Shown: positions 1 through 64,000 of the stretch, piece after piece
How the letters are laid out: every line of letters begins with the position of its first letter
Numbering within the stretch: the first letter of the stretch is position 1
Assembly: GCF_007995015.1 (NCBI RefSeq)
Contig: NZ_VORB01000011.1
Span: forward strand, 1-64,000
DNA from: Luteibaculum oceani
GTDB taxonomy: Bacteria > Bacteroidota > Bacteroidia > Flavobacteriales_D > Luteibaculaceae
Direction of reading: 5' to 3'
Length of the DNA: 64,000 bases
Position numbers and translations under genes: made by a program
The notes under the pieces: generated by a model
Database searches by the model: none
The model's input: the letters and a program-made list of their open reading frames with translations, nothing else
What the model was told of the DNA's origin: nothing

Positions 1-262
1 CCATCCCAGAGTCGTGATTCATCCATCTACGCCGTTTGATGTGCAAAAAGGCATGCTGTCCTCGAATAGGAAAGTCTTGAATCGTTATCTCCTGATGAAA
101 ACCCTTTGAGCTGAGCTTATTTTTGGCATACTCCATTGGAGCCTTATTCTTTTCTTCAAAATAGAGATGTAGCTGCTCACCATGACTTTCATGCTTTAAG
201 ACATCAAAATAATCAACGAGGTATTCTGGTAACAACAACTTAAGGAGGCTCAAATCAGACAT
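1..262 (-). mobile_element. ISAon1-type transposase, N-terminal part, cut by the left edge
   Basis: An open frame runs from an ATG at 262 leftwards off the window, so only about 87 codons are visible. The product starts MSDLSLLKLLLPEYLVDYFD and contains LHLYFEEKN, the run KGFHQEITIQDFPIRG and HIKRRRWM. From family knowledge this pattern is the small N-terminal ORF of ISAon1-type insertion sequences, which encode a helix-turn-helix DNA-binding part separately from the catalytic part. The rest of the element lies outside the window. The frame is intact as far as it can be read. The duplicated hairpins at 327 and 463 lie just upstream. Confidence 0.75.
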
Positions 263-326
263 CAAAATGAATTTTTGCGAAGGTCTGATTATTCAATTTC
301 TCCACAACTTTTTGTTTTGATCCAGC

Positions 327-385
327 ATTTTCGAGAAAGCAAAAAAGCCACCCGAACGCGCTAGCGGACGGGCTTTTTCTGAAGC
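327..385. repeat. 59-bp direct repeat with terminator-like hairpin, copy 1
   Basis: Identical to 463-521. Each copy can fold into a stem with AAAAAG pairing to CTTTTT outside, CCCG to CGGG inside, and CGC/GCG around a GCTA loop. The A-run and T-run at the ends make it look like a bidirectional rho-independent terminator. Confidence 0.7.
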
Positions 386-462
386 CCACCCACAAGGGAT
401 GTTCCGCTCTGCGGAACAATCCGTTCCACTAAGTCCAACTTGAAAGAAGCGCTAGCTTGAGG

Positions 463-521
463 ATTTTCGAGAAAGCAAAAAAGCCACCCGAACGCGCTAG
501 CGGACGGGCTTTTTCTGAAGC
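463..521. repeat. 59-bp direct repeat with terminator-like hairpin, copy 2
   Basis: Second exact copy of 327-385, starting 136 bp later. The 77-bp spacer carries a separate perfect hairpin at 401-417. The exact identity points to a recent duplication, or to a terminator carried in by the neighbouring insertion sequence. Confidence 0.7.
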
Positions 522-562
522 ATTTTAGCTAATTAGCAAATTGGCTAATTGCCTGTTCGGTC

Positions 563-600
563 TGTCCCGTCCTGAAAAAAGTTGACAGGTTAAGTTTTCT
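563..600. mobile_element. Possible solitary IS end
   Basis: The sequence starting TGTCCCGTCCTGAAAA resembles, from memory, terminal repeats of IS3-group elements in Bacteroidota. No transposase lies inward of it, and I found no inverted partner nearby, so at most it is a remnant. The identification is weak. Confidence 0.25.
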
Positions 601-662
601 TTGATGTTAATGCTGGTGATAGGCTGCAATCAACCATGTGTATATTTGTGATAACGAAAAGC

Positions 663-700
663 TTACGGTTTCTCAATGCGAGAAATAGTATGTACCGTAA
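663..700. other. Imperfect stem-loop
   Basis: TTACGGT at 663-669 pairs with ACCGTAA at 694-700, and within it TTTCTC pairs with GAGAAA around AATGC. The outer and inner stems are separated by an 8-nt bulge on the 3' side. Neither a T-run nor an adjacent gene explains it. Confidence 0.35.
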
Positions 701-878
701 ACCAAGTGTGAATAGAAAAACTCTGGGTAAGAATTTTTTATGTACGTTCTATCAAAATCAGGTTGTGGATTAAAGCATGATAGTTTTTGGAGCATTGATT
801 TGTCCAAGCTCCCCGTATCAACTGTCATGTACTGAATTTTTGAAATCCAAAATCCTAGTAAACTATGATCTCACCTCC

Positions 879-910
879 TTTGTGTGTAATTAAGTCTTAA
901 GCTAGATTTG
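879..910 (+). promoter_or_regulatory. Bacteroidota-type promoter of the M43 protease gene
   Basis: TTTG at 879-882, a 20-nt spacer, then TAGATTTG at 903-910. This matches the known Bacteroidota sigma-ABfr pattern (TTTG, about 19-23 nt, TAnnTTTG). The start codon at 918 is only a few bases downstream of the expected transcription start, so the 5' leader is very short or absent. Confidence 0.6.
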
Positions 911-917
911 TCGGACT

Positions 918-2972
918 ATGAAAAAATCCATCCTCCTAATTTCATTTCTCAATTTTTGCTTTTTGGGTATGCTAATTGGACAACAAGCAGAGCCTTGTGG
1001 TTTCGATGCTGTTGTTGCAAAGCAAATTCCCTTTGAAATAGAAAATACCATTCAAGAAGCTGCTTTAAAGAGATTGAGTAATGCGACGTTAAAAAGTCAT
1101 GATACCCTGAGAACCATACCAGTTGTAGTTCATGTTTTCCATACTGGTGGAGCAGGTAATATCAGTGAATCGCAAGTTGCGTCTGCAATTAATGTGCTGA
1201 ACGAGGATTTTCAAAAATTGGACGGAACTGCAGGCTATGGGGAAGGAGTTAATACGCTGGTTCAATTTAAGCTGGCCAAAATAGACCCCAATGGAAACTG
1301 TACAAATGGAATCATAAGGATTAACTCAACTTTGGCGAATCACCAGAGCTATCAAAGAGGCTTACTTAAGGATGTTAGTGCATGGGACAATAAGAAATAC
1401 CTGAATATCTATGTTGTAAAAAGTATTGCGGGATCTGTGGCTGGATATGCCTCTTTTCCAGGTGGACCAGATGCCGAGGATGGAATTGTAGTACAAAACA
1501 ACTTTTTTGGACGCTCGGGCACGGCCGCGGGAAGTACAGGTAGAACTACCACACACGAGGTTGGACATTGGCTTGGGCTTTATCATACTTTCCAGAATGG
1601 ATGCGATGGCGATCCGTGTACTGGTGGGGATTATGTTTGCGATACACCCCCTCAGTCCGAACCTAATTACGAATGCATCGACTTAAACACCTGTTCTAAC
1701 GACGATCCAGATGTAATGGATCAGAAGGAGAATTACATGAATTACACTCCGGGAAGCTGCCAGAACATGTTTACAGCTGGACAGGCGGCTCGTATTCATG
1801 GTACCCTTGATAGTTTGAGGACATATATTTGGTCATACGAGAACCTGCTAACCACTGGCTGTGATCCAAATTATCAAGAGCCAACAAGCTGTCCATTAGT
1901 AGCAGATTTTACCGTGGTTAATACGGCTCTTTGCGTTGGAAATAGTGTGGATTTTATAGAGAAAAGTCAAAACAATCCGGTGGCATGGTCTTGGTATTTT
2001 GAAGGGGGGAGCCCAAGTACCTCATCGGAGCAAAACCCCCAAGTAACATACACTGAAGCTGGTGAATACGATGTTAAATTAGTAATCGAAGATGCTTTGG
2101 GCAATAAGGATAGTATTATCCAAACCGATTATATCAAAGTAAGCGAACCCGGAATTGGTGCCGATTTACCATTCTTCGAGGATATGGAGTCTGGAAATTA
2201 TCCGCCCGCGAGTTTAGAATTGGTTAATCACGATGGTGGAATCACCTGGGAACTTGATTCAAATGCCGCGTTTTCCGGTAGATATTCCCTGCGGATTAAC
2301 AACCTAATCAATACCAATTATGGGTCGGCAGACGAACTTATTTTGCCACCATTAAACTTGGCTTCGGCAACGAGTACGCCCTTGCTGAGAATAAAGTATG
2401 CTTATGCGAAATCCGATGAAACCTATTCGGATGAGCTGCTGGTTTTACTGTCAACAGATTGCGGAGCTTCTTTTGAGCAAGTGATGTATAAGACCCAAGA
2501 GTCGCTCGCTACAGCTCCTACTACAACAGACTATTTTATACCAGATTCCTCGCAATGGGACGAAACCGGCGTTTTACTATGGAAATACCGAAACGAGGAG
2601 CACGTTATTTTGAAAATTGTAAATGTTACCGATGGTGGAAATAATCTGTACATCGATGACATTTTTGTTGGGGATAAGAATTCCGATCCAACTGGGGTAA
2701 CGGAGTTGGCTTCTGAAATTGAATCCGCACAGGTTTACCCCAATCCCAATAAAGGAGAAGCTACGTTGGATTATCGACTTAAACGTGCAAGCGAAGTTAG
2801 TGTTGTAATTCAGGATGTGCAGGGAAGAGTAATTTTTTCTGAATATAAGGGGCTGCTTCAAGCAGGAGCATACAGTGAGAAATTAGAACTAAACAACTTG
2901 AATGCAGGCGTTTATTTTGTTCAAATACATGCCAGTACTGGTGTGATTACTCTTAAAATGTATGTGAGATAG
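918..2972 (+). CDS. Secreted M43-type zinc metalloprotease with PKD and T9SS sorting domains
   Basis: 684 residues. An N-terminal signal peptide (hydrophobic to about residue 21) is followed by a pappalysin-like M43 catalytic domain. The zinc motif HEVGHWLGLYH is at residues 213-223 and the Met-turn near Met274 (ENYMNY). A PKD-type module (about 328-410, with WSWYFEGG and YTEAGEYDVKL) follows, then a jelly-roll-like region. A type A T9SS sorting domain starts near residue 605 (VYPNPNKGEATL) and ends in LKMYVR. The protein is therefore probably exported to the cell surface or medium, where it would degrade protein. All catalytic zinc ligands are present. Its substrate cannot be read from the sequence. 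It stands alone between its own promoter and a weak terminator. Confidence 0.9.
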   Translation: MKKSILLISFLNFCFLGMLIGQQAEPCGFDAVVAKQIPFEIENTIQEAALKRLSNATLKSHDTLRTIPVVVHVFHTGGAGNISESQVASAINVLNEDFQKLDGTAGYGEGVNTLVQFKLAKIDPNGNCTNGIIRINSTLANHQSYQRGLLKDVSAWDNKKYLNIYVVKSIAGSVAGYASFPGGPDAEDGIVVQNNFFGRSGTAAGSTGRTTTHEVGHWLGLYHTFQNGCDGDPCTGGDYVCDTPPQSEPNYECIDLNTCSNDDPDVMDQKENYMNYTPGSCQNMFTAGQAARIHGTLDSLRTYIWSYENLLTTGCDPNYQEPTSCPLVADFTVVNTALCVGNSVDFIEKSQNNPVAWSWYFEGGSPSTSSEQNPQVTYTEAGEYDVKLVIEDALGNKDSIIQTDYIKVSEPGIGADLPFFEDMESGNYPPASLELVNHDGGITWELDSNAAFSGRYSLRINNLINTNYGSADELILPPLNLASATSTPLLRIKYAYAKSDETYSDELLVLLSTDCGASFEQVMYKTQESLATAPTTTDYFIPDSSQWDETGVLLWKYRNEEHVILKIVNVTDGGNNLYIDDIFVGDKNSDPTGVTELASEIESAQVYPNPNKGEATLDYRLKRASEVSVVIQDVQGRVIFSEYKGLLQAGAYSEKLELNNLNAGVYFVQIHASTGVITLKMYVR

Positions 2973-3011
2973 GGGGTGCAGATTGGTTAGAAAAGGGAGG
3001 TTTTTGACCTG

Positions 3012-3032
3012 TCTGGTATCTTCCAGATTTTT
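3012..3032 (+). terminator. Weak terminator after the M43 protease
   Basis: TCTGG/CCAGA stem (3012-3016 with 3023-3027) followed by TTTTT. The stem is only 5 bp, but its position between convergent genes fits. Confidence 0.35.
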
Positions 3033-3043
3033 AGGCGATGATC

Positions 3044-5368
3044 CTAGCTAGAAATAATAGATAGAACCAGATCTCTTGTAAGGGCTTTGCCTTCGGCTCT
3101 TTTTTTGATTTCATCAAAGGGGAATCTAAAATCGCAACCTGAATTCCATTCCGAACATCCATAGGCCGACTTCCCCTTTATAATGGTGCCCTTTTTGCAT
3201 TTTGGGCAAGAAGGCATGGCCGCAATGGGGGCGTCCGTTTTTTTGTCTTTGGAGGCTATAAGTTCAATTTGAAATTGATCTGTTAACCTCAGCTTGCCTT
3301 CGGTTTTTTCGCCGTTATGCACAAAACCTTTAATGCTAGTTGTCTCTCCTTTTTCTAATAGCCGTAACCATTGATTTTCGGTAAGTTTTTTTCCCTCGTA
3401 TTTAAAGGGTAAAACCATTTTGCAACCACTTTGGAAATTGCTACAACCATAGGCGTTTTTACCCTTTAAGATTTTTCCCGAGTTACACTTGGGACAAGTA
3501 AATCCAATTAGCTCTTTTTTTGCCTTCTTTTTAGTGGTGCCTGCTTTTTTGGACGTAGATTCTACCTCGGTTTCTTCAGGGGGTGGAGTGAGGATTTTTC
3601 CGCGTTCTTTTTTAACCTCTTGAACCAATTCGTGAACCATAACTTTCATGTTGTGGATAAAATCCACGGCGGAGTAAGACCCATCTTCAATCTCCTTGAG
3701 TTGTTTCTCCCAATGGCCTGTTAACTCGGCCGATTTCAATAATTCGTTTTGAATGGTTTCAATTAGCTGAATTCCCAAGGCCGTTGGTAGCACCTGCTTT
3801 TTATTTCTTTTGGCGTATTTCCTCTTAAACAGGGTCTCAATGATGCTTGCACGTGTGGATGGTCGGCCAATGCCGTTTGCTTTCATCAATTCCCTTAATT
3901 CTTCGTCCTCCACATTTTTGCCCGCCGTTTCCATGGCTCTGAGCAGGGTAGCTTCAGAATAATTGTTTGGGGCCTTGGTTATTTTCTCCACAAAGCTAGG
4001 TTCGTGTGGACCTTTTTCCCCTTTTTCAAAATTGGGAAGTATTCCGTCGTCTTCTTTGTTGGTTTCTTCGTCCTGTTCGTCCGAGGTTTTCTGAAAAACT
4101 ACCCTCCAACCGGGTTCTAATATTTCCTTACCCTTGGCTACAAAAGCCACCTTTTCAACCTCAGCACTAACTGTAGTTTTTGCGACTTTGCAATCTGGGT
4201 AGAATACGGAAAGAAACCTGCGTACTATGCTGTCGTACACCTTAAATTGGTCTGGAGCTAAACTTTTTTCTTCCCCCGTAGGTATAATAGCATGGTGGTC
4301 GGTTACTTTTTTGTCGTTAAATACCTTGCTTGGCTTGCGAATCTTCTTGGAGAGTAGTGGACTAGTTAATTGGTCGTATTGTTTTAATCCTTTTAGTATA
4401 CCTGGAATTTTGGGGTACATGTCGTTAGGAAGGAAAGTCGTATCTACCCTAGGGTAGGTCACCACCTTCATTTCGTACAATTTTTGAACCAACTTTAGGG
4501 TGTGCTCTGCAGTAAATCCAAACTTATTATTACAGTGGACTTGTAAACTTGTAAGATCAAAAAGCTTGGGCGCATATTCTTTACCATCTTTTCGCTCTAT
4601 ATCCTGAATCTCAAGGTCTTTTCCTTTAACCAGGTTTAAAAGTTTTTCTCCCTCTTCTTTTTGATGAAATTTACCCTCGGTATGGTTAAATATCGCCTCG
4701 CGATATTTAGTCTGTAATTCCCAGTAGGGCTCAGGTTTAAAGTTTTGTATTTCCTGATGACGTTGCACCAACATGGCAAGCGTTGGTGTTTGAACGCGGC
4801 CAATGGAAAGCAACTGCTTATATCCACCGTATTTAAGTGTGTAAAGCCGTGTTGCATTCATACCCAAAAGCCAGTCCCCAATGGCACGGGAAGACCCTGC
4901 GTAAAAAAGGTTGTCAAACTCGGTGGCGGGTTTCAACTTTTCGAAACCCTCTTTAATAGCTTCGGTTGTAAGGGAGGAAATCCATAAACGTTGCACCTCA
5001 CCAGTGTAATTCGCGTGTTTTATAACCCAGCGCTGAATTAATTCTCCTTCCTGACCGGCATCCCCGCAATTGATTACCAATTGTGCTTTTTGGAGTAGGG
5101 TTTCTATAATTTTAAATTGCTTTTTTACCCCGCGATCGTCCATTACTCTGGTTTCAAAGCGTTTTGGGAGCATGGGAAGTTGGTAAATATCCCAGCGTTT
5201 CCATTGGGGGAAATATTCCTCAGGGTTGAGAAGGGTGCAAAAGTGGCCAAAAGTCCAGGTTACCTGGTATCCATTTCCTTCGAAATATCCATCCATGCGC
5301 CTATCGGCACCAATTACTTTGGCAATTTCCTTGGCTACACTTGGTTTTTCGGCAATACAGACTTTCAT
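3044..5368 (-). CDS. topB: DNA topoisomerase III (type IA)
   Basis: 774 residues from the ATG at 5368. The frame is open further upstream (to an ATG at 5449), but the conserved family start MKVCIAEKPSVAKE begins at 5368, so the extra 27 codons are rejected. The TOPRIM domain shows Glu7 and GDAGQEGE at residues 102-109. The catalytic tyrosine is in TYPRVD at about Tyr305. Two C-terminal Cys4 zinc-ribbon repeats (CPKCNSGKI...YGCSNFQSGC and CPKCKKGTI...YGCSEWNSGC) end the protein. The enzyme passes single strands through transient nicks and helps decatenate and process recombination intermediates. The motif GDAGQEGE with Gln is a variant seen in Bacteroidota homologues. It is a single gene, convergent with the protease. 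Confidence 0.93.
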   Translation of the reverse strand: MKVCIAEKPSVAKEIAKVIGADRRMDGYFEGNGYQVTWTFGHFCTLLNPEEYFPQWKRWDIYQLPMLPKRFETRVMDDRGVKKQFKIIETLLQKAQLVINCGDAGQEGELIQRWVIKHANYTGEVQRLWISSLTTEAIKEGFEKLKPATEFDNLFYAGSSRAIGDWLLGMNATRLYTLKYGGYKQLLSIGRVQTPTLAMLVQRHQEIQNFKPEPYWELQTKYREAIFNHTEGKFHQKEEGEKLLNLVKGKDLEIQDIERKDGKEYAPKLFDLTSLQVHCNNKFGFTAEHTLKLVQKLYEMKVVTYPRVDTTFLPNDMYPKIPGILKGLKQYDQLTSPLLSKKIRKPSKVFNDKKVTDHHAIIPTGEEKSLAPDQFKVYDSIVRRFLSVFYPDCKVAKTTVSAEVEKVAFVAKGKEILEPGWRVVFQKTSDEQDEETNKEDDGILPNFEKGEKGPHEPSFVEKITKAPNNYSEATLLRAMETAGKNVEDEELRELMKANGIGRPSTRASIIETLFKRKYAKRNKKQVLPTALGIQLIETIQNELLKSAELTGHWEKQLKEIEDGSYSAVDFIHNMKVMVHELVQEVKKERGKILTPPPEETEVESTSKKAGTTKKKAKKELIGFTCPKCNSGKILKGKNAYGCSNFQSGCKMVLPFKYEGKKLTENQWLRLLEKGETTSIKGFVHNGEKTEGKLRLTDQFQIELIASKDKKTDAPIAAMPSCPKCKKGTIIKGKSAYGCSEWNSGCDFRFPFDEIKKRAEGKALTRDLVLSIISS

Positions 5369-5537
5369 GGCTGGCACTAGCAATCGCAAAATAAAAATAT
5401 AGCCAATGATAGCGCAGACCTGTTGATAACAAAACAAAACTTTCTTCAATGCCCCGAAATAAATAACAAACTATCTGAGCTTATTTGTAAACTATTTTGA
5501 CATTACATATATTCATCATCCAGAAAAACCCTACAAA

Positions 5538-7121
5538 ATGAATAAGTTTCTTACTTTTTTTGCAAGTGCCCTAGTAGGCATGAGTTTGCACGCTCAGCAG
5601 GAGGTTTTAACCACCAATCATTGGCGAATCCCAGTTTTAAATGAGAAGGGAGTTTTTTATGATGATGGTAGTGAGGCTAAAGGATTGAGTTTCGATGGCA
5701 ACACGCTGATCTATGCTAGTAATTTTTGGTTTTCGGGATACAATCAGGACGGTGACCGAAAAACCATCTATGAAACATTCTATCCAACAGGTGATGCTGC
5801 CTATGAAAAGGGTACAATGAACACCAATAGGTTTCGTGCAGCAAGGTCTTTGGTTAAGGTGAGTTCACAGGAAATAGAAGCCCATAAGGCAAACTATTCA
5901 GATCCCAACTACACCGTACCTTTCTCTATTAAGTTTTGGCCAGCACAAGGAGATACTAGCATTGGTGAAATGGCAAATATGGCTCCATTTGTAGATTTTA
6001 ATAAAAACGGTATTTACGATCCAGAAAATGGCGATTACCCTGATATTGTTGGGGATCAGATAATTTATCAAATAAAGAACGACAATGGAATGCCTGCCCA
6101 TCTTAGGATGGGTGTGGAGAAGCATTTACAGATTTTCACTATTACCCCTCAAACGGAAGAGGAAAGTGTTCTGGAAAATGTAGTTTTTGTAAATGTGGAG
6201 CTATACAACCGAGGCATGCATGAGTTTGATTTACTGAAATCTGGTTTTTGGATGGATTTTGATATTGGGTTTGCAAATGATGACCAATATGGAAGCGATT
6301 CTACCAGAGGAATTGCTTATGCATACAATGGAGATGCAGACGACGAAGATGCTTGGGGGAGTAACCCGCCTGCCCTTGCCGTTGCCTCTTTTGGGTGTGG
6401 AATTAGTGGAAATGTTTCTTTAGAAGGATTTAGCGCTTTTGCTTTGGATACTGCAATTCACGAAGCTTTAAGTGCCATAGATAATGGGGAGTGTATGCGT
6501 AAATCAGGCAACGGGTTCAACGGGGATCCTAATGCTCCAGTTACGAGATATGCCTTCGATGGAGATGCTATTTCAGGAACAGGATGGACCCCAGAAAATG
6601 CTGGTGTGCCACAGGGTGATAAACGCAGCTTGGTTTTGTTAAATGGCAAGTCTTTTATGCCAGGGGAAAAGATTGGATTTACCCTTGCAATTGCCATAGG
6701 AAAGGACACCACCTTTACTAATTACCTCAGGAACATTAATGTAGCGAAGGATAATGTAGAGGAAGCTTTGGCGCTATTGGAATCTAAGTATGGAGATCAT
6801 CCACTCTTAGCGTCTAGTAAGCAATGTGGAAATATCCAGGACGACGAATCTTGCGCTACAACTACAGAAATATCTGATTATGAAAGTGATATTCAGGTTG
6901 GTTTATATCCAAACCCAGTTTCTAATGAGCTAAACATTACGTCGGGTCAGATTATTAAAACCGCCGCTGTTTGGTCAACCGATGGTAAAAGGGTTTTTGA
7001 GGGTAGCGTTAACAAGAAGGACTTTAAAATAGATTTATCCGGTTTAGACCGAGGAATGTATATACTCGAATTAACAAATAAAGCTGGAACTAGAGTTCGC
7101 GAAAGCTTTTTAAAGCAGTAG
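5538..7121 (+). CDS. Secreted protein of unknown function with T9SS sorting domain
   Basis: 527 residues. A signal peptide (MNKFLTFFASALVGMSLHAQ) precedes a large extracellular region with GIYDPENGDYPDIVGDQ near residue 155, a pattern that recurs in Bacteroidota secreted proteins of unknown function and may bind calcium through its Asp-rich loops. The C-terminus is a T9SS sorting domain (VGLYPNPVSNELNI, then GMYILELTNK and ESFLKQ). I recognise no catalytic domain. It is likely a cell-surface or released protein. It has its own intergenic region upstream and shares a bidirectional terminator with aroA downstream. Confidence 0.8.
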   Translation: MNKFLTFFASALVGMSLHAQQEVLTTNHWRIPVLNEKGVFYDDGSEAKGLSFDGNTLIYASNFWFSGYNQDGDRKTIYETFYPTGDAAYEKGTMNTNRFRAARSLVKVSSQEIEAHKANYSDPNYTVPFSIKFWPAQGDTSIGEMANMAPFVDFNKNGIYDPENGDYPDIVGDQIIYQIKNDNGMPAHLRMGVEKHLQIFTITPQTEEESVLENVVFVNVELYNRGMHEFDLLKSGFWMDFDIGFANDDQYGSDSTRGIAYAYNGDADDEDAWGSNPPALAVASFGCGISGNVSLEGFSAFALDTAIHEALSAIDNGECMRKSGNGFNGDPNAPVTRYAFDGDAISGTGWTPENAGVPQGDKRSLVLLNGKSFMPGEKIGFTLAIAIGKDTTFTNYLRNINVAKDNVEEALALLESKYGDHPLLASSKQCGNIQDDESCATTTEISDYESDIQVGLYPNPVSNELNITSGQIIKTAAVWSTDGKRVFEGSVNKKDFKIDLSGLDRGMYILELTNKAGTRVRESFLKQ

Positions 7122-7148
7122 AGTTTTCTTAATTGTTGCGATTTATTT

Positions 7149-7178
7149 AAAGGCCGCCTGAGTATTCAGACGGCCTTT
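7149..7178. terminator. Bidirectional terminator between the T9SS gene and aroA
   Basis: AAAGGCCG at 7149-7156 pairs with CGGCCTTT at 7171-7178, with an inner CTGA/TCAG stem. It lies between two convergent genes and would end both transcripts, including the aromatic amino acid operon. Confidence 0.8.
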
Positions 7179-7182
7179 GTTT

Positions 7183-8457
7183 TTAGTTAGAAATGTTGCT
7201 GAACATAGGTTCTATGTCATTAAAAAATGAAGGGTAAGATTTTTGAACGGCACTTGGTTTTTCGATGATAATCGGAGCTTTCGAAACGGCTGCAAAAGTA
7301 GCCCCCATCATGGCTATTCTATGGTCGTTTCTGGAGGAAATGGAACCACTGTGAACAGGGAACCCATGGATTTTCATCGTGTTGTTTTCCAGTTCAACTG
7401 CAATGTCCAACCTAGAAAGTTCCTCCTGAATGGTTAATGCTCGGTTACTTTCTTTGTGCGTTAAACGATGTGTTCCGTGAATTACAGAGGTTCCTTTGCA
7501 ATTTGCAGCCAAAACGGCCAACGGAGGGAAAAGATCTGGACAATGGGTTGCATCAAACTCAAATGCATTGAGTTGGTTTTTCTCCACGGTAATTGACTTT
7601 TCTTCCTGATTCCAGGACCAACGCGCCCCCGCCTTGTCTATGGCATGTATGATTTGCATATCAGCTTGAGAAGAGTTTATATCCAAGCCCAGTAATTTCA
7701 CTTTGCCCGAAATTGCGGCTCCCACCACATGAAAAGCAGCACCACTCCAATCACCTTCTGCATGGATATGAATGTCCTGCGTAAGGGATGGGTTAAAAGG
7801 AGGAATTACAAATTCCTTGAACTCCCTGTTTTCGATGTGGATTCCAAACTCCTGAAGCAAATCCAAGGTCATTTGAGCATAAGGTATGCTTTTAAGGTTG
7901 CTAACTGAGATTTTTGTTTTTAGGGGTTGATGGGATAACGCAATTAGCAATCCTGTAAGCAGTTGCGAGCTGTGCGAACCATCAATACTGATATTTTGAG
8001 CTTGGGCTTTTCCTTCAGTAAAAATGGGTAGTTTCTCATTATTGGATTTCACTCGTGTTCCCAGCTGCTCCAGCGCGTCGATAATACCAGGTAGGGGGCG
8101 GTATAAAAGGGATCCCTCACCGGAAATGCTGCATTGCCTAGATAGCGTTGCAACTATGGGAGCAAACATTCGAGTGCTTAAACCTGCTTCTCCACAGTTT
8201 ATCTCTATGGTTTCCAGGTCGACATTTTTTGTGCCGATAATTTGCAGTTCACGATCGTTTATTTCCCAGCTGGCACCAATTCTGCTAGCTATTTCCAAAG
8301 CTGCTTCTACATCATTACTTGGGGTGTATCCAGTTATTATCGTTTTCCGTGGTTGGAGGCTGGCAATGGCAATAGCTCTTTGTAAAACACTTTTTGATGC
8401 GGGTGCAATTATTTCTCCGCTGTACTTAAAGGGGGGAATGCTTAGGGTAGGTCGCAT
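7183..8457 (-). CDS. aroA: 3-phosphoshikimate 1-carboxyvinyltransferase (EPSP synthase)
   Basis: 424 residues, the usual family length. This cytosolic shikimate-pathway enzyme joins shikimate-3-phosphate and phosphoenolpyruvate to give EPSP. The N-terminal phosphate-binding segment reads APASKSVLQRA near residues 17-27. GEAGLSTRMFAP is near residue 88, HSSQLLTGLLIAL near 160, and the HRLTHKESNRA and NDHRIAMMGA motifs are in the C-terminal half. The common family segment has GNAG where this has GEAG. It is the last gene of the operon; its start overlaps the end of aroB by 16 bases, so the two are translationally coupled. Confidence 0.92.
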   Translation of the reverse strand: MRPTLSIPPFKYSGEIIAPASKSVLQRAIAIASLQPRKTIITGYTPSNDVEAALEIASRIGASWEINDRELQIIGTKNVDLETIEINCGEAGLSTRMFAPIVATLSRQCSISGEGSLLYRPLPGIIDALEQLGTRVKSNNEKLPIFTEGKAQAQNISIDGSHSSQLLTGLLIALSHQPLKTKISVSNLKSIPYAQMTLDLLQEFGIHIENREFKEFVIPPFNPSLTQDIHIHAEGDWSGAAFHVVGAAISGKVKLLGLDINSSQADMQIIHAIDKAGARWSWNQEEKSITVEKNQLNAFEFDATHCPDLFPPLAVLAANCKGTSVIHGTHRLTHKESNRALTIQEELSRLDIAVELENNTMKIHGFPVHSGSISSRNDHRIAMMGATFAAVSKAPIIIEKPSAVQKSYPSFFNDIEPMFSNISN

Positions 8458-9440
8458 AGGTCTATGGCTTTAATTTTTGGCGAACCAATTTCTTCGAGCA
8501 GTATAAAGTCGATTTTAGATTGGATGCGCTTTTTGTCTTTTGAAATTTTGTTTTTTAATGCATTAAATTCTAATGAGCTGAGGTCTGTAGGTAATCCAAA
8601 TTGTCTGAGTAAGTTTTTAATTTCTAGTTGTTCCTTTTCAGATAAAGCCGTTTGTTTTTCAGCCAGTTCATTTGCTACAATAATCCCCATACTTACCGCA
8701 AAACCATGTGGGATATTTAAATGGGTTTCTATGGCGTGCCCATAGGTATGTCCGTAATTCAAAATTTTTCTTCCACCAATTTCTTTGGGATCTTTTGCCA
8801 CAATTTGGGCTTTGATTTCAACTGATTGTCGAACCATCTCCAGTAAAATCTCTGGGTTTTTCTCTTTTATTTCGGCTGCATTTCGCTTTAGAAATTCGAA
8901 GTACCCAAAAGAATGGATGCAAGCATGCTTTATAACTTCCGCCATGCCGCTTGTGAACTCTATATCTGAGAGAGTATTAAGAAAGTTGATGTTTATATGA
9001 ATTAAATCGGGGTGCTGAAGGGTTCCAATAACATTTTTGTACCCGTTAAAATTCACACCATTTTTACCGCCAATTGCCGCATCCACTTGCGCAAGAAGGG
9101 TAGTGGGGATAAAAGAAAAGTTTATCCCCCTGAAAATGGTACTTGCGATAAACCCTGTTAAATCGCAGGTTACCCCACCGCCAACAGCAATTAAATTGGA
9201 TGACCTGTCTATGTTTAACTCGAGCAATTGTTGTATCACAATTTCCGTATACACCAGCGATTTAGCGCCTTCACCTGCTCTTATCAGGATTATCTTATTC
9301 CAAACGTCTTTAAAAAGACCAGCATAGATTTTGGCAACATTTTCATCCACCAAGGCTACCGTGTTTTTGTCTTTTAAAAGATCATTTAGTTCTGTTACCA
9401 ATGGGGCTTTAGAAACCGTTATTTCGGATAGATTATACAT
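8442..9440 (-). CDS. aroB: 3-dehydroquinate synthase
   Basis: 332 residues from the ATG at 9440. An in-frame ATG at 9515 would overlap the upstream gene by 83 bases and add a non-conserved tail; the ATG at 9440 overlaps the upstream stop codon by only 8 bases and gives a normal start (MYNLSEITVSKA). The enzyme turns DAHP into 3-dehydroquinate using NAD and a divalent metal. The NAD-binding part shows GGGVTCDLTGFIASTIFRG, followed by TLLAQVDAAIGGKNGVN. The metal-binding histidines lie in NYGHTYGHAIE and HGFAVSMGI. A second step of the same pathway, aroA, follows with overlap. Confidence 0.93.
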   Translation of the reverse strand: MYNLSEITVSKAPLVTELNDLLKDKNTVALVDENVAKIYAGLFKDVWNKIILIRAGEGAKSLVYTEIVIQQLLELNIDRSSNLIAVGGGVTCDLTGFIASTIFRGINFSFIPTTLLAQVDAAIGGKNGVNFNGYKNVIGTLQHPDLIHININFLNTLSDIEFTSGMAEVIKHACIHSFGYFEFLKRNAAEIKEKNPEILLEMVRQSVEIKAQIVAKDPKEIGGRKILNYGHTYGHAIETHLNIPHGFAVSMGIIVANELAEKQTALSEKEQLEIKNLLRQFGLPTDLSSLEFNALKNKISKDKKRIQSKIDFILLEEIGSPKIKAIDLCDLP

Positions 9441-10515
9441 TGATAACATCACTGAAAATTTTACCTTGGTTATCAATTGATTCTTGATGAATAGTTCGGT
9501 AAACCTTAGAAACAAAGGTTGGGGTTAAGCCTAGTTTTTCTCCCTTGGCCTTGTTTTTCAAAAGAAGTTCATTCCAGCGCTCTGCCTGGAAAATTGTCAT
9601 GTTGTTCTCCTTTTTAAAACGGGCAATATTTAAAGCAACATTCATACGGAACTGCAATAGCTCCAGAATTTGGTCGTCTATGTAATTGATAGAATTCCTT
9701 AGTTCGTCTATATTTTTTTGAACCGTGTAAGGAGTTTCATCGGTGCGTATAATAAGCTGATCTAGGATGCAACTCAGTTGTTCGGGAGTAACCTGCTGAC
9801 TGGCGTCGCTCCAGGCCTCATCTGGGTTGGGATGGGTTTCTATCATTAGCCCGTCGAAGTTTAGATCCAAAGCTGTTTGCGCAATACTGCCAATTAGTTC
9901 CCTGTTACCGGTAATATGGCTGGGATCGTTAATAATGGGAATGGTTGGAACTTCCTCTCGAAATTTAATAGCCATTTGCCATGCCGGCTTATTTCTAAGG
10001 GTGGATTTTTCGAACTGACTGACTCCCCGGTGTATGGCTCCTAGGTCTTTTATCCCTTTTTTCTCTAATCTTTCCAGCGCTCCTAGCCAAAGAGCTACAT
10101 CTGGGTTTACTGGGTTTTTTACCAAAACGGGGATGTCAACTCCAGCAAGTGCTTCTGCTATTTCTTGCACGGCAAATGGGTTTGCCGAGGTTCTAGCTCC
10201 TATCCATAAAATATCTATTCCGGCCTTAAGTGCCTCGTAAACGTGTTTTACGTTTGCAACTTCGATGGCCACGGGCAGTCCTACTTCGGTTTTAACACGT
10301 TGTAACCAGGGCAGGGCTTTACTTCCATTACCCTCGAAAGATCCAGGTCTGGTTCTAGGTTTCCATACTCCGGCCCTGAATACATTAACTCTTTGGTCTT
10401 GTTTTAAAGCCTTTGCGGTTTCCAATACTTGTTCTTCGGTTTCCGCGCTACATGGGCCTGCTATTACAAGCGGTTGATGCTCGGGAATAAGTGGTGATAT
10501 AATTCTCTTTTTCAT
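9433..10515 (-). CDS. Bifunctional DAHP synthase / chorismate mutase
   Basis: 360 residues. The N-terminal two thirds are a DAHP synthase of the KDPG-like (AroA-beta) type: AGPCSAETEEQ near residue 19, FRAGVWKPRTRPGSFEG near 45, WIGARTS, VLVKNPVNPD and IIDPSH-like INDPSHITG. This catalyses the first step of the shikimate pathway from PEP and erythrose-4-phosphate. The last 90 or so residues are an AroQ-type chorismate mutase (INYIDDQILELLQFRMNVALNIARFKKEN), which makes prephenate from chorismate. In related Bacteroidota and Gram-positive fusions the mutase domain also serves feedback control. Its ATG overlaps the pheA stop as ATGA. Placing both ends of the pathway in one protein fits an operon aimed at phenylalanine. 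Confidence 0.9.
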   Translation of the reverse strand: MKKRIISPLIPEHQPLVIAGPCSAETEEQVLETAKALKQDQRVNVFRAGVWKPRTRPGSFEGNGSKALPWLQRVKTEVGLPVAIEVANVKHVYEALKAGIDILWIGARTSANPFAVQEIAEALAGVDIPVLVKNPVNPDVALWLGALERLEKKGIKDLGAIHRGVSQFEKSTLRNKPAWQMAIKFREEVPTIPIINDPSHITGNRELIGSIAQTALDLNFDGLMIETHPNPDEAWSDASQQVTPEQLSCILDQLIIRTDETPYTVQKNIDELRNSINYIDDQILELLQFRMNVALNIARFKKENNMTIFQAERWNELLLKNKAKGEKLGLTPTFVSKVYRTIHQESIDNQGKIFSDVINV

Positions 10516-11381
10516 ATTAATTGAGGGGTTAAAATGTTATCGTTTTGCTCAAATTTTGGGGTTGGACAGGGTGAACTATTGTACCTGCCAAGAATTTCTA
10601 AATCGTCCAGATAAAAGGAGATTTCGTGCATACTGCTCTCAAAAATGTGAGGGCTTGGCAGCACTATTTCTAGGTAAAATCGATATCGAAAAACGCTATC
10701 GGGAATAGGGACCGAGACGATTTTTGTAAGGTTTATTTTTAGCTTATGAACAACCGTAAGCAAATTAGCGAGGGCGCCAGGAGTGTCTTGCAAAATCACC
10801 GATAAACTGATTTTATTTCCAAAGACCGGTTCGGATTCCTTTCCCAGGATGGCAAATCGGGTGATGTTGTTTTGGTTGGATTGGATGTTATTAGCTAAAA
10901 CTTCTAAACCATATTCCTTTATGGCATTTATGCTTCCAATGGCCGCCAAGCCGGGGTCATTTAGGGTAGCTATTTCTTTTAGGGCAAAAGCGGTGTCTCT
11001 GGCTTCAACAAGATCAATTTTGGGGAATGCCTCAAAAAAGTCTCTGCACTGGTTTAATGCCATGTAATGGGATCTTACTTCTCGCAAGTTGGTTAAGGTA
11101 GAACCGGGTATTGCACCTAGGTACTGCTTAATTGGTACAAACACTTCTCCTACCATTTCGCAATTGCCCTCTCTAATAAGGTTGTAGTTATTTAATATGG
11201 TTCCAGAAATGGTGTTTTCAATGGCCATCACTGCGTAATCCGCTTCATTACCATCGAGTGCCTTTATTACTTCTGGAAAATTCTGACAGCAAAGGCATTC
11301 TATATTTTCACCAAATGCTCTGATCGCGGCTTCCTCGTGGAAGGCTCCTTTAATTCCCTGAATTGCAATTTTTAATTTCAT
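10512..11381 (-). CDS. pheA: Prephenate dehydratase with ACT domain
   Basis: 289 residues. It converts prephenate to phenylpyruvate, the phenylalanine-specific step. The catalytic domain starts KIAIQGIKGAFHEEAA and contains NNITRFAIL, whose Thr-Arg-Phe is the family's catalytic signature. The C-terminal ACT domain (about residues 195-275, DTPGALANLLTVVHKLKIN) is the usual phenylalanine sensor; the ESRP motif of proteobacterial enzymes reads VSVP here. This is the first structural gene of the operon. It follows two leader peptides and attenuators on the same strand. Confidence 0.92.
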   Translation of the reverse strand: MKLKIAIQGIKGAFHEEAAIRAFGENIECLCCQNFPEVIKALDGNEADYAVMAIENTISGTILNNYNLIREGNCEMVGEVFVPIKQYLGAIPGSTLTNLREVRSHYMALNQCRDFFEAFPKIDLVEARDTAFALKEIATLNDPGLAAIGSINAIKEYGLEVLANNIQSNQNNITRFAILGKESEPVFGNKISLSVILQDTPGALANLLTVVHKLKINLTKIVSVPIPDSVFRYRFYLEIVLPSPHIFESSMHEISFYLDDLEILGRYNSSPCPTPKFEQNDNILTPQLI

Positions 11382-11394
11382 AGTTGGTTGGAAT

Positions 11395-11423
11395 AAAAAA
11401 GGCCACTCGATGGGAGTGGCCTT
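11395..11423 (-). terminator. Proximal attenuator terminator before pheA
   Basis: On the minus strand AAGGCCACTC (11423-11414) pairs with GAGTGGCCTT (11408-11399) around CCATC, followed by a run of T (to 11395). It lies 14 bases before the pheA start and 25 bases after the stop of the second leader peptide. A possible antiterminator partner, GGGAG at 11448-11444, overlaps that stop codon and can pair with CTCCC at 11416-11412. Confidence 0.85.
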
Positions 11424-11447
11424 AAATCATTATTGCATAATATCTCC

Positions 11448-11507
11448 CTATTCGCTTTGATGCGTGTTATAGAAGTAATACCAGAAATAGAAAGTGTTTG
11501 ATTTCAT
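11448..11507 (-). CDS. Aromatic leader peptide 2 (proximal)
   Basis: A 19-residue frame, MKSNTFYFWYYFYNTHQSE, lies upstream of pheA. Residues 6-13 are eight aromatic residues in a row (3 Phe, 4 Tyr, 1 Trp). This is the hallmark of a transcription-attenuation leader: if charged tRNA-Phe, tRNA-Tyr or tRNA-Trp is scarce, the ribosome stalls here and lets an antiterminator form. The stop codon overlaps the predicted antiterminator strand, so a ribosome that finishes the peptide would cover it and allow termination. The coding, spacing and terminator are seen directly; the mechanism is inferred from the trp and pheA leaders of Proteobacteria. Confidence 0.88.
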   Translation of the reverse strand: MKSNTFYFWYYFYNTHQSE

Positions 11508-11517
11508 AATGTTGAGT

Positions 11518-11553
11518 AAAAAAAAAAGCCTGCTTCGGTAGAAGCAGGCTTTT
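11518..11553 (-). terminator. Distal attenuator terminator
   Basis: On the minus strand GCCTGCTTC (11549-11541) pairs with GAAGCAGGC (11536-11528) around TACC, flanked by AAAA and followed by ten T. It lies 28 bases after leader peptide 1. GAAGCTAGG at 11580-11572, directly after that peptide's stop codon, copies the 3' arm with a one-base bulge and can pair with CCTGCTTC, giving a classical antiterminator. Confidence 0.88.
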
Positions 11554-11580
11554 AAAATTGATCAATATATACCTAGCTTC

Positions 11581-11631
11581 TTATCCAGAATAATTAAAGT
11601 AATAATAGAAGAAAGAAGCGCTTTGTGACAT
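11581..11631 (-). CDS. Aromatic leader peptide 1 (distal)
   Basis: A 16-residue frame, MSQSASFFYYYFNYSG, with FFYYYF at residues 7-12 and another Tyr at 14. It starts about 20 bases after a plausible Bacteroidota promoter. Its early codons (AGCGCTTC, 11622-11615) can pair with the antiterminator strand GAAGC at 11580, giving the protector arm expected of a four-segment attenuator. It lacks Trp, unlike leader 2, so the two may sense different mixtures of aromatic tRNAs. Confidence 0.88.
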   Translation of the reverse strand: MSQSASFFYYYFNYSG

Positions 11632-11652
11632 GGTTCTGTGTTATTTACGTTG

Positions 11653-11686
11653 CAAATGAAGAAATAAAATATGGTAAAAACAAAAA
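11653..11686 (-). promoter_or_regulatory. Candidate promoter of the aromatic operon
   Basis: On the minus strand TTTTTG (11686-11681), 20 bases, then TTCATTTG (11660-11653), one mismatch from TAnnTTTG. It sits 22 bases before leader peptide 1, which is where a promoter for the leader transcript is needed. Confidence 0.5.
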
Positions 11687-11889
11687 TTGATTGAAAAAAT
11701 ATTCACCAATTGAGATTTAGAGAAATAAAATATTAAAAATGACTAAGATTCATGGATGGATTCTGTGTCTAGACATATCAAGAACAACGTCTTAGGGGTA
11801 ATTCGAAATAAAATAGCGTAATCCATCGAATACTTATAGGTAATTAAAATTCAACCTCTATTTTAGTTAGTCGAACCAATACCAACGCT

Positions 11890-14223
11890 TTGCAACGATT
11901 TGTACTTGTTATTTTATTCTTAGGTTTTTCCTTGATTTCGAATGCCGAAATTTCGCGTATTCGTCTTGTAGCGACCAAGAACCCCTCTAATAACATGACC
12001 ATTGCCTTTCAGCAGGTTTTTGGGGGAACAGCCCGGGTATATTACGGAACCCAAGACGGCGGAACAGATCCAAATAATTACCCATTTAGTCAAGTAGCTC
12101 AGCGTTTCACCTACAGCAAAGGCATGCTCAATCAATTCGTTGAACTTTCAAATCTAGAAGCCGGAAGCGACTATTTTTTCGTGGTGGTCGATGATAATGG
12201 CGTGTCGGAAAGACTCTATTTTAAAACTACTCCAGAAAATATGGATGTCCCACTAAGTTTGGTATGTGGGGCAAATATGACAGGCAATCGCCAGTTACGG
12301 CAGGAGGCCTTTTCGCTTATAGCAAAACTAAAACCCGATTTGGTGGTGCTGGGTGGAGATTTTACTGGCTTTAGTTTGCCAATTGAGTGGGAAGCTTGGC
12401 TAGATGATTGGCAATTGGCAACATCTTCGGATGGAAGGGTATACCCCATAGTGCCTGTGCTGGGAGATGAGGATGCTTCAACGGATTTGGTGGATATTTT
12501 TGGCTTGCAAAGTGAAGATTCCTACTACTATTTGCCGGTAGGGGAGAACCAACTGGCACTGTACTTGCTAAATACCAATGAGTCATCTAGCGAGGAACAA
12601 CGCCTTTGGATGGCAAATTCATTGAGTTTAAATGCCTCTTCCAAATTTTGGAAAATGGCTGCTTATCACAGACCCTTTAGGGTTCATACTAAGGGAGTAT
12701 CAGATAACGAGGAAGCCAAAATAAGATGGGCCCCATTGTTTAACCAGTTTCAATTTGATTTGGCATACGAAGGAGGTGGAAGTCTAAATAAAATAACCCA
12801 ACCCATGATTCCATTTGAGGGTAATGGTTCTGAGGATGGATTTTTAAAGGAACCGATCAAGGGTGTAACTTATTTTGGTGATGGTACCATAGCCAACAGT
12901 CTCGATAGCGCTAACGATACTCGTCACTGGACCTTAGATGCCACCATGGATAATCAGTTAAAATGGGTGTTGGTGGAGCGTGATCGGGCCATAATTAGAG
13001 CAGTACGGGTAAATAATGGTAGCTCGGTGGCTGAGCGATTCGGTGAAAACAAGTTTGAAACTCCAGAGGGAGCTCAAATAATCCCTATGGATGGAGCTTT
13101 TCAAATTGAAATACCTCGTATTAAAGAAGGTGAAACCTTTGTAAATGTTATTCATCCCAATTTTGGAGAATACCGCAACGATAAAAACATTGAAATTTCT
13201 TGGGAAGCGGGGGTTAAAGGAGGGGGAGAATTAACCCGTGTGCGAGTTTTTCTCAACAATACCTTAAAAGCCGATTTGCCCGGAAGTACTAATGCACTAT
13301 TGCTTTCCGATTTAAATCCAGGGAAACACAACTTACAAATTATCGTGAACTCCAATCAGGGGCAGGCAGTGAGTTTAGCGCTGCCATTCTACATAGAGCT
13401 TAAAGAGAGTGACCCCGGAATAATAAATGGTTCTTTCGATGCCGAGGAGTCTAAAGTAACGGGTATTGTAGATGTAGGTGGAAATGATCTCGCCTTGGGG
13501 TCTCGGGATGCATTGTTGGGGAGCGCATCAACAATTGTAGGCCTATATTTTGAGGGGATGGACCTTAGTCCCCAAGCCAAAATAAATGAAGCATATATAC
13601 AATTTAGTTCCTCCGAGGATAGTGAATCTGGTCCAGCTCAGGTGCTTATTTATGGAATTTCTACAAGCAATACCGGCCCTTTTCAAGACTTGGGATTTGA
13701 TTTGAGCTCGCGCGAAAGAACATCTGCTTTCGCTCTCTGGGATGTTCCGGAATGGAATTATCCCTACTTGCAAAATGCAGACCAGCGAAGTCCTGATTTA
13801 AGTGAAATACTGGAGGAAAATTTCACGGAAATCAACGGACTTAATGCTATAGGTTTTCTAATCGAAGGCAGTGGAAATAGAAATGCCATGGCTTTTGAGC
13901 GAGATTTAAGGAGGGCTCCAAAATTGGTGGTAAAGTACACAGAACCCTTTACCGATATTGAGGAACAGCGAGAGTTACTGCCTTTGTATTTTTATCCTAA
14001 CCCGGTGGATGACCATCTTTGGATAGAAAATAAGGAAGGAAAACCTCTAGTATTAAGTTTGCGAGATCCCTCTGGTAGAGAAATAGCCGAATATCGCGTG
14101 CAAGCTTTTGAGAAATTAAAGCTTAACACCGAAAATTTAGAAGAAGGAGTTTATTCGGTAGTTATGGAGTTTGAGGGGCTCACTCAAGTGCAAAAATTCA
14201 TAAAGAAATCTTCGGGCTTGTAA
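11890..14223 (+). CDS. Secreted metallophosphoesterase-like protein with T9SS domain
   Basis: 777 residues from a TTG start that gives a good signal peptide (MQRFVLVILFLGFSLISNAE). An N-terminal purple-acid-phosphatase-type FN3 region (YYGTQDGGTDPNN) leads into a calcineurin-like phosphoesterase fold: VLGGDFTG near 153-160, PVLGDED near 190 where active enzymes have GNHE/D, AAYHRPF near 258, and YEGGGS where GHxH is expected. Several metal ligands are therefore missing. Next is a DNRLRE-like beta-sandwich (about 530-700, QRSPDLSEIL and RRAPKLVVKY), then a T9SS sorting domain (FYPNPVDDHLW). It is probably a surface protein using the fold for binding or scaffold rather than catalysis. Confidence 0.78.
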   Translation: MQRFVLVILFLGFSLISNAEISRIRLVATKNPSNNMTIAFQQVFGGTARVYYGTQDGGTDPNNYPFSQVAQRFTYSKGMLNQFVELSNLEAGSDYFFVVVDDNGVSERLYFKTTPENMDVPLSLVCGANMTGNRQLRQEAFSLIAKLKPDLVVLGGDFTGFSLPIEWEAWLDDWQLATSSDGRVYPIVPVLGDEDASTDLVDIFGLQSEDSYYYLPVGENQLALYLLNTNESSSEEQRLWMANSLSLNASSKFWKMAAYHRPFRVHTKGVSDNEEAKIRWAPLFNQFQFDLAYEGGGSLNKITQPMIPFEGNGSEDGFLKEPIKGVTYFGDGTIANSLDSANDTRHWTLDATMDNQLKWVLVERDRAIIRAVRVNNGSSVAERFGENKFETPEGAQIIPMDGAFQIEIPRIKEGETFVNVIHPNFGEYRNDKNIEISWEAGVKGGGELTRVRVFLNNTLKADLPGSTNALLLSDLNPGKHNLQIIVNSNQGQAVSLALPFYIELKESDPGIINGSFDAEESKVTGIVDVGGNDLALGSRDALLGSASTIVGLYFEGMDLSPQAKINEAYIQFSSSEDSESGPAQVLIYGISTSNTGPFQDLGFDLSSRERTSAFALWDVPEWNYPYLQNADQRSPDLSEILEENFTEINGLNAIGFLIEGSGNRNAMAFERDLRRAPKLVVKYTEPFTDIEEQRELLPLYFYPNPVDDHLWIENKEGKPLVLSLRDPSGREIAEYRVQAFEKLKLNTENLEEGVYSVVMEFEGLTQVQKFIKKSSGL

Positions 14224-14274
14224 TTATTAACAAGCCTTCTCTACTTTTAGTCCGCTTATTAGCTATTCTTGGGT

Positions 14275-15651
14275 ATGGGGAATTTTTTGGCTTACGATAG
14301 AGCTTATTGGAAACAGTTTATTGATAGTGTTCATGGTCAAATCAACAATTGGACTGAGTTACAAGAGCAATCTGAAGTACCTGTGCTCAAAAAAACCGAT
14401 ATTCAGAAAGTAATCGCTGATTTCGAATCTTCAGAAAACTGGCAGTCTGATCTCTCCAAAATTTTCAATTATTCCAACCATTTATATCATCCTGGATACG
14501 CTGGTCATCAGGTAGTTCCCCCCAGTATTCCATCCGCATTGGCAGGATATTTGGCAAATTACTTTAACCAGGGAATGGCGGTATACGATATGGGCCAGGC
14601 CGCAAACGCAATAGAGCGCATAGTACTTAAAAGGTTGAGAAAAGCATTTGGGTGGGATGATGCGGAAGGAATCATGACCTCTGGGGGCTCAATAGGAAAT
14701 CTAACAGCATTGTTAGCGGCAAGGCAAGCATTTGATGATGTCTGGGAAAAAGGTGTGGAGGACCATTATACGGTATTGGTTTCAGAGGATGCTCATTATT
14801 GTGTGGATAGAGCCGTTCGTATTATGGGATTTGGTGCAAAAGGGGTGTGCAAGATAAAACCCAATGACCAACATAAAATAACCGGAGAGGCCCTGCAAAA
14901 AGCAATTGCAGAGGTACGCAAGGAAAATCGAAAAATTATTGCCGTTGTTGGATCGGCATGTAGCACCGGACCTGGGATTTTCGATGACCTGCAGGCCATG
15001 GGAGAAATCTGCCAACAAGAAAAAATTTGGTTCCATGTCGATGCCGCTCATGGTGGGCTATTTCAGTTATCGCAAAAGCTTAAACCCTTGTTAAAAGGGG
15101 CAGAATTGGCAAATTCTATGGTGATCGACTTTCACAAAATGGGCTTTACTCCGGCACTTACCACCTCTGTTTTGTTTAAAAATGGTCTAGATTCCTATAA
15201 AACATTTAAGCAAGATGCAGCCTATTTATGGCCAGAGGAAAGTTCTGAGCCTTATGCGCAAAGTGGCTTGCGAACCTTAGAATGTACCAAGCTGATGATG
15301 GGCTTAAAAGCCTACGCCAACTTAAAGTGGTTAGGCGAGCCAGAAATGGCAAGAATGATGGAATACTTGGTTGATTTGGCCCATCAATTCGCGGCAGAAA
15401 TTAAAAAGCGATCTGCATGGGAGTTGTTCCAAGAGCCAGAGGCCAATATTGTATGTTTTAAACTGAAAAACGTAGATAAATCAAGTGCTCTGGCGTTTCT
15501 AGATGGATTAATTAAGCAGGGAACCCACTACATAGTAGGAACTACAATTTCTGGCCAGTTTTACTTTCGAGTATCCATCATGAACGTAGCGACCAACTTA
15601 GAGCACTTAACGGCAATACTGGATCAAATAGAGAAATTGAAAAATGAATAA
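14275..15651 (+). CDS. PLP-dependent group II decarboxylase
   Basis: 458 residues from the ATG at 14275; a TTG two codons upstream is also possible. Fold-type I decarboxylase motifs are present: TSGGSIGNLTALLAAR near residue 140, the cofactor-binding HVDAAHGG near 260, and DFHKMGF with the Schiff-base lysine at about Lys288. The group includes diaminobutyrate, glutamate, aspartate and aromatic amino acid decarboxylases; I cannot tell the substrate. It overlaps the CoA-binding gene by 8 bases, suggesting co-expression. It lies about 2.6 kb from the aromatic operon on the opposite strand, which is not evidence of an aromatic substrate. Confidence 0.85.
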   Translation: MGNFLAYDRAYWKQFIDSVHGQINNWTELQEQSEVPVLKKTDIQKVIADFESSENWQSDLSKIFNYSNHLYHPGYAGHQVVPPSIPSALAGYLANYFNQGMAVYDMGQAANAIERIVLKRLRKAFGWDDAEGIMTSGGSIGNLTALLAARQAFDDVWEKGVEDHYTVLVSEDAHYCVDRAVRIMGFGAKGVCKIKPNDQHKITGEALQKAIAEVRKENRKIIAVVGSACSTGPGIFDDLQAMGEICQQEKIWFHVDAAHGGLFQLSQKLKPLLKGAELANSMVIDFHKMGFTPALTTSVLFKNGLDSYKTFKQDAAYLWPEESSEPYAQSGLRTLECTKLMMGLKAYANLKWLGEPEMARMMEYLVDLAHQFAAEIKKRSAWELFQEPEANIVCFKLKNVDKSSALAFLDGLIKQGTHYIVGTTISGQFYFRVSIMNVATNLEHLTAILDQIEKLKNE

Positions 15652-16003
15652 AAGTACATTAGTAGTAGGAGCAAGTGAAAATCCTCAGCGATATAGTTAT
15701 TTAGCTATCAATAGGTTGGTGGAAAATAAGGTACAGCCTATTTATGCGGTGAGTTTAAAAAGTGGAGAAGTGTCTGGAGTTCCATTTATGACAGAATTTC
15801 CCGATTTTAAAGTAGATACGGTAACCCTATACGTTGGACCGAGACACCAAGAAGCAGTGGCGGCCTACATGGAAAAGTATCCTCCCAATAGAGTTATTTT
15901 TAATCCTGGTACCGAGTCGCCATTAATGGATAGCTTAAAGTCTAAAGGAGTGGCGGTGTTGCCTGCATGTACACTGGTAATGTTGGCTTCAAATCAGTAT
16001 TAG
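15644..16003 (+). CDS. CoA-binding (YccU-type) Rossmann protein
   Basis: 119 residues, a single CoA_binding_2 Rossmann domain: STLVVGASENPQRYSYLAI at the start, VTLYVGPRHQEAV in the middle, and VIFNPGTESP followed by LPACTLVML. These small proteins resemble the CoA-binding part of succinyl-CoA synthetase but lack catalysis; their role is largely unknown. The overlap with the decarboxylase gene suggests linked function, which is inference only. Confidence 0.82.
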   Translation: MNKSTLVVGASENPQRYSYLAINRLVENKVQPIYAVSLKSGEVSGVPFMTEFPDFKVDTVTLYVGPRHQEAVAAYMEKYPPNRVIFNPGTESPLMDSLKSKGVAVLPACTLVMLASNQY

Positions 16004-16119
16004 TAATGATAATAGTGTCTTTCAACTGGTAATTGTTCATTAAAAAAACTAAAACAAGAGCGTTAATTTTCTAAATCTACGGGTGATTATTTTATCTTGG
16101 TGGTACAATACCCTACGAT

Positions 16120-16776
16120 ATGAGCACTCAAACTACTACACCCCCAAGCAAGGCAGCTGAGTCGAAAATGTTCGATAATCCAGTATTGGAAAAACTAACA
16201 CGAACAAACTCTATTGTTGTGGTATCTGCCTACACAGCCATCTCTGTTATCTTTTATGGTTATGGTTATTTAAATTCAGGATTATCGTTTTGGATGGAGG
16301 CTAGTATGTTTATCTGTGGCCTGCTGTTGTTTACCTTAATGGAATATCTAATCCATAGATTTACCTATCATTCGCACGATTACAAAGAAGAGGAAGCCTG
16401 GCAGTATAAGGTACATGGCTATCATCACGAATTTCCTAAAGATAAAGACAGATTGGCCTTGCCCTTGCCTGTTGCATTGCTTGTAGCAGGGTTGCTATTT
16501 TACATGCTGTATTTAGCAATGGGGAACTTTTCCTACCATTTTTTCTCTGGATTTATCCTTGGTTATGGTGGATACCTTTTTGTGCATTATATAGTACATA
16601 CGCGCCGAGCGCCAAACAATATGTTTGGATACCTGTGGAAACACCATAATTTGCATCACTACAAATACGAGGATAAGGCCTTTGGGGTAAGCACACCCCT
16701 TTGGGACTTTATTTTCGGTACCATGCCTCCAAAAGTTGAAGGGAAATCTACCCGTGTAGGAGCAAATAAGTCTTAA
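16120..16776 (+). CDS. Fatty acid hydroxylase / sterol desaturase family membrane protein
   Basis: 218 residues with about four membrane segments and the di-iron histidine clusters of the family: HRFTYHSHDY near residue 84, HGYHHEFPKDKDRLALP near 104, HYIVHT near 152, and HHNLHHYKYE near 174. The HGYHHEFPKD and RLALP pattern is that of fatty acid 2-hydroxylases (FA2H/Scs7 type) without the cytochrome b5 domain, so hydroxylation of sphingolipid or other lipid acyl chains at the inner membrane is the best guess. Bacteroidota make such hydroxylated lipids. The end overlaps the convergent aminotransferase gene by 4 bases. Confidence 0.85.
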   Translation: MSTQTTTPPSKAAESKMFDNPVLEKLTRTNSIVVVSAYTAISVIFYGYGYLNSGLSFWMEASMFICGLLLFTLMEYLIHRFTYHSHDYKEEEAWQYKVHGYHHEFPKDKDRLALPLPVALLVAGLLFYMLYLAMGNFSYHFFSGFILGYGGYLFVHYIVHTRRAPNNMFGYLWKHHNLHHYKYEDKAFGVSTPLWDFIFGTMPPKVEGKSTRVGANKS

Positions 16777-25700: not shown

Positions 25701-27629
25701 AGACAATTCGTTGGTTGTAAGCGTAATGGCTTGGCCAGTACCTGCAACAGCATTTCCAACACTTTGGTCGTTTGCTTTGTTAAATAGCTGGTAATTTACT
25801 CCTGTTTCCGAGCCGTTTACTGTAATGGTAGTTGTAGTGTTGGGGCAAATGCTTTTGTCTGCCTCTGCAGTTTGCTCGGCGATAGAGCAGGAGGGAACTA
25901 TGATAACAGAGGTTAAATCTCCAAAGGGTGATCTTCCATTGGAGCCATTAAAATCTACTTTTTTAGTAAAGGAGTTATCTGTAGGGTTGAACTCGAATAG
26001 CACTCCGTAATTAGATATCCCTCCACTGGATGTCATACCATAAAGTTTCCCATTGGCCAGGGTTAGCGAGCCATATGGGTTTCTCCCTTTATTGGTGTTA
26101 TCAAAGTCTATTTTTTTAGTAAAGGAGTTATCTGCTGGATTGAACTGGAAAAGTACGCCGGAAGTAGATGCCCCGCCACCATATGTCATACCATAAAGTT
26201 TCCCATTAGCTAGTGTAAGCGATCCATGGGCGGCTTGTCCTTTATTAGACCCATCAAAGTCTATTTTTTTAGTAAAGGAGTTATCTGTAGGGTTGAACTC
26301 GAAAAGTACGCCGTGATTAGATGTCCCCCCACCATATGTCATACCATAAAGTTTCTCATTGGCTAGTGTAAGCGATCCATAGGGGTTTCTCCCTTTATTG
26401 GTAGCCTCAAGGTCTATTTTTTTGATAAAGGAGTTATCTGCAGGGTTGAACTCGAATAGCACGCCATGACCAAATACCCCACCATCGTATGTCATACCAT
26501 AAAGCTTCCCATTGGCTATGGTAAGTGAGCCATATGGGTTTCTCCCTTTAGTGGTATATTCAAAGTCTACTTTTTTAGAAATCGAATTATTGGATGGGTC
26601 ATATTCAAAGAGTACTCCCATATCATTAACGCCGCCCCATTTCGTTAATCCATAAAGCTTTCCGTTTTGCTCCGTAAGTGACCCGAAGGGGTTTGCTCCG
26701 AAATTGGCCCCATCAAAATCAAATATTTTAGAAATCGTATTATCAGATGGATCAAACTCAAATAAAACCCCCTTATTAAATGCTCCTCCAAAATGAGTCA
26801 TTCCGTACAGTTTCCCATTTACTTCAATTAGGGTTCCGGAGGGACGACTACCAGTTTGTACGTTGTCAAAATTGTGTTGAGGGTGCAAAGAACCATCTAT
26901 AGGGTCGAATTTAAAAAGCACCCCATGGTTTCCATTTCCTCCCGAATAGGTCATACCATAGAAGGCATGAGTACCAACTGAAACAAACGCCTTCGCCTGC
27001 GATGAATTTCCGCTCTTATCGGTTACAGTTAAAGTTACTGTGTTTTCGCCCAGCTGGTTTTCTTCGAAAGTATTTGGACTTACCGACATGGAGGCAATTT
27101 CACAGTTGTCTGTACTTCCATTGTCTATTTGCTCTGGTGTAATGGTTAAAGTCCCATTTCCATCGATAGCAAGCGTAATATCTTTTGCTTTTGCAATTGG
27201 GGCTTCTGTATCCTCAACAACCGAAATGGTGATTTCATCATGCAGTGCTTCAGCCTGGGAGGTTGGATCACATGAAACCTTTACCAAAAAAGTAGTTAAA
27301 GAGGTAATAGCTCCAGTCGGTAGGGTAATTGCTCCTCCCGTACCAAGCACTGGGTCACCTTCGTTTTGATTGGTTGCCTTGTTTACAAGTTGGTACAAAT
27401 AAGAATTCTGCGAACCATTTATCTGTATCGTAGTTGCCGAATTGCTACAAATGGTTTTGTCTTCTTCTAGTGTTTTGCTTTTGTCAATTAGACATCCATC
27501 TATTGTACTCTTAATCTTATTAGATTCGATGATGTCCGCAAAAGCATGGTTACTTAGATAAAAGGATTGTAAACAAAGTAGCAAAAGAAAACTACTTGTT
27601 TTTTTGGATAGTAACTCCCTTATTTTCAT
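22710..27629 (-). CDS. Giant repeat-rich T9SS surface protein
   Basis: 1639 residues from the ATG at 27629, which opens a good signal peptide (MKIRELLSKKTSSFLLLLCL); 22 further codons upstream have no support. In order: an Ig-like module, an HYR-like module, seven 51-residue gloeo/verruco-type repeats (YGMTYGGG...GVLFEFNP), an Ig-like module, several HYR-like modules, eleven repeats of about 47 residues around TYTESGxY...GCDSTxxLNLTI, and a type A sorting domain (VYPNPGNGLYTV...LNHIQLIKH). It is likely a cell-surface adhesin. The 51-residue repeats are very alike at DNA level, pointing to recent expansion or homogenisation. Confidence 0.88.
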   Translation of the reverse strand: MKIRELLSKKTSSFLLLLCLQSFYLSNHAFADIIESNKIKSTIDGCLIDKSKTLEEDKTICSNSATTIQINGSQNSYLYQLVNKATNQNEGDPVLGTGGAITLPTGAITSLTTFLVKVSCDPTSQAEALHDEITISVVEDTEAPIAKAKDITLAIDGNGTLTITPEQIDNGSTDNCEIASMSVSPNTFEENQLGENTVTLTVTDKSGNSSQAKAFVSVGTHAFYGMTYSGGNGNHGVLFKFDPIDGSLHPQHNFDNVQTGSRPSGTLIEVNGKLYGMTHFGGAFNKGVLFEFDPSDNTISKIFDFDGANFGANPFGSLTEQNGKLYGLTKWGGVNDMGVLFEYDPSNNSISKKVDFEYTTKGRNPYGSLTIANGKLYGMTYDGGVFGHGVLFEFNPADNSFIKKIDLEATNKGRNPYGSLTLANEKLYGMTYGGGTSNHGVLFEFNPTDNSFTKKIDFDGSNKGQAAHGSLTLANGKLYGMTYGGGASTSGVLFQFNPADNSFTKKIDFDNTNKGRNPYGSLTLANGKLYGMTSSGGISNYGVLFEFNPTDNSFTKKVDFNGSNGRSPFGDLTSVIIVPSCSIAEQTAEADKSICPNTTTTITVNGSETGVNYQLFNKANDQSVGNAVAGTGQAITLTTNELSETTTFYVKATNAEDESCKLNLADEIKITVEDKVAPTLNVSILKVYLNVNGVVEISGENFRSFAQDNCSDQSALNISVSKTTFNCDNIGGNPVSVTLTDEQNNSKSYNVTVTVLDNIKPKVKVKNTNIYLDENGKAILSTDQIDNGSSDNCSFTLSVTKSSFTCANLGENTVYLTARDQRRNQNTKGATVTVLDTIAPTVKTNSITLLITQNTGKAFLEPFHINHGSFDNCGIKNLRVSRSEFTCSDIEQGSSAEGIKVWLIAEDASKNIDSAITTVWLENENTFQFESITACRSYTWPNNNQTYYSSGWYEHVYTNRFGCDSIGWLNLTINETYEDTIKHTSCTAYTWDANDEMYFSSGLYKATLTTDQGCDYDVYLDLIIQPRTGEQTVFACDPFTWDNGTTYDKSGTYTWETTSNNGCDSIATLFLTMVKADTTWLNVSACESYNWKRNDATYTESGIYSLKLTNKHGCDSILMLDLEILEPTASSTQLSSCSAITWNNLEIEQSGIYKVLLTNANGCDSTATLAFTRLEESTKEIFETSCGSYLWEVANTTLDKSGVYTHILKGANKNGCDSILSLNLTINQATFGDTTLTACGEYVSKAGNTYTKSGTYKEFFTNAKGCDSTYTINLTVVTYKDQHWYAEACESFTSRMGNTYTESGTYIERIQTSEGCFYNRYLHITINKSVKDTITVTNCNQYSWEGEVYTQSGSYTKSFKTDKGCDSTVTLNLTIFEPTASEITVSACKKYDWVIAKRTLNESGTYTHTTSNAKGCDSTITLNLTILAEIKTQLNVSSCEPYTWSNTNETYANTGVYTDTLTSVNGCDSIVELNLTIKPLEYNFVEMENGFMVTGNDITVNWFNCQDLTNPLPKANDSTFIPQQDGEYLFVVTNGACSDTSDCYSYTTTSITQFNKLDTDISVYPNPGNGLYTVEITANQSTNLSFNVFNAAGKLVWSENPKRTSQGFVIDIQNFADGVYFLQIMDGELPLNHIQLIKH
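23195..24855 (-). repeat. Eleven ~47-residue Cys-containing repeats in the giant protein
   Basis: Each unit has a conserved Cys near its start (ACxxYTW), a central SGxY and the motif GCDS followed by LxLTI. Two cysteines per unit could form disulfides within or between units. A few units deviate, e.g. GCDYDV and GCFYNR. Confidence 0.85.
25905..26960 (-). repeat. Seven 153-bp repeats coding 51-residue gloeo/verruco units
   Basis: Each unit encodes YGMTxxGGxxxxGVLFEFNPxDN followed by KIDFDxxNKGRNPYGSLTLANGKL-type sequence (shown in part). Units 3-7 are closest to one another in DNA; unit 1 is the most divergent. This resembles the TIGR03803-type repeat, thought to form a beta-propeller; seven units would close a seven-bladed ring. 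Confidence 0.85.
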
Positions 27630-27763
27630 GATAAATTGACGGTTGATTTTAAAAACAGGCGAAAATAGTCTAATTTTTAAAAAAATGTTAATCAATGTTG
27701 TGAAAGGCCTGATTTTTGGTGTGAAATTGCTGTGGTTTTAAATTGATCTGGTTTTTTAGAAAC

Positions 27764-27797
27764 AAAAAGCCCCTCACCGTAATACGATGAGGGGCTT
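27764..27797 (-). terminator. Terminator of the transketolase operon
   Basis: AAGCCCCTCA (27767-27776) pairs with TGAGGGGCTT (27788-27797); on the minus strand it is followed by a T run (27768-27764). It comes 24 bp after the transketolase C-terminal gene. Confidence 0.82.
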
Positions 27798-27820
27798 AAT
27801 TTTTATGCTAGAATTTAAAA

Positions 27821-28771
27821 CTACTTTCTGCTAATAGCTCTTTTTGCAGCGGTAATTACATCCGCAACACCACATCCATATTTATCTAGTAATTCATCGG
27901 GTTTACCACTTTCTCCAAACTGGTCTTTTACCCCAACAAACTCCATTGGTTTTGGGTTTCTTTTTACCAATACTCTGGCGATGCTTTCTCCTAGTCCACC
28001 TGCAATTTGGTGTTCTTCGGCAGAGATGCAACAACCTGTTTTAGAAACCGATTCTAAAATGGCGTCTTCATCAAGCGGTTTGATGGTGTGGATATTAATA
28101 ATCTCGCAAGAAATTCCATCGGCCTCAAGCACTTTGGCAGCTTCAATGGCTTTCCATACTAAATGCCCTGTAGCGAAAATAGAAATGTCCGTTCCCTTTT
28201 GGATGGTAAGGGCTTTTCCTATTTCAAAAGGAGTGTCTTCCGGAATAAAAATGGGCATTTTAGGTCTTCCAAATCGTAGGTAAACCGGTCCGTTATGCTC
28301 AGCTATTGCCAGGGTTGCCGCTTTAGTTTGGTTGTAATCGCAAGGATTAATTACCGTCATGTTCGGAAGCGCCTTCATCATTGCCAAATCTTCAAGGATT
28401 TGATGGGTAGCTCCATCCTCACCCAGCGTTAATCCTGCGTGAGAGGCACATATTTTTACGTTTTTATCCGAGTAAGCAATAGATTGACGGATTTGGTCGA
28501 ACACTCTACCGGTAGAGAAGTTTGCAAAGGTACCAGTGAAAGGAATTTTACCGTTGGTAGCTAAACCAGCAGCAATACCCATCATGTTGGCTTCTGCAAT
28601 ACCTACTTGAAAAAAACGATCGGGATTTTCATCCTGGAAAGCGTTCATTTTAAGAGATCCCGTTAAATCGGCACAAAGTGCAACCACGTTTGGGTTTTTT
28701 CTTCCTAATTCGGTAAGACCGTCTCCAAATCCAGAGCGGGTATCTTTATGTCCTAGTACTTCAATTTTCAT
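27821..28771 (-). CDS. Transketolase, C-terminal subunit
   Basis: 316 residues. This half contains the pyrimidine-binding and C-terminal domains of transketolase: GIAEANMMGIAAGLATNGKIPF near residue 55, with the catalytic Glu expected in IAEANM, then ASHAGLTLGEDGATHQ and VFATGH-like IFATGHLVWKA. Transketolase moves two-carbon units in the pentose phosphate pathway and feeds erythrose-4-phosphate to aromatic amino acid synthesis. Split transketolase genes are common in Bacteroidota. It lies 21 bp after the N-terminal subunit gene. Confidence 0.9.
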   Translation of the reverse strand: MKIEVLGHKDTRSGFGDGLTELGRKNPNVVALCADLTGSLKMNAFQDENPDRFFQVGIAEANMMGIAAGLATNGKIPFTGTFANFSTGRVFDQIRQSIAYSDKNVKICASHAGLTLGEDGATHQILEDLAMMKALPNMTVINPCDYNQTKAATLAIAEHNGPVYLRFGRPKMPIFIPEDTPFEIGKALTIQKGTDISIFATGHLVWKAIEAAKVLEADGISCEIINIHTIKPLDEDAILESVSKTGCCISAEEHQIAGGLGESIARVLVKRNPKPMEFVGVKDQFGESGKPDELLDKYGCGVADVITAAKRAISRK

Positions 28772-28792
28772 TTCAATGTTTTTTTGGAAGGA

Positions 28793-29638
28793 TTAGTAAT
28801 CACCAAGGGTTTCTTCGAGTTGATCCAAAGCTTTTTCTAGCTGCTCGTCGTTAGGAGCAACACCGTGCCACTTGTGGGTACCCATCATGTAATCTACACC
28901 CTGGCCCATTTCGGTTACCATTAAAATCATAACAGGTTTTCCTTTACCCGTTAACGATTTTGCCTCATCCAAGCACTTAAGTAATTCTTCAATATTATTC
29001 CCGTTGCATTTTAGGGTAGTCCAACCAAATGCTTCGAATTTTCCTTTTAAGTCACCTAAAGAAAGAACCTGATCTACATCTCCGTCAATCTGACGACCGT
29101 TGTAATCTACCGCACTAATTAAGTTATCCACTTTGTGCGCTGCAGCGTACATTGCTGCTTCCCAAATCTGACCTTCCTGTAGTTCTCCGTCTCCATGAAG
29201 CGTATACACTAGGCTGTTGTCTCCATCGAGCTTTTTCCCTAAAGCAGCTCCAATAGCAACGCTAAGTCCTTGTCCTAGTGATCCACTAGCTACACGAACA
29301 CCTGGAAGACCTTCGTGCGTAGTGGGGTGTCCTTGTAATCTTGAGTTTAATTTTCTGAAAGTTGCCAATTCATCAACTGAAAAGTATCCAGAACGCGCCA
29401 ATACCGAGTACCAAACCGGAGAAATATGTCCGTTGGAAAGGAAAAATAAATCTTCGTTTTTTCCTTCCATGCTAAATGCGTTTGGATTGTGCTTTAAAAC
29501 GTGGAAATAAAGTGCAACAAAATACTCTACGCATCCAAGGGATCCACCTGGGTGTCCTGAGGCTGCGCCGTGCACCATTCTAACAATATCTCTGCGAACT
29601 TGCGAGCAAATTCTTTTTAACTCGTTGATATCGGCCAT
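28793..29638 (-). CDS. Transketolase, N-terminal subunit
   Basis: 281 residues, the thiamine-diphosphate-binding half. SGHPGGSLGCVEYF near residue 28, HPTTHEGLPGVRVASGSLGQGLS near 105 (in part), and the ThDP/metal motif HGDGELQEGQIWEAA...DYNGRQIDG near 150-180. It pairs with the C-terminal subunit encoded just downstream to form an active enzyme. Expression probably starts from the promoter at 29661-29695. Confidence 0.9.
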   Translation of the reverse strand: MADINELKRICSQVRRDIVRMVHGAASGHPGGSLGCVEYFVALYFHVLKHNPNAFSMEGKNEDLFFLSNGHISPVWYSVLARSGYFSVDELATFRKLNSRLQGHPTTHEGLPGVRVASGSLGQGLSVAIGAALGKKLDGDNSLVYTLHGDGELQEGQIWEAAMYAAAHKVDNLISAVDYNGRQIDGDVDQVLSLGDLKGKFEAFGWTTLKCNGNNIEELLKCLDEAKSLTGKGKPVMILMVTEMGQGVDYMMGTHKWHGVAPNDEQLEKALDQLEETLGDY

Positions 29639-29660
29639 GATTTTTTGATAATTTTCGGGG

Positions 29661-29695
29661 CAAATGTAACGTAATAGTCTTACTTAGGACTCAAA
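29661..29695 (-). promoter_or_regulatory. Promoter of the transketolase operon
   Basis: On the minus strand TTTG (29695-29692), 23 nt, then TACATTTG (29668-29661). Both boxes match the Bacteroidota consensus exactly. The start codon is 23 bp downstream of the -7 box. Confidence 0.65.
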
Positions 29696-29701
29696 CTTTA
29701 G

Positions 29702-30427
29702 ATGATGATTTCCACAATAAAATTTTACACCGCTGTATTGGTTTGTTTGTTAGGCTTTAACGCAGCTAATCTTTCTGCCCAGGATTGGACAAAGTCCGTG
29801 AAAGGGGAGTTTAATCAGTTAGATGTTTTCGGTCGGGCAGATGTTAAGCTTGTCCCCAGTGGTGCCAACGAAATTTCGGTAAAGGCTTCTGGTGTGGAAG
29901 AAAAAGACATCAAGATTCAATTCTCGGGAGGAGCTTGTAAAATCAAGATCAATAACTTAATGAAGGCCGAGGCCAATTTCGATATAGAAATAGAGGTGGC
30001 TTATACTAGCTTGGACAAATTAACTCTAGCAGCTGGTGCTGGTGTGTATAGCAACGAATCCTTCGAGGTTAAAAATACGCAGATAAAAGTATTGTCTGGA
30101 GCGCAATTTGAAGCCGAATTATTTGGTGGTAGCGTAAATTTTGATGTAGCCCAAGGCTCGCAAGTAAAGGTGCTGGGCGAAGTGGATAATTTAAATGTTG
30201 AAGCTACTACCGGTGCCATTTTCGATGGCCTTCAATTAAAGGTAAACGACGCTAATGCCAAGGCAAATACAGGAGGTGAAGTTTTAATAGGAAACGTTGA
30301 AAATCTTAATGCCAAAGCGCAAACTGGTGGCTCTGTCAATTACAGAACCGTTACGGGTAAATTTCAAACCAACACCAAACTTGGAGGAAGCGTTAACCCT
30401 GTTTTAGAGGTGAAAACTGCTGAGTAA
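29702..30427 (+). CDS. Secreted DUF2807 (head GIN domain) protein
   Basis: 241 residues. The signal peptide runs to about LSAQ, residue 26; an ATG at 29705 is an equally good start. The rest is the beta-helical DUF2807 fold typical of Bacteroidota: VKGEFNQLDVFGRADVKL, then short repeating strands such as LKVNDANAKANTGGEVLI and NLNAKAQTGGSVNYR. Proteins of this family are secreted or surface-exposed; their role is not established (some are called putative autotransporter adhesins). No operon partners. It is divergent from the transketolase genes. Confidence 0.82.
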   Translation: MMISTIKFYTAVLVCLLGFNAANLSAQDWTKSVKGEFNQLDVFGRADVKLVPSGANEISVKASGVEEKDIKIQFSGGACKIKINNLMKAEANFDIEIEVAYTSLDKLTLAAGAGVYSNESFEVKNTQIKVLSGAQFEAELFGGSVNFDVAQGSQVKVLGEVDNLNVEATTGAIFDGLQLKVNDANAKANTGGEVLIGNVENLNAKAQTGGSVNYRTVTGKFQTNTKLGGSVNPVLEVKTAE

Positions 30428-30435
30428 GGAGGGAA

Positions 30436-30562
30436 GAGTTAGGAGTTAAGAGTTAAGAGTAAGGAGTTAAGGGTTAAGGTTTTGCAACCACTGACCACTA
30501 ACCACTAACTACTAACCATTGACTACTCATCCTTCATCCCTTCATCCTCTCATCAACTCATC
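30436..30562. repeat. Mosaic heptad/octad array A
   Basis: Fifteen degenerate 7-bp units in unbroken phase from 30436 to 30540: first GAGTTAA-type, then GGTTTTG/CAACCAC as a turning point, then TAACCAC-type, then TCATCCT. From about 30541 the CATC core repeats every 8 bp instead. No coding frame is supported. A second array of the same order lies at 31144. Confidence 0.75.
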
Positions 30563-30649
30563 GTTAGTTAGTAGGGATTGGAGTGAAGAGTTATACCCGA
30601 TTCATCAGTAGTAAATAAAAGGTCGCTCCTTTGTTAACACACGGTATTT

Positions 30650-31105
30650 ATGATTAGAGCTGAACATTTTAGAAAAAGGGTGGCCTTCGTAATAGGGATG
30701 GTCCTTTTATTAGGGTTTGCCTTCAGGATTATGCATTGGCCCTACGGCCTAAACATAGTCATTCTGGGTGTGTTTTTATACGGAGTTAATCAATTCCCCT
30801 TGTTTGCCATTGGTAAAAAGTTTTCAGGGGAGGAGAAGACCTTATTTTGGTTGGCCTTTGGAGCTGGATTTGTAAGTGCGATTGCTATTTTGGGCTTTCT
30901 CTTTTACATTATGAAATGGCCCTATACATGGATAATTCTAGCGAGTTCATGGATTCCCTGTTTGGCGGTTAGCATTCAACTTTTCTATTTTTCTAAAAAA
31001 GCCGAAACCCCTCAGTTTAAATCTCTTGCAAAGCATTGGGCCTTGCGCCCCGCCCTTTATGGTATGCTTGCTTTTGGTTTGGTGCTTTTTCGTTTCTTAG
31101 GCTAG
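30650..31105 (+). CDS. GldL-like four-helix membrane protein
   Basis: 151 residues with about four membrane helices. Two similar motifs occur, FRIMHWPYGLNIVILG (about 24-39) and FYIMKWPYTWIILAS (about 86-100). Each resembles the conserved FKIMHWPG segment in the first helix of the gliding and T9SS motor protein GldL, as I recall it. The soluble coiled-coil part of GldL is missing. It could be a duplicated GldL-type membrane unit of unknown function. No partner genes. Repeat arrays lie immediately upstream and downstream. Confidence 0.6.
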   Translation: MIRAEHFRKRVAFVIGMVLLLGFAFRIMHWPYGLNIVILGVFLYGVNQFPLFAIGKKFSGEEKTLFWLAFGAGFVSAIAILGFLFYIMKWPYTWIILASSWIPCLAVSIQLFYFSKKAETPQFKSLAKHWALRPALYGMLAFGLVLFRFLG

Positions 31106-31143
31106 TTTTTTAGCGGTAACAAAATCCAACTAGCAACTCTCAA

Positions 31144-31290
31144 GGTTAAGGGTTGTACAACCACTGACCATTAACCATTGACCTTTCATCCCCTCATCCT
31201 TCATCCTTCATCCTTCATCCTTCACCCCTTCATCCTCTCATCCTTTCATCCTAACATCCATTAATCCCTTCATCCTTCAACCTTTCATCC
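31144..31290. repeat. Mosaic heptad/octad array B
   Basis: Twelve 7-bp units in phase from 31144 to 31227 (GGTTAAG, GGTTGTA, CAACCAC, TGACCAT, TAACCAT, TGACCTT, then CATCC-type units including three TTCATCC in a row). From 31228 to 31290 the units become 8 bp long (CTTCATCC, TCTCATCC, TTTCATCC and so on), with one 7-bp exception. The order of unit types is the same as in array A. Confidence 0.78.
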
Positions 31291-31320
31291 TTGGCCTACC
31301 AACTAATCACCTAATTAATC

Positions 31321-31328
31321 TATCTTTG
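31321..31328 (+). promoter_or_regulatory. Probable -7 box of ychF
   Basis: TATCTTTG matches TAnnTTTG exactly and lies 17 bp before the start codon at 31346. A TTGG at 31291, just after repeat array B, could be the upstream box, but the 27-bp spacing is long. Confidence 0.5.
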
Positions 31329-31345
31329 CCGCCAAATTTCGAGTT

Positions 31346-32443
31346 ATGGCTTTAAAGTGCGGTATAGTTGGTCTTCCCAACGTTGGTAAATCCACATTAT
31401 TTAATTGTTTAAGCAATGCAAAAGCTCAGAGTGCAAATTTCCCCTTTTGTACCATTGAGCCTAATGTTGGTGTAATTACCGTTCCCGATCCGCGCTTAAA
31501 TAAGCTTACCGAATTGGTTAAACCCGAAAACGTGGTTCCCACTACAGTAGAAATTGTAGATATCGCTGGTCTTGTTAAAGGAGCAAGTAAAGGAGAAGGG
31601 CTTGGAAATAAGTTCTTGGGAAATATCCGCGAATGTGATGCCATCCTTCACGTGCTTAGATGTTTCGACGATGGAAATGTGGTGCACGTAGATGGTTCTG
31701 TTAATCCAGTTAGAGATAAAGAAGTAATCGATTTTGAGTTGCAGCTAAAGGATTTAGAAACTGTGGAGAAAAACATGGTTAAGGTTCAGCGTGCAGCTAA
31801 AACTGGAGATAAGGATGCCAAAGCCAGACTAGATATTTATGAGAAATTAAAATCTTATTTGGAAGAGGGTAAAAATGCCCGTGGACTGGAGTTAACGGAA
31901 GACCAACAGCTTCTGGTAGATGAAATGTTTTTGTTAACCGCCAAACCGGTAATGTACGTGTGTAACGTAGATGAAGGATCCGTAGTGAATGGAAATGAGC
32001 ATGTAGAGGCGGTTAAAAAAGCAGTAGCCGAAGAAAATGCTGAAGTACTAATTATAGGTGCTGGAATTGAAGCAGATATTGCTGAACTGGATTCATACGA
32101 AGAAAGACAGGAGTTTTTATCCGACATAGGTTTAGAAGAGGCAGGAGTACATCGCTTAATTCGTGCGGCTTACGAGCTTTTAAACCTGCAAACTTACTTT
32201 ACCGCTGGGGTAAAAGAGGTAAGAGCTTGGACAATCACCAAGGGAATGACCGCTCCTGAAGCAGCAGGAGTTATTCACTCGGATTTCCAGCGTGGATTTA
32301 TTAAGGCAGAGGTTATCGCTTATGATACTTTTGCTGAATTGGGCTCAGAAGCGGCTTGTAAAGAAGCTGGTAAAATGAGAATGGAAGGAAAAGAATACAT
32401 CGTTCAAGATGGTGATGTAATGCACTTTAAGTTTAACGTTTAG
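31346..32443 (+). CDS. ychF: Redox-regulated ATPase YchF (Obg family)
   Basis: 365 residues. P-loop GLPNVGKST at residues 8-16, then DIAGLVKGASKGEGLGNKFLGN (in part near 70), the YchF-type NxxE specificity motif read as CNVDE, and a C-terminal TGS domain ending GKEYIVQDGDVMHFKFNV. YchF prefers ATP over GTP, associates with ribosomes and affects oxidative stress responses. It is a single gene. Confidence 0.93.
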   Translation: MALKCGIVGLPNVGKSTLFNCLSNAKAQSANFPFCTIEPNVGVITVPDPRLNKLTELVKPENVVPTTVEIVDIAGLVKGASKGEGLGNKFLGNIRECDAILHVLRCFDDGNVVHVDGSVNPVRDKEVIDFELQLKDLETVEKNMVKVQRAAKTGDKDAKARLDIYEKLKSYLEEGKNARGLELTEDQQLLVDEMFLLTAKPVMYVCNVDEGSVVNGNEHVEAVKKAVAEENAEVLIIGAGIEADIAELDSYEERQEFLSDIGLEEAGVHRLIRAAYELLNLQTYFTAGVKEVRAWTITKGMTAPEAAGVIHSDFQRGFIKAEVIAYDTFAELGSEAACKEAGKMRMEGKEYIVQDGDVMHFKFNV

Positions 32444-32462
32444 AATTATACCAATAAATTAG

Positions 32463-32498
32463 AAAAGCCTGTTTAGTAGAAACTACACAGGCTTTTTT
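32463..32498. terminator. Bidirectional terminator after ychF
   Basis: AAAAGCCTGT (32463-32472) pairs with ACAGGCTTTT (32487-32496), with an inner TAGT/ACTA stem, followed by T. It sits between ychF and the convergent gene at 32511. Confidence 0.85.
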
Positions 32499-32510
32499 TA
32501 GTCTAAATGA

Positions 32511-33389
32511 TTAGTTGAAAATAGATATTCCCAATCCTATACTCACCGTGCCTAGTGAGTAGGCTTTATCTGTTTCTTCCTTTTTCTGGTCATTGCCGTC
32601 TTCGCTTACCATTACTTCATTGATTTCGGCATAAGAACCGGAGACCCGGATATATGGTGCAAAATTTTCACCATGCGCCAATTCAAATTTTAAATCCAAT
32701 CTGGGAATAAGAGTCTTGGCTTTAATGATATCTGAGTTATTGAAAAAGCAATAATCCAAACCCAGTCCAAGGTTAAACTCTCGCTGTTGGTTAAGCTTCG
32801 CCAAAACCACATAGGTTACACCCACACTTGTTATGGTTACATCGTCTTCGTAGGTTTGGCGAAAGCTATAATTGCCAGTGGTGGTTTTTGCATAAGACCT
32901 AAACTGTCCGAAATTTATTGCAAGTGCATTGCTCCGTTTTATTGGAATACAAATTTCTCCTGCCACTTTATTGCCGTTCTTAATGGCACCAACATGTTCG
33001 CCAAATCCAAATTTACTGGAAGGAATATCTAGTAACCATCGACAATATCCAAAGTCGATACTGAATTTGAATCTGTAATACCATTTATCGGGAATGGGAT
33101 CACTAAGGTTGCTTTGCCCCGTACTGTCTAATTTTAAAGCCTCTAAATTTTTGTAATAATTGAATTTGATGCCGAGCACTTGATCCCGATTAAAGTACAG
33201 GGTGTCCAGTCCTTTATCGCTTTCCAGATAAAAGATAAAAGGATCTCGTGCTACTCGATCTACCTTACCATTGAGACTGTCCCGTGCACTGGTTACCAAA
33301 AGGTCTTGTGCACTTAGGTGTTGTCCGAAAAGGCAAAGTAAGGCAACCACTACATGACGATAAAATAACTTGGTGTGCGGCGTGTTCAT
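32511..33389 (-). CDS. Exported outer-membrane-like protein of unknown function
   Basis: 292 residues. A signal peptide (to about LSAQ, residue 28) is followed by alternating short strands rich in aromatic residues: FKFSIDFGYCRW, KVAGEICIPI, LAINFGQFRSYAK, YIRVSGSYAEI and a final GTVSIGLGISIFN ending in Phe-Asn. This pattern suits a small outer membrane beta-barrel, though the final residue is Asn rather than Phe. No known domain recognised. It is followed by the bidirectional terminator shared with ychF. Confidence 0.6.
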   Translation of the reverse strand: MNTPHTKLFYRHVVVALLCLFGQHLSAQDLLVTSARDSLNGKVDRVARDPFIFYLESDKGLDTLYFNRDQVLGIKFNYYKNLEALKLDSTGQSNLSDPIPDKWYYRFKFSIDFGYCRWLLDIPSSKFGFGEHVGAIKNGNKVAGEICIPIKRSNALAINFGQFRSYAKTTTGNYSFRQTYEDDVTITSVGVTYVVLAKLNQQREFNLGLGLDYCFFNNSDIIKAKTLIPRLDLKFELAHGENFAPYIRVSGSYAEINEVMVSEDGNDQKKEETDKAYSLGTVSIGLGISIFN

Positions 33390-33458
33390 CTATTTGAAAT
33401 GGGAAAATCCAAAATTTGCCTTGAAATAAAGTGCCCAACCAAAGGCCGGCCGATCCCT

Positions 33459-35777
33459 TTAATTTTTGATGATTTTAAAATAACGAAAGCTATTCTTCTT
33501 ATTCAGTACTTTGCCAATATATACCCCGTTTTCTAATCCCGAAACATTTATTTGAACCTTATCGCCTTTGATAGATAATTCACCTACTTTTTTTCCACTA
33601 AGGTTGTATACGCCATGGTTAGACGAATTCAGTTCGGAAGGGTGGATGTTAATGGTTACAATATCTCTTGCGGGGTTAGGATATACATCAAGGAAGTTAT
33701 CATTCATATTAAACTCAGAAACTCCTGTGGTAGATTGGGTTTGATAGATTCCGTTTCCGTAGGTAGCTATAATTAATCCACCATTATTAGAGGCCTCTAC
33801 ACTTGTAATTTGGGCGCCTTCTGGAATTCCTTGAAAACTTAATGGAGACCAATCCAACATATCACCATCGTTTTGGTAATAATTGTCACCATTTACTCCC
33901 AAGTTTCTTGTACCATAATCTCTAAATTTAGCCGGCAAATATTCTGGATACATCGATTCAAAAGTGAATTGAGCACCCAATGTCGTAGAGCTTTTGTAAA
34001 GCATTCTTATTCCCAGGTCTTCTGGGTTGTTTGCATCTTTCTCCCTTACGACAGCATATAGAAGCCCATCTATTACGGAAAGACCCTCAAAAACTCTAAT
34101 TCTTCCATTTTCTACGGGTTCATCAAAGCCAATTAAAGCCCACATCCGGGTAATCAGGTTGTAGTAACTGGCAACCGTAGTTTGTCCTTGGGTATAAGGA
34201 GCCCTATTTGATATACAGAAAAGAAGCTCGGGGTTGTTATGATATTCCGTATCTGTAATTTGACCAACTTCATTTGGAATAGAAATATTAATAGTTTCCT
34301 GTGTTTTGGCATTGATAAGTATGCCTTTATTCGATGGCGATGGATACTCCCCAGGGAATTGAAAAACACCTAATTCAGCGTGTATTGGAAAGTAATAATC
34401 CCTAAATTTTTGGGTACCGCTAATTGGTAATTTAAATAGGTTAACGAGGTCTCCTTCCCCATTGATGGTATAGAGCGAGTCATAAAACTCAACTTCACCG
34501 GCAATAAGTACATTGCTTTGATCAAAAGTAAGGTGGGTAACGTAGTCTAAACTTGGGTAAGAGCGCTGAACACCACTTTCCATTTTGAATACATCTAGGG
34601 TACCTTTTTCAGGGTCTCCTTTAAAGTGGTTTATGGTATACAACCTGTTGTTACTAACCCCTGCCACAGAGTGCTTTGTACCTCTAAATCCAAACGCCAC
34701 ACCTAATTCTCCATTGCGAACTCGGATGTTTGTTCTTCTTCTAATAACGTCCTTATAGGCTAAATAAAATCCTTCTGGTCTAGATACAATTCCATTTATC
34801 AAGTTATGGGTGTAATAGTCTCTTTCAATATATTCAGGAATTGCTCTTGGTCTAATAAACAATGAGTCATTGCGGAGCAATGGTTTTTCGATTATGTAAG
34901 TTTCGCTACTTTGTTTAGAATAATCAATGTATGGGGTAATATTTACTCCCACACCATTGTTGTATTCGAATACCTTCTCTACTTGTTCTTTTTGATTATT
35001 TCCAAAGTAGTCATCTTCCCAAAAACCATCTTCTAGTCTTAGAATCTCCGTTTTCGACTGGAAAGGGGAGAGGTCTCTCCATATCCAAATATTTGATCCA
35101 TCAACTCCAAATATTCCGGTAACCGATTCAATAAAGGGTAACTCCGTAAGTTTGTTATCCTCATATATGTATATACCCTCGCCAGTTACAACACCTAGGA
35201 TTTCATTACCTATGTTTGCTAAAGGCTTAGCTGTGGGTAAAAAACGTTTGGTTCTTAAATTCAAAGAAACTAATTCACCAGTATTTTCATCGTATTTGTG
35301 CAGCTCTCCGGTATAGGCCTCCGTAAAATTCAGGTGGTTCATTGTTATAAATCCAAAAAATTGGTCCTTAACCACTGCAACTTCATTGAACTTATAACCA
35401 GAAAATACCTCAGTCCAAGTATCGTTTTCTAGGCGCATTACTATACCAGAATTTTTCAGGATATGTAGTTTCCCCTTCCAAATAAAAAGGTCTTTGGTGG
35501 CAGCCAACTGATTTTTTTCAAGGCCAGAAATACCGGAATTAATTAAATCTAGGTTGTTCGTGGCAGCTGATGGGTCTGGGTTGTATCTCCATACGCCACC
35601 TTGCCCAGATATATATATGTTATTGTCAAATTCAATGATGTCAGTGGGAACTAATCCATCAATATATTCAAGAGGTTCACAGATTAAGGTTTCCTGACCT
35701 TTAGAGAGGTAACCACATATTAACAGCGGTAGAAGTAGTAATAATTTTTTCAATTTGTTGGTGTATTTTGTTGACAA
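33459..35777 (-). CDS. Secreted beta-propeller-like protein with T9SS sorting domain
   Basis: 772 residues from a TTG start that gives a signal peptide (KKLLLLLPLLICGYLSKGQ). The body has repeated short strands of the type YISGQGGVWRYNP, KGKLHILKNSGIVMRLEN and NNGGLIIATYGNGIYQT, typical of propellers found in two-component sensors and extracellular proteins. The last 75 residues form a T9SS sorting domain (VYPNPARDIVTINI...YFKIIKN). There is no catalytic motif. Probable surface or secreted binding protein. Confidence 0.75.
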   Translation of the reverse strand: MSTKYTNKLKKLLLLLPLLICGYLSKGQETLICEPLEYIDGLVPTDIIEFDNNIYISGQGGVWRYNPDPSAATNNLDLINSGISGLEKNQLAATKDLFIWKGKLHILKNSGIVMRLENDTWTEVFSGYKFNEVAVVKDQFFGFITMNHLNFTEAYTGELHKYDENTGELVSLNLRTKRFLPTAKPLANIGNEILGVVTGEGIYIYEDNKLTELPFIESVTGIFGVDGSNIWIWRDLSPFQSKTEILRLEDGFWEDDYFGNNQKEQVEKVFEYNNGVGVNITPYIDYSKQSSETYIIEKPLLRNDSLFIRPRAIPEYIERDYYTHNLINGIVSRPEGFYLAYKDVIRRRTNIRVRNGELGVAFGFRGTKHSVAGVSNNRLYTINHFKGDPEKGTLDVFKMESGVQRSYPSLDYVTHLTFDQSNVLIAGEVEFYDSLYTINGEGDLVNLFKLPISGTQKFRDYYFPIHAELGVFQFPGEYPSPSNKGILINAKTQETINISIPNEVGQITDTEYHNNPELLFCISNRAPYTQGQTTVASYYNLITRMWALIGFDEPVENGRIRVFEGLSVIDGLLYAVVREKDANNPEDLGIRMLYKSSTTLGAQFTFESMYPEYLPAKFRDYGTRNLGVNGDNYYQNDGDMLDWSPLSFQGIPEGAQITSVEASNNGGLIIATYGNGIYQTQSTTGVSEFNMNDNFLDVYPNPARDIVTINIHPSELNSSNHGVYNLSGKKVGELSIKGDKVQINVSGLENGVYIGKVLNKKNSFRYFKIIKN

Positions 35778-36000
35778 ATAAAAACAAAAATATAGGATTT
35801 AGTCTTAAAGTGTAATTGATAAGGGCTTAAATTCAGTAATGATTTTTCGATAATTTTGGATCCTAAATTCACAAATAAGAAAGATTATTCATGGAATCAA
35901 AGCTGAACTTTGTCCAATTTATACATTAAAAAGTTTGCTCACCCTTCCACTAACTTAACATAATCTTTCGTTGATAGCTTGTTTAAAACTTTCTGGATAG

Positions 36001-36035
36001 TTGTTTCCGAACAGACTCGCCGTAGATTAAATTTG
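36001..36035 (+). promoter_or_regulatory. Promoter of parE-parC
   Basis: TAAATTTG at 36028-36035 is an exact TAnnTTTG box 17 bp before the parE start. TTG at 36001-36003 gives a 24-nt spacer, at the long end of the accepted range. Confidence 0.5.
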
Positions 36036-36052
36036 TAGAAGAAGTTTTTCTT

Positions 36053-37924
36053 ATGGCAGAAGTAACCTACAACGAAGACAGTATACGGTCTTTAGACTGG
36101 AAAGAACACATTCGCTTAAGGCCCGGGATGTATATCGGGAAAATGGGAGATGGTAAAGATGCCGATGACGGTATTTATATCCTCCTGAAAGAAGTTCTGG
36201 ACAACTCAATAGATGAATTCGTGATGGGCTTCGGGAAGAAAATCGAGGTCAACGTTAAAGATCACGAGGTTACCGTTAGGGATTACGGTAGGGGGATTCC
36301 GCTAAATAAAGTAATTGACTGTGTTTCCAAAATAAACACAGGTGCTAAATACGATAGTAAGGCATTTAAAAAGTCGGTTGGATTAAACGGGGTGGGTACC
36401 AAAGCGGTAAACGCCTTATCCGATCATTTTGAAATTACCTGTTACCGAGAGGATAAAGTTAAAAAGGCAGTTTTCGAAAAAGGAGAATTGCTGCAAGACG
36501 AACCCGTTGTAGCCGCTGAAAATCAGCGCAGCGGAACTTTTGTGCGCTTTATTCCAGACGGAAGCCTATTTAAAAATTTCAACTACCGCGAGCAGTATGT
36601 GAGAGAAATGCTCATGAATTACTGTTACCTAAACCGCGGGCTGAGCATTTGGTTTAACGGGGAGCGTTTACATTCTGAAAATGGTTTAAGAGACCTGCTC
36701 GAGGAAAAGCTTACCGGAGAGCCTTTATATCCCATCATTCACCTAGAGGGAGACGATATCGAGGTAGCAATTACCCATGGAAACCACTACGGAGAAGAGT
36801 ATCATTCCTTTGTAAACGGTCAGCACACTACGCAGGGGGGGACCCACCAGGCGGCTTTCCGCGAGGCTTTTGCGAGGGTGGTTAAGGAACATTTTGGTAA
36901 AAATTACGAGGCGGTTGATATAAGAACGTCTATCGTGGCAGCTGTTGCGGTAAAGGTTACGGAGCCCGTTTTTGAATCTCAGACCAAAACCAAATTGGGT
37001 TCGCAAGAGGTAGAACCGGGCGGAAAAAGCATGCGTGCCTTTATTTCCGATTTCCTGAAAAGTGAACTGGATAATTTCTTGCACCGAAACACCAATGTTG
37101 CAGAAATTTTAGAAAAGAAGATCAAGGCTTCCGAAAAGGAGAGAAAAGAACTTTCGGGAATTCGAAAATTAGCTCGAGATCGTGCGAAAAAAGCGAACCT
37201 GCACAACAAGAAATTAAGGGATTGTAAGATACATCTCAACGATCCCAAAGCGGATGAGGAGTTAAGAAACAACACTACCATCTTTATAACGGAGGGTGAT
37301 TCTGCATCGGGATCCATCACCAAATCGAGAGATGTAAAAACCCAGGCGGTTTTCTCGCTAAAAGGTAAGCCATTAAACAGCTATGGTTTAACCAAAAAGG
37401 TGGTGTACGAAAACGAGGAATTCAACTTAATTCAGGCGGCTTTAAATATAGAAGATGGTATAGAGGGCTTGCGTTACAATAGAATAGTAATTGCAACCGA
37501 TGCCGATGTGGATGGTATGCATATCCGCCTTTTGCTGATGACCTTCTTCCTTCAGTTTTTCCCAGAAGTAGTAAAGGCAGGACATCTGTATATCCTACAA
37601 ACGCCACTTTTTAGGGTAAGAAACAAAAAAGTAACCCGATACTGCTACACCGACGAGGAAAGAGTAAATGCTATTGAGGAATTAAAGCCCAAACCCGAAA
37701 TAACTCGATTTAAAGGACTCGGGGAAATCTCTCCTGATGAATTTAAAGGTTTTATTGGCGAGGACATGCGCTTAGAGCCGGTAAACCTCAGTAAAGAACA
37801 TGCACTTAAAGACTTGTTGTCTTTTTACATGGGGAAAAATACTCCTGAGAGGCAGGAGTTTATTATTGAAAATTTGCGTGTTGAGCTCGATACCGAAGAG
37901 GAGCTTAAAAAGGATATTGCCTAA
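36053..37924 (+). CDS. parE: DNA topoisomerase IV subunit B
   Basis: 623 residues. GHKL ATPase motifs ([10 protein letters not shown] near residue 46, [22 protein letters not shown]) lead to the transducer and a TOPRIM domain (EGDSASGS near 420, [10 protein letters not shown] near 485). The common form of the first TOPRIM motif is EGDSAGGS; here Ala-Gly is Ala-Ser. With ParC it forms the ATP-driven decatenating enzyme. The gene is followed 36 bp later by parC. Gyrase is the alternative, but the gene pair and the short B subunit without the gyrase insertion favour topoisomerase IV. Confidence 0.9.
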
Positions 37925-37960
37925 TTATTAGTTTTTACAACGCCCAAGAAGATTGCTTAG

Positions 37961-40546
37961 ATGTCAGAAGAAATAAACCAAAACGAAGATCACGAGTCGA
38001 ATAATGTACCCAAAGAGGGTGGGGCATTAGGACAAGTTATTCCGGTTTCTGGACTATATAAAGATTGGTTTTTAGATTACGCCTCGTATGTAATACTGGA
38101 GCGCGCCGTTCCTGCCCTGCAAGATGGATTAAAACCCGTGCAACGCAGAATATTGCACTCCATGGACGACCTAGATGATGGTCGTTATAACAAGGTGGCA
38201 AACATCATTGGGCATACCATGAAGTACCACCCTCATGGTGACGCTTCTATTGGTGATGCCTTGGTTCAATTGGGGCAAAAGGAATTGCTGATCGATTGCC
38301 AGGGAAACTGGGGTAATATTCTTACGGGAGATTCTGCCGCTGCACCCAGGTACATTGAGGCGAGACTTTCACCATTTGCCAAGGAAGTAGTTTTTAATCC
38401 CAAAACTACAGATTGGCAACTTTCATACGATGGAAGGAATAGGGAGCCTATTAATTTACCCGTAAAATTCCCATTGCTTCTGGCTCAGGGTGCAGAGGGT
38501 ATTGCAGTGGGTATGGCCTGTAAAATTCTTCCTCACAACTTCAATGAACTCATCGACGCTTCGGTGTCGTACTTAAAGGGTAAATCTTTTACACTAGTGC
38601 CCGACTTTCCAACAGGAGGAATGGCCGATGTAAGCAACTACAACGACGGTTTACGAGGTGGTCGAGTTAGGGTAAGAGCGAAAATTAAAAAAGAAGACAA
38701 ACGCACCTTATCTATAGTTGAGATTCCTTTTGGTACCAATACCTCTAGCTTAATTGAGAGTATTATTAAAGCCAATGACAAAGGGAAAATTAAGATTAAG
38801 AAAATAGAGGATAATACGGCGGAGCACGTTGAGATTTTAGTGCACCTGCACAACGACGTTTCTCCAGATCAAATGATAGATGCACTTTACGCATTTACCG
38901 ATTGCGAAATGTCCTTGGCTCCCAATGCGGCGGTAATCGAGAATAACGAGAAGCCCAACTTTATGTCGGTAAGCGAAATGCTTAAAAGAGCTACCGATGG
39001 AACCGTGGCTCTGCTGAAATTAGAGTTGGAGATTCGATTAAATGAATTGCAAGAGCAATGGCATTTCTCTAGTCTAGAAAAGATCTTTATTGAAAATAGA
39101 ATCTACCGCGATATTGAGGAGTGCGAGACCTGGGAAGCAGTATTAAGTGCAATTGACAAAGGCCTAAAGCCACATACCAAGCACCTGCTAAGGGAAGTAA
39201 CCGAGGAGGATATTGTACGCCTTACTGAGATTAAGATTAAGAGAATTTCCAAGTTCGATAGTTTTAAAGCCGATGAGGCTATTAACAAACTGGAAGATGC
39301 CATTGCGGAGGTTAAAAATCACCTCGCTCATCTTATTGATTATGCGATAGATTACTACCAAAATATTAAGAAGAAATACGGAAAGGGCAGAGAGCGCAAA
39401 ACCGAGTTAAGACAATTCGATACCATTGAAGCTACAAGAGTAGTTGTATCCAACCGCAAACTATATGTAGACCGCGAAGAAGGCTTTGTGGGCTATGGGC
39501 TTAAAAAGGCTGAATTTGTTGATGACTGTTCTGATATAGATGATGTAATTGTCTTTAGAAGAAACGGTAGCATGTTGGTTTCAAAGGTTCAGGATAAAGC
39601 CTTTTTCGGAAAGGATATTATCCATGTAGGAATTTGGAAAAAGGGCGACGACAGAACCATTTACAACATGGTTTATCAAGATGGGAAAGCAGGGCCAAGC
39701 ATGATGAAACGCTTTGCGGTAACTTCAATCACCAGGGATAAGGAGTACGACCTCACCGCCGGATCTCCCGGATCGAAAGTGTTGTACTTTACTGCAAACC
39801 CAAATGGTGAGGCCGAAATTTTAAATGTCCTGTTGAGACCGCGTCCACATTTAAAGAAACTAAGATTGGAAATCAATTTTGCAGATTTAGCTATCAAGGG
39901 AAGAGGGGCAAAAGGTAATATCCTTACCAAGCACCTTATTTCTAAAATCTCACAAAAGGAATCGCTTGGATCTACATTGGATGCCAGAGAAATTTGGTAC
40001 GACGATACCGTAAAACGTTTGAATGACGATGAACGAGGTAGAAGCTTAGGTAAGTTTAGAGGAAATGATAAGATTTTGGTTGTCTACCAAAAGGGGTATT
40101 ACAAACTATACGAACCTACTTTAACTACCCATTTTGATGAAGGAATATTCATAATTGAGAAATTTGATCCGAGCAAGGTAGCCACAGTAGTTTACTACGA
40201 CGGAAAAAGGGAGAACTACTACCTCAAGCGTTTTGAGTTAGAGGAAAACGACAAGGAGAATTATGTGATCTCCGAGGAGGAAGGAAGCGAAATGACATTG
40301 TTTACTTTCGACAAAGAACCTAAGCTCACCATGAAGTTTGATAAGCGAAGTGGAGCGAAGGTGGATGAAGAAGAGGTTTTAGCTCATGAATTTATCGCCG
40401 TTAAAGGAATGAAGGCCCTCGGGAATAAATTGACTGGATATAAGATTAAAGAGTTGATTTCGGAAGAGACCTATGTAGCACCGGAACCCGAAGATGAAGG
40501 GGATACGGAAGTAAAGGAGGGCGAGGATCAGCCCAGTCTTTTCTAA
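37961..40546 (+). CDS. parC: DNA topoisomerase IV subunit A
   Basis: 861 residues. Winged-helix catalytic core with RAVPALQDGLKPVQRRIL near residue 49, the quinolone-region HPHGDASIGDALV, and the catalytic Tyr131 in APRYIEARL. A long coiled region and a degenerate C-terminal beta-pinwheel follow; the tail is acidic (EPEDEGDTEVKEGEDQ). It cuts and rejoins both strands to pass one duplex through another. Cotranscription with parE is likely; a strong terminator follows. Confidence 0.9.
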   Translation: MSEEINQNEDHESNNVPKEGGALGQVIPVSGLYKDWFLDYASYVILERAVPALQDGLKPVQRRILHSMDDLDDGRYNKVANIIGHTMKYHPHGDASIGDALVQLGQKELLIDCQGNWGNILTGDSAAAPRYIEARLSPFAKEVVFNPKTTDWQLSYDGRNREPINLPVKFPLLLAQGAEGIAVGMACKILPHNFNELIDASVSYLKGKSFTLVPDFPTGGMADVSNYNDGLRGGRVRVRAKIKKEDKRTLSIVEIPFGTNTSSLIESIIKANDKGKIKIKKIEDNTAEHVEILVHLHNDVSPDQMIDALYAFTDCEMSLAPNAAVIENNEKPNFMSVSEMLKRATDGTVALLKLELEIRLNELQEQWHFSSLEKIFIENRIYRDIEECETWEAVLSAIDKGLKPHTKHLLREVTEEDIVRLTEIKIKRISKFDSFKADEAINKLEDAIAEVKNHLAHLIDYAIDYYQNIKKKYGKGRERKTELRQFDTIEATRVVVSNRKLYVDREEGFVGYGLKKAEFVDDCSDIDDVIVFRRNGSMLVSKVQDKAFFGKDIIHVGIWKKGDDRTIYNMVYQDGKAGPSMMKRFAVTSITRDKEYDLTAGSPGSKVLYFTANPNGEAEILNVLLRPRPHLKKLRLEINFADLAIKGRGAKGNILTKHLISKISQKESLGSTLDAREIWYDDTVKRLNDDERGRSLGKFRGNDKILVVYQKGYYKLYEPTLTTHFDEGIFIIEKFDPSKVATVVYYDGKRENYYLKRFELEENDKENYVISEEEGSEMTLFTFDKEPKLTMKFDKRSGAKVDEEEVLAHEFIAVKGMKALGNKLTGYKIKELISEETYVAPEPEDEGDTEVKEGEDQPSLF

Positions 40547-40570
40547 AAAAATGAATTAGTATCATTTAAT

Positions 40571-40616
40571 AAAGGACAAGGAAATTATGCCCATGCATTT
40601 TATTCTTGTCCTTTTT
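40571..40616 (+). terminator. Terminator after parC
   Basis: AAAGGACAAG (40571-40580) pairs with CTTGTCCTTT (40605-40614), followed by a T run. The 24-nt loop is long. Confidence 0.8.
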
Positions 40617-40631
40617 TGATTTAGTTACACA

Positions 40632-41327
40632 ATGAGCGAGATTTTAAAAGTAAATGGTTTAACCAAGAATTTTGGTCGTAAAACGGCAGTAAGCGACATT
40701 TCTTTCTCTATAGAAAAGGGGGAGATTTTTGGGCTTCTTGGACCAAATGGAAGTGGTAAAACCACCACTTTGGGGATGATTTTAGGATTACTAAAACCCA
40801 CAGCTGGAAGCATTTCTTTATTTGGTAGCCAAGATATAGATGCCGCCCGATTAAAAATTGGGGCGCTAATAGAAAGCACCAACTACTATCCGGAGTTGTC
40901 AGCTTCTGATAACTTAAAATTAGTCTGTCAAATTAAAGGGGTGGATCAGGGTGTAATTCCAGAATTATTGGAGCGCGTTGGTTTAGCGGATGAAGCTAGA
41001 AGTAGGGTAAAGACCTTTTCGCTAGGAATGAAACAACGCATGATGGTGGCCAGCGCATTAATCGGAAATCCTGAGTTGATCATATTTGATGAGCCTACGA
41101 ATGGCATGGATCCTCAGGGGATTATTTTCATTCGCGATCTCATCATATCTCTTGCCCAGGAAGGGAAAACCATTTTGGTGGCCAGTCATTTGTTAAATGA
41201 AATGGAAAAGGTTTGTACCCATGTTGCCATCATGCAGAAAGGTAAATTCTTACACAAAGGTGCCTTGTCGGACCTATTGACTGAACACGAAAATTTAGAG
41301 CAATACTTTTTAACTGCCACATCATGA
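40632..41327 (+). CDS. ABC transporter ATP-binding protein
   Basis: 231 residues. Walker A GPNGSGKTT near residue 37, Q-loop, signature FSLGMKQRM near 130, Walker B LIIFDEPTNGMDPQG near 152, and the H-loop SH in VASHLL. This fits CcmA/NatA-type exporters with separate permeases. It overlaps the permease start by 4 bases (ATGA). Substrate unknown. Confidence 0.88.
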   Translation: MSEILKVNGLTKNFGRKTAVSDISFSIEKGEIFGLLGPNGSGKTTTLGMILGLLKPTAGSISLFGSQDIDAARLKIGALIESTNYYPELSASDNLKLVCQIKGVDQGVIPELLERVGLADEARSRVKTFSLGMKQRMMVASALIGNPELIIFDEPTNGMDPQGIIFIRDLIISLAQEGKTILVASHLLNEMEKVCTHVAIMQKGKFLHKGALSDLLTEHENLEQYFLTATS

Positions 41328-42070
41328 AATTAGGAAGACATTTAGCCATTGAATTGGTGAAATTTAAGGTGCCGGTAAACTATATCACCTTTGCCATTTA
41401 TGTTGGTTTGATGGTGTTGTTCTCTGCCTTAACCGTAAGCGAAACTTTTGGTGGAATTCAGGTGCAAGGAGGGACCTCAAACCCCGATTCTACTGGGGTG
41501 CTATCGCTACAAATGAGTTTTCTACGCCTTTTACTTGCGGTGGTTATCATTGTTAATATCGGGAAGGAATTTGCTAGGGGTACAGTAAAAAAGAATCTAA
41601 TAGATGGGCTAACGCGCACCCAATGGTATACGGGAAAGCTTCTGGCCTCCTTTGTAATTTACATTGCTGTTTTTCTCTTTGGCGTGATTTTGTATTTCGT
41701 AACGGGAAGTTTGGTAGAAGGCATTGATAAAGCCTATGAAAACTATCCGATTATTGACATAGCAAGGGACTTTGCCGTATACTTTTTTTACACCGCAATG
41801 ATTTTCGGTATCGCAATAATAACAAGGAATGTAAGCCTTGGTTTTGTGGTTTATATCTTTTTATCTGTATTGGAAAGTATTATCAATTTTGCACTCCAAA
41901 GAATGTTTGGTACGGAGTTTAATTTTCTGCCTTTTCTTCCCTCTGGGTCAGCATCCAGTTTAGATCAAATACCCATGGAAGAACCACTATTTCTACTGGT
42001 AACCATAGCTTATTTTGTTCTATTTATAGTGGTGTCGTTTTTGTCATTTACCAAGAAAGATTTGAAATAA
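41324..42070 (+). CDS. ABC transporter permease
   Basis: 248 residues with about six membrane helices (e.g. FAIYVGLMVLFSALTV, LLLAVVIIVNIG, FVIYIAVFLFGVILYF). This is an ABC-2-type permease that pairs with the ATPase encoded just before it. The stop overlaps the next start (TAATG). Confidence 0.85.
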   Translation: MKLGRHLAIELVKFKVPVNYITFAIYVGLMVLFSALTVSETFGGIQVQGGTSNPDSTGVLSLQMSFLRLLLAVVIIVNIGKEFARGTVKKNLIDGLTRTQWYTGKLLASFVIYIAVFLFGVILYFVTGSLVEGIDKAYENYPIIDIARDFAVYFFYTAMIFGIAIITRNVSLGFVVYIFLSVLESIINFALQRMFGTEFNFLPFLPSGSASSLDQIPMEEPLFLLVTIAYFVLFIVVSFLSFTKKDLK

Positions 42071-42630
42071 TGCGTATTCAATTAACGGGCCTCATAATCG
42101 CACTTACGGCCATTTTTGCCGGAATCAGTTTTGCAGTTGTACTCAAGTCTAATGCCGAAATATCTGAGGCACTGAAGCAACGAGAAACTACCAATGCCCT
42201 TGAAAGGGTACTAGAATTTGTTGGGGAGGAGCACCCCGTTTTAAACGAGGAGTTGAAGGGTGAAATATTGGTCGTTAACCTATGGGCTGGGTGGTGTAAA
42301 CCTTGCTTGAGAGAGATTCCTGAGTTGAATGAACTAGCAAACGAATTTTCTAGTCAAAATATCAGATTTTTAGCTTTTTCACCTATGGATGAGAAAAGTG
42401 ATCTGCTGGCCCTAGAAAAGGTAGGGTTGTTTTTCGATTACGAATTATTCCATTTGTCACCTCGTGAGGTAAACGCCTGGAACCAATTTTTATTAAAGCA
42501 TGAAAGGGCAGGATATCCTACCAACATCATTGTAAATGAGAAGGGGAGAATAGCTTTTTATGAAGTGGGATATAGTGAGGATAATATCCAAAAGATGAGA
42601 GCCCTACTCGAGTTGCTTACTGGGGACTGA
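42070..42630 (+). CDS. TlpA-like thioredoxin, membrane-anchored
   Basis: 186 residues. An N-terminal membrane anchor (LTGLIIALTAIFAGISFAVV) leads to a periplasmic thioredoxin-like domain with the redox motif WAGWCKPCLREIPEL near residue 75. This is the TlpA/ResA type, which reduces disulfides outside the cytoplasm. It overlaps the ABC permease by one base, so its role may be linked to that exporter, which is inference. Confidence 0.85.
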   Translation: MRIQLTGLIIALTAIFAGISFAVVLKSNAEISEALKQRETTNALERVLEFVGEEHPVLNEELKGEILVVNLWAGWCKPCLREIPELNELANEFSSQNIRFLAFSPMDEKSDLLALEKVGLFFDYELFHLSPREVNAWNQFLLKHERAGYPTNIIVNEKGRIAFYEVGYSEDNIQKMRALLELLTGD

Positions 42631-42663
42631 CATTTAGATTTATAATTTAGATTTGTTACATAA

Positions 42664-44439
42664 ATGTCATTACACCCTCTAGTTCTATTTAGGTTCGTAT
42701 CTCTTTTAATTTGTTTCTTCTTATTCGACGGGTTAGTATCACAAACCCCGATGGGTTGGAGAAAGTATGAAGCAAAAAGTGATAGTATATATGCTAGGGG
42801 TGAATACACTTTTGCACTAAATTTTCTGGACTCCGCAATCCACAGTTGCATAAGTTGCAATGACTCCATTCTTGGTTATTTGCATATAAAAGCTGGTAAA
42901 TTAAGTCAGTATGCGAATGATTACAGTTCGGCAATTGAACATTATTATGCAGGGGAGCGGCTTGCTTTAAATTCCCGACATAAAAACTTGATTTTTTGGG
43001 CAACAGTGAGTGTGGCCGAATATCATAGGTGGAATTACAAAATGGATGCAGGTAAGGATAAGCTTAAGGAGCTGGAAAACCTTTTAAATGACCCTGAAAT
43101 ATCGACAGAAAACAAAGCGTACTACCTAGATCGACTTGCAGCTATTTCTCATCAAACAGGTGTTTCTATAGACAGCTTACTAGATATTGCATCAAGAGCC
43201 TTAGAATTATACTCCGGAGATAAAAATTCCAGTGAATATGCTCAAACACTAAATCAGTATACTTTTTTTTGGAACGGAACGGAGCGGGAAAAAAGAAAAA
43301 ATTGGCGGCAGGCCATGGACATTTTTCGAAAAAACGGACGTGAAAAGGATGCCCTGCAAGTGGGGATTAATATAGTTCGATCCTTGGTAGCCACCGATAG
43401 TACCGATTTAGCGTTAAAGCGCACTCTTTTAACATTGGACAGAATTTCAGTTTTCCCCGATTATCTGGAGGAACAACATGCATATACATTGTTTTTAATT
43501 CATATCCTCACAGTACAAAAAAAATATAAAGAGGCTTTAGAAGCCACGCATAGAGTAAATCAGATTGCTGAACGACTGGATGAACTTAAGTTTAATAAAA
43601 ATGTAAATCGACTAATTTCTGAGAATGAGCTAAAAATAAAGAATGCAAAAATCCAGGCAGAGCAGAGGGAAAAGCTAATTATTTCGGAGAAATTAAAGGC
43701 AGAAAAAAATTTTACCAGAGCTCTTATTATTGGATTTTCTCTTAGTGCAATTCTAATTGTGGTAATCTCCGTAATGTTTATCAGAATTCGAAAACTATAC
43801 AGGAAACAAAGTCAGTTATTACATGATAAAGATTTTCTAATTAAGGAGGTACATCATAGAGTTAAAAACAACCTACAAAATCTCAGTAGTTTACTCAATA
43901 TTCAATTGGATAAACTCCAAGGGAAAAATGAGGAATTGCTGAAGGAGGTAATAAGGAGAATAGATACTATAAGCTTAACGCATCACCTATTATATGGTCA
44001 AGATAATGTTGAAAAGGTGGAGATGAGATTGTTCTTCAAAAAATTGGTGGAGCTTATTCAATCCAACTACAGAAATTTCAATCAACAGGTCGAATTAGTT
44101 AGCGATATAGACCAATTAAATATTAATTACGATAAAGCAGTCTCCCTGGGAATGATTCTAAGTGAGCTATTTACGAACTCCTTTAAGTATAGTGGATCGA
44201 CTTCTTTTTTGAAAATTCACTTTGAATTAAAATCAATTAACGAGGATAAGTTGTTATTCAACTATTATGATGTTTCGGAAAACACCTCAATCGATATTAT
44301 TGAAAATATAGAGGACGAAATTCAAGAACAGTCTTTTGGACTGACGATAATTAAAATATTTAAGGTAGGATTGAAAGCAACAGATTTAAGCACTCCCTTT
44401 CCATTTCAACAAAAATTCGAATTCCCTCATAAATCATGA
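42664..44439 (+). CDS. Sensor histidine kinase, TPR sensor with HisKA_2
   Basis: 591 residues. A signal or anchor segment, then a periplasmic TPR-like helical region (about 30-340), one membrane helix near 350-372 (FTRALIIGFSLSAILIVVIS), then a HisKA_2 domain with the phosphorylatable His in EVHHRVKNNLQN near 400. The ATPase domain shows LGMILSELFTNSFKYSG but only a weak glycine-rich lid (EQSFGLTIIK). HisKA_2 kinases of this kind are common in Bacteroidota. Its 3' end overlaps the LytTR regulator by 4 bases, so the two form a two-component pair. Confidence 0.88.
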   Translation: MSLHPLVLFRFVSLLICFFLFDGLVSQTPMGWRKYEAKSDSIYARGEYTFALNFLDSAIHSCISCNDSILGYLHIKAGKLSQYANDYSSAIEHYYAGERLALNSRHKNLIFWATVSVAEYHRWNYKMDAGKDKLKELENLLNDPEISTENKAYYLDRLAAISHQTGVSIDSLLDIASRALELYSGDKNSSEYAQTLNQYTFFWNGTEREKRKNWRQAMDIFRKNGREKDALQVGINIVRSLVATDSTDLALKRTLLTLDRISVFPDYLEEQHAYTLFLIHILTVQKKYKEALEATHRVNQIAERLDELKFNKNVNRLISENELKIKNAKIQAEQREKLIISEKLKAEKNFTRALIIGFSLSAILIVVISVMFIRIRKLYRKQSQLLHDKDFLIKEVHHRVKNNLQNLSSLLNIQLDKLQGKNEELLKEVIRRIDTISLTHHLLYGQDNVEKVEMRLFFKKLVELIQSNYRNFNQQVELVSDIDQLNINYDKAVSLGMILSELFTNSFKYSGSTSFLKIHFELKSINEDKLLFNYYDVSENTSIDIIENIEDEIQEQSFGLTIIKIFKVGLKATDLSTPFPFQQKFEFPHKS

Positions 44440-45077
44440 AAATTATAATTGCAGAAGATGAAATCGCCGTTGCAGAGCATCTTAAAAGAATTGTAGAAAA
44501 AATTGGTTTTTCGGTTATAAGAATGGTCCAATGTGGTGAGGATGTTTTATCTGCTATTGAATTTGAAATACCGGATTTAGTTCTGTTAGACATCAATATG
44601 TCTCACAGAACGGACGGTATTAATACGGCTGAAAAGTTAAATCGACTAGGAGTTCCTTTTGTTTTTATTACGGCTCACTCGGATGCTGAAACAGTCGATC
44701 GGGTTACTCGGTTGAAGCCTTTGGGGTATATTGTTAAGCCCTTTATAAGCAATCAAATAAGGGTAAGTCTAACTACCATATACGGGCAGATTAAGGAAAG
44801 AGTTAGAGAACTGCACATAGGAAAAGAAAAATTTAGGTTCCATTCAGGAAGCATATTGTATATCAAGTCAGACAACAATTATTGCGAGATCATTACGAGT
44901 GAAAAAAGATATGTATTGAGAGTCTCGCTCAAGAATTTGATAGAGCTATTAGATTTTAAGGATATAGTCCGAGTCCACCGTAGTTATGCGGTAAATAAAC
45001 AGCACGTGGTAAAGGTGGACAATAAAACGGTTCAAATAGCCGAATTCATTCTCCCGAAAACTTTGGATGCGATATAA
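44436..45077 (+). CDS. Response regulator, LytTR family
   Basis: 213 residues. Receiver domain with acidic residues near 7-8 (AEDE), the phospho-accepting Asp in LVLLDINMSHR near 51, Thr in FITAHSD and Lys in YIVKPF. A LytTR DNA-binding domain follows (LYIKSDNNYCEIIT, VRVHRSYAVNKQHV). LytTR regulators bind direct repeats through beta strands. Its target genes are unknown. Confidence 0.9.
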   Translation: MKIIIAEDEIAVAEHLKRIVEKIGFSVIRMVQCGEDVLSAIEFEIPDLVLLDINMSHRTDGINTAEKLNRLGVPFVFITAHSDAETVDRVTRLKPLGYIVKPFISNQIRVSLTTIYGQIKERVRELHIGKEKFRFHSGSILYIKSDNNYCEIITSEKRYVLRVSLKNLIELLDFKDIVRVHRSYAVNKQHVVKVDNKTVQIAEFILPKTLDAI

Positions 45078-45137
45078 GATGTTGTACGATTTTTAAACTC
45101 ATACAAAAATTGCGGTTTCACAACATTTATTTGTCTT

Positions 45138-45278
45138 CGGGACGCTGTAAATCTTCCTTTGTGTCAAGGAATGTTGGACTTGGACTGTGGAACCTTTTAG
45201 GTTATCACTTTGGTAAGGTGGTTTTATCCCATGTTCAATAGGTAAAGGGGCCCGAGGTTTTATATCTCGGGTTTTTTT
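45138..45278 (+). ncRNA. Candidate structured non-coding RNA (possibly 6S-like)
   Basis: A 140-nt intergenic stretch with no credible reading frame ends in a clean terminator. It can fold: TTCCTTT (near 45153) pairs with AAAGGGG (45244-45250), inner TTGGACTTGG pairs with CCATGTTCAA with one mismatch and one wobble, and GTGGAACC-TTTTA-GGTTATCAC makes a terminal hairpin. Closing stem, internal bubble and distal stem resemble the layout of 6S RNA, but I cannot confirm the family. TTTATTTG at 45126-45133 could be a -7 box. The position upstream of a metal cluster also allows a cis-regulatory role. Confidence 0.5.
45251..45278 (+). terminator. Terminator of the candidate RNA
   Basis: CCCGAG (45251-45256) pairs with CTCGGG (45266-45271), followed by seven T. 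It ends the candidate RNA before the metal cluster. Confidence 0.82.
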
Positions 45279-45310
45279 GTTTTTTAACCTTTTCCAGCTA
45301 TTAAATCTTG

Positions 45311-45318
45311 TAATTTTG
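45311..45318 (+). promoter_or_regulatory. Exact TAnnTTTG box at the start of the HYC_CC_PP gene
   Basis: TAATTTTG matches the consensus exactly and ends only 4 bases before the GTG start at 45323. The transcript would be leaderless or start at a later codon. I see no good upstream box. Confidence 0.45.
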
Positions 45319-45322
45319 CTTT

Positions 45323-45712
45323 GTGAAAAAGGCATTAGCCATAGCATTAATGGGTGTTTTGTTTACCATATCCGTCGGAATTTTGGTAAACCTTCACTTT
45401 TGTCATGGTAACTTGGTAGAGGTTTCACTATATGAGCAGGGCAATACTTGTTGTTGCTCGAAAATGGCGTTGGAATACAGAGCGAATTGTTGTGAAAATA
45501 AAACGCTTTCCTTTCATCAAGACCTGGAACAAACGCCAGTAAATCCTATCAACACCTTTTCTTGGAAAATACAAGGTGTAGCACCAGTAAAGTCGGTTTT
45601 CCCCGTTTTTTCTATCCCCTCCATAGTACCCAATCTAAAGTACTATCAACAAAAAGAATTCCCGCCAGAGGACAAAGTCATTCTGCATAGAAAACTAATA
45701 TTGTACGGATAA
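45323..45712 (+). CDS. HYC_CC_PP family protein of the copper cluster
   Basis: 129 residues from GTG. A signal peptide (MKKALAIALMGVLFTISVG) is followed by HFCHG, two cysteine clusters (CCCSK and NCCENK) and PPED near the end. This ordered pattern defines, as I recall it, the HYC_CC_PP family of small Bacteroidota proteins found beside TonB-dependent receptors. The His and Cys suggest metal binding. It is the first gene of a three-gene cluster. Confidence 0.72.
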   Translation: MKKALAIALMGVLFTISVGILVNLHFCHGNLVEVSLYEQGNTCCCSKMALEYRANCCENKTLSFHQDLEQTPVNPINTFSWKIQGVAPVKSVFPVFSIPSIVPNLKYYQQKEFPPEDKVILHRKLILYG

Positions 45713-45766
45713 TTTGGAGCCTTTATTTCTATAAAGTTTTATTTTTCAATCCAAATATTAAGTACA

Positions 45767-46120
45767 ATGAGAATTAGTTTAATCATCACCATATTATTTT
45801 TAGGTGCGTTTACGGTAAATGCACAAGAGAAAGCAAGTAAAAATCAAAAAGCGAGCTTCGAGGTTTCTGGAGTATGCGGAATGTGTAAAAAACGCATTGA
45901 AAAAGCAGCTCTAATTCCAGGCGTTAAATTTGCCGAGTGGAATAAAGAAACTGGAGTTTTGAGCCTTATTTATAACGATAGAGACATCGATTTAAAAGAT
46001 GTGCAAGAAGCAGTAGCTAAAGCAGGTCACGACACAAAGGAAATTAAAGCAGATTCTGCAAGCTACGGTTCTCTTCCTGGATGTTGCGCCTACCGAGGTG
46101 GAAAAGTTCAAAAACACTAA
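45767..46120 (+). CDS. Periplasmic heavy-metal-associated (HMA) domain protein
   Basis: 117 residues. A signal peptide (to about VNAQ) and one HMA domain: the metal-binding loop reads SGVCGMCKKRIEK, i.e. the classical GMxCxxC with Gly-Met-Cys and an extra upstream Cys; the fold continues with the strand VLSLIYNDRDIDLKDVQEAVAKAGHD. Copper or mercury binding is expected from the family. A Cys pair (PGCCAYRG) occurs near the end. Its stop is 3 bp before the TonB receptor. Confidence 0.85.
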   Translation: MRISLIITILFLGAFTVNAQEKASKNQKASFEVSGVCGMCKKRIEKAALIPGVKFAEWNKETGVLSLIYNDRDIDLKDVQEAVAKAGHDTKEIKADSASYGSLPGCCAYRGGKVQKH

Positions 46121-46123
46121 GTC

Positions 46124-48391
46124 ATGGTTTTACTTTTATCAAGGCTGATGCTTTTGTTCGGCCTGGTTTCGCCTGCCCTAATGTTGGCGCAAAACGTTAT
46201 AAAGGGAAAGGTAACCGACGAACAAAAACAGCCCTTACCGGGTGCTTCTGTTTTATGGCTAGACACGCAAGTGGGAACCATAACAGATGCCGATGGAAAC
46301 TTTGAAATTGAAAGACCTCAAAACGGATCCAAGCTGGTTTTTAGCTACACAGGATTCCAAACTGATACCATTGAAGCTTCATATAATCTAAGCGTTAGGC
46401 TAAAGGCTGGAAAGGCATTAGAAGAAGTTGAAATTGTTAAAAGGCAAAAAACCACTCGCATTAAACGCATGGACGCGCTTAAAGTGGAACAAATTGGAGT
46501 AAAGGAACTTCTGAAAGCTGCTTGCTGTAATCTTTCTGAGTCTTTTGAAACAAGCCCCAGTGTGGATGTTAGCTTTACGGATGCTGTAACCGGTACTCGA
46601 CAAATTCAAATGCTTGGATTGGCCGGACCCTATAGCCAAATTACCAGAGAAAACATGCCTTCTGTAAGAGGTTTAAATGCCGTAACGGGTTTAACATACA
46701 TTCCTGGACCCTGGCTAGAATCCATTCAGCTTAATAAGGGGGCGGGCTCCGTGGTTAACGGGTTTGAAAGCGTAACTGGACAAATCAATTACGAGCTACA
46801 AAAACCACTGGATACCGATCCACTTTTTGTGAATATGTATTTTAACCAAGGGGGGCGAAAAGAGATAAACCTGCACGGGACTACCGCGCTTTCAGATAAA
46901 TTGGCCACTGCCATTTTGGTGCACGGAAAAAGCAACCAGCGCGAGAATGATAGAAATGGGGATAGCTTTTTGGATATGCCAAAAGGGGACAACCTAATCG
47001 TTTTAAACCGCTACTTTCTGATGGGAACAAACGGTTGGCGATACCAATTGGGGGGTAAATACACAAGCATTAGTACGCAAGGTGGTCAAATTGTTGACCC
47101 TGAGCGCAATGCTAACTTTAGCTTTACCGATGAAACCCGCCGATTCGAAGCATTTGCAAAAGCGGGTAAAACCTACGATTTACCATGGAAATCCCTTGGA
47201 ATTCAGCTTTCTGGTGTGCTACACACCCAGGATATTTATGCAGGATATCCAGAGCTAATCCGCACTGCTGTTATAGAACCGAAGTATCGGATAAATTCAA
47301 TGGTGAAAGATTATCGTGGAGTACAAAACTCCCTGTATGGTAACTTCATTTATCAGTCTATCATTGGGAATACCAACAACCAAATAAAAACGGGAGCAAG
47401 CATTCAAGTAGACGATATTGTTGAGACAGTGAATGTTAATGAGTACTTGAGACGGGAGATAGTTCCTGGAGCTTATTTTGAGCTTAACAAAACCTGGAGT
47501 GAGAAATTTAAAACCGTTTCAGGCTTGCGCATAGATCACCACAATAATTATGGTGCATTTATCACCCCCAGATTTCATGGATGGTGGTCTCCAAACGAAA
47601 AAAATGTGCTACGTTTTTCTGGAGGTAGGGGTTTGAGAACCGCCAATGTGTTTATGGAAAACATAGGGCAATGGGTGGCAACAAGAAGTTTTGTGATTTC
47701 TGCAACCGAAGCTAATAATCCTTATGGGCTCAATCCGGAAATAGCCTGGAATTACGGTTTTAATTACACCAAATATGTAGAAATCAGAGGCAAGGAATTA
47801 CAATTGGCCTTAGATTTTTACAGAACTGACTTTGAGAACCAGGTGGTGGTAGACCGAGATACGGATGATAGAATGGTATCCATCTATAATTTAGATGGTA
47901 AATCATTTGCGAATAGCCTACAATTTCAGGTCGATTACGAATTGGTTGAAAGGCTGGATGCCCGTGTAGCATATCGCTGGTACGACGTACAGACCACCTA
48001 TGGGGATGAACTGCTTCGTCAGCCGTTTTTAGCACCGCACAGAGCGTTTATAAACCTTGCCTATGAAACCGAAAACAGATGGTTTTTCGATGCTACGGTT
48101 AACTGGCAGGGAGAAAAACGCCTAGCACCTTTCGCAGATCGTGGTGAAGACTACTCACCTAGCTTCTTTACCCTTAATGCGCAGATTAGAAAGGTGTGGA
48201 AAAACAATATCGACATCTATTTGGGAGCTGAAAACCTGCTTAATTTCCAGCAGGAGAACCCAATAGGAACAGTGGCAATAGATCCGAGATCAGGAACTTC
48301 AAATCAGCCCAACATGGATGCGGCATCGGTTTGGGGACCAATTTTTGGTAGAAATATTTACCTTGGTTTCCGTTATAGAATAAACAAGTAA
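46124..48391 (+). CDS. TonB-dependent receptor, probable metal importer
   Basis: 755 residues. A signal peptide (to about LMLAQ), a carboxypeptidase-like domain (IKGKVTDEQKQPLPGASV), a plug domain (LRMLGLAGPY-like QMLGLAGPYSQ...GAGSVVNGFESVTGQINYEL) and a 22-strand-type barrel ending GFRYRINK. No TonB or ExbB/D in this window. Following HYC_CC_PP and HMA proteins, copper or another soft metal is the most likely substrate. A strong terminator follows. Confidence 0.85.
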   Translation: MVLLLSRLMLLFGLVSPALMLAQNVIKGKVTDEQKQPLPGASVLWLDTQVGTITDADGNFEIERPQNGSKLVFSYTGFQTDTIEASYNLSVRLKAGKALEEVEIVKRQKTTRIKRMDALKVEQIGVKELLKAACCNLSESFETSPSVDVSFTDAVTGTRQIQMLGLAGPYSQITRENMPSVRGLNAVTGLTYIPGPWLESIQLNKGAGSVVNGFESVTGQINYELQKPLDTDPLFVNMYFNQGGRKEINLHGTTALSDKLATAILVHGKSNQRENDRNGDSFLDMPKGDNLIVLNRYFLMGTNGWRYQLGGKYTSISTQGGQIVDPERNANFSFTDETRRFEAFAKAGKTYDLPWKSLGIQLSGVLHTQDIYAGYPELIRTAVIEPKYRINSMVKDYRGVQNSLYGNFIYQSIIGNTNNQIKTGASIQVDDIVETVNVNEYLRREIVPGAYFELNKTWSEKFKTVSGLRIDHHNNYGAFITPRFHGWWSPNEKNVLRFSGGRGLRTANVFMENIGQWVATRSFVISATEANNPYGLNPEIAWNYGFNYTKYVEIRGKELQLALDFYRTDFENQVVVDRDTDDRMVSIYNLDGKSFANSLQFQVDYELVERLDARVAYRWYDVQTTYGDELLRQPFLAPHRAFINLAYETENRWFFDATVNWQGEKRLAPFADRGEDYSPSFFTLNAQIRKVWKNNIDIYLGAENLLNFQQENPIGTVAIDPRSGTSNQPNMDAASVWGPIFGRNIYLGFRYRINK

Positions 48392-48395
48392 TAAA

Positions 48396-48422
48396 GGCAG
48401 GGTAGCACCCTGCCATTTTTTA
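48396..48422 (+). terminator. Terminator of the metal cluster
   Basis: GGCAGGGT (48396-48403) pairs with ACCCTGCC (48407-48414) around AGC, followed by ATTTTTT. Confidence 0.9.
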
Positions 48423-48432
48423 TCCACAACTT

Positions 48433-49563
48433 ATGGAAAGTCTGTCTCAGTCCGAATTGAAGCACTACCAAAGGCAGGTAATTTTGCCTGAAATTGGAGT
48501 GGCAGGGCAGGAGGCTTTAAAGCGTGCTAAAGTATTGGTTGTAGGTGCTGGAGGACTTGGTGTTCCCTTACTTCAATATTTAGTGGCGGCTGGAGTAGGT
48601 GAAATTGGAATTGTAGACGCCGATTCAGTGGATATCACTAACCTACATAGGCAGGTACTCTATTCGGTTCAGGACGAAGGAATGAGCAAGGCAAAAGTGG
48701 CGGAGGAAAAATTGAAAAGACTTAATCCTCATGTTAAAATCAATGCCATCCAAGAATTCATAACCCGAGAAAACGCCTGTAGCATTATCCGAGAATACGA
48801 TATAGTGGCAGACGGAACTGATAATTTTGCAACTAGGTATTTGATAAATGATGCTTGTGTTATAGAGGGAAAAACCAATGTCTTTGCCTCCATAACCCAA
48901 TTTAAGGGGCAGGTTTCTGTATTTAATTTTAAATACGAGGACGGAAGCTTTGGACCTAATTACAGGGATTTATTTCCTGAGCCACCCTTAGCGGGAAGTG
49001 TACCTTCCTGTGCAGAGGCGGGGGTTATTGGTGTACTTCCTGGCTTATTGGGCACCATGCAAGCAAATGAGGTGATAAAAATAATTACGAAAACGGGTAA
49101 ACCATTAGTAGGAACCTTGTTAATTTACGATTCGCTAACAACCATTTTAGAACACCTCGACTTTGAAAGGGACCCCAATAACCCTTTCCCTGCGCCGAGT
49201 AAAGATTTAGTGTTATTAGATGATTACGAAGTTTTTTGTGGAACCAAAACCGAAGTTAAAATGAAAGAGATTTCTGTTCAAGAATTAAAAGCGTGGCAGG
49301 ACGAGAAAAAGGATTTTCAGTTTATTGACGTACGTGAACCCTTTGAATATGATGAAGCAAACCTTGGAGCGGAATTAATTCCTGTAGGTGACGTGGAAAT
49401 GAATAAGGATAAAATTTCCAAGGATAAAGACGTTGTAATTCACTGCAGAAGTGGAGCAAGAAGTGCCAATGTTATTCTTTATCTAGAACAAAACCATGGT
49501 TATACCAACTTGTATAATCTTAAGGGTGGAATATTGGCTTACCAAAAAGAAATTGGACTCTAA
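48433..49563 (+). CDS. MoeB/ThiF-type adenylyltransferase fused to rhodanese
   Basis: 376 residues. E1-like domain: VVGAGGLGVPLLQYLVAAGVGE near residue 34, NLHRQVLY, and a DGTDNFATRYLIND adenylation motif. It lacks the CxxC zinc pair of MoeB; the same place reads GPNYRDLFPEPP. The C-terminal 100 residues are a rhodanese domain with the active-site loop VIHCRSGARS. It likely activates a small sulfur-carrier protein (ThiS or MoaD type) and supplies sulfur, as in Uba4/MOCS3. There are no thiamine or molybdopterin genes beside it, so the pathway is open. Confidence 0.85.
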   Translation: MESLSQSELKHYQRQVILPEIGVAGQEALKRAKVLVVGAGGLGVPLLQYLVAAGVGEIGIVDADSVDITNLHRQVLYSVQDEGMSKAKVAEEKLKRLNPHVKINAIQEFITRENACSIIREYDIVADGTDNFATRYLINDACVIEGKTNVFASITQFKGQVSVFNFKYEDGSFGPNYRDLFPEPPLAGSVPSCAEAGVIGVLPGLLGTMQANEVIKIITKTGKPLVGTLLIYDSLTTILEHLDFERDPNNPFPAPSKDLVLLDDYEVFCGTKTEVKMKEISVQELKAWQDEKKDFQFIDVREPFEYDEANLGAELIPVGDVEMNKDKISKDKDVVIHCRSGARSANVILYLEQNHGYTNLYNLKGGILAYQKEIGL

Positions 49564-49581
49564 CTATAGAGCATAGCAATA

Positions 49582-49613
49582 AAAAAAGCCGAGCATTTGC
49601 TCGGCTTTTTTGT
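49582..49613. terminator. Bidirectional terminator
   Basis: GCCGAGCA and TGCTCGGC form a perfect 8-bp stem with loop TT, flanked by A and T runs, between convergent genes at 49563 and 49630. Confidence 0.92.
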
Positions 49614-49629
49614 TTTTAAAGACTTGTAC

Positions 49630-50256
49630 TTAGGCTAGTTTGTAGATGTTTTTTAGGTCGCTAAATGCGCCTTTAACATCAATTTTAAGGTCTACAATCT
49701 TCCCGCTTTTAATATCGAAAACCCAACCGTGAACTTCTACTGCTCCCTTTTCAACGGCGCGAAGAACGTCTTCGTTTTTCATAAGGTTCATGCATTGCTC
49801 ATGCACGTTAAGTTCTATCAGTTTGTTGTAGCGCGCGTCTTCATCGGCTATGGCATCTAGGGTAGATTTGTGAAGTCTGTATACATCTCTAATGTTTCTC
49901 AACCAAGGATTTAAAGGACCTAAGTCGGCATCAGACATGGCGGCTTTAACACCTCCACAGAAATAATGACCACAAACAACAACGTGCTTCACTTTAAGGT
50001 GGTTAACCGCATAGTTGATTACTGATATTGATGAAAGATCCGTATTCACCACCATGTTGGCAATGTTTCTGTGTACGAATACCTCACCAGGTCCAGCTCC
50101 CATCATTTCCTCTGCAGTAACTCTACTGTCAGAACAGCCTATGTATAACACCTCAGGACTTTGTCCTTTAGACATAGTTTCAAAGTAGCTATTGTCTAGG
50201 TTTAGCTTGTCCTTTACCCAGTTTGCGTTCTTTTCGAATATTTTATTAAAATCCAT
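49630..50256 (-). CDS. Beta-class carbonic anhydrase
   Basis: 208 residues from the ATG at 50256 (MDFNKIFEKN); an ATG 7 codons upstream lacks family support. Zinc ligands: Cys in IGCSDSRVTAEE, His and Cys in VCGHYFCGGV (the second Cys one place beyond the usual CGHxxCGG). It interconverts CO2 and bicarbonate in the cytosol. It is single, not near bicarbonate-using genes. Confidence 0.93.
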   Translation of the reverse strand: MDFNKIFEKNANWVKDKLNLDNSYFETMSKGQSPEVLYIGCSDSRVTAEEMMGAGPGEVFVHRNIANMVVNTDLSSISVINYAVNHLKVKHVVVCGHYFCGGVKAAMSDADLGPLNPWLRNIRDVYRLHKSTLDAIADEDARYNKLIELNVHEQCMNLMKNEDVLRAVEKGAVEVHGWVFDIKSGKIVDLKIDVKGAFSDLKNIYKLA

Positions 50257-50326
50257 AATCGTATCTGTTTCAAGCAAAAATAGAAAGTCCAGCGAATTTT
50301 ACTAAAAACAGCGGTTAAATGTTGGA

Positions 50327-50956
50327 TTAAACGGTTTCGAACAAAACTTCCTCCGGAAAGCGGACTTTTTCTAAGTCGGCGTAACTGTCTTCCGAAGATC
50401 TGTATCCTACCGCTACCACAGCAACAGCATGTAATCCGTGTTCTTCTAATCCCAGTATTTTGTTGTACGCATTGTTATCAAATCCTTCCATGGGGCAAGC
50501 ATCTATTCTTTGGTTGGCACAAGCAGTCAGAAGATTTGAAAGTGCAATGTACACCTGGCGGCTATTCCAATGGGTTAACTCCTCGTTGCTTTTGTCTTTA
50601 ATAGAGTTAAAAATAAAGTCTCCGTACGCCTGCAATTCCTCCTTGCTTTTTCCCTGCTTATCTGCTCTGAGTTCTATAAACTTTTCAATGTAATCCTTAT
50701 CCATACCGGTTTTGGCAGCAAATACAAATAGGTGAGAAGCCTCTGTAATTTGAGGTTGGTTCCAGCTAACAGGGCTCAGTTTTTCACGGACTTCAGGGTC
50801 GTCTACGATTAATACCTTAAACGGTTGTAATCCGTAAGAACTTGGTGCCAACTGTATGGCTTCTTTTAAGTTTTGTAGATCCTCATTGCTGATTTTCTTC
50901 TCCGTGTCGAATTTTTTTGTGGCGTAGCGCCATTTCCAATCTTTAAGTAATTCCAT
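50327..50956 (-). CDS. NAD(P)H-dependent nitroreductase
   Basis: 209 residues, FMN-binding nitroreductase fold: RYATKKFDTEKKIS near the start, APSSYGLQPFKVLIVDDPE near 37, and the C-terminal IDACPMEGFD and VAVVAVGYR. It is of the YdgI/NfsB-like type that reduces quinones or nitro compounds. It lies 6 bp from the pirin gene; both are on the minus strand and may be cotranscribed. Confidence 0.88.
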   Translation of the reverse strand: MELLKDWKWRYATKKFDTEKKISNEDLQNLKEAIQLAPSSYGLQPFKVLIVDDPEVREKLSPVSWNQPQITEASHLFVFAAKTGMDKDYIEKFIELRADKQGKSKEELQAYGDFIFNSIKDKSNEELTHWNSRQVYIALSNLLTACANQRIDACPMEGFDNNAYNKILGLEEHGLHAVAVVAVGYRSSEDSYADLEKVRFPEEVLFETV

Positions 50957-50962
50957 GTTGTT

Positions 50963-51667
50963 TTATTTTAATGGGACTTCAAATAGTAATACTCTGCTGT
51001 CCGCGGTTGTTTTTATATTGATTTCCTCTGTGTTTACTATTCCAATTGCATCTCTTTTTCCTAAATGTTCATCACCAACTTGTATTGCTCCATCAATGAC
51101 AAAAACATATACCCCGTTGCTAGGTTTTTTCAGGCTGTATGTTTCTTGTGAGTTGGCATCGAATTTTCCATTCAAAATCCACGCATTTTGGTTTATCGTA
51201 GCGCCTTCTTCCTCTTCGGTTGGAGATGCAATTACTTGCCATGACTTATGCTGTGGGGTCAAATTCAAGGTGGTATAGCTTGGTTCTGTTCCGGTAGATT
51301 GGGGAATGATCCAGATTTGTAAAAACGATAACGCTTGTTCGCTACTGGCATTAAACTCCGAATGACTAACTCCGGTTCCAGCCGACATCACTTGGATTTG
51401 TCCAGGCTTTAGCGTTTCAGATTGCCCCATGCTATCGGCATGCTTAATTTCTCCCTCTAATGGAATCGTAATAATTTCCATGTTTTGGTGGGGGTGGGTA
51501 GGGAAGCCCATTGCCGGAGCCACCCAATCATCATTTAGTACACGCAAAGCCCCGAATCCCATTAGGTTGGGATCGTAGAAATTTGCAAAACTAAAGCTGT
51601 GATAACTCTTCAACCAACCGTGGTTGGCATATCCCCTTGAGGAAGCTGGATGTAAAATATATTCCAT
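50963..51667 (-). CDS. Pirin family protein
   Basis: 234 residues. Two cupin domains; the metal-binding pattern of pirins is present (GFPTHPHQNMEIITIPLEG, and HSEFNASSEQ). Some bacterial pirins have quercetinase activity; most are uncharacterised. The gene ends 6 bp before the nitroreductase. Confidence 0.88.
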   Translation of the reverse strand: MEYILHPASSRGYANHGWLKSYHSFSFANFYDPNLMGFGALRVLNDDWVAPAMGFPTHPHQNMEIITIPLEGEIKHADSMGQSETLKPGQIQVMSAGTGVSHSEFNASSEQALSFLQIWIIPQSTGTEPSYTTLNLTPQHKSWQVIASPTEEEEGATINQNAWILNGKFDANSQETYSLKKPSNGVYVFVIDGAIQVGDEHLGKRDAIGIVNTEEINIKTTADSRVLLFEVPLK

Positions 51668-51748
51668 AACATTAAATGTAGGTACAGCAAAATTAGTTTA
51701 AAAGAACAATGATTTACGTGTAGGTACATTTAAAAATTGTGAAAACCT

Positions 51749-52348
51749 TTATTTACGACGCTTCCAGTCGTTGGCGATAAGCCCTTTTTCTGCTTGTGAT
51801 ACTGCACTTTCTATGCGTTTTGCTCTTGTCTCTGACCGTTTGGCGGTGTATATCCACTCTAAAATTTGCCTTTTTTTGGAGGACGAGAAATTTTGGAAAT
51901 GTTGTTTTGCAGAAGGGGTATTATCCAAGGCAATTTTAAGATCCTTGTGTATCACCAGATTGTACACATCGTCCAAAGCTATCCAGGTTCCCGTTTTTTT
52001 TGCTAGTTCAATTAATTTGTAGCCAGAAGGGTGAATCAGATTTTTACGATACAATTCATCCACCCGTTTCTTATTTACCATGCTCCAATTACTTTTTGGA
52101 TTCCGTGGGGCCATATATAGGTAATAGCTTTGATGATCTCGTTTTTTGGGTACCGCATCCACCCAACCAAAGCAAAGAGCTATATCTCTTGCTTCATCGT
52201 AGTAAACCGACTTTTCATTGGAACCCTTGTGGTAGATGATTAAAAAGAAACCCTCTTTCCGATCGTGGTTTAGTTCAAACCATTTTCTTAATTCTTCACC
52301 TTTTGAAAAATACAAGCAGGCTTTTTTGTTTAGGGTCTCTTTATCCAT
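51749..52348 (-). CDS. YdeI/OmpD-associated family protein
   Basis: 199 residues. The YdeI pattern is seen: VYYDEARDIALCFGWVDAV near 45, YYLYMAPRNPKSNWSMVNKKR near 80 (in part), and the C-terminal basic helix RSETRAKRIESAV. The function of the family is largely unknown; members have been linked to peptide resistance and to DNA-binding through the DUF1801-type region. Single gene. Confidence 0.8.
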   Translation of the reverse strand: MDKETLNKKACLYFSKGEELRKWFELNHDRKEGFFLIIYHKGSNEKSVYYDEARDIALCFGWVDAVPKKRDHQSYYLYMAPRNPKSNWSMVNKKRVDELYRKNLIHPSGYKLIELAKKTGTWIALDDVYNLVIHKDLKIALDNTPSAKQHFQNFSSSKKRQILEWIYTAKRSETRAKRIESAVSQAEKGLIANDWKRRK

Positions 52349-52387
52349 ACCAGCAAGATATTAAAGAGCTGTCAAATCACTTGCGTA

Positions 52388-54787
52388 TTACCATTCCACC
52401 ATCACTCCAATACTGGGAAGAACCGTCCCAGAGCTGTTTTCAATAAATCTTGGTAGATATTGGTTCGTGTTGTTTGGGTTTTCTATTGGATTCCCTGCAT
52501 TATCTCGCTCTACATCCACAAAAGGAGGTCCAAATACCTGATTGTTGTATAGATTTTCTATGTCGATGTAGCAATTGAGGCTCCATTTCTCGAAAAACCA
52601 TTTTTTATCCAATCGAATATCTAAACCATGGGCATTGGATAAGCGTGCGCTATTAATTCTGTTCCAATCTGGAACTCCTTGCTGCGTTACATCCCAGACC
52701 GATTTGGTCATAGATAATGGAATATTAAAGGGGGTATAGGGCGCCCCACCGAGGAATCTAAATTTAATCCCCAATTCCCAATTTCTTTTGAATTTCTTCC
52801 CAGCGGTAATGTTTAGAATATGTCTATTATCCCAAGAAGAAGCCACGAATTCTTTCCCTGGATCTCTAAACTCGCTTCGTACAAAGGTGTAGGAAATTAA
52901 ACCGTAAATACTTGAACTTAAGCTTTGTTGCGCGAAGAATTCAAGCCCATAACTTCTTCCCTCGCTTATACTCGCAACCGGTTCTGTTCCAATTACCCCA
53001 AAGTCTGCTCCCAAATTGGCTAGCGATATACTGTCGTTTAGGGAAAAAGGATATTGCTTGTACCATTTTGCAAATCCCTCTACGGATATCTTAGAAAAAT
53101 CGGTAGGGGTGTATGACCAGCCTACCACCCATTGATCATTTCTAATGTATTCTAGCCTAGTTTTATTCACAAAGTCTTCCCCATTTTCCTTGTATCCCAT
53201 AGCCGTTAAAGGGGGTAACTGGAAATATCTACCTAGGCTACTACTTAGGCGCATCTTCTCATTTAAGGCATAAGACAGTGCTATGCGTGGCGAGAATTGG
53301 TTAAACGGATTTGACATTTTACTCGAGTAGCTGTTAGCATCTAAACGCAATCCCACCGAGAGATCTAGCCTATTGTTTAATAAGGATCTAGTAGCTTGCA
53401 TAAAGCCGGCATATTTAAAAAAGCCAAGGCTAGATTGATAGCTATTTAATAAGGCATCTTGGTTGCGAATTACAAAATTCTCCGTTTCATTTCGGTATTG
53501 GATGAACTCTAATCCAGCTCCGGTATTAACTTTCCAATTACCAAACAGAGCGTTGTTTTCGTAGCGGAACTTATTTTCAATTTCCTGACTATTGTAGTCC
53601 AGAATTAGATTTGCCGGGACGGATATGTTTTTTCTAAATTTTTCGGCACTATTGTTTAGGTGCGACCTACTCACAACAATCAATTGATTTCCATTTTCTC
53701 GAAAGCGCGTCCATTTAGCTCCCAAAGTGTAATTCCATTGGTTATTTACCGGTAAATTTCCCAGAATGTATTCATTGCGTTGAACAAGGGCGCTATCATT
53801 TAATCCATCGTTTACCGATTCGTTTAATGCAAACTGATCAACGGCTGCAAGTGCTACCACAGTAAGTCTGTCGTTTTTTCCAAAACTGAAATCGTGTTTG
53901 TATTGTAGATCGTTATAGGTGGGAAGGAAGGGGAGAGCAAGGGCTTTAAACAAGAATTGCAAATAAGATCTGCGTACGGACAATATAAAATTTGAATTTT
54001 TGCCACTAGGTCCATCAAGGGTGATACCCACATCGCTAGATCCCAGCATAAAAGTACCTGCCAGTCGATCTGGATTACCCTGAATTTGTCGTATATCCAA
54101 AACCGAGCTTAATGCATTTCCGCGATTAGTCGGAAAAGCAGAGGTATATAAATCAACATTTCGAATGAAGTTGACGTTTAACAAGCCCACCGGACCTCCC
54201 GAAGAACCTTGAGTAGCAAAGTGATTGATATTTGGCACCTCTATCCCATCTATAAAAAATCGATTTTCGTTGGGTGCACCTCCTCTTACGAGTAGATCAT
54301 TTCTAAATGAGACCGTTGTTGCGACACCTGGTAAAATTTGGATAACCTTTGATATATCTCTATTTCCACCCGGGTTTCGGTAGATTTCTGCGGCACCCAA
54401 TCTTTGTAAACTCACTGGGGTTTCGCTTGAGTTTTGTATTGGGGAACTAGAAATTTCCACCTCCTGTAGCGTTTCAGCTCGAGGTATTAATCTTATACTT
54501 AGGGTAGTAGGTTTATTGTTGCGTACAATTATTTCTTTTCCCGAATACTTCTCAAAACCGACATAGGAGCAGATTATGTTGTATGTACCTGGATTTAGTT
54601 TTGTAAAACTAAAGGATCCGTCAACATCCGATGTGGTTCCGGTTTCCAGCCCCTGAATAAGGATATTTGCAAAGGGAATGGGCTCGTTGTTTAGATCATT
54701 AACTACTGTGCCTTTGATAGTTCCATTTTGCGAGTATGAGAAGAATGCAGTAAATAGTAGGAAAATAAATGGAATTGTATTTTTCAT
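52388..54787 (-). CDS. TonB-dependent receptor with carboxypeptidase-like domain
   Basis: 799 residues from the ATG at 54787 (signal peptide MKNTIPFIFLLFTAFFSYSQ); seven codons upstream lack support. A carboxypeptidase-like domain (GTIKGTVVNDLNNEPIPFANIL), then a plug with the motif RGGAPNENRFFIDGIEVPN and a barrel ending GVMVEW. Of the SusC-unrelated, FecA-like group; the substrate is unknown. Tail residues end in Trp. Confidence 0.85.
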   Translation of the reverse strand: MKNTIPFIFLLFTAFFSYSQNGTIKGTVVNDLNNEPIPFANILIQGLETGTTSDVDGSFSFTKLNPGTYNIICSYVGFEKYSGKEIIVRNNKPTTLSIRLIPRAETLQEVEISSSPIQNSSETPVSLQRLGAAEIYRNPGGNRDISKVIQILPGVATTVSFRNDLLVRGGAPNENRFFIDGIEVPNINHFATQGSSGGPVGLLNVNFIRNVDLYTSAFPTNRGNALSSVLDIRQIQGNPDRLAGTFMLGSSDVGITLDGPSGKNSNFILSVRRSYLQFLFKALALPFLPTYNDLQYKHDFSFGKNDRLTVVALAAVDQFALNESVNDGLNDSALVQRNEYILGNLPVNNQWNYTLGAKWTRFRENGNQLIVVSRSHLNNSAEKFRKNISVPANLILDYNSQEIENKFRYENNALFGNWKVNTGAGLEFIQYRNETENFVIRNQDALLNSYQSSLGFFKYAGFMQATRSLLNNRLDLSVGLRLDANSYSSKMSNPFNQFSPRIALSYALNEKMRLSSSLGRYFQLPPLTAMGYKENGEDFVNKTRLEYIRNDQWVVGWSYTPTDFSKISVEGFAKWYKQYPFSLNDSISLANLGADFGVIGTEPVASISEGRSYGLEFFAQQSLSSSIYGLISYTFVRSEFRDPGKEFVASSWDNRHILNITAGKKFKRNWELGIKFRFLGGAPYTPFNIPLSMTKSVWDVTQQGVPDWNRINSARLSNAHGLDIRLDKKWFFEKWSLNCYIDIENLYNNQVFGPPFVDVERDNAGNPIENPNNTNQYLPRFIENSSGTVLPSIGVMVEW

Positions 54788-54986
54788 ATTGCAGTAAACC
54801 ATCGACACAAATTATTGTTCTATAACTCCGACAAAGCTTTGCTTAAGTCAGCTAAAAGTGGAAATTATGTCCTAAAGTATAATTTGGGTTGAATTAAATT
54901 GCTGATAAAAAGAATTAAATATTTCGCCATTTTCCGTCTGCAAAGTATTTTGGCTGACAGAAAATAAGTAGTTCCACCAATAATTA

Positions 54987-56684
54987 ATGGAAAACAAAGA
55001 GCAACTAACACCAGTACAAAGGTTTTGGCGCTTGTTAAAGCCTGACCGTAAGGAGATTAGAAACGTATATCTAATCGCCATGATTACGGGGTTGGTAAAC
55101 CTTTCGCTGCCTTTGGGTATACAGGCCATCATCAACTTTATCCAAGGGGGTGCTGTAAGTACTGCGTGGATTGTATTGGTGGTATTGGTTGTTTTAGGAA
55201 TTGCCATAGTAGGGGCTTTGCAAATTGCACAGATGCGGATAACGGAAAATTTGCAGCAAAAGATCTTTACTCGCGCGGCATTCGATTTTGGTTATCGCTT
55301 GCCTCATATTAAAATGGAGGCCCTTTACGATAAGTATGCCCCAGAACTAATGAACCGTTTTTTCGATGTTATGTCGGTTCAAAAGGGCTTGTCTAAAATG
55401 CTTATTGATTTTTCTGCAGCTGCCCTACAGGTATTTTTTGGACTATTACTGCTTTCGCTATACCATCCGTTCTTTATCCTCTTTAGTGTCGCGCTAATAT
55501 TATTGGTTTATGCCATTTTTAGGTTTACTGCTAAAAAAGGTCTTGATACTAGTCTATCGGAGTCAAAGAGGAAATACGAGGTGGCCCATTGGCTAGAGGA
55601 ATTGGCAAGGGCGAACATCACCTTTAAGCTAGCTGGTAAAAGTAATTTGGCTTTACACAGGATAGATCACAGTACTGAAAAGTATTTGGATGAGCGTGAA
55701 AATCACTTTAAAGTACTGGTACAACAGTATGCATTTATGGTACTTTTTAAGGTGATTGTTGCAACCGGATTGTTGGCCATAGGTGGAGCCCTGGTTATTG
55801 AACAGGAAATGAATATTGGGCAGTTTGTAGCTGCGGAGATTGTTATTCTTTTGATAATGAGCGCGGTAGAAAAACTTATTGTCAACCTAGAAGTAATTTA
55901 TGATATCCTAACCTCCCTTGAAAAGATTGGCCAGGTAACCGACTTGGAACTGGAGGATAGTACTGGAACCCATGTAGGTATTGAAGACTTTAGTACTCCT
56001 ATTGCAGTAACCACCGATAAGCTTACTTTCACCTATCCCAACCAGCCAAAGAACGTATTGGATCAAATCTCATTTAAAATTAATAAAGGGGATAGGGTAT
56101 TTATAACGGGAGCAAGCGATAGCGGAAAGAGTACGCTACTTTATTTAATGGGTGGCTTGTATCAACCCACTGGTGGTTTTATTGCCTACGATGACATTCC
56201 AATGGGGAACTTGAACCCTGAGAGCCTTCGAGATAAAATTGGAAATTGTCTTGAACAGGAAAAAATATTTCAGGGGACTATAGAAGAAAATATTAGCCTA
56301 GGTAGACCCGGTATCACACTCGACGATGTAATCAACGCCGTTGAAATTTGTGGCTTGAAGAAATTTGTCCGTCAAACAAAGGAAGGTTATAATACTGTGC
56401 TGAGTCCAGAGGGTAGAAGTCTGTCTCGTGGACAAACCCAAAAATTAATGTTGGCAAGAGCAATAGTAACAAAGCCAACGCTTCTTATTCTCGAGAATGC
56501 CTTTAACGCAATAGACTACGAAGATAAAATTCGCGTAATGGACCGTATTTGCGATCCAAAGATGCCATGGACTTTAGTTGCTGTTTCGGCTGATCCGGAC
56601 TTATACAAAAGATGTAACAAGGTGCTTACCTTGGAGCACGGTAAGGTGGATTCTATGATAGAGAAAGGAGGTGGAAATGCTTAA
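54987..56684 (+). CDS. Type I secretion ABC transporter with degenerate ATPase
   Basis: 565 residues. An exporter-type membrane domain with about six helices (NVYLIAMITGLVNLSLPLGI, WIVLVVLVVLGIAIVGAL and others) and a nucleotide-binding domain. Walker A GASDSGKST near residue 375 and the signature SRGQTQKLMLARA near 475 are present, but Walker B reads LLILENAFNAID where active transporters have LLILDEATSALD, and the H-loop region TLVAVSADPDLY has no His. The catalytic Glu and switch His are therefore missing. There is no N-terminal peptidase domain. It overlaps the HlyD gene by 14 bases. Confidence 0.85.
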   Translation: MENKEQLTPVQRFWRLLKPDRKEIRNVYLIAMITGLVNLSLPLGIQAIINFIQGGAVSTAWIVLVVLVVLGIAIVGALQIAQMRITENLQQKIFTRAAFDFGYRLPHIKMEALYDKYAPELMNRFFDVMSVQKGLSKMLIDFSAAALQVFFGLLLLSLYHPFFILFSVALILLVYAIFRFTAKKGLDTSLSESKRKYEVAHWLEELARANITFKLAGKSNLALHRIDHSTEKYLDERENHFKVLVQQYAFMVLFKVIVATGLLAIGGALVIEQEMNIGQFVAAEIVILLIMSAVEKLIVNLEVIYDILTSLEKIGQVTDLELEDSTGTHVGIEDFSTPIAVTTDKLTFTYPNQPKNVLDQISFKINKGDRVFITGASDSGKSTLLYLMGGLYQPTGGFIAYDDIPMGNLNPESLRDKIGNCLEQEKIFQGTIEENISLGRPGITLDDVINAVEICGLKKFVRQTKEGYNTVLSPEGRSLSRGQTQKLMLARAIVTKPTLLILENAFNAIDYEDKIRVMDRICDPKMPWTLVAVSADPDLYKRCNKVLTLEHGKVDSMIEKGGGNA

Positions 56685-58035
56685 TATTTCTCCATCCCAA
56701 CGTTGTGAGGTAAACCATTCGGAGTTTAACTCATTTAAGAGGATCGCCCATCGTCACCGAGGGAGAAGACCCATATGGTTCTTTGGAATTTCCTTTGTTT
56801 TTCTATTCATCATTTTGCTTTTGCCTTGGACCCAAACAATTCGCTCAAAGGGGGTGGTTACCACTTTGAGGCCTAACCAAAGACCACAATCGGTGCAGTC
56901 TGTAATTGCCGGTAGGATAGAGCAGTGGTACATACAGGAGGGACAATATGTTGAAAAAGGTGATACGATAATATTTTTATCGGAGATTAAAGACGAGTAT
57001 TTCGATCCTGAATTATTAAAACGTACCCAGAAGCAAATTGACGCTAAAAAAGAAAGCTATAAATCCTACCAATCCAAGGTAATTGCTTTGGATAACCGTA
57101 TTTCTGCTCTAGAAAACACCGTTATATTAAAGGAAAAGCAGCTTAAGAACAAGGTAAGACAAGCACAGTTAAAATTAGAGAGCGACTCGTTAGACCTGGA
57201 GGCGGCCCGTGTAAATTATCAGGTAGCCATTGACAGATTTGAGCGTATGCGTGGACTGTACGATCAGGGTTTGAAGTCGCTTACTGATTTTGAAAGCCGA
57301 AAAATGGGCTTGCAAAAGGATAAGTCCAAGTTAATTGAGGTTGAAAATAAGTGGTTAGCATCTCAAAACGAACTAATTAACGCACAGGTTGAGTTACAGA
57401 GTGTATTGGTGCAGTATGAGGAGTACATAGCTAAGGCTAAGTCCGAACGATTTTCTGCATTATCCTCCCAATATGCGGTGGAAGTTGATATAGCAAAACT
57501 TGAAAACAAGCTGAAAAATTACGAGCGTAGACAGGGGTTTTACTACATCACAGCCCCTCAATCTGGTTACATAACTCGGGCATTAAAAGGGGGGATAGGA
57601 GAAACTATTAAAGAAGGCGATGAAGTAGTAGGAATTATGCCTTCTAACTACGAATTGGCAGTTGAGATGATGGTAAATCCAGTGGACTTACCCTTGCTGG
57701 AGTTAGGTCAGGAAGTTAGAATTCAATTTGACGGGTGGCCTGCTATAGTTTTCTCAGGGTGGCCAAATACTAGTTACGGTACTTATGGTGGAAAGGTATT
57801 TGCAATTGAAAATTTTACATACCAGAGCGGTAAATACAGAGTTTTGGTGGCACAAGATAGTTCCACGGTTGCATGGCCCGAGGCCTTGAGACCAGGAGGG
57901 GGGACCAATAATTTTTTGCTGCTAAAAGACGTTCCAGTTTGGTATGAAATCTGGCGGAAAATAAACGGTTTCCCACCCGATTTTTATAAGGAAGTGGAAA
58001 AAGAAAAAGGTGTAACGAAAAAGAAAAAGCAATGA
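56671..58035 (+). CDS. HlyD-type membrane fusion protein
   Basis: 454 residues. One membrane helix (WFFGISFVFLFIILLLPW near residue 34), then a lipoyl-like strand pair (QSVIAGRIEQWYIQEGQYVEKGD near 75, in part), a long coiled coil (about 110-275) and a C-terminal domain with GYITRALKGGIGETIKEGDEV. It bridges the ABC transporter and TolC. Its stop overlaps the TolC start by 4 bases. Confidence 0.9.
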   Translation: MEMLNISPSQRCEVNHSEFNSFKRIAHRHRGRRPIWFFGISFVFLFIILLLPWTQTIRSKGVVTTLRPNQRPQSVQSVIAGRIEQWYIQEGQYVEKGDTIIFLSEIKDEYFDPELLKRTQKQIDAKKESYKSYQSKVIALDNRISALENTVILKEKQLKNKVRQAQLKLESDSLDLEAARVNYQVAIDRFERMRGLYDQGLKSLTDFESRKMGLQKDKSKLIEVENKWLASQNELINAQVELQSVLVQYEEYIAKAKSERFSALSSQYAVEVDIAKLENKLKNYERRQGFYYITAPQSGYITRALKGGIGETIKEGDEVVGIMPSNYELAVEMMVNPVDLPLLELGQEVRIQFDGWPAIVFSGWPNTSYGTYGGKVFAIENFTYQSGKYRVLVAQDSSTVAWPEALRPGGGTNNFLLLKDVPVWYEIWRKINGFPPDFYKEVEKEKGVTKKKKQ

Positions 58036-59423
58036 TGCGGAGCTTGTTGCCATTCGTTCTTATTCTTTTCACAATTACCTCACCAATTTTAGGGCAGTCT
58101 AGCACTACGGAGTTGGGCTACCAAGATTTTATAGAAAGGGTATTTGAGCATCATCCAGAGGCGGTGGTAGCTAACTTAATCGAGACCCGTGCTTTAGCTA
58201 AGTTGTCTGAAAGCCGAGGGAACTTCGACCCTCAATTTTTTATCGATATATCAGAAAAAAAGTTCGATCAAAAAGATTACTACGGATTAAGAGAAATGGG
58301 ATTGGTGGTTCCAACCGTATTGGGACTAAAATTTGATGCAGGTTTGGAGCGAAATAGAGGGGTATTTTTAAATCCTGAAAATAGCACCCCCTCCGATGGC
58401 TTGTATTATGCCGGAGTAAGCCTACCCATTTTACAAGGTTTAATCACCGATAAAAGGAGAACAGCATTAGCAAAGGCAAAAGCTTTAGCACAAGTAGGAG
58501 AAGCAGAAAAGGACCTCGCCTTAGCCACCCTCCATTATAATGCTTCAAATGCCTACTACAATTGGTGTGCAGCCTATCTTAAATTAAATATCTACAAGGA
58601 TGCGCTTTTTGCTGCTAGAACTAGGTATAATGCGGTAGTTAATAGTTATTATTTAGGAGATAAGCCCGCAATAGATACGGTAGAGGCAGGAATTCAAGTA
58701 GCTAATAGACAGGTGGATTTAAACAATCAAATTATTAAGCTATTTAAGGCTAAAAACGATTTGGAGACCTACCTATGGCAAAATGGTTATTTACCCTTGG
58801 AGCTCGACAGTAATACAATTCCACGTGTGAGAGACTTTTATGCTCGCGATTTCGATAGTAAACTTGACTCCTTGCAGTTCCCATTGCTTCGTGCATTAAA
58901 GGGCGAGATTGCCGCAACAAAAACGGAGCTTAGGTGGGCTAGAGAACAAATCAAACCCACCTTAAATTTGAAGTATCAAGTTCTAAACTCTGCGAGTTTG
59001 CAGCCTAATGAATTGCGGTACCAAGGGTTGGATAACAATTACAAGTGGGGGCTGGAATTTACTTTTCCAATTTTAATCAGAGAAGCCAGAGGTAAATCGC
59101 GTTTTTATGCTGCAAAAACGGAGTCTTTAGAACGGAAGTACCAGTCAAAAGAGCGAGAGATTGAAAATAAGGTGGAGGTTAATATTCAAGCTTTAGAAAT
59201 ACTTAAGCAACAACAAAAATTGGTGGATAGAAATGTGGCCAATTACAATGAGTTGCTGGGTGCCGAAAGAACCTTATTTCAAAATGGGGAAAGTTCCCTG
59301 TTTTTAGTTAATGCGCGTGAACAAGGTTGGTTAAAATCGCAAATAGACCGGATAGATAATGTCTTGAAAACCGCAAATTCGGAGTTAGAATTGGGCCTAA
59401 TATATGGGTACTATAAAAACTAA
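58032..59423 (+). CDS. TolC-family outer membrane efflux protein
   Basis: 463 residues. Signal peptide (RSLLPFVLILFTITSPILG) and alternating helical hairpins of the TolC type, with coiled segments such as VEAGIQVANRQVDLNNQIIK and EREIENKVEVNIQALEILKQ. It forms the outer-membrane channel. The three genes together form a type I secretion system. Convergent with the response regulator, overlapping by 4 bases. Confidence 0.9.
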   Translation: MMRSLLPFVLILFTITSPILGQSSTTELGYQDFIERVFEHHPEAVVANLIETRALAKLSESRGNFDPQFFIDISEKKFDQKDYYGLREMGLVVPTVLGLKFDAGLERNRGVFLNPENSTPSDGLYYAGVSLPILQGLITDKRRTALAKAKALAQVGEAEKDLALATLHYNASNAYYNWCAAYLKLNIYKDALFAARTRYNAVVNSYYLGDKPAIDTVEAGIQVANRQVDLNNQIIKLFKAKNDLETYLWQNGYLPLELDSNTIPRVRDFYARDFDSKLDSLQFPLLRALKGEIAATKTELRWAREQIKPTLNLKYQVLNSASLQPNELRYQGLDNNYKWGLEFTFPILIREARGKSRFYAAKTESLERKYQSKEREIENKVEVNIQALEILKQQQKLVDRNVANYNELLGAERTLFQNGESSLFLVNAREQGWLKSQIDRIDNVLKTANSELELGLIYGYYKN

Positions 59424-59836
59424 AGGGTAAGTTCTAAATCTGGGAAGTGTTTCTTTAAAATTTTAGCCATTTTCCCCTTGCTTAAAGGTTTGCTTTCAAA
59501 GGCTTTTAAAATTCCAATTTTTTTGGCTTTATCAGAATCTGTTCTGCTAAGTGAGGTGGTAAGCATTACAATGATAACCTTGGCTTTAGCCTTTTGGTCT
59601 AGCTTATCGTAGGCTTCTAAAAACTCCCAGCCATTCATTCCTGGCATATTTATATCCAAGAGAATTAAGTCTGGGGCTAATTCACCCTTTTCAAACAGTT
59701 CTTGTAAATAATCAATTGCTAAATCTCCTCTTTCCTTGCATACGATCTCTTTGCAGCAATTTAGACGCTCAATTATAATGGTGTTTAACAAGTTAGTCGG
59801 TTGGTCGTCGTCTACCAGCAGGATTTTATTTAACAT
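59420..59836 (-). CDS. Single-domain response regulator
   Basis: 138 residues, receiver domain only. Acidic pair DDD near 8-10, phospho-accepting Asp in LILLDINMPGMNGWEF near 60, Thr in MLTTSL and Lys in ESKPLSKGKM. Such CheY-like proteins pass signals by protein contact. It lies 9 bp after the PAS kinase gene on the same strand, its likely partner. Confidence 0.88.
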   Translation of the reverse strand: MLNKILLVDDDQPTNLLNTIIIERLNCCKEIVCKERGDLAIDYLQELFEKGELAPDLILLDINMPGMNGWEFLEAYDKLDQKAKAKVIIVMLTTSLSRTDSDKAKKIGILKAFESKPLSKGKMAKILKKHFPDLELTL

Positions 59837-59845
59837 GAAACAGGT

Positions 59846-60916
59846 TTAATTAGGCAGGCTAAATGTAAAAATTGTTCCTTTTCCCTTAACGGATTTACAA
59901 TTTATTTTCCCTCCATGGTGTTCCACAATCTTTTTGCAGCACGCCAATCCTACTCCTAATCCGTTGTATATTGACTTTTCTTGTAGTTGTTGGAATATTT
60001 GGAATATTCTATCGGCGTATTCCATTTCAAATCCTACACCATTGTCTTCTATGGATATGCTTACCTCGTTAGCTACCTTTTGAGACTTTATATAGATTTC
60101 GGGCTTACGATCTGCAGAAGAAAAGGTTAAAGCATTGCTTATTAGATGTTTAACCAACACTCTAAATTCCTCTGGAAAAGCTTTGATCAAATCAACATCC
60201 CCCTGATTTACAATGTAGGCTTCCTTTTCTTTAATGAGGTCCTTAAGCTCTGTCTCAACCTCCGAAAGAGTTTCTTTAAATGAAATAATTTCCTTGTCGC
60301 CCTCAGCACCTATGCTAGAATACTCTAAAATAACCTCTAATTTTTGTTTCAGCAGTTCGGTGGACTGATTTATTAAATTAAGGTACTCTTTACCATCTTT
60401 ATTTAGACTGCTTCCTATTTCATCTTTTAGCAAATCTAGAAAGCCTTCAATATTGCTAAGGGGTTGTTTTAAATCGTGGGTGCACAGGTAAGCGAATTGT
60501 TCTAATTGTCTGTTGGTTTGTTCCAGCTTTAGTTCAGCTTCTTTGCGCTGCGTAATGTCTTGAACCATTCCAATGGCTTCATCAGTTGAATTACCATCCT
60601 CATCTTTTATTAGCGCTACGTTAAGTAGTCCCCAAATGGTATCTCCCTTTTTGGTTATGTACCTTTTTTCCATGGTGTAGTTCAAAATTTCACCTTTTAC
60701 CAATTGGTTAAATTGAACTACATCCTTTTCTAAATCATCGGGGTGCGTAAATTCTCCAAAACTCATGTTAGCAAGTTCCTCACCCGTATACCCCAACATC
60801 TCTTGAATCGCTCGGTTTGTTTTATACGGATGGCCTTGGGAATTAACCACAGCCAGACCAACCCCGGAGTTTGTAAATACTAAATTGAAAAGATCTTCGC
60901 CTTTCTTCATCTGCAT
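59846..60916 (-). CDS. PAS-domain histidine kinase
   Basis: 356 residues, no membrane helix. A PAS domain fills about residues 10-130 (GVGLAVVNSQGHPYKTNRAIQEMLGYTGEEL in part), then HisKA with the phosphorylated His in CTHDLKQPLSNIEGF near 148 and an ATPase domain with DNGVGFEMEYADRIF and GLGVGLACCKKIVEHHGG. The signal is unknown. It is transcribed with the response regulator downstream. Confidence 0.88.
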   Translation of the reverse strand: MQMKKGEDLFNLVFTNSGVGLAVVNSQGHPYKTNRAIQEMLGYTGEELANMSFGEFTHPDDLEKDVVQFNQLVKGEILNYTMEKRYITKKGDTIWGLLNVALIKDEDGNSTDEAIGMVQDITQRKEAELKLEQTNRQLEQFAYLCTHDLKQPLSNIEGFLDLLKDEIGSSLNKDGKEYLNLINQSTELLKQKLEVILEYSSIGAEGDKEIISFKETLSEVETELKDLIKEKEAYIVNQGDVDLIKAFPEEFRVLVKHLISNALTFSSADRKPEIYIKSQKVANEVSISIEDNGVGFEMEYADRIFQIFQQLQEKSIYNGLGVGLACCKKIVEHHGGKINCKSVKGKGTIFTFSLPN

Positions 60917-61072
60917 CCAAAATTATAAAAGAAAGCCTCGAATCTTAAAAATATCAATCTTAAAGTTTGCCCCAATCGACAACAGTATTTCTACTATCCG
61001 ATAAATCACTCCTTTTTTCTATAAATGCCCCAGCTAGTTGCTAATTATTTACTTTAGTGCAAAGGAATTATT

Positions 61073-62167
61073 ATGCCACCTTTTCTCCCTGCAGAGTTAT
61101 CGTTTTCCATATTGGAAAATCTTCCCGTAGGAATTTTTATCCTTAAACTGGAGGATTTAAAATCCAAAGAGTTCCGGAATATATACGTGAATCCCGCAAA
61201 CTCTAAAATTGTGGGTATAGACTTTCAACCTTTTGTAGGAAAAACGTTGAGGGAATCTTTTCCAGATTCATATAAACACGGTTTACCTGATGCTTATATA
61301 AAAGCCTTACAAACGGGTGAGACCGTTATAATCGGAGAAATGGATTATGGAGATGATAAGGTGGAGCGGAAAACGTGGTATTTGGAAGCTGTTCCTATCG
61401 ATCATGAACACGTGATGTTAACAACTGAAAATATCACGGAGCTTAGCGTTGCGAAGAGACTTTTGGAGCAAAGAAGCCAGAAATTAGAGCATAAAAACAA
61501 GGAGATGGAGCAGTTTACCTACATGGTATCCCACGATCTAAAAAGCCCAATGAATTCAGTTATTGGTTGGATAAATCTACTTAAGGAGGAAGGAGAGGAA
61601 ATGTCCCCCTTGGTACAGCAAGCTTTCAATGCGGTAGATACTTCGGTTCACCGTATGAAAAGGTTAGTGGAAGACATCTTAGATTATGCTTTAATCGGAA
61701 CCTCGAAGAAAGAAAAATCCCAGGTAAACCTAACGCTAATTTGTAAAGCCATAGTGGAGGATCTTAAGGAGCGAATGGAAATTTCGCATGCTCAGGTGGT
61801 TTTTGATGAACTGCCCGTGGTGGAAGGCTTTGAAACAGAGTTAAGGCAATTACTGCAAAACCTTATTCACAACGCCATTAAATTTACTGGGGCAGGGGTT
61901 GATCCTTTGGTGAAATTGGAAAATCATTCTACCTCCGATTTTCATATTATTTCGATTGCTGACAATGGTATAGGGATAGCAAAGGAAGATCAGGAGAAGA
62001 TTTTTGGGGTATTTAATCGTCTTAATCTGGAAACAGAATATTCAGGATCTGGTATAGGTTTGGCGAATTGCAAAAAAATAGTTGATCTACACAATGGTAC
62101 CCTTTGGGTAGACTCTGAATTGGGAAAAGGTTCCGTATTTCATATCAAAATTCCAAAGAATCACTAG
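61073..62167 (+). CDS. PAS-domain histidine kinase
   Basis: 364 residues, soluble. An N-terminal PAS-like region (LPVGIFILKLEDLKSKEFRN in part), a short coiled linker, HisKA with the His in MVSHDLKSPMNSVIGW near 145, and an ATPase domain with IADNGIGIAKEDQEKIFG and GSGIGLANCKKIVDLHNG. It resembles the neighbouring kinase at 59846 but has a different PAS domain. Its 3' end overlaps the convergent membrane-protein gene by 23 bases. Confidence 0.88.
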   Translation: MPPFLPAELSFSILENLPVGIFILKLEDLKSKEFRNIYVNPANSKIVGIDFQPFVGKTLRESFPDSYKHGLPDAYIKALQTGETVIIGEMDYGDDKVERKTWYLEAVPIDHEHVMLTTENITELSVAKRLLEQRSQKLEHKNKEMEQFTYMVSHDLKSPMNSVIGWINLLKEEGEEMSPLVQQAFNAVDTSVHRMKRLVEDILDYALIGTSKKEKSQVNLTLICKAIVEDLKERMEISHAQVVFDELPVVEGFETELRQLLQNLIHNAIKFTGAGVDPLVKLENHSTSDFHIISIADNGIGIAKEDQEKIFGVFNRLNLETEYSGSGIGLANCKKIVDLHNGTLWVDSELGKGSVFHIKIPKNH

Positions 62168-63176
62168 GCCGAGTGATTTCAACCTCAAATAGAGAGGATA
62201 GGATGAATGACATGTAATAGGCAAAAATGGGTAGGAGTAAATACAACATCCGCGCTAGCTCTCCAGATAGAATGGCATGACTAAATATTATCCCTATAAA
62301 TACCATAATATCCCATCTAAACGCAGGGAATTTTGATCTGTATTTTTTAATCAGAGCTAAAGCCAAAAGCAAGTTGAAAAATCCCGCAACCGACCATAAC
62401 TCGTATAAGCCATGGAAGCTAAATAGTCGTGTTAAGGAGCCTGGGATATGTTGAATGTGATTTCCGTCGGCAACGTAACTTTCTAGCGGGTCTAGTCCTG
62501 CCATTAAATCAATTCCGTAGCGAAGTGAAAAATTAAATAATCCCGAAATCATTAACCAAAAACATAGTTGAATTAGGCTTAAGGGACAGAACAAAAAGAA
62601 TAGTGGTATAAAAAGGACGAAGGATTCCTTTGCAATAGGCCCTAATAAAAGGCAGAGTATAAAAAGTCGCTTGTTACCTGTTGCAAAGGCGTAAAGAAAG
62701 GAACATATTACCAAAAAATAGAGGCTGTCAACCAATGGTAACCCCGCGAAATAAGGAGTCCATCTGCTACCCAAAACAAGAAGGGGAGCTATAAGTGCAA
62801 TCCAAAAATTAAGTCCTTGAACTCTAAGCCATTTTAGAAGCACCAGGCAGGATAAAGCCATAATGCTGCAGTTAACTATAAGAAAGGAGAGCCCCAAAGT
62901 AAAGTTGGGTCCGGGGAAATCCCATGGTTGAATCGTTTTTAAAGGAGTAAGCAAAATGTGCAGTCCACCGGATAAAAACGGAATAATAAATCGGTAACGT
63001 CGAACCGGAGAATCATTAAAATCTAATTCCGCTAGTTTTAAATAGCTTAAAATATCTGGATTAGCTTCTAAATTGTAGCTATACTCACTAAATAAAGCAA
63101 ATGCGGGTCCAAACAATAGTGCGAAGAAACAGAACCACAATAAAAGGTCTTCCTTTTTTGGGTTAAGGCTTTTCAT
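62145..63176 (-). CDS. Polytopic membrane protein, unknown function
   Basis: 343 residues with about eight to ten hydrophobic segments (LLLWFCFFALLFGPAFALF, FWIALIAPLLVLGSRW, LYFLVICSFLYAFATG, FVLFIPLFFLFC and others). A WTPYFAGLPLVDSLYF segment resembles motifs of integral-membrane glycosyltransferase-like proteins, but I cannot assign a family. It overlaps trmH by 14 bases, suggesting coupling. Confidence 0.7.
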   Translation of the reverse strand: MKSLNPKKEDLLLWFCFFALLFGPAFALFSEYSYNLEANPDILSYLKLAELDFNDSPVRRYRFIIPFLSGGLHILLTPLKTIQPWDFPGPNFTLGLSFLIVNCSIMALSCLVLLKWLRVQGLNFWIALIAPLLVLGSRWTPYFAGLPLVDSLYFLVICSFLYAFATGNKRLFILCLLLGPIAKESFVLFIPLFFLFCPLSLIQLCFWLMISGLFNFSLRYGIDLMAGLDPLESYVADGNHIQHIPGSLTRLFSFHGLYELWSVAGFFNLLLALALIKKYRSKFPAFRWDIMVFIGIIFSHAILSGELARMLYLLLPIFAYYMSFILSSLFEVEITRPSDSLEF

Positions 63177-63843
63177 CTAAAATCTTTTTAAGGATTCCCT
63201 TTCCAGTTTTCCCAATGGATGAGGTAATCCACTTTATTTCAAGATCTAGTTTTTCTTCCTCGCTTAATTGCCAAGGAAGCTTTGAGCGATGCAATTTGGC
63301 AACGCTTTGTTGTAAAACTAAAGCGGCAGATACCGATATATTAAAGCTCTCCGTAAAGCCATAAATGGGGATGCGCAAGCGCTCATCGGCCAGATTAAGG
63401 GCAGTTTCACTCAAACCGTGGATTTCAGTACCAAACAAAAAGGCTGTAGGCTTGGTAATTTCAAAATCTGGCAATTCTACCGTGTGGTTATGGGGAGAGG
63501 TGGCTACCACATGAAATCCCTCAGATTTTAGATGCTTTATACAGGCCACCGTGTTATCCTCTTCGTCGGAATCGAAGCGGTCTACATCTACCCATTTATC
63601 CGATCCTTTTGAAATACTGTTGGCAACTTTGGCGTTGTACTTGTTTTCAATCACCGAAACTCGCTGAATCCCAAAACAGTCGCAAGATCTAATAACGGCT
63701 CCTGCATTTCTGTCTTGTTGTATATCCTCAACTGCGACTCTTACAAACTTGGTCCGCAATTGAATCACTTCATGTATTCTAGCGGCCCTTTCTTCAGTTA
63801 TATGTTCGCGCAGGGCAGAAATTATAGCTTGCTTAGATTTCAT
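63163..63843 (-). CDS. trmH: tRNA (guanosine-2'-O-)-methyltransferase, SpoU family
   Basis: 226 residues. SpoU motifs: QDRNAGAVIRSCDCFGIQ (motif 1), AFLFGTEIHGLSE (motif 2), and IPIYGFTESFNISVSAAL (motif 3). The trefoil-knot fold binds SAM; the length and motifs fit TrmH, which methylates G18 in the tRNA D-loop, though another RNA target is possible. Cotranscribed with the downstream membrane protein gene. Confidence 0.87.
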   Translation of the reverse strand: MKSKQAIISALREHITEERAARIHEVIQLRTKFVRVAVEDIQQDRNAGAVIRSCDCFGIQRVSVIENKYNAKVANSISKGSDKWVDVDRFDSDEEDNTVACIKHLKSEGFHVVATSPHNHTVELPDFEITKPTAFLFGTEIHGLSETALNLADERLRIPIYGFTESFNISVSAALVLQQSVAKLHRSKLPWQLSEEEKLDLEIKWITSSIGKTGKGILKKILDEKP

Positions 63844-63872
63844 TGCGGCAAATTAAAGTCATTTAGCTTTAA

Positions 63873-64000
63873 TTAAAGTCTATATAGCAAGTTGAAAAAT
63901 GGTGTAAAAGCCCCGTAATCTATACCGTTCGAAATAACCTTTCCAACTCCAGGAACTAAATATGCTTGGTTGAAAAACGGTCCTTTCTTTTTACTCCATA
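63873..64000 (-). CDS. Outer-membrane-type protein, C-terminal end, cut by the right edge
   Basis: A frame running in from the right edge ends at a stop at 63873-63875. The visible 41 residues read WSKKKGPFFNQAYLVPGVGKV and so on to AFTPFFNLLYRL, with alternating aromatic residues and a hydrophobic end as in outer membrane beta-barrels. The start is outside the window. It lies 29 bp upstream of trmH on the same strand and may be in the same operon. Confidence 0.55.
   Translation of the reverse strand, partial: WSKKKGPFFNQAYLVPGVGKVISNGIDYGAFTPFFNLLYRL

Follow-up and report, generated by a model that had tools for sequence, protein, structure and literature searches.

The window, by which we mean the whole 64,000-nt stretch of DNA analysed here, carries on its minus strand a biosynthetic operon (7183-11381) composed of the following genes.

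10512-11381, minus strand: pheA, prephenate dehydratase, the first structural gene (PF00800, E 1.9e-54)
9433-10515, minus strand: DAHP synthase fused to chorismate mutase, aroF/CM (PF00793 and PF01817)
8442-9515 as listed ORF, minus strand: aroB, 3-dehydroquinate synthase (PF01761 and PF24621)
7183-8457, minus strand: aroA, EPSP synthase (PF00275)

The ATG of the DAHP synthase/chorismate mutase gene overlaps the pheA stop codon, and the true start of aroB probably lies near 9443. The operon contains no aminotransferase gene; such a gene follows pheA in L011, L014, L015, L018, and L019.

Upstream of the operon, and reading along the minus strand, a promoter-like element is followed by leader 1, terminator 1, leader 2, terminator 2, and the pheA ATG at 11381. 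Each leader and its terminator constitute a module, module 1 being distal to pheA and module 2 proximal, with the following parts.

11653-11683, minus strand: putative Bacteroidota-type promoter, TTG (11683-11681), 20-nt spacer, TTCATTTG (11660-11653)
11581-11631, minus strand: leader peptide 1, MSQSASFFYYYFNYSG, stop TAA; orthologous leader 1 in L011, L012, and L015-L017
11613-11619, minus strand: module 1 segment 1, GCTTCTT (codons 5-7), potential pairing with AAGAAGC (11582-11576)
11572-11581, minus strand: module 1 segment 2, AGAAGCTAGG, forming the antiterminator with CCTGCTTCT (11548-11540)
11524-11553, minus strand: module 1 intrinsic terminator, 13-bp stem with loop TACC, followed by a T run
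11448-11507, minus strand: leader peptide 2, MKSNTFYFWYYFYNTHQSE, stop TAG
11484-11493, minus strand: module 2 segment 1, TTTCTATTTC (within codons 5-8), potential pairing with GAATAGGGAGA (11453-11443)
11444-11448, minus strand: module 2 segment 2, GGGAG, forming the antiterminator with CTCCC (11416-11412)
11399-11423, minus strand: module 2 intrinsic terminator, 10 bp with 6 G-C pairs, 5-nt loop CCATC, then TTTTTT

Aromatic residues account for seven of the 16 residues of leader 1 (3 F and 4 Y) and for eight of the 19 residues of leader 2 (3 F, 4 Y, and 1 W), where they form an uninterrupted run, FYFWYYFY. An earlier note on this DNA had placed leader 2 and its run of eight aromatic residues including Trp correctly (11507-11448, minus strand), and the hairpin that it reported just before pheA, with a 10-bp stem and a T run, is confirmed at 11423-11399. 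The two modules, their order, the competing pairings and their conservation can all be read from the sequence itself.

As AT-rich DNA abounds in Phe and Tyr codons, short ORFs of this kind might be expected to lie next to ordinary terminators by chance. We searched both strands of the 64-kb window for modules defined as an ATG ORF with at least seven aromatic residues in nine, followed by a terminator. Exactly two modules were found, both upstream of pheA, while no module was recovered in 20 dinucleotide shuffles of the whole window or in 2000 shuffles of the local region. Together with the conservation of the modules across the class (see below), these results already refute a chance origin, which we consider next to impossible.

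The Bacteroidota promoter consensus is TTG-N17-21-TAnnTTTG. Applying this rule to 18 tandem loci, with one mismatch allowed, we found in most of them a promoter-like element 16-58 nt upstream of the leader 1 ATG; the window is among these, and its element shows one mismatch to TAnnTTTG. The same rule applied before leader 2 in the 18 loci yielded no convincing element, except for a weak one in L017. At 91 single-module loci, perfect TAnnTTTG motifs peak 21-40 nt upstream of the leader ATG (34 found versus 0.8 expected). Because terminator 1 and leader 2 are separated by about 16 nt only in the window, there is too little room for a separate promoter, unless it overlaps terminator 1; transcription might nevertheless also begin between the two modules. 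Since the promoter-like element lies upstream of both modules, these are in series and polymerase must pass both. The earlier note had proposed two complete leader-terminator modules in series before one operon, and this proposal holds, as there is one upstream promoter and the arrangement is conserved and recurrent in the class.

Predicted switching of the leaders

The leader RNA is much more strongly folded than shuffled sequences (z = -5.2). Each antiterminator starts at the stop codon of its leader. In module 1, it consists of AGAAGC(U)AGG paired with CCUGCUUCU of terminator 1, with a pairing energy of -15.3 kcal/mol (p = 0.015 against shuffles). The antiterminator of module 2 is short (5 bp) and its pairing energy is -9.6 kcal/mol (p = 0.06 on its own against shuffles); the AGGGAGA/CTCCC pair is retained in L011 and L012. 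Pairing between segments 1 and 2, which would make the 1:2 pause/protector hairpin, can be drawn in both modules but does not exceed that of shuffles in either (-11.2 kcal/mol and z = -1.0 in module 1; -8.7 kcal/mol and z = -0.4 in module 2).

We then folded transcripts cut just before the 3' arm of the terminator emerges, with the ribosome footprint masked. In the window, the antiterminator (2:3) forms when the ribosome stands on nearly every aromatic codon (median of 11.7 pairs in module 1 and 6.6 in module 2) and is lost when it stands at the stop codon (0.2 and 0.1 pairs, respectively), and L011 and L012 behave in the same way. Masking of the footprint by itself accounts for some of the disappearance at the stop codon; what carries information is that the footprint there covers the best antiterminator. 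Over 16 tandem loci, the switch was obtained for module 1 in 15 and for module 2 in 10, compared to 31% with a shuffled segment 2, in a test restricted to a segment 2 outside the ORF; some long proximal leaders (f20, L079) may have theirs inside it. In L018, no clear antiterminator was found for either module.

When each segment 2 was confronted with the terminators of other loci, pairing with its own terminator proved better (p = 0.0001 for module 1, for module 2, and for single modules alike), which indicates that segment 2 and terminator changed together. The prediction is thus that antiterminator and terminator exclude each other, a stalled ribosome leaving the antiterminator free and one at the stop codon covering it. 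According to this calculation, an untranslated leader would give read-through, unlike the E. coli trp leader.

Distribution among Bacteroidia

We examined 160 pheA upstream regions of Bacteroidia, a few of which are duplicated between collections (about 150 distinct regions). A single module is the usual state (about 90 regions). Two modules were called in 30 regions, corresponding to about 23 genomes once four duplicates and three doubtful calls are set aside; the latter (L083, L122, and L172) were discarded by eye, their extra hairpins being weak or overlapping the leader. The genomes with two modules are those of the window, UBA6051 (L011), Crocinitomicaceae DT_24 (L012), L014, L015-L017, a Bacteroidales genome (L018), all nine Pontibacter (L019-L027), one f18 (L079), three f20 (L161, L176, and L189), one f97 (L169), and one f99 (L193). 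As a control for detection, a single module was called in 11 of 160 reverse complements and in two of 160 shuffles, and two modules never. A phylum-wide PDT search returned mostly distant genomes, without modules. Conservation of the peptide frames in relatives had been set beforehand as a check on the earlier note, and both modules turned out to be conserved.

In a pheA protein tree (FastTree, 119 rows), at least seven changes are needed to explain the tandem state, whose occurrences are spread over five or more separate positions, a count that is rough given the many weak forks of the tree. In the window's own neighbourhood, first modules match first modules and second modules match second modules. 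In L013, the 330 nt before pheA contain a single module, which combines the peptide of its sisters' module 1 with the 3' flank of their module 2, as would be expected from a deletion of module 2 by recombination between two similar terminators.

Two further observations concern other lineages. Pontibacter pheA sits inside a Flavobacteriales-like tandem clade, apart from f20 and f15 (support 86), and a horizontal transfer of pheA together with its tandem leader into Pontibacter is possible. In f79, pheA has no aromatic leader module in the eight genomes seen (L070-L072, L074-L076, L078, and L080), and its regulation must differ from the leader-module type.

The signal and alternative readings

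We propose, with high confidence in what the sequence suggests, that two ribosome-mediated attenuators in series behind one promoter, responding to one shared Phe/Tyr signal, control pheA-aroF/CM-aroB-aroA. In each module, a ribosome would translate the short Phe/Tyr-rich peptide. With ample charged tRNA, it would reach the stop codon and cover segment 2, so that the terminator forms; with scarce charged tRNA-Phe or tRNA-Tyr, it would halt upstream, leaving segment 2 to pair with the terminator's 5' arm, and polymerase would pass. As polymerase must pass both terminators, overall read-through should be roughly the product of the two; and as the tRNAs read are the same in both leaders, the pair would most likely leak less and respond to one signal more steeply and over a wider range. 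Leader translation, stalling, termination and this product rule are what we infer from the arrangement.

The earlier note had interpreted the two modules as an AND gate, possibly sensing different tRNA shortages. The mechanical part of this proposal stands, as both terminators must be passed, whereas two separate signals are not supported and one shared signal is probable. A true two-input gate, in which for example leader 1 would sense Phe/Tyr and leader 2 Phe/Tyr/Trp, would fit the distribution of Trp codons. As the earlier note had pointed out, leader 1 lacks Trp, and this is true of all 16 tandem loci, while leader 2 contains a Trp codon in five of them (p = 0.04, kinship ignored), as do 34 of the 91 single-module leaders; moreover, the DAHP synthase of the operon also feeds Trp. 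However, Phe and Tyr prevail to the same extent in either leader: in the window, each leader has three Phe and four Tyr codons, the lone Trp codon of leader 2 being the sole difference, and over the 16 tandem loci the F:Y counts do not differ between leader 1 (61:47) and leader 2 (62:50, paired p = 0.31). In addition, neither leader contains Trp in L011, L015-L017, and most other relatives. With two modules in series, a shortage of Trp on its own would leave terminator 1 in place, and the Trp codon is thus unlikely to be a separate input, barring a leaky leader 1. The same genome also seems to have a Trp leader of its own at trpE: a short ORF with a Trp pair, MDYTKVNIIWWTRR, followed by a terminator, lies upstream of a trpE-like gene (G000 C6, locus L201 783-886; other attenuators of this genome were checked at trpE-like loci only). 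This candidate single Trp attenuator would be a better Trp-sensing site than leader 2. Taken together, we judge a two-signal gate quite improbable.

Alternatively, one module only may be active, the other being either a duplicate in decay or a terminator that acts constitutively. The terminators of both modules are alike in the f3/g13 lineage, L013 has lost one module and kept pheA, meaning that modules are dispensable and deletable, and the evidence for switching is weaker for module 2. Against this, neither leader of the window has lost its dense aromatic codons or its stop-codon antiterminator, and diverged relatives retain both modules. We therefore regard a single active module as unlikely; the double module is real and conserved, and most likely functional.

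The Tyr codons of the leaders may be related to the way Tyr is made. We found no TyrA (prephenate dehydrogenase, PF02153) in the window's own genome, which is 99.9% complete and encodes a divergent Biopterin_H (phenylalanine hydroxylase-like) protein of 555 aa (C7:179138-179947). Several tandem relatives similarly lack TyrA and have the hydroxylase; others have TyrA in place of the hydroxylase or besides it. Tyr may be made from Phe here; if so, pheA would supply both, in keeping with the presence of Tyr codons in the leaders. The idea that tandem modules go with the loss of tyrA was dropped, as L014, L018 and the f18 and f20 genomes have both TyrA and tandem modules.

More broadly, and only tentatively, in-series attenuator duplication may have evolved several times among the pheA operons of Bacteroidota, each time yielding a steep, low-leak switch that multiplies two read-through probabilities, with the leaders of some lineages (those with Trp only in the proximal one) diverging into a true two-input gate; this wider scenario is possible but doubtful.

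Comparison with known systems

The classical leader-peptide attenuators of aromatic operons are those of E. coli pheA (pheL) and trp (trpL). The modules described here resemble them in having a short ORF of cognate codons, an antiterminator competing with an intrinsic terminator, and a cognate biosynthetic operon downstream. They differ in that two modules stand in series, in another phylum and behind another type of promoter, with a weak 1:2 hairpin and without any family matched in an Rfam scan of the window. Attenuation has reportedly been the subject of a comparative study by Lopatovskaya et al. in 2010 (cited in PMC4833913), which may already mention tandem pheA attenuators. Searches of the open-access literature gave no example of tandem attenuators preceding an amino-acid biosynthesis operon, consistent with the earlier note, which knew of no tandem aromatic attenuator in Bacteroidota.

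Tandem attenuators are nevertheless known in other contexts. In the Salmonella mgtCBR operon, the tandem attenuators mgtM and mgtP respond to ATP and Pro-tRNA, and tandem attenuators with different signals were termed a singular example (PMC3641672). As in mgtCBR, a single leader RNA (here, one predicted transcript) holds two leader ORFs, each with its attenuation module. However, the mgtCBR modules have different signals, are additive and lack an intrinsic terminator (PMC3641672), whereas here both have the same Phe/Tyr-rich make-up, and strong intrinsic terminators precede a biosynthetic operon. Closer in terms of signal is the mefA/msrD macrolide operon, in which two leader peptides, mefAL and msrDL, serve the same signal in what its authors call a double lock (PMC10314930). 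There, however, the signal is a drug, the terminator of the first leader precedes mefA, and the second leader, located downstream of the first, regulates msrD only (PMC10314930), while in the present case both modules precede the first gene and would sense amino-acid shortage. Finally, for the same gene in the same phylum, a structured 5' element was reported upstream of Flavobacterium psychrophilum pheA, along with clues for leader-peptide attenuation of amino-acid operons; the parts of that report consulted describe no tandem arrangement (PMC9723704), and our survey indicates single modules in most of the class.

Leader-peptide attenuation of pheA thus appears widespread in a phylum where attenuation has been little studied, and the presence of tandem lineages beside close one-module relatives offers a ready comparison for asking why switches are stacked (leak, steepness, or dynamic range). 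Textbook amino-acid attenuators are single devices, whereas here we find what seems to be a natural same-signal pair in series. With respect to the open-access literature, tandem leader attenuators were already known from mgtCBR and mefA/msrD; what appears to be new is a same-signal series attenuator before an amino-acid biosynthesis operon.
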